Assembly: GCA_004298675.1 (NCBI GenBank)
Contig: SCRI01000040.1
Location: forward strand, 1 to 12,119
DNA length: 12,119 nucleotides
Reading direction: 5' to 3'
DNA from: a bacterium
Lineage (GTDB): Bacteria; Vulcanimicrobiota; Vulcanimicrobiia; Vulcanimicrobiales; SCRA01
Shown here: positions 1-12,119 of the stretch, one piece after another
Position numbering within the stretch: position 1 is the first letter of the stretch
How the letters are laid out: every line of letters begins with the position of its first letter
Notes under the pieces: generated by a model
The model's database searches: none
Seen by the model: only the letters and a program-made list of their open reading frames with translations
Told to the model about the DNA's origin: nothing
Program-made: the position numbers and the translations under genes

Positions 1-188
1 TGCGGCGGCTAGCGCCGGAGCTGAGCGTGGCCTACGTGGGCGGTGGCCAAGAGGTGACCGCTGCGCTGGTGGCGCGCGCGCAGCCCGGTACGCTGCTGCT
101 GTGCATGGGCGCGGGCGACATCACCGCGCGCGCGGCCGAGGCCGCCGCGCGCCTGCGCGAGGCGGAGGCGGCGACGGCGCATGGCTAG
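1..188 (+). CDS. murC: UDP-N-acetylmuramate--L-alanine ligase, C-terminal fragment
   Basis: This is the 3' end of a gene that begins before the window; the reading frame starts at base 3 and stops at TAG 186-188, giving about 61 residues. The visible part ends in the pattern LLLCMGAGDIT followed by an alanine/arginine-rich helix, which matches the end of MurC (typically '..TMGAGDI..' then a closing helix). MurC is the cytoplasmic ATP-dependent ligase that adds L-alanine to UDP-N-acetylmuramate, the first amino acid of the peptidoglycan stem peptide. The ATP-binding and catalytic regions lie outside the window. Its stop overlaps the murB start by 8 bases (ATGGCTAG), implying translational coupling. 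The following murB and ddl strongly support the call, since these genes commonly cluster. Confidence 0.85.
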   Translation, partial: RRLAPELSVAYVGGGQEVTAALVARAQPGTLLLCMGAGDITARAAEAAARLREAEAATAHG

Positions 189-1119
189 CCGCAGCATCAT
201 CGGCGCGGCGGAGCGCACGGCGCTGGAGGCCGCGTGCGGCGAACACGTCACCTTCGACGCGCCGCTGGCCGAGCACACGTGGTACAGAGTCGGCGGTCCC
301 GCCGACGCGCTGGTGGGGGCTGGAAGCACGGCCGTGCTCGCGGAGGTGCTGCGCATCTGCGCGCGCGTGGACATGCCCTGGTTTGCTTTGGGCAGCGGCA
401 CGAATCTGCTGGTGGGCGATGGCGGGATGCGCGGCGTGGTCTTCCATTTGAGGGGCGAGTACGGCGCGGTGCACTGGAGCGACGAGCCCGGCGAGCCGTT
501 CGTGCGGGCCGAAGCCGGCGCCAGCGCCTCGCTGCCGGCCTTCTGCGGACAGGCCGCGCGTTTGGGCTGCATGGGCATCGCGTCGCTGGCGGGGATTCCC
601 GGCAGCGTCGGAGGCACGTTGCGCATGAACGGCGGCACCGATCGCGAGTTCGGCGAGTTCGTCGAGGAGGTGCTGGTACAGACGCCGCAGCATCCGGAGC
701 CGCACGCCGTCAGCGTTCAGTACTTCTACCGTCACACCAACCTCGCGCGCGACGCGGTCGTGGCCAAGGTGCGGCTGCGCTTCGAGCGCGGCGATCCGCA
801 GGCGGTGCGCGGCGAGCTCAAGGCGCGCCTACAGCGGCGCAATGCCACCCAGCCGATCCGCTACCCCAGCGCGGGCTCGGTCTTCCGCAACCCGCAAGGG
901 GACAAGGCCGGGCGGCTGATCGAGGCGGCGGGCTGCAAGGGATGGCGCTGCGGGGGCGCGGAAGTGAGCGCGCTGCATGCCAACTTCATCGTGAATGCCG
1001 GCGACGCCAAGGCCGCCGATATCGCGACGCTGATGGCACGCGTGCGCCGCCGCGTACACGAGCGCTTCGGTGTCGATCTGGTTCTGGAGCAGCACCTCGT
1101 GGGCGTCTTCGACGAATAG
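181..1119 (+). CDS. murB: UDP-N-acetylenolpyruvoylglucosamine reductase
   Basis: MurB is the FAD-dependent cytoplasmic enzyme that uses NADPH to reduce UDP-GlcNAc-enolpyruvate to UDP-N-acetylmuramate, the second committed step of peptidoglycan synthesis. The 312-residue product shows the FAD-binding region YRVGGPAD (about 35-42) and GSGTNLLVGD (71-80), then GIPGSVGGTLRMN (138-150). The substrate/catalytic segment YPSAGSVFRNP (228-238) contains the serine proton donor (about S233), and a late glutamate (about E303) lies near the C-terminus. The 'SAGSVFRNP' form and overall length fit the shorter type II MurB enzymes. The ATG at 181 overlaps the murC stop; a GGAGG at 164-168 lies 12 bases upstream, inside murC. 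The stop is followed closely by ddl, so the three genes are probably one transcript. All key motifs are intact. Confidence 0.96.
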   Translation: MASRSIIGAAERTALEAACGEHVTFDAPLAEHTWYRVGGPADALVGAGSTAVLAEVLRICARVDMPWFALGSGTNLLVGDGGMRGVVFHLRGEYGAVHWSDEPGEPFVRAEAGASASLPAFCGQAARLGCMGIASLAGIPGSVGGTLRMNGGTDREFGEFVEEVLVQTPQHPEPHAVSVQYFYRHTNLARDAVVAKVRLRFERGDPQAVRGELKARLQRRNATQPIRYPSAGSVFRNPQGDKAGRLIEAAGCKGWRCGGAEVSALHANFIVNAGDAKAADIATLMARVRRRVHERFGVDLVLEQHLVGVFDE

Positions 1120-1136
1120 GGATGGAAAGATCTGAG

Positions 1137-2081
1137 ATGATGCGCGTCGCCGTCCTGATGGGTGGGCCCTCGTCGGAGCGAGAGGTCTCCATCGCCACCG
1201 GTACCGGAGTGCTCCAAGCGCTGCGGTCGCTGGGGTATCAGGCCGAATCGTTCGATTTCGACGCGCGCGTGGTGGAGGCGCTGCGTGCCTACGCACCCGA
1301 CGTGGTCTTCAATGCGCTGCACGGCCTGGGCGGAGAAGACGGCCACGCGCAGGCGATCCTGGAGTGGATGGGCCTGCCTTACACCGGCAGCGGCGTTCAG
1401 GGCTGCGCGATGTCGATGGACAAGCACATCACCAAGAAGCTCTTGGCGGCCGAGGGCCTGCCCACGCCGGCTTGGGACGTCTTCGATCTGCGCGGCGGCA
1501 CGCTGCCGCTGTTGCCCGGGCTCAATCTTCCGCTGGTGGTGAAGCCCGTGGACGAGGGCTCGAGCGTGGGCGTCGCCGTCGTGCGCACACACGATCAGTG
1601 GAAAGAGGCGATGATCGCGTTCTCCGAACGCTACGCGCGCGTGCTGGTGGAAGAGTATGTGGCGGGTCGCGAGTTCAGCGTGCCGGTGCTCTTCGACGAG
1701 GTGTTGCCCGTGGTGGAGATCGTCGCGGAGGACACGTTCTACACGTACGATGCGAAGTACAAGCCGGGCGGTTCGCACCACGTAATCCCCGCGCCGCTGA
1801 GCGAGGAGTTGACGGCGCGCCTGAAGATGCTGGCACTCTCCACCCACCGGCTGTTGGGTCTGCGCGACTACTCGCGCACCGACATCCTGCTCTCGCGCGA
1901 GGGGCGGCCGTACATTCTGGAGACCAACACGCTCCCCGGCCTGACGCCTACCTCCATCCTGCCCGACGCCGCGCGCTCCGTGGGCATCGCCTACGAGACA
2001 TTAGTCGATCGCTTGGTGCACGCGGCACTCGACCGCGGGCGCGAAGGGCTCGGCGCCGCCGACTCCGCCGGCCGACAATAG
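1137..2081 (+). CDS. ddl: D-alanine--D-alanine ligase
   Basis: Ddl is an ATP-grasp ligase joining two D-alanines into the dipeptide later added by MurF to the peptidoglycan stem. From the start chosen here the product is 314 residues, close to the roughly 306 of E. coli DdlB. Visible motifs are VAVLMGGPSSEREVS (about 4-18, with the conserved glutamate), the ATP-grasp segment VVKPVDEGSSVGV (134-146), YDAKY (204-208), RTDIL (247-251) and LETNTLPGLTPTSILP (261-276), holding the metal-binding E and N and the late serine. The tyrosine of the AKY element favours D-Ala-D-Ala over D-Ala-D-Lac ligation (E. coli numbering from memory). Starts at 1122, 1137 and 1140 share the frame; 1137 is preferred because GGAAAG at 1124-1129 lies 7 bases before it. 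It begins 17 bases after murB. Confidence 0.95.
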   Translation: MMRVAVLMGGPSSEREVSIATGTGVLQALRSLGYQAESFDFDARVVEALRAYAPDVVFNALHGLGGEDGHAQAILEWMGLPYTGSGVQGCAMSMDKHITKKLLAAEGLPTPAWDVFDLRGGTLPLLPGLNLPLVVKPVDEGSSVGVAVVRTHDQWKEAMIAFSERYARVLVEEYVAGREFSVPVLFDEVLPVVEIVAEDTFYTYDAKYKPGGSHHVIPAPLSEELTARLKMLALSTHRLLGLRDYSRTDILLSREGRPYILETNTLPGLTPTSILPDAARSVGIAYETLVDRLVHAALDRGREGLGAADSAGRQ

Positions 2082-2156
2082 TCGCAGCCGCTTGCGCCAG
2101 CACTGCCCCCCGGAGGAGCGGGAGGCGGCCGGGCCTAAGTCTCCGCGCGCGCTTTT

Positions 2157-2162
2157 AGGAGG
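2157..2162 (+). promoter_or_regulatory. Ribosome binding site of citrate synthase
   Basis: A full AGGAGG lies 11 bases before the ATG at 2174. It is the strongest Shine-Dalgarno in the window and fixes the start of the citrate synthase gene. The 92-base gap behind ddl shows no convincing -35/-10 pair and no T-tailed hairpin. Confidence 0.75.
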
Positions 2163-2173
2163 TCGTTTCCGTC

Positions 2174-3325
2174 ATGTCTCAAGCTTTGATTGCCCCGGCC
2201 GGGCTCGAGGGCGTCGTCGTTGCATCTACGAAACTCTCGAACGTCGAGGGCAAGATCGGTCGCTTGACGTACCGCGGGTACGACATCCACGACATCGCCC
2301 CCAACGCTCACTTCGAAGAGATCGTCTACCTGTTCCACTTCGGTGAGTTGCCGACGCGCGCCCAGCTTGACGACATCCGCCGCAAACTTGCCTCCCAGCG
2401 CGAGCTGCCGGCGGCGGTGACGGCGATGATGAAGTCGCTGCCCAAGGATTCCTGGCCGATGGACGTGCTGCGCACGTCCATTTCCATGCTCTCGCAGTTC
2501 GAGCCGCACAATCCCGACGGCGCACACACCTCCGACGTCGACGCGGCGCTCAAGCTGATCGCGAAGACGCCCACGATCGTCGCGGCATGGGACCGCATCC
2601 GGCGCGGTCTCGAGCCGGTGGCGCCGCGTGCCGACTTTGATGCGGCGGAGAACTTCCTGTGGATGCGCACGGGTGAGAAGCCGCACGAGGCGGCCGTGGC
2701 GGCGCTGGACATGTACCTCGTCTTGCACTGCGATCACTCGTTCAACGCCTCCACCTTTGCCGCGCGCTGTACGGCGTCCACGCGCGCCGACATCTACGCG
2801 GCGGCTACCACCGCCGTGGCGGCGCTGGAAGGAAATCTCCACGGTGGAGCGCCCAGCGAAGTGATGCACGCGTTGCAGGAGATCGGCACCAAGGAGCGCG
2901 TGGAGCCGTACGTGCGCGACATCGTCCATAAGGGCGGGCGCATCATGGGGATCGGCCACCGCGAGTACAAGGTGCGCGATCCACGCGCTCAGCATCTGGA
3001 GGAGAAGGCCAAGGCGCTGAGCATCGCAGCCGGCGACAGCCACTGGTACGATCTGGCCGTGGCGCTGGAGCAGACCGCGGTGCGTGTGCTGCAAGAGGAG
3101 AAGCCCGACCGCGCGCTCTACGCCAACGTCGACTTCTACTCGGCGCCGATGCTCAACGCGCTGGGCATCCCCAGCGACGAGTTCACCTGCATGTTCGCTT
3201 GCGGACGCATCGTGGGCTGGACGGCACACATCCTCGAGCAGTTGGCTCACAATCGCATCTTCCGCCCGCAGGCGGATTACATCGGTCCTACCGGCCTACG
3301 CTGGATTCCCATCGACCAGCGCTAG
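2174..3325 (+). CDS. gltA: Citrate synthase (short type II-like form)
   Basis: This enzyme condenses oxaloacetate with acetyl-CoA to citrate, the entry step of the TCA cycle. The 383-residue product carries the family signatures: LTYRGYDI near the N-terminus (31-38), HCDHSFNASTF (185-195), NLHGGAP with a catalytic histidine (about H223), GIGHREYKVRDPRA with the second histidine (about H262), NVDFYSAP with the catalytic aspartate (about D320), and the closing RPQADYIGP (364-372). The length matches the short dimeric citrate synthases of about 370-380 residues rather than the roughly 430-residue E. coli enzyme. Two signature positions vary (C in HCDH, E in GHREYK), both outside the catalytic triad. 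The start follows a perfect AGGAGG. 2-Methylcitrate synthase belongs to the same family and cannot be excluded, but no prpB- or prpD-like gene is nearby. Confidence 0.93.
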   Translation: MSQALIAPAGLEGVVVASTKLSNVEGKIGRLTYRGYDIHDIAPNAHFEEIVYLFHFGELPTRAQLDDIRRKLASQRELPAAVTAMMKSLPKDSWPMDVLRTSISMLSQFEPHNPDGAHTSDVDAALKLIAKTPTIVAAWDRIRRGLEPVAPRADFDAAENFLWMRTGEKPHEAAVAALDMYLVLHCDHSFNASTFAARCTASTRADIYAAATTAVAALEGNLHGGAPSEVMHALQEIGTKERVEPYVRDIVHKGGRIMGIGHREYKVRDPRAQHLEEKAKALSIAAGDSHWYDLAVALEQTAVRVLQEEKPDRALYANVDFYSAPMLNALGIPSDEFTCMFACGRIVGWTAHILEQLAHNRIFRPQADYIGPTGLRWIPIDQR

Positions 3326-3362
3326 CGGGACGGGCGCGCCGGCGTCGTGAATCGTTCCGCGG

Positions 3363-3386
3363 GGCGCACCGCTTCGATCGTGCGCC
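3363..3386. repeat. 7-bp inverted repeat before the transporter gene
   Basis: GGCGCAC (3363-3369) and GTGCGCC (3380-3386) are perfect inverted repeats separated by 10 bases. They sit in the 79-base gap between citrate synthase and the MFS transporter, ending 3 bases before the transporter's AGGAG. There is no T tract, so this is not a typical intrinsic terminator. It may be an operator for a dimeric regulator or a 5' leader hairpin next to the ribosome binding site. At this GC content a chance origin is possible. Confidence 0.45.
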
Positions 3387-3389
3387 GTT

Positions 3390-3394
3390 AGGAG
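3390..3394 (+). promoter_or_regulatory. Ribosome binding site of the MFS transporter
   Basis: AGGAG at 3390-3394 lies 10 bases before a GTG at 3405. It decides the start: the first plausible membrane helix begins shortly after this GTG, and no better start exists in the frame. Confidence 0.65.
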
Positions 3395-3404
3395 TTGGAA
3401 CGAC

Positions 3405-4703
3405 GTGGATCAGGCGCTTGCGAGGACGACGCTGGCGAAGGTCACCAGCCGGCTCATCCCCTTCATGTTCATTCTCTACGTTGCGAACTTCCTCGACCGT
3501 GTGAACGTCGGGGTCGCGACGCTGACGATGAGCAAAGACCTCAACCTCAGCGCCGCGGCTTTCGGCCTGGGCGCGGGCATCTTCTTCATCGGCTACTTCC
3601 TCTTCGAAGTACCGAGCAACCTCATCCTCGACAAAGTCGGCGCGCGCCTCTGGATCGCGCGCATCATGATCTCGTGGGGCATCATCTCGTCGGCAACGAT
3701 GTTCGTGCACAGCGCGGGGATGTTCTACACGCTACGCTTCCTGTTGGGCGTGGCCGAAGCCGGCTTCTTCGCCGGCATGATCCTCTACCTCACGTACTGG
3801 TTTCCCGCTGCGGAGCGCGCCAAGGCGGTGGCCGGCTTCATGACGGCCGTGGCGGTGGCGGGTGTGATCGGCAATCCCATCTCCGGCCTGCTCCTGAAGC
3901 TGGAAGGCGTGGCCGGACTCCACGGCTGGCAGTGGCTTTTTCTGCTGGAGGGCATCCCTTCGATCATCCTCGGCTTCGTCGTGATCGGATATCTCACCGA
4001 CAAGCCGGAGCAGGCGACGTGGCTGACGGAGGCGGAGCGCGGCTGGCTGATCGGGCATCTCAAGAGCGAGCGTGACGAGAAAGAGCGCCGCGAGCGGTTC
4101 AGCCTGATGCAGGCGCTGGTCAACGGGCGCGTGTGGCTGCTGGCGCTGATCTATCTGGGCATCGTCATCGGCCTCTACGGCTTCGTGATTTGGCTGCCCA
4201 CCATCATCAAAGGCATGCTGGCCGCGGGCACCAGCAATTCTGCCGTGGCCTACCTCTCGGCCATCCCGTTCGTCTTCGCCGCCATCGCGATGGTCATCGT
4301 GGGGCGCAGTTCCGACAGCAGCCGCGAGCGCCGCTGGCACGTGGCCGGACCCGCGTTTGTGGGGGCGCTGGGGCTGGTCGTCTCCGTCTACCTGCACTCG
4401 GCGGTGGGCGCGTTCATCGGCCTGATCTTCGGCGCCATCGGCATCTACGCGGCGCTGGGGCCCTTCTGGACGTTTGCTCCGGCGTTCCTCACCGGGACGG
4501 CCGCCGCGGGCGGTATCGCGCTGATCAACTCGATCGGGAACCTCGGCGGCTTCTTGGGTCCGTACGTCGTCGGTGCCGTCAAGACCCGGACCGGCAGCTT
4601 TACCGATGCGTTGGGCTTCTTGATCGCCGCGCTCATAGTGGCGGGGGTGCTGGCGCTCTTGATGCCGCACCGCGAGCCGGGCACGGCGCACGGCGGGGAG
4701 TGA
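3405..4703 (+). CDS. MFS transporter, anion:cation symporter-like
   Basis: This is a 432-residue inner-membrane protein with about twelve hydrophobic segments in two halves, separated by a charged cytoplasmic loop (about 197-235, rich in E, R and K). Family-typical stretches are NFLDRVNVG (28-36), GIFFIGYFLFEVPSNLI (58-74), DKVGAR (76-81), RFLLGVAEAGFFAG (111-124), YWFP (131-134) and GWQWLFLLEGIPS (174-186). These resemble the anion:cation symporter (ACS) branch of the major facilitator superfamily, which moves organic acids such as tartrate, phthalate, glucarate or hexuronates with protons. The substrate cannot be read from sequence. It starts with GTG after AGGAG. It sits alone between citrate synthase and hisB; a carboxylate substrate would suit the citrate synthase neighbour, but that is inference. 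Confidence 0.9.
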   Translation: MDQALARTTLAKVTSRLIPFMFILYVANFLDRVNVGVATLTMSKDLNLSAAAFGLGAGIFFIGYFLFEVPSNLILDKVGARLWIARIMISWGIISSATMFVHSAGMFYTLRFLLGVAEAGFFAGMILYLTYWFPAAERAKAVAGFMTAVAVAGVIGNPISGLLLKLEGVAGLHGWQWLFLLEGIPSIILGFVVIGYLTDKPEQATWLTEAERGWLIGHLKSERDEKERRERFSLMQALVNGRVWLLALIYLGIVIGLYGFVIWLPTIIKGMLAAGTSNSAVAYLSAIPFVFAAIAMVIVGRSSDSSRERRWHVAGPAFVGALGLVVSVYLHSAVGAFIGLIFGAIGIYAALGPFWTFAPAFLTGTAAAGGIALINSIGNLGGFLGPYVVGAVKTRTGSFTDALGFLIAALIVAGVLALLMPHREPGTAHGGE

Positions 4704-4728
4704 TGCGCTTCCCGCCGAAGCCCGGCGC

Positions 4729-5325
4729 ATGCTTGCACCAGAGTCTACCCGGCGTGCCCAGATCGAGCGACAGACCAAGGAGACGCAGATCTCCCTGGAT
4801 TTCGACCTCGATGGCGGCGAGATCGAGATCGCGACCGGCGTCGCGTTCTTCGACCACATGCTCGATGCGCTGGCCAAGCATTCCGGCTGCGGCCTGCGGT
4901 TGCGCGCCCACGGGGACGGGATGGACCACCACCACCTGGTCGAGGACGTCGGCATCGCGCTGGGCAAGGCCGTCGCGCAAGCGTTAGGGGAGAAGCGCGG
5001 GATCGAGCGTTTCGGCGATGCCACCGTGCCCCTCGACGACGCGCTAGTTTCCGCCGCGGTGGACCTCTCGGGGCGTAACTATCTCAGCTTCGACATCAAG
5101 TTCAAAGCCGAGAACCTCGGCGACCTCAAGACGGAGCTGGTCGGCGAGTTTTTCCGCGCGCTGACCGACAACGGCAAGTTCAATCTGCATCTCGTGCGCC
5201 TCTCCGGCAAGCAGTCACACCATCTCTGCGAGGCCTCGTTCAAGGCTTTCGCACGCGCCTTCCGTGCCGCCAAGCGGCGCACGGGCACGGCGGAGATCCC
5301 GTCGACCAAAGGCGTGCTCGAGTAA
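4729..5325 (+). CDS. hisB: Imidazoleglycerol-phosphate dehydratase
   Basis: HisB dehydrates imidazole-glycerol phosphate to imidazole-acetol phosphate in histidine synthesis, using a di-manganese centre. The 198-residue product is the monofunctional dehydratase, without the histidinol-phosphatase domain fused to it in E. coli. Metal-binding motifs are FDHMLDALAKHSG (41-53), DHHHLVEDVG (66-75) and QSHHLCEASFKAFARAF (162-178); all histidines and glutamates of the two HHxxE-type repeats are present. The ATG at 4729 is the first in frame and gives the expected N-terminal RxAxIERxTKETQI pattern. No clear Shine-Dalgarno precedes it. The gene starts 25 bases after the transporter stop, and hisH follows 7 bases after its end, so it heads the histidine cluster seen here. 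Confidence 0.96.
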   Translation: MLAPESTRRAQIERQTKETQISLDFDLDGGEIEIATGVAFFDHMLDALAKHSGCGLRLRAHGDGMDHHHLVEDVGIALGKAVAQALGEKRGIERFGDATVPLDDALVSAAVDLSGRNYLSFDIKFKAENLGDLKTELVGEFFRALTDNGKFNLHLVRLSGKQSHHLCEASFKAFARAFRAAKRRTGTAEIPSTKGVLE

Positions 5326-5332
5326 CGCGGCG

Positions 5333-5947
5333 GTGATCGCGGTCGTAGATTTCGGAGGCGGCAACCTCGGCTCGCTCACGGGGGCGTTGCAGCGTTTCGG
5401 CGTGGGCTTCGCGCTCACCGACGAGCCCGCGGCCGTGGACGTGGCCGATGCGGTGATTCTCCCCGGCGACGGCGCCTTCGGCGCGACGATGGAGGCGCTG
5501 CGCGAGCGCGGCCTCGACGATGCACTGCGCCGCGCGCTCGCCGGCGGCCGCCCTTTCCTGGGCATCTGCGTGGGGATGCAGCTGCTCTTCGAAGGCAGCG
5601 ACGAATACGGCGAGCACGCCGGCTTCGGTATCTTTCCCGGGGTCGTCACGCGGCTGCAGGACGCGCCGCGCGTGCCGCACATGGGCTGGGACACGTTGGA
5701 AGTACGCAAGCCGCACCCGTGCATCGCGGGGGTAGCGAGCGGCGATTACGTCTACTTCCTGCACTCCTATGTCGCGCCGGTCGTCGACGATACCGTCGCC
5801 GCGTGCACGTACGGACGGCCGTTCTCCGCCGTGGTGGCGCGCGCCAGCGTGGTGGGCACGCAGTTCCACCCCGAGAAGAGCCAGACAACGGGCCTGCGTA
5901 TCCTCGCCAATTTTCTCGCCGGCATCGATGCGCACGCGCACGCGTGA
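5333..5947 (+). CDS. hisH: Imidazole glycerol phosphate synthase, glutamine amidotransferase subunit
   Basis: HisH hydrolyses glutamine and channels ammonia to HisF, which makes imidazole-glycerol phosphate and AICAR. The 204-residue product is a class I glutamine amidotransferase: VDFGGGNLGSL (5-15), LPGDGAF (43-49), the nucleophile elbow FLGICVGMQLLF with C79, VPHMGWD (114-120), YFLHSYV (141-147), and TQFHPEKSQ (176-184) with H179 and E181 completing the triad. An in-frame ATG exists at 5264, but it lies inside hisB and would add a basic extension foreign to the family; GTG 5333, 7 bases after the hisB stop, gives the expected start. The partner gene hisF is not in the window. The 3' end overlaps the next small membrane-protein gene by 20 bases. 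Confidence 0.95.
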   Translation: MIAVVDFGGGNLGSLTGALQRFGVGFALTDEPAAVDVADAVILPGDGAFGATMEALRERGLDDALRRALAGGRPFLGICVGMQLLFEGSDEYGEHAGFGIFPGVVTRLQDAPRVPHMGWDTLEVRKPHPCIAGVASGDYVYFLHSYVAPVVDDTVAACTYGRPFSAVVARASVVGTQFHPEKSQTTGLRILANFLAGIDAHAHA

Positions 5948-6380
5948 TCTGCGCGCGCTCGCCGGCTTGGTGCTGCCGTCGCCACAGCGCGCCGCGGGCG
6001 TCTTCGGGATCGCGTTGCTCTACGAGCTGTTGCTGATGATCGCTCGCGCCGTTGCGGGTTGGTCCCCGCTGACGCTGGGCACGGGACCCGTGCTGCTGGT
6101 GCTGCACGCGGCGGTGGCCGCCGCCGCGATCGAGCTGCTGCTGCGCGGTTTGCTGCAGGGCGCGCTGCCGTTCATGGGCGTAGGAGCCGCGCTCTCGTTG
6201 GTGTTTCCCGCCGCCGTCGAGTATCTCGCCGGATCCGCCCGCGGCGACATGCTCTGGGAGGTTGCCTTCGGCATCGGCTTCGTCTTCGCGCGCGCCGCCA
6301 GCGGATCGGTCTTCCCGTGCATGGCGCTGCGGTTCGTGCAGTACCTGATCGTCCCGGCCTTCGCCGTGGTGCACCTGTGA
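5928..6380 (+). CDS. Small membrane protein, degenerate CPBP (CAAX-protease-like) relative
   Basis: This is a 150-residue protein with four or five hydrophobic helices (about 21-44, 51-70, 78-100, 109-124, 128-149). The stretch AAIELLLRGLLQG (66-78) resembles motif 1 (EExxxR) of the CPBP family of intramembrane glutamic proteases but keeps only the second E (E69) and R73; the first E is isoleucine. The later GSVFPCMALRFVQY (126-139) aligns with the GS..P...HxxxN segment, with H and N replaced by R and Y, and the FxxxH motif lacks its histidine. If the relationship is real, the protein is probably not a protease; it could be a scaffold or chaperone-like membrane factor. The start overlaps hisH by 20 bases and the end overlaps hisA by 4, so it is co-translated with histidine enzymes. 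Its role is unknown. The CPBP link is moderately supported; the CDS itself is well supported by its coupling and hydrophobic pattern. Confidence 0.68.
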   Translation: MRTRTRDLRALAGLVLPSPQRAAGVFGIALLYELLLMIARAVAGWSPLTLGTGPVLLVLHAAVAAAAIELLLRGLLQGALPFMGVGAALSLVFPAAVEYLAGSARGDMLWEVAFGIGFVFARAASGSVFPCMALRFVQYLIVPAFAVVHL

Positions 6381-7096
6381 TCGTCATCCCCGCCATCGAC
6401 TTGCGCGGCGGACGCTGCGTGCGCCTGGTGCAGGGCGAGAAGGCGCGCACCACCGTCTACGGTGACGACCCCGTCGAGCGCGCACGCGCCTTCGTGGCCG
6501 CCGGCGCGCGGCGTATCCATGTCGTCGATCTCGACGGCGCCTTTGGCGACGGCTCCAACCTCGACGTGCTGCGCGCGATCGCGCAGGCCGTGGAAGTGCC
6601 GGTACAGACCGGCGGCGGCGTGCGCACGAGCGCGGATGTGCGCGCGCGCTTGGCTGCCGGCGCGCACGACGTCATTCTCGGCACGGTCCTGGTGGAGCAG
6701 CCGGAGGAGGCGGCACGCATCGCGCGCGAGTTCGCGGGGCACATCAGCGCGGGCATCGACGCACGCGGTGACGAGGTGGCCGTGCGCGGCTGGGAACGCG
6801 GCGCCGGCGTGCGCGTGGAGACGATGTTGGAGCGTTTGGAGGCATGGGGCATCGAGCGCGTGATTGCCACACAGATCGAGCGTGACGGCACCGGGCGCGG
6901 CTACGACCTCGACTTCTACCGGCGCATCTGCGAGCGCGGCGTGCCGCGCGTGCAGGCTAGCGGTGGTGCCGGCAGCGTCGACGATCTGCGCGCGCTGCAG
7001 GCGCTGGAACTGCCCAATCTCGAGGGCGCGATCGTCGGCCGCGCCATCTACGAAGGGACGCTGGATCTAGCGCAGGCCGTCGCGGAGTTGAAGTAG
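6377..7096 (+). CDS. hisA: Phosphoribosylformimino-5-aminoimidazole carboxamide ribotide isomerase
   Basis: HisA performs the Amadori isomerisation of ProFAR to PRFAR, the HisF substrate. The 239-residue (beta/alpha)8 barrel shows IPAIDLRGGRCVRLVQG (4-20) with catalytic D8, HVVDLDGAF (48-56), the first phosphate loop TGGGVR (78-83), GIDARG (126-131) with catalytic D128, ATQIERDGT (164-172), the second phosphate loop SGGAGS (195-200) and GRAIYEG (221-227). The residue after the conserved threonine is Q where many HisA proteins have D; the threonine is retained. The GTG start at 6377 overlaps the preceding stop (GTGA). A single-gene PriA (HisA/TrpF dual enzyme) cannot be excluded from motifs alone. 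No hisF follows; the next 244 bases are non-coding. Confidence 0.95.
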   Translation: MIVIPAIDLRGGRCVRLVQGEKARTTVYGDDPVERARAFVAAGARRIHVVDLDGAFGDGSNLDVLRAIAQAVEVPVQTGGGVRTSADVRARLAAGAHDVILGTVLVEQPEEAARIAREFAGHISAGIDARGDEVAVRGWERGAGVRVETMLERLEAWGIERVIATQIERDGTGRGYDLDFYRRICERGVPRVQASGGAGSVDDLRALQALELPNLEGAIVGRAIYEGTLDLAQAVAELK

Positions 7097-7107
7097 CCGG
7101 CCCGCCC

Positions 7108-7220
7108 CTAACCAAAAATGGGCAGACCCAGTCTGTCGGGCTACGAGTCGGCACAAGGCGCCCTGTCGGCCTTGGCGTCCCGCGGTGCTCAGCTCGTAGA
7201 CCCATGGCGCTTTTGGTTAG
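7108..7220. repeat. 113-bp nested inverted-repeat element
   Basis: The ends are perfect 10-bp inverted repeats, CTAACCAAAA (7108-7117) and TTTTGGTTAG (7211-7220). Pairing continues inward as ATGGG (7118-7122) with CCCAT (7201-7205), leaving GGCGC as a one-sided bulge. Inside are a hairpin CAGAC-CCA-GTCTG (7123-7135) and a second arm: CTACGAG (7141-7147) with CTCGTAG (7193-7199), GCA (7151-7153) with TGC (7186-7188), and CAAGGC (7154-7159) with GCCTTG (7169-7174). The result is a three-way junction with a long closing stem. It could be a structured RNA or leader, a MITE-like or integron-site relic, or a transposon end. I recognise no known family and no T-tail. No target-site duplication is obvious and there is no second copy in the window. 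Confidence 0.7.
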
Positions 7221-7232
7221 CAGGCCATAAGA

Positions 7233-7242
7233 CAACCGGTTG
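7233..7242. repeat. 10-bp palindrome upstream of the helicase gene
   Basis: CAACCGGTTG is a perfect 10-bp palindrome about 100 bases before the helicase start. It could be a binding site for a dimeric regulator; the short length leaves chance as a real alternative. Confidence 0.35.
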
Positions 7243-7299
7243 CTGTAAGGACTGCGGGATGCCGCCTAGAATCCCTCCAAGACCTTAATTTTCAAACCT

Positions 7300-7317
7300 C
7301 CCGCGGCAGCCTGCGGG
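7300..7317. repeat. Short GC hairpin before the helicase start
   Basis: CCCGC (7300-7304) pairs with GCGGG (7313-7317) around an 8-base loop, ending 23 bases before the ATG at 7341. There is no following T run, so it is not a typical terminator. In an mRNA it would sit just upstream of the weak ribosome binding site. Confidence 0.35.
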
Positions 7318-7340
7318 CTATCAAATTTGAGATTATCGTG

Positions 7341-10300
7341 ATGGAACAGCCAGGGGAACCCTCTTCGAGTCCCGGCACCACCGTATCGGCAGCTGTACTG
7401 CATCTTCGCGACACATGGGTCCGCCGCCTGATAGATCTCAGCCGAAACAATCGCCTGATCTATCACAGGGAGCTAAAGAACGGTACGTTCGCGCTGGGCG
7501 ATCTCCATGACAAATCCGTGGGGCGGCTCATAGCCGGTGCTTTGTGCCCAGTTGCGGATTTCCAGGCCAGTGAGCTGAGCGCAAAAGACCGTGCCAAGGT
7601 GCGTGAGATTCGCCTTCGCGCCAAAGCAAACGAGGAGGAACGTGGTCTCGCGACGCTATTTTGCGCGTTAGGCTTTGCGTCATGGCCGGCACCTGACGGT
7701 GGGCGTCCAGCAAACGCACCTATGTTTCTCCTCCCAGTCGGTATCGTCAATAATGAGCGTACTGGTGAGCTTGCGCTAAGAGCGTCCGGTGATCTCGCCG
7801 TCAACCAAGTCTTGTTGGAAAAAATCAACGACGAGCTCCATGTCCAAATCGACGCTGATGACGTAATTTTGGAGGATGAGGAGCCGGATCTCTTCGCTGC
7901 GTTTCGGACACTTTCCGAAATACTAGGCCGTATCGTCAGGGTAAGCGTTGCAACGACCTGCGTATTGAGTAATTTTGATTTCCAAAAAATGGCGATGGTG
8001 GAGGATCTCCGAAAGAACGGCGACCTATTGGCGGAGAATGATCTCGTATCAGCAATCTCTGGAGACGAAGCGGCTCGCAAAAGTATAGCGGAATCGCAAC
8101 GGCTAATCAGCCCGCTCGAGCTAGACAAGATTCCACCTGCTGACGAACTTTTCGTACTCGACGCAGACTCAAGTCAGCAGTGCGTGATTCATTCCTTCCT
8201 GCGTCATCCAGCGCATGGAGCAATCAAAGGACCTCCAGGAACTGGCAAGAGCCAGACGATTGCAAATCTCATTGCGGCTCTCATTGGGAACGGTCGCCGC
8301 GTCTTGTTCGTTGCCGAGAAGCGAGCTGCATTGGAGGTCGTCCAGAAGCGACTCGCCCAAGTTGGTCTTGGGCACCTGGTGCTTGATTTACACGGAGGTG
8401 ACGTTAAGCGCAGGACGATTTATGAAAGACTGCGTGTGAGCGACTCTGCCGCACGAAACTCTGCCGCCGTGAATGGGGAGCATTTAGATGATGTAATCTC
8501 CACGTTACGGACCCGGCTCAACGCCTACGCAGTTGCGGTCAATCTCGTGCGCGGGGTATGTGGGCATAGCGCATATGAGTTATTCTCTGCCCTCGCTCGT
8601 CTCCGCGATGTCAAGACGCGCACACGCTGGAAGGGGGGATTGGTAGGAGAGTTCACGGTAGATCGATACCGAGAAGCGCGTGATCTTGTAATGGAGATTA
8701 GTGACAGCCCGCAACTCTTCTTGCGCGAGCCCGATGTCCCGTGGAGCAGTGCGGATTTTGAGACGAATGAGCAGGCGGCCCACGCTCTCGTAGAGGTCGA
8801 CACCCTGCAGACGCTGTTGGAGACTCTTCAGGCCCAATGCACGTCGATCTTTCTGCGCGATGCTGAGCTCACGCCAAGAACCCTCTCGAGCATTAGGGAC
8901 GCCGTAGAACACTTGCAAGTGTTTAGCAGGTCTATCGTAGCATTCGGGCCAGAAATCTTCGATGACAACGTAAGCCACCTTGCGTCCATTCTGCAGCCTG
9001 CTAAACGAGGCATGCTGTACCATCTGTTCGCTTTGGCTGGTTCTGAGTACCGAGCAGTCTGGCGTAACATGAAGAGGCGCTGTCGCGCCGACGTGAGGAA
9101 GCCCGGGGACGTTGTGGAATTGCTCTGCTTGCTAGCGGAGCAGCCCGCCTCGTGGCGTGCGCCGTCCTTAGCCAGAGCGGCGTCCGCCGAGTCTGTGTCG
9201 CTACTCGTAGAGACGTACGAAAGCGTGCAGTCGACCGTTGCGCGTCTTGCGGTAATGCTCGGACATCAACTGTGTGATGAGGTGGGTGCGCTGAGCGACC
9301 AATTGATAAAGCTACAGTGGGCAAGTCGGAGCGCATACTTGTCGGCTTCGCTGCGTACCAAGGAAAGGCGTCTGCGTGAATTAGGTGCGGCGGCGTTTCT
9401 TCGCGAACTCTCGGGTGACAAGCCTAACGCCAGCGATTGGGTGCGCATGTTCGAGAAGGCTTGGTTTCAGTCGCAGCTGGACCACCTCTTCGCAACAGAT
9501 CCTGTACTGTCCACCTTTAAGGGCGCTACGCACCGTGTGTATGTCGATAAGTTCAGGCGCTTGGATAGCGCACGGTTGGCGCAATCAGCCGTACGGGTTC
9601 GGCGTGCCGCGGCTGAGAACTATATCAATGCACTGAACGCTAATCGGCTGCAGTATACGACCGTAAGGCTTGAGCTTGAAAAGAAATCAAGACATATGCC
9701 GGTACGTAAACTCGTGGCTTCTGCGCCTGACGTACTCATGGCAATAACGCCTTGCATCATGGCTAGCCCGCTGTCTGTCAGTCAGCTGCTCCCTGCGCAG
9801 GTTCTCTTCGACGTCGTCATTTTTGATGAGGCAAGCCAGGTGCTGCCGGAGGATGCGGTGCCGGCAATCATCCGTGGCAAGCACACCGTCGTCGCGGGAG
9901 ATCAAAGACAGTTGCCGCCCACCACATTTTTCGCGCTGACCGATCGCGATGAGGAGGAAGAGGAATCCGATTCCGCGGCTTCGGGTATGGAGAGCATTCT
10001 TGACTTAATGAGCGGGTTCGTCGAGCCGCGCCCGTTAGAATGGCATTACCGCTCCCGAGACGAGACTTTAATCGGGTTTAGCAATCATTATGTCTACGAA
10101 GATCGACTATTGACGTTTCCCGGGGTCGGCGGGCGCGATCCCGCGGTGCAGCACGTATATGTGACTCCGGTACTCGCAGATGGTCAGGAGCTGAGTTCCT
10201 CCGCAGAGGTGAAGCGCGTAGTCGAGTTGATTATAGAGCACGCTGAGACACGTCCGCGAGAATCGCTTGGCGTCATTGCCATGGGCATTAAGCACGCGCG

Positions 10301-11312
10301 GCGGATTGATGAATATCTACAAAATGAGAGAAGGCTACGTCCGGATCTCGACGACTTCTTCTCCGAAAATAGGCTAGAGAGTTTCTTCGTTAAGAATCTC
10401 GAGCGCGTTCAGGGCGATGAGCGGGACGCTATCATCCTATCGATTGGTTACGGCCCAGATCGGTCTGGAAAAATGGTCTACCGCTTTGGGCCCTTACTGT
10501 TTAGCGGCGGAGAGCGCCGGCTAAATGTTGCGGTGACACGTGCAAAGAATCGGATCACCGTTGTGTCGTCGTTCAGGCATGCAGAGCTGGATCCCCAACG
10601 GTTACGTTCCCTCGGATCGAATCTACTTGGACGGTACATCCAATACGCAGAGTCGAATGGCACGAATTTAGGCCGCGAGGGTCCAGTAATGGGCGCTGAA
10701 ATCAATGCGTTTGAAGCGGACATTGCAGAGGCACTGAAGGCAGAAGGCCTCGATCTTGTTCCACAATACGGAGTGTCGAATTATAGGATTGATTTCGCGG
10801 TTAGACATCCTGCCAAACCAGGGCGCTTCCTATTAGCAGTAGAATGCGATGGTGCGAGCTATCATGGAAGTCCGACGGCTCGCGATCGAGATCGCCTTAG
10901 GCAGCAACATCTTGAGGCGCTTGGGTGGCGCTTTCATCGGATATGGTCGACCGACTGGTTTCATAATCGCGCTGAAGAGATCGACCGGGCGAAGGCTGCT
11001 TATGCGGCGGCGCTAGCCGCTGATTCGCTGGTACCATCGCTCAGAGAGCCTAGCGTCCCTGAGCCAAAGCAGGCGATCCAGCAGGCCGCGATCCGCGGAG
11101 CTCGCCCAAAAATTCAGCGGCGCCCCGCGGTTTCGGACTACAGTGAGACGGAGCTTCACAAGATCATAGGGTGGATCAATAGCGATGGCCTGCTCCGCAC
11201 GGACCAGGAGATCATTCAAGAGGCCGCTCGTCAAATGGGATTTAGGCGCATGGGCAAGCGGATCGTCGAGACTCTTCAGCTCGCCATCGACTCACTGCGG
11301 CGTAGCAGTTAA
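7341..11312 (+). CDS. DUF4011/SF1 helicase/Vsr-like nuclease fusion, putative defence protein
   Basis: This 1323-residue multidomain protein begins with a DUF4011-like motif, LIDLSRNNRLI (30-40). Superfamily I helicase motifs follow: Walker A GPPGTGKS (297-304), Walker B DEAS (829-832), GDQRQLPP (853-860), an acidic loop (868-877), WHYRSR (901-906), QGDERD (1024-1029) and NVAVTRAK (1062-1069). About 500 residues separate Walker A and B. A PD-(D/E)XK Vsr/MTES_1575-type nuclease has D1151 and E1168-x-D1170, then GASYH; a DUF3320-like helical tail covers 1267-1323. ATP-driven translocation and DNA cleavage are the expected activities. From memory, a DUF4011-helicase-Vsr protein was reported as a single-gene anti-phage system (Hhe); assignment here is inference. 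Start: ATG 7341, or GTG 7338 in the same frame; the Shine-Dalgarno is weak. GC is near 50%, well below neighbours, suggesting transfer. All catalytic motifs look intact and there is no frameshift. Confidence 0.92.
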   Translation: MEQPGEPSSSPGTTVSAAVLHLRDTWVRRLIDLSRNNRLIYHRELKNGTFALGDLHDKSVGRLIAGALCPVADFQASELSAKDRAKVREIRLRAKANEEERGLATLFCALGFASWPAPDGGRPANAPMFLLPVGIVNNERTGELALRASGDLAVNQVLLEKINDELHVQIDADDVILEDEEPDLFAAFRTLSEILGRIVRVSVATTCVLSNFDFQKMAMVEDLRKNGDLLAENDLVSAISGDEAARKSIAESQRLISPLELDKIPPADELFVLDADSSQQCVIHSFLRHPAHGAIKGPPGTGKSQTIANLIAALIGNGRRVLFVAEKRAALEVVQKRLAQVGLGHLVLDLHGGDVKRRTIYERLRVSDSAARNSAAVNGEHLDDVISTLRTRLNAYAVAVNLVRGVCGHSAYELFSALARLRDVKTRTRWKGGLVGEFTVDRYREARDLVMEISDSPQLFLREPDVPWSSADFETNEQAAHALVEVDTLQTLLETLQAQCTSIFLRDAELTPRTLSSIRDAVEHLQVFSRSIVAFGPEIFDDNVSHLASILQPAKRGMLYHLFALAGSEYRAVWRNMKRRCRADVRKPGDVVELLCLLAEQPASWRAPSLARAASAESVSLLVETYESVQSTVARLAVMLGHQLCDEVGALSDQLIKLQWASRSAYLSASLRTKERRLRELGAAAFLRELSGDKPNASDWVRMFEKAWFQSQLDHLFATDPVLSTFKGATHRVYVDKFRRLDSARLAQSAVRVRRAAAENYINALNANRLQYTTVRLELEKKSRHMPVRKLVASAPDVLMAITPCIMASPLSVSQLLPAQVLFDVVIFDEASQVLPEDAVPAIIRGKHTVVAGDQRQLPPTTFFALTDRDEEEEESDSAASGMESILDLMSGFVEPRPLEWHYRSRDETLIGFSNHYVYEDRLLTFPGVGGRDPAVQHVYVTPVLADGQELSSSAEVKRVVELIIEHAETRPRESLGVIAMGIKHARRIDEYLQNERRLRPDLDDFFSENRLESFFVKNLERVQGDERDAIILSIGYGPDRSGKMVYRFGPLLFSGGERRLNVAVTRAKNRITVVSSFRHAELDPQRLRSLGSNLLGRYIQYAESNGTNLGREGPVMGAEINAFEADIAEALKAEGLDLVPQYGVSNYRIDFAVRHPAKPGRFLLAVECDGASYHGSPTARDRDRLRQQHLEALGWRFHRIWSTDWFHNRAEEIDRAKAAYAAALAADSLVPSLREPSVPEPKQAIQQAAIRGARPKIQRRPAVSDYSETELHKIIGWINSDGLLRTDQEIIQEAARQMGFRRMGKRIVETLQLAIDSLRRSS

Positions 11313-12000
11313 CCTAGACTTTGCCTTCAGCGCGGGCGTTGGCGTGGCCGCGGGGCGGCGCGAGACGATGGGGCGGTGCCGCTTCTCAGGTGCCGCCGTT
11401 CGCGCGGGTGCAGGCGTTGGAGTTGGCGTGGCCGCCGGCGTTGGCGTGGAGGCCGGCGCTGGAGCTGGAATCGCGAAGATCAGCGGAGCGGCGGCGCCGT
11501 TACCCAGCGGAACGGCGAGCGCGAACGGCTGCGAGGTGCCGCCAGGCCCGTAGAAGCGCCCGCTGATTCGCAGCTGCGGCGCGGCGGCGATGAGCGGGAT
11601 GCTTGCCACGCCGTAGTAGCGCCCGGGGACGCCCGGCCAGGGCAGCAGCGGATACTCGCCGGGCATGCCCGGGATGGTGAAGTAGCCCCAGCCGTTGGGG
11701 ATGCTCGCGACGCCGAAGAAGAGGCCGTTGCCGGCTTGCGCGTACTGCGGCAGGAAGGGATAGATGCCGCTGCGCGAGTAGTCCGGATACGGCGTTGGAC
11801 TCGGCAACGGCGGAACGACCGGCGTGGGAGCGTAGGGCGGCTGCTCGGGATAAGGCGTGACGGCGGTGGAGGCGACGCTACCGCTGGCATCGCTTGCGGC
11901 TGCCTGGTGAATCGTCACGGCGCGCGTGGCCGCGAGATAGACCACCGTCGCGCCGAGCGCTTGCGCCACGAAACGCAGCGGCACGAACGTGTGCCCGTAG
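11292..12000 (-). pseudogene. Copper amine oxidase N-terminal-like domain protein, 5' end lost to an insertion sequence
   Basis: The frame reads from 12000 down to TGA at 11294-11292, about 235 residues. It opens with YGHTFVPLRFVAQALGATVVY...TRAVTI, the C-terminal part of a copper amine oxidase N-terminal-like domain, common in cell-surface proteins and usually not enzymatic. A proline-rich linker follows, then a glycine/aromatic region containing GVASIP twice (11697-11714 and 11595-11612), and a P/T/A-rich low-complexity tail ending in basic residues. The start, any signal peptide and the first half of the domain are missing: at about 12000 the sequence changes to what looks like an IS3-type end. 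The frame stays open into that element but the residues are not domain-like. The 3' end overlaps the helicase gene by 21 bases. It is probably non-functional unless a downstream GTG (11984) is used. A sequence-diverged intact copy elsewhere cannot be assessed. Confidence 0.7.
11335..11475. repeat. Imperfect tandem repeats encoding the P/T/A-rich tail
   Basis: On the + strand, variants of GGCGTTGGCGTGG recur: exact 13-bp copies at 11335-11347 and 11435-11447, with degenerate copies such as GGCGTTGGAGTTGGCGTGG from 11411 between them. On the coding (minus) strand these give repeated P-T-P-A units. This is the low-complexity tail of the disrupted gene rather than an independent element; such repeats expand and contract by slippage. 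Confidence 0.55.
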
Positions 12001-12022
12001 TGAAGTGACCCCCTCGGGGACT

Positions 12023-12052
12023 GGACACCTCTGAAGCGAAGTGAAGGTGTCC
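12023..12052. repeat. 8-bp inverted repeat spanning the IS ORF ribosome binding site
   Basis: GGACACCT (12023-12030) and AGGTGTCC (12045-12052) are perfect inverted repeats with a 14-base loop. The right arm covers the AAGG that would serve as Shine-Dalgarno for the ATG at 12054. In a transcript reading in from outside, the hairpin would hide this site, a known way for insertion sequences such as IS10 and IS50 to limit transposase synthesis; applying that here is inference. Confidence 0.55.
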
Positions 12053-12053
12053 G

Positions 12054-12119
12054 ATGAAGAAACCCACTCCACCGGCCAGTCCGGCGAGCGAGCCCGAAGC
12101 GTTCGGGCGCTGGACCGCG
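12054..12119 (+). CDS. Probable IS3-family transposase OrfA, N-terminal fragment
   Basis: An ORF opens at ATG 12054 and runs off the window after 22 codons: MKK, then a P/S/A-rich stretch, then FGRWTA. In my recollection many IS3-type OrfA proteins of one subgroup have an R-W-(T/S)-A segment just before the helix-turn-helix that binds the terminal repeats; that domain would lie beyond the window. AAGG at 12044-12047 is a suitable ribosome binding site about 6 bases before the start. The identification rests mainly on position just inside a probable IS end, so confidence is moderate. Confidence 0.5.
   Translation, partial: MKKPTPPASPASEPEAFGRWTA

Follow-up and report, generated by a model that had tools for sequence, protein, structure and literature searches.

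A short-form helicase-nuclease of the PDC-S37/ProA/Hhe superfamily, encoded in a foreign-looking insertion beside hisA, as a probable anti-phage protein

A single gene located at positions 7341 to 11312 on the forward strand of the analyzed stretch of 12,119 nucleotides (contig SCRI01000040.1; hereafter, the window) encodes a protein in which a DUF4011 region, an SF1 helicase and a Vsr-like nuclease are fused in this order. We propose that this gene probably arrived by horizontal transfer and codes for a stand-alone helicase-nuclease directed against phages (or mobile DNA), which belongs to a short-form subclade of the PDC-S37/ProA/Hhe superfamily. The domain architecture, the intact catalytic residues, the nuclease fold, the insertion at a site which is empty in genomes of the same genus and the patchy distribution were all established from the sequence, and we infer from it that the protein acts in defense, that its substrate is DNA (not RNA) and that cutting is coupled to translocation.

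The open reading frame extends from an ATG at position 7341 without an internal stop and thus specifies the one intact protein of 1,323 amino acids which had been described in the initial annotation; an alternative GTG start at position 7338 would add one residue. Pfam profiles for DUF4011 (residues 79 to 161; E = 1.7e-13), AAA_11 (from residue 276; E = 3e-20), AAA_12 (residues 949 to 1077; E = 8.5e-11) and MTES_1575 (PF18741; residues 1124 to 1217; E = 6.4e-36; 122.8 bits against a cutoff of 38.2) were matched above their curated cutoffs, which upholds the earlier assignment of a DUF4011 region, SF1 helicase motifs and a Vsr/MTES-type nuclease as well as the placement of the motifs. The profile search that had been advised for these families together with DUF3320 accordingly recovered all but the last. 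The N-terminal DUF4011 domain is taken to span residues 29 to 161 (positions 7425 to 7823, +), of which residues 29 to 78, preceding the Pfam match, were assigned by alignment with the relative L059, whose own match begins at residue 29.

Motifs I, II, III, V and VI of a UPF1-like SF1 helicase are all present and conserved, and by sequence this part of the protein resembles SMUBP2, UPF1, SEN1 and DNA2. The motifs include the Walker A sequence GPPGTGKS (residues 297 to 304; positions 8229 to 8252, +), the Walker B sequence DEAS (residues 829 to 832; positions 9825 to 9836, +), GDQRQLPP (residues 853 to 860), WHYRS (residues 901 to 905), the motif V sequence QGDERD (residues 1024 to 1029; positions 10410 to 10427, +) and, following it, the motif VI sequence RRLNVAVTRA from residue 1059 (NVAVTRA from residue 1062). 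In an alignment of 14 sequences, the other members of which are 29 to 54% identical to the window protein, the Walker A residue K303, the Walker B residues D829 and E830 and the nuclease residues D1151, E1168 and D1170 are invariant.

The PD-(D/E)XK nuclease domain (residues 1124 to 1217; positions 10710 to 10991, +) carries the conserved residues D1151, E1168, D1170, H1175, D1184 and W1202, with ECDG at residues 1168 to 1171, and is predicted by structural modeling to adopt a Vsr-like fold. A nuclease fold, the absence of which the initial annotation had set beforehand as one point that would refute its reading, was found in the model of residues 1085 to 1323 (pLDDT 83.5), with I-Bth0305I, NGO0050 and Vsr as top matches; the catalytic domain of I-Bth0305I was matched at a Foldseek E value of 1.1e-3 (TM on target, 0.80), and VIA Z values were 12.7 for I-Bth0305I (3r3p), 12.1 for NGO0050 (3hrl) and 11.1 for Vsr (1cw0). 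Behind the nuclease, residues 1269 to 1322 or thereabouts (positions 11145 to 11306, +) are modeled as a three-helix tail, i.e., one small helical domain, at a place where longer relatives possess DUF3320 or tandem winged helices. The tail had been described as DUF3320-like, a claim which had to be abandoned, as Pfam DUF3320 (PF11784) gave no match in residues 1241 to 1323 even at an E value of ≤1; the relative L006 matched this profile at 9e-14, and phmmer aligned residues 1270 to 1317 with the ends of L006 to L008. For the DUF4011 region, the AlphaFold model of residues 1 to 290 (pLDDT 82.7) gave a best PDB match of only E = 0.16 and matched one viral prediction (an AAA domain protein; E = 2.3e-4; TMq, 0.40). 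These results do not establish a new fold for the region.

The gene resides in an inserted segment of approximately 4.2 kb (positions 7097 to 11320), which is absent at the same site in the same-genus genomes G002 and G003, where the 3′-terminal 17 bp of hisA lie within the convergent gene; the junctions are good to about 20 bp, their exact positions being blurred by sequence divergence. In a third genome of the genus, G001, the region behind hisA did not match the right flank of the window, and a copy of the helicase-nuclease gene was detected in none of the three. The GC content of the gene is 55.7%, versus 68.2% in the left flank and 71.6% in the right flank, as had been noted previously in general terms, while its GC3 is 0.59, versus 0.86 to 0.88 in its neighbors; these contrasts point to a foreign source. 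The gene was thus most likely acquired horizontally, a gain which is documented by the empty site in the same-genus genomes. No integrase, transposase, relaxase, second defense gene or modification gene was identified within the inserted segment, and a sigma-70 promoter scan returned 0 hits, with 1.9 expected by chance. A search for a target-site duplication turned up no more than the 5-bp sequence GTAGC close to each junction, which was rejected since chance could give it.

To the left of the insertion, Pfam identified hisB, hisH, a CAAX-protease-like open reading frame and hisA (positions 6377 to 7096, +). To the right lies the convergent Cu-amine-oxidase-N-like gene (positions 11292 to 11997, −), the 3′ end of which was changed by the insertion and the 5′ part of which was lost to an IS-like repeat at approximately position 12000; the initial annotation had therefore correctly placed the gene between his genes and an IS-disrupted gene. 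Contigs C42, C61 and C82 of this genome likewise end in the repeat (positions 12000 to 12119), a copy of 82% identity is present in contig C3 of G001, and the reading frame of the repeat, judged by eye, resembles the beginning of a transposase subunit. The open reading frame between hisH and hisA (positions 5769 to 6377) specifies a 203-residue membrane-type product whose Rce1/CAAX-protease-like match is weak (E = 0.0045, below the Pfam cutoff), and G002 and G003 carry a similar frame between the same two genes. The hisH frame itself (positions 5264 to 5944) opens at a GTG at position 5264, within hisB; as the start equivalent to that of G002 and G003 is a GTG at approximately position 5333, automatic annotation may overcall the N terminus. 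Between hisA and the inserted gene, nested inverted repeats (positions 7108 to 7227) were observed, with outer arms CTAACCAAAA and TTTTGGTTAG and inner arms CTACGAG/CTCGTAG; this stretch is present in a single copy in the genome and was not found near the genes of relatives. It was discounted as an RNA element, with no Rfam match and a folding z of −1.5 (17 of 200 shuffles were as good), and as an integron attC site, the core of which is RYYYAAC/GTTRRRY and is missed by the ends CCCTAAC and GTTAGCA.

With regard to function, the anatomy of the protein suggests that the DUF4011 region and the C-terminal tail would contact DNA, that the UPF1/SMUBP2-type SF1 motor would load on phage DNA that is single-stranded or contains ends, translocating with ATP, and that the fused Vsr-like domain would nick or cut the DNA fed to it by means of D1151, E1168 and D1170. 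Since a Vsr-like cutter follows the UPF1/SMUBP2/SEN1/DNA2-like motor in the same chain, translocation and cutting on DNA represents the simplest reading. A variant of this proposal, differing in the outcome for the cell, is abortive infection, whereby phage-triggered helicase activity would free the nuclease to act on host DNA also, as in the two-gene Hachiman system, whose helicase detects DNA damage and sets the nuclease free (PMC12278908). Because the inserted segment holds no modification gene, self-protection based on methylation is not evident, which would suit such an outcome; motor and nuclease are, however, joined here in one polypeptide, unlike in Hachiman, and we consider abortive infection possible rather than probable.

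Near-complete matches to the window protein were obtained in only G011, G047, G046 and G094 among 100 related genomes, a distribution which is patchy within both the order and the phylum. In a quick maximum-likelihood tree, for which the C-terminal halves of 45 proteins were used, the window protein paired with that of G011 (support, 98), and these two formed a clade with G047, G046 and L017 (support, 100), all five members being 1,323 to 1,405 residues in length. L061 (1,412 residues) and L146 (1,386 residues) are also short yet fall outside this clade, where the branching of the tree is not resolved, and short length is therefore not unique to it. L017, which is labeled as Chthonomonadaceae (Armatimonadota), was not met when 149 genomes belonging to the phylum of the window were searched, which suggests, without proving it, that the clade crosses phyla. 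That these five proteins constitute a separate defense type, which would be missing approximately 100 residues between the helicase halves and, likewise, the second C-terminal domain and would therefore sense DNA in a manner different from that of Hhe, ProA and the long PDC-S37 proteins, through a DUF4011 region of a fold so far lacking from the PDB, is regarded as doubtful. Patchiness is not a property of all DUF4011 proteins, as a large DUF4011 gene forms a core flank of the defense hotspot cDHS1 of Pseudomonas aeruginosa and is present in every isolate (PMC10250203).

The neighborhoods of relatives provide support for a defense role which is real but partial. In G021, a compact cluster (L062, positions 1452 to 9136 of G021:C5) comprises DarG, DarT, a CBASS cyclase, E1-E2 and JAB together with what is left of a related gene; this relic is frameshifted, with its nuclease end and tail in different frames, and lies on the opposite strand directly after the CBASS cyclase/E1-E2/JAB genes, with DarT-DarG about 5 kb away. 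Elsewhere, L010 and L019 adjoin type I restriction-modification genes, csm3 lies upstream of L017, cas1-cas2 are situated 3 kb downstream of L146, a relative on a cyanobacterial plasmid, and HEPN-associated and GIY-YIG proteins are encoded downstream of L144, which is annotated as Hhe. At several other loci, no defense neighbors were seen. Near the closest relative, an open reading frame of 798 residues (L059, positions 5162 to 7555 of G011:C1), which had no match in PADLOC and a weak one of AAA_16/STAND-like type, is possibly a further defense gene. A PADLOC scan of 104 open reading frames neighboring 15 relatives left most without a defense-family match, the matches being scattered and each family occurring in one or two members, so that, in this sample of the family, association with defense genes carries little weight as evidence; by eye, many of the listed neighbors look like ordinary genes. 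The initial description of the locus as a single-gene defense island thus holds insofar as one gene occupies a foreign-looking insertion, while "island" is too strong a term, because the insertion contains this gene alone and the defense neighbors of relatives are inconsistent.

These ordinary-looking surroundings, the sequence matches to SMUBP2, SEN1, UPF1 and DNA2, and the likeness of the nuclease model to Vsr, itself a mismatch-repair nuclease, would all be compatible with a chromosomal helicase-nuclease which acts in DNA repair or at replication forks (Dna2-like or Vsr-repair-like) and lacks any role in defense. Such a function is considered improbable, given the foreign-looking insertion, the lack of a detected copy in the three genomes of the genus, the patchy occurrence in the order and phylum, the association of a decayed relative with CBASS and DarTG, and the presence of relatives on plasmids and on IMG/VR contigs classed as viral. 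Those same plasmid and IMG/VR relatives, and the insertion of the segment at a defined site, could instead indicate a mobile-element gene serving competition between elements or the propagation of its own element, a reading which is equally improbable, as the gene stands alone in a segment devoid of integrase, transposase and relaxase genes and its relatives have many unrelated flanks.

Comparison with cataloged systems supports the preferred reading, that of a stand-alone anti-phage helicase-nuclease. Over all libraries searched, the best match was the PADLOC-DB candidate single-gene family PDC-S37 (PDLC05009; E = 5.4e-283), a value at which chance is no issue; both halves of the profile were matched in order (positions 94 to 548 and 763 to 1446 of 1550), a share of approximately 73%. 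The window protein is about 230 residues shorter than this profile, has 117 residues in place of the 214 profile positions between the matched halves and leaves the last 104 or so positions without a match. PDC-S37 is itself a candidate family, and validation is pending for most PDCs (PMC12988326); our literature search found neither a paper naming PDC-S37 nor a source paper for ProA. The ProA profile (NCBIfam NF058533) was matched at positions 458 to 983 and 1101 to 1765 with 906 bits, below the curated cutoff of 1500, some 450 of its N-terminal positions being missing from the window protein. Hhe (NCBIfam NF042953; "Gao Hhe" in DefenseFinder usage) shares the order DUF4011-helicase-Vsr-like nuclease, but membership is ruled out by a score of 653 bits against a curated cutoff of 2000 and by the tree, in which the annotated Vibrio tubiashii protein (L144; 1,915 residues) occupies a different branch (support, 98) that excludes the window protein. 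Of the antiviral family originally suggested, the defense-type stand-alone helicase-nuclease therefore stands, with PDC-S37 as the best match and ProA next, and the divergent Hhe does not.

More distant likenesses were also noted. The Mokosh proteins MkoA and MkoC possess related SF1 helicase segments (E = 1e-27 and 4e-21, respectively), to which the match, far weaker than that to PDC-S37, is confined. Giant proteins of the MTES_1575 type, organized as HEPN/transglutaminase-like/SF1 helicase/Vsr REase/two wHTH domains, share the core of helicase, nuclease and C-terminal DNA-binding region; the window protein is without their HEPN and transglutaminase domains and has one short tail rather than two wHTH domains. 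Such giants are predicted to act against invading DNA with no need of modification genes, and its recognition through the C-terminal wHTH domains has been proposed in the same HEPN-superfamily paper (PMC3710099). On the basis of these comparisons, the window protein is predicted to be a short form within the PDC-S37/ProA/Hhe superfamily, the anti-phage helicase-nucleases of which are either candidates or named systems. The group of candidates to which it belongs is already cataloged, so that it cleanly exemplifies a known kind and does not represent a new one. As a compact single-gene member of a widespread and mechanistically unexplained defense superfamily, the short form represents a convenient minimal protein for studying how, with no modification enzyme, phage DNA would be distinguished from host DNA by a motor fused to a Vsr-like nuclease.
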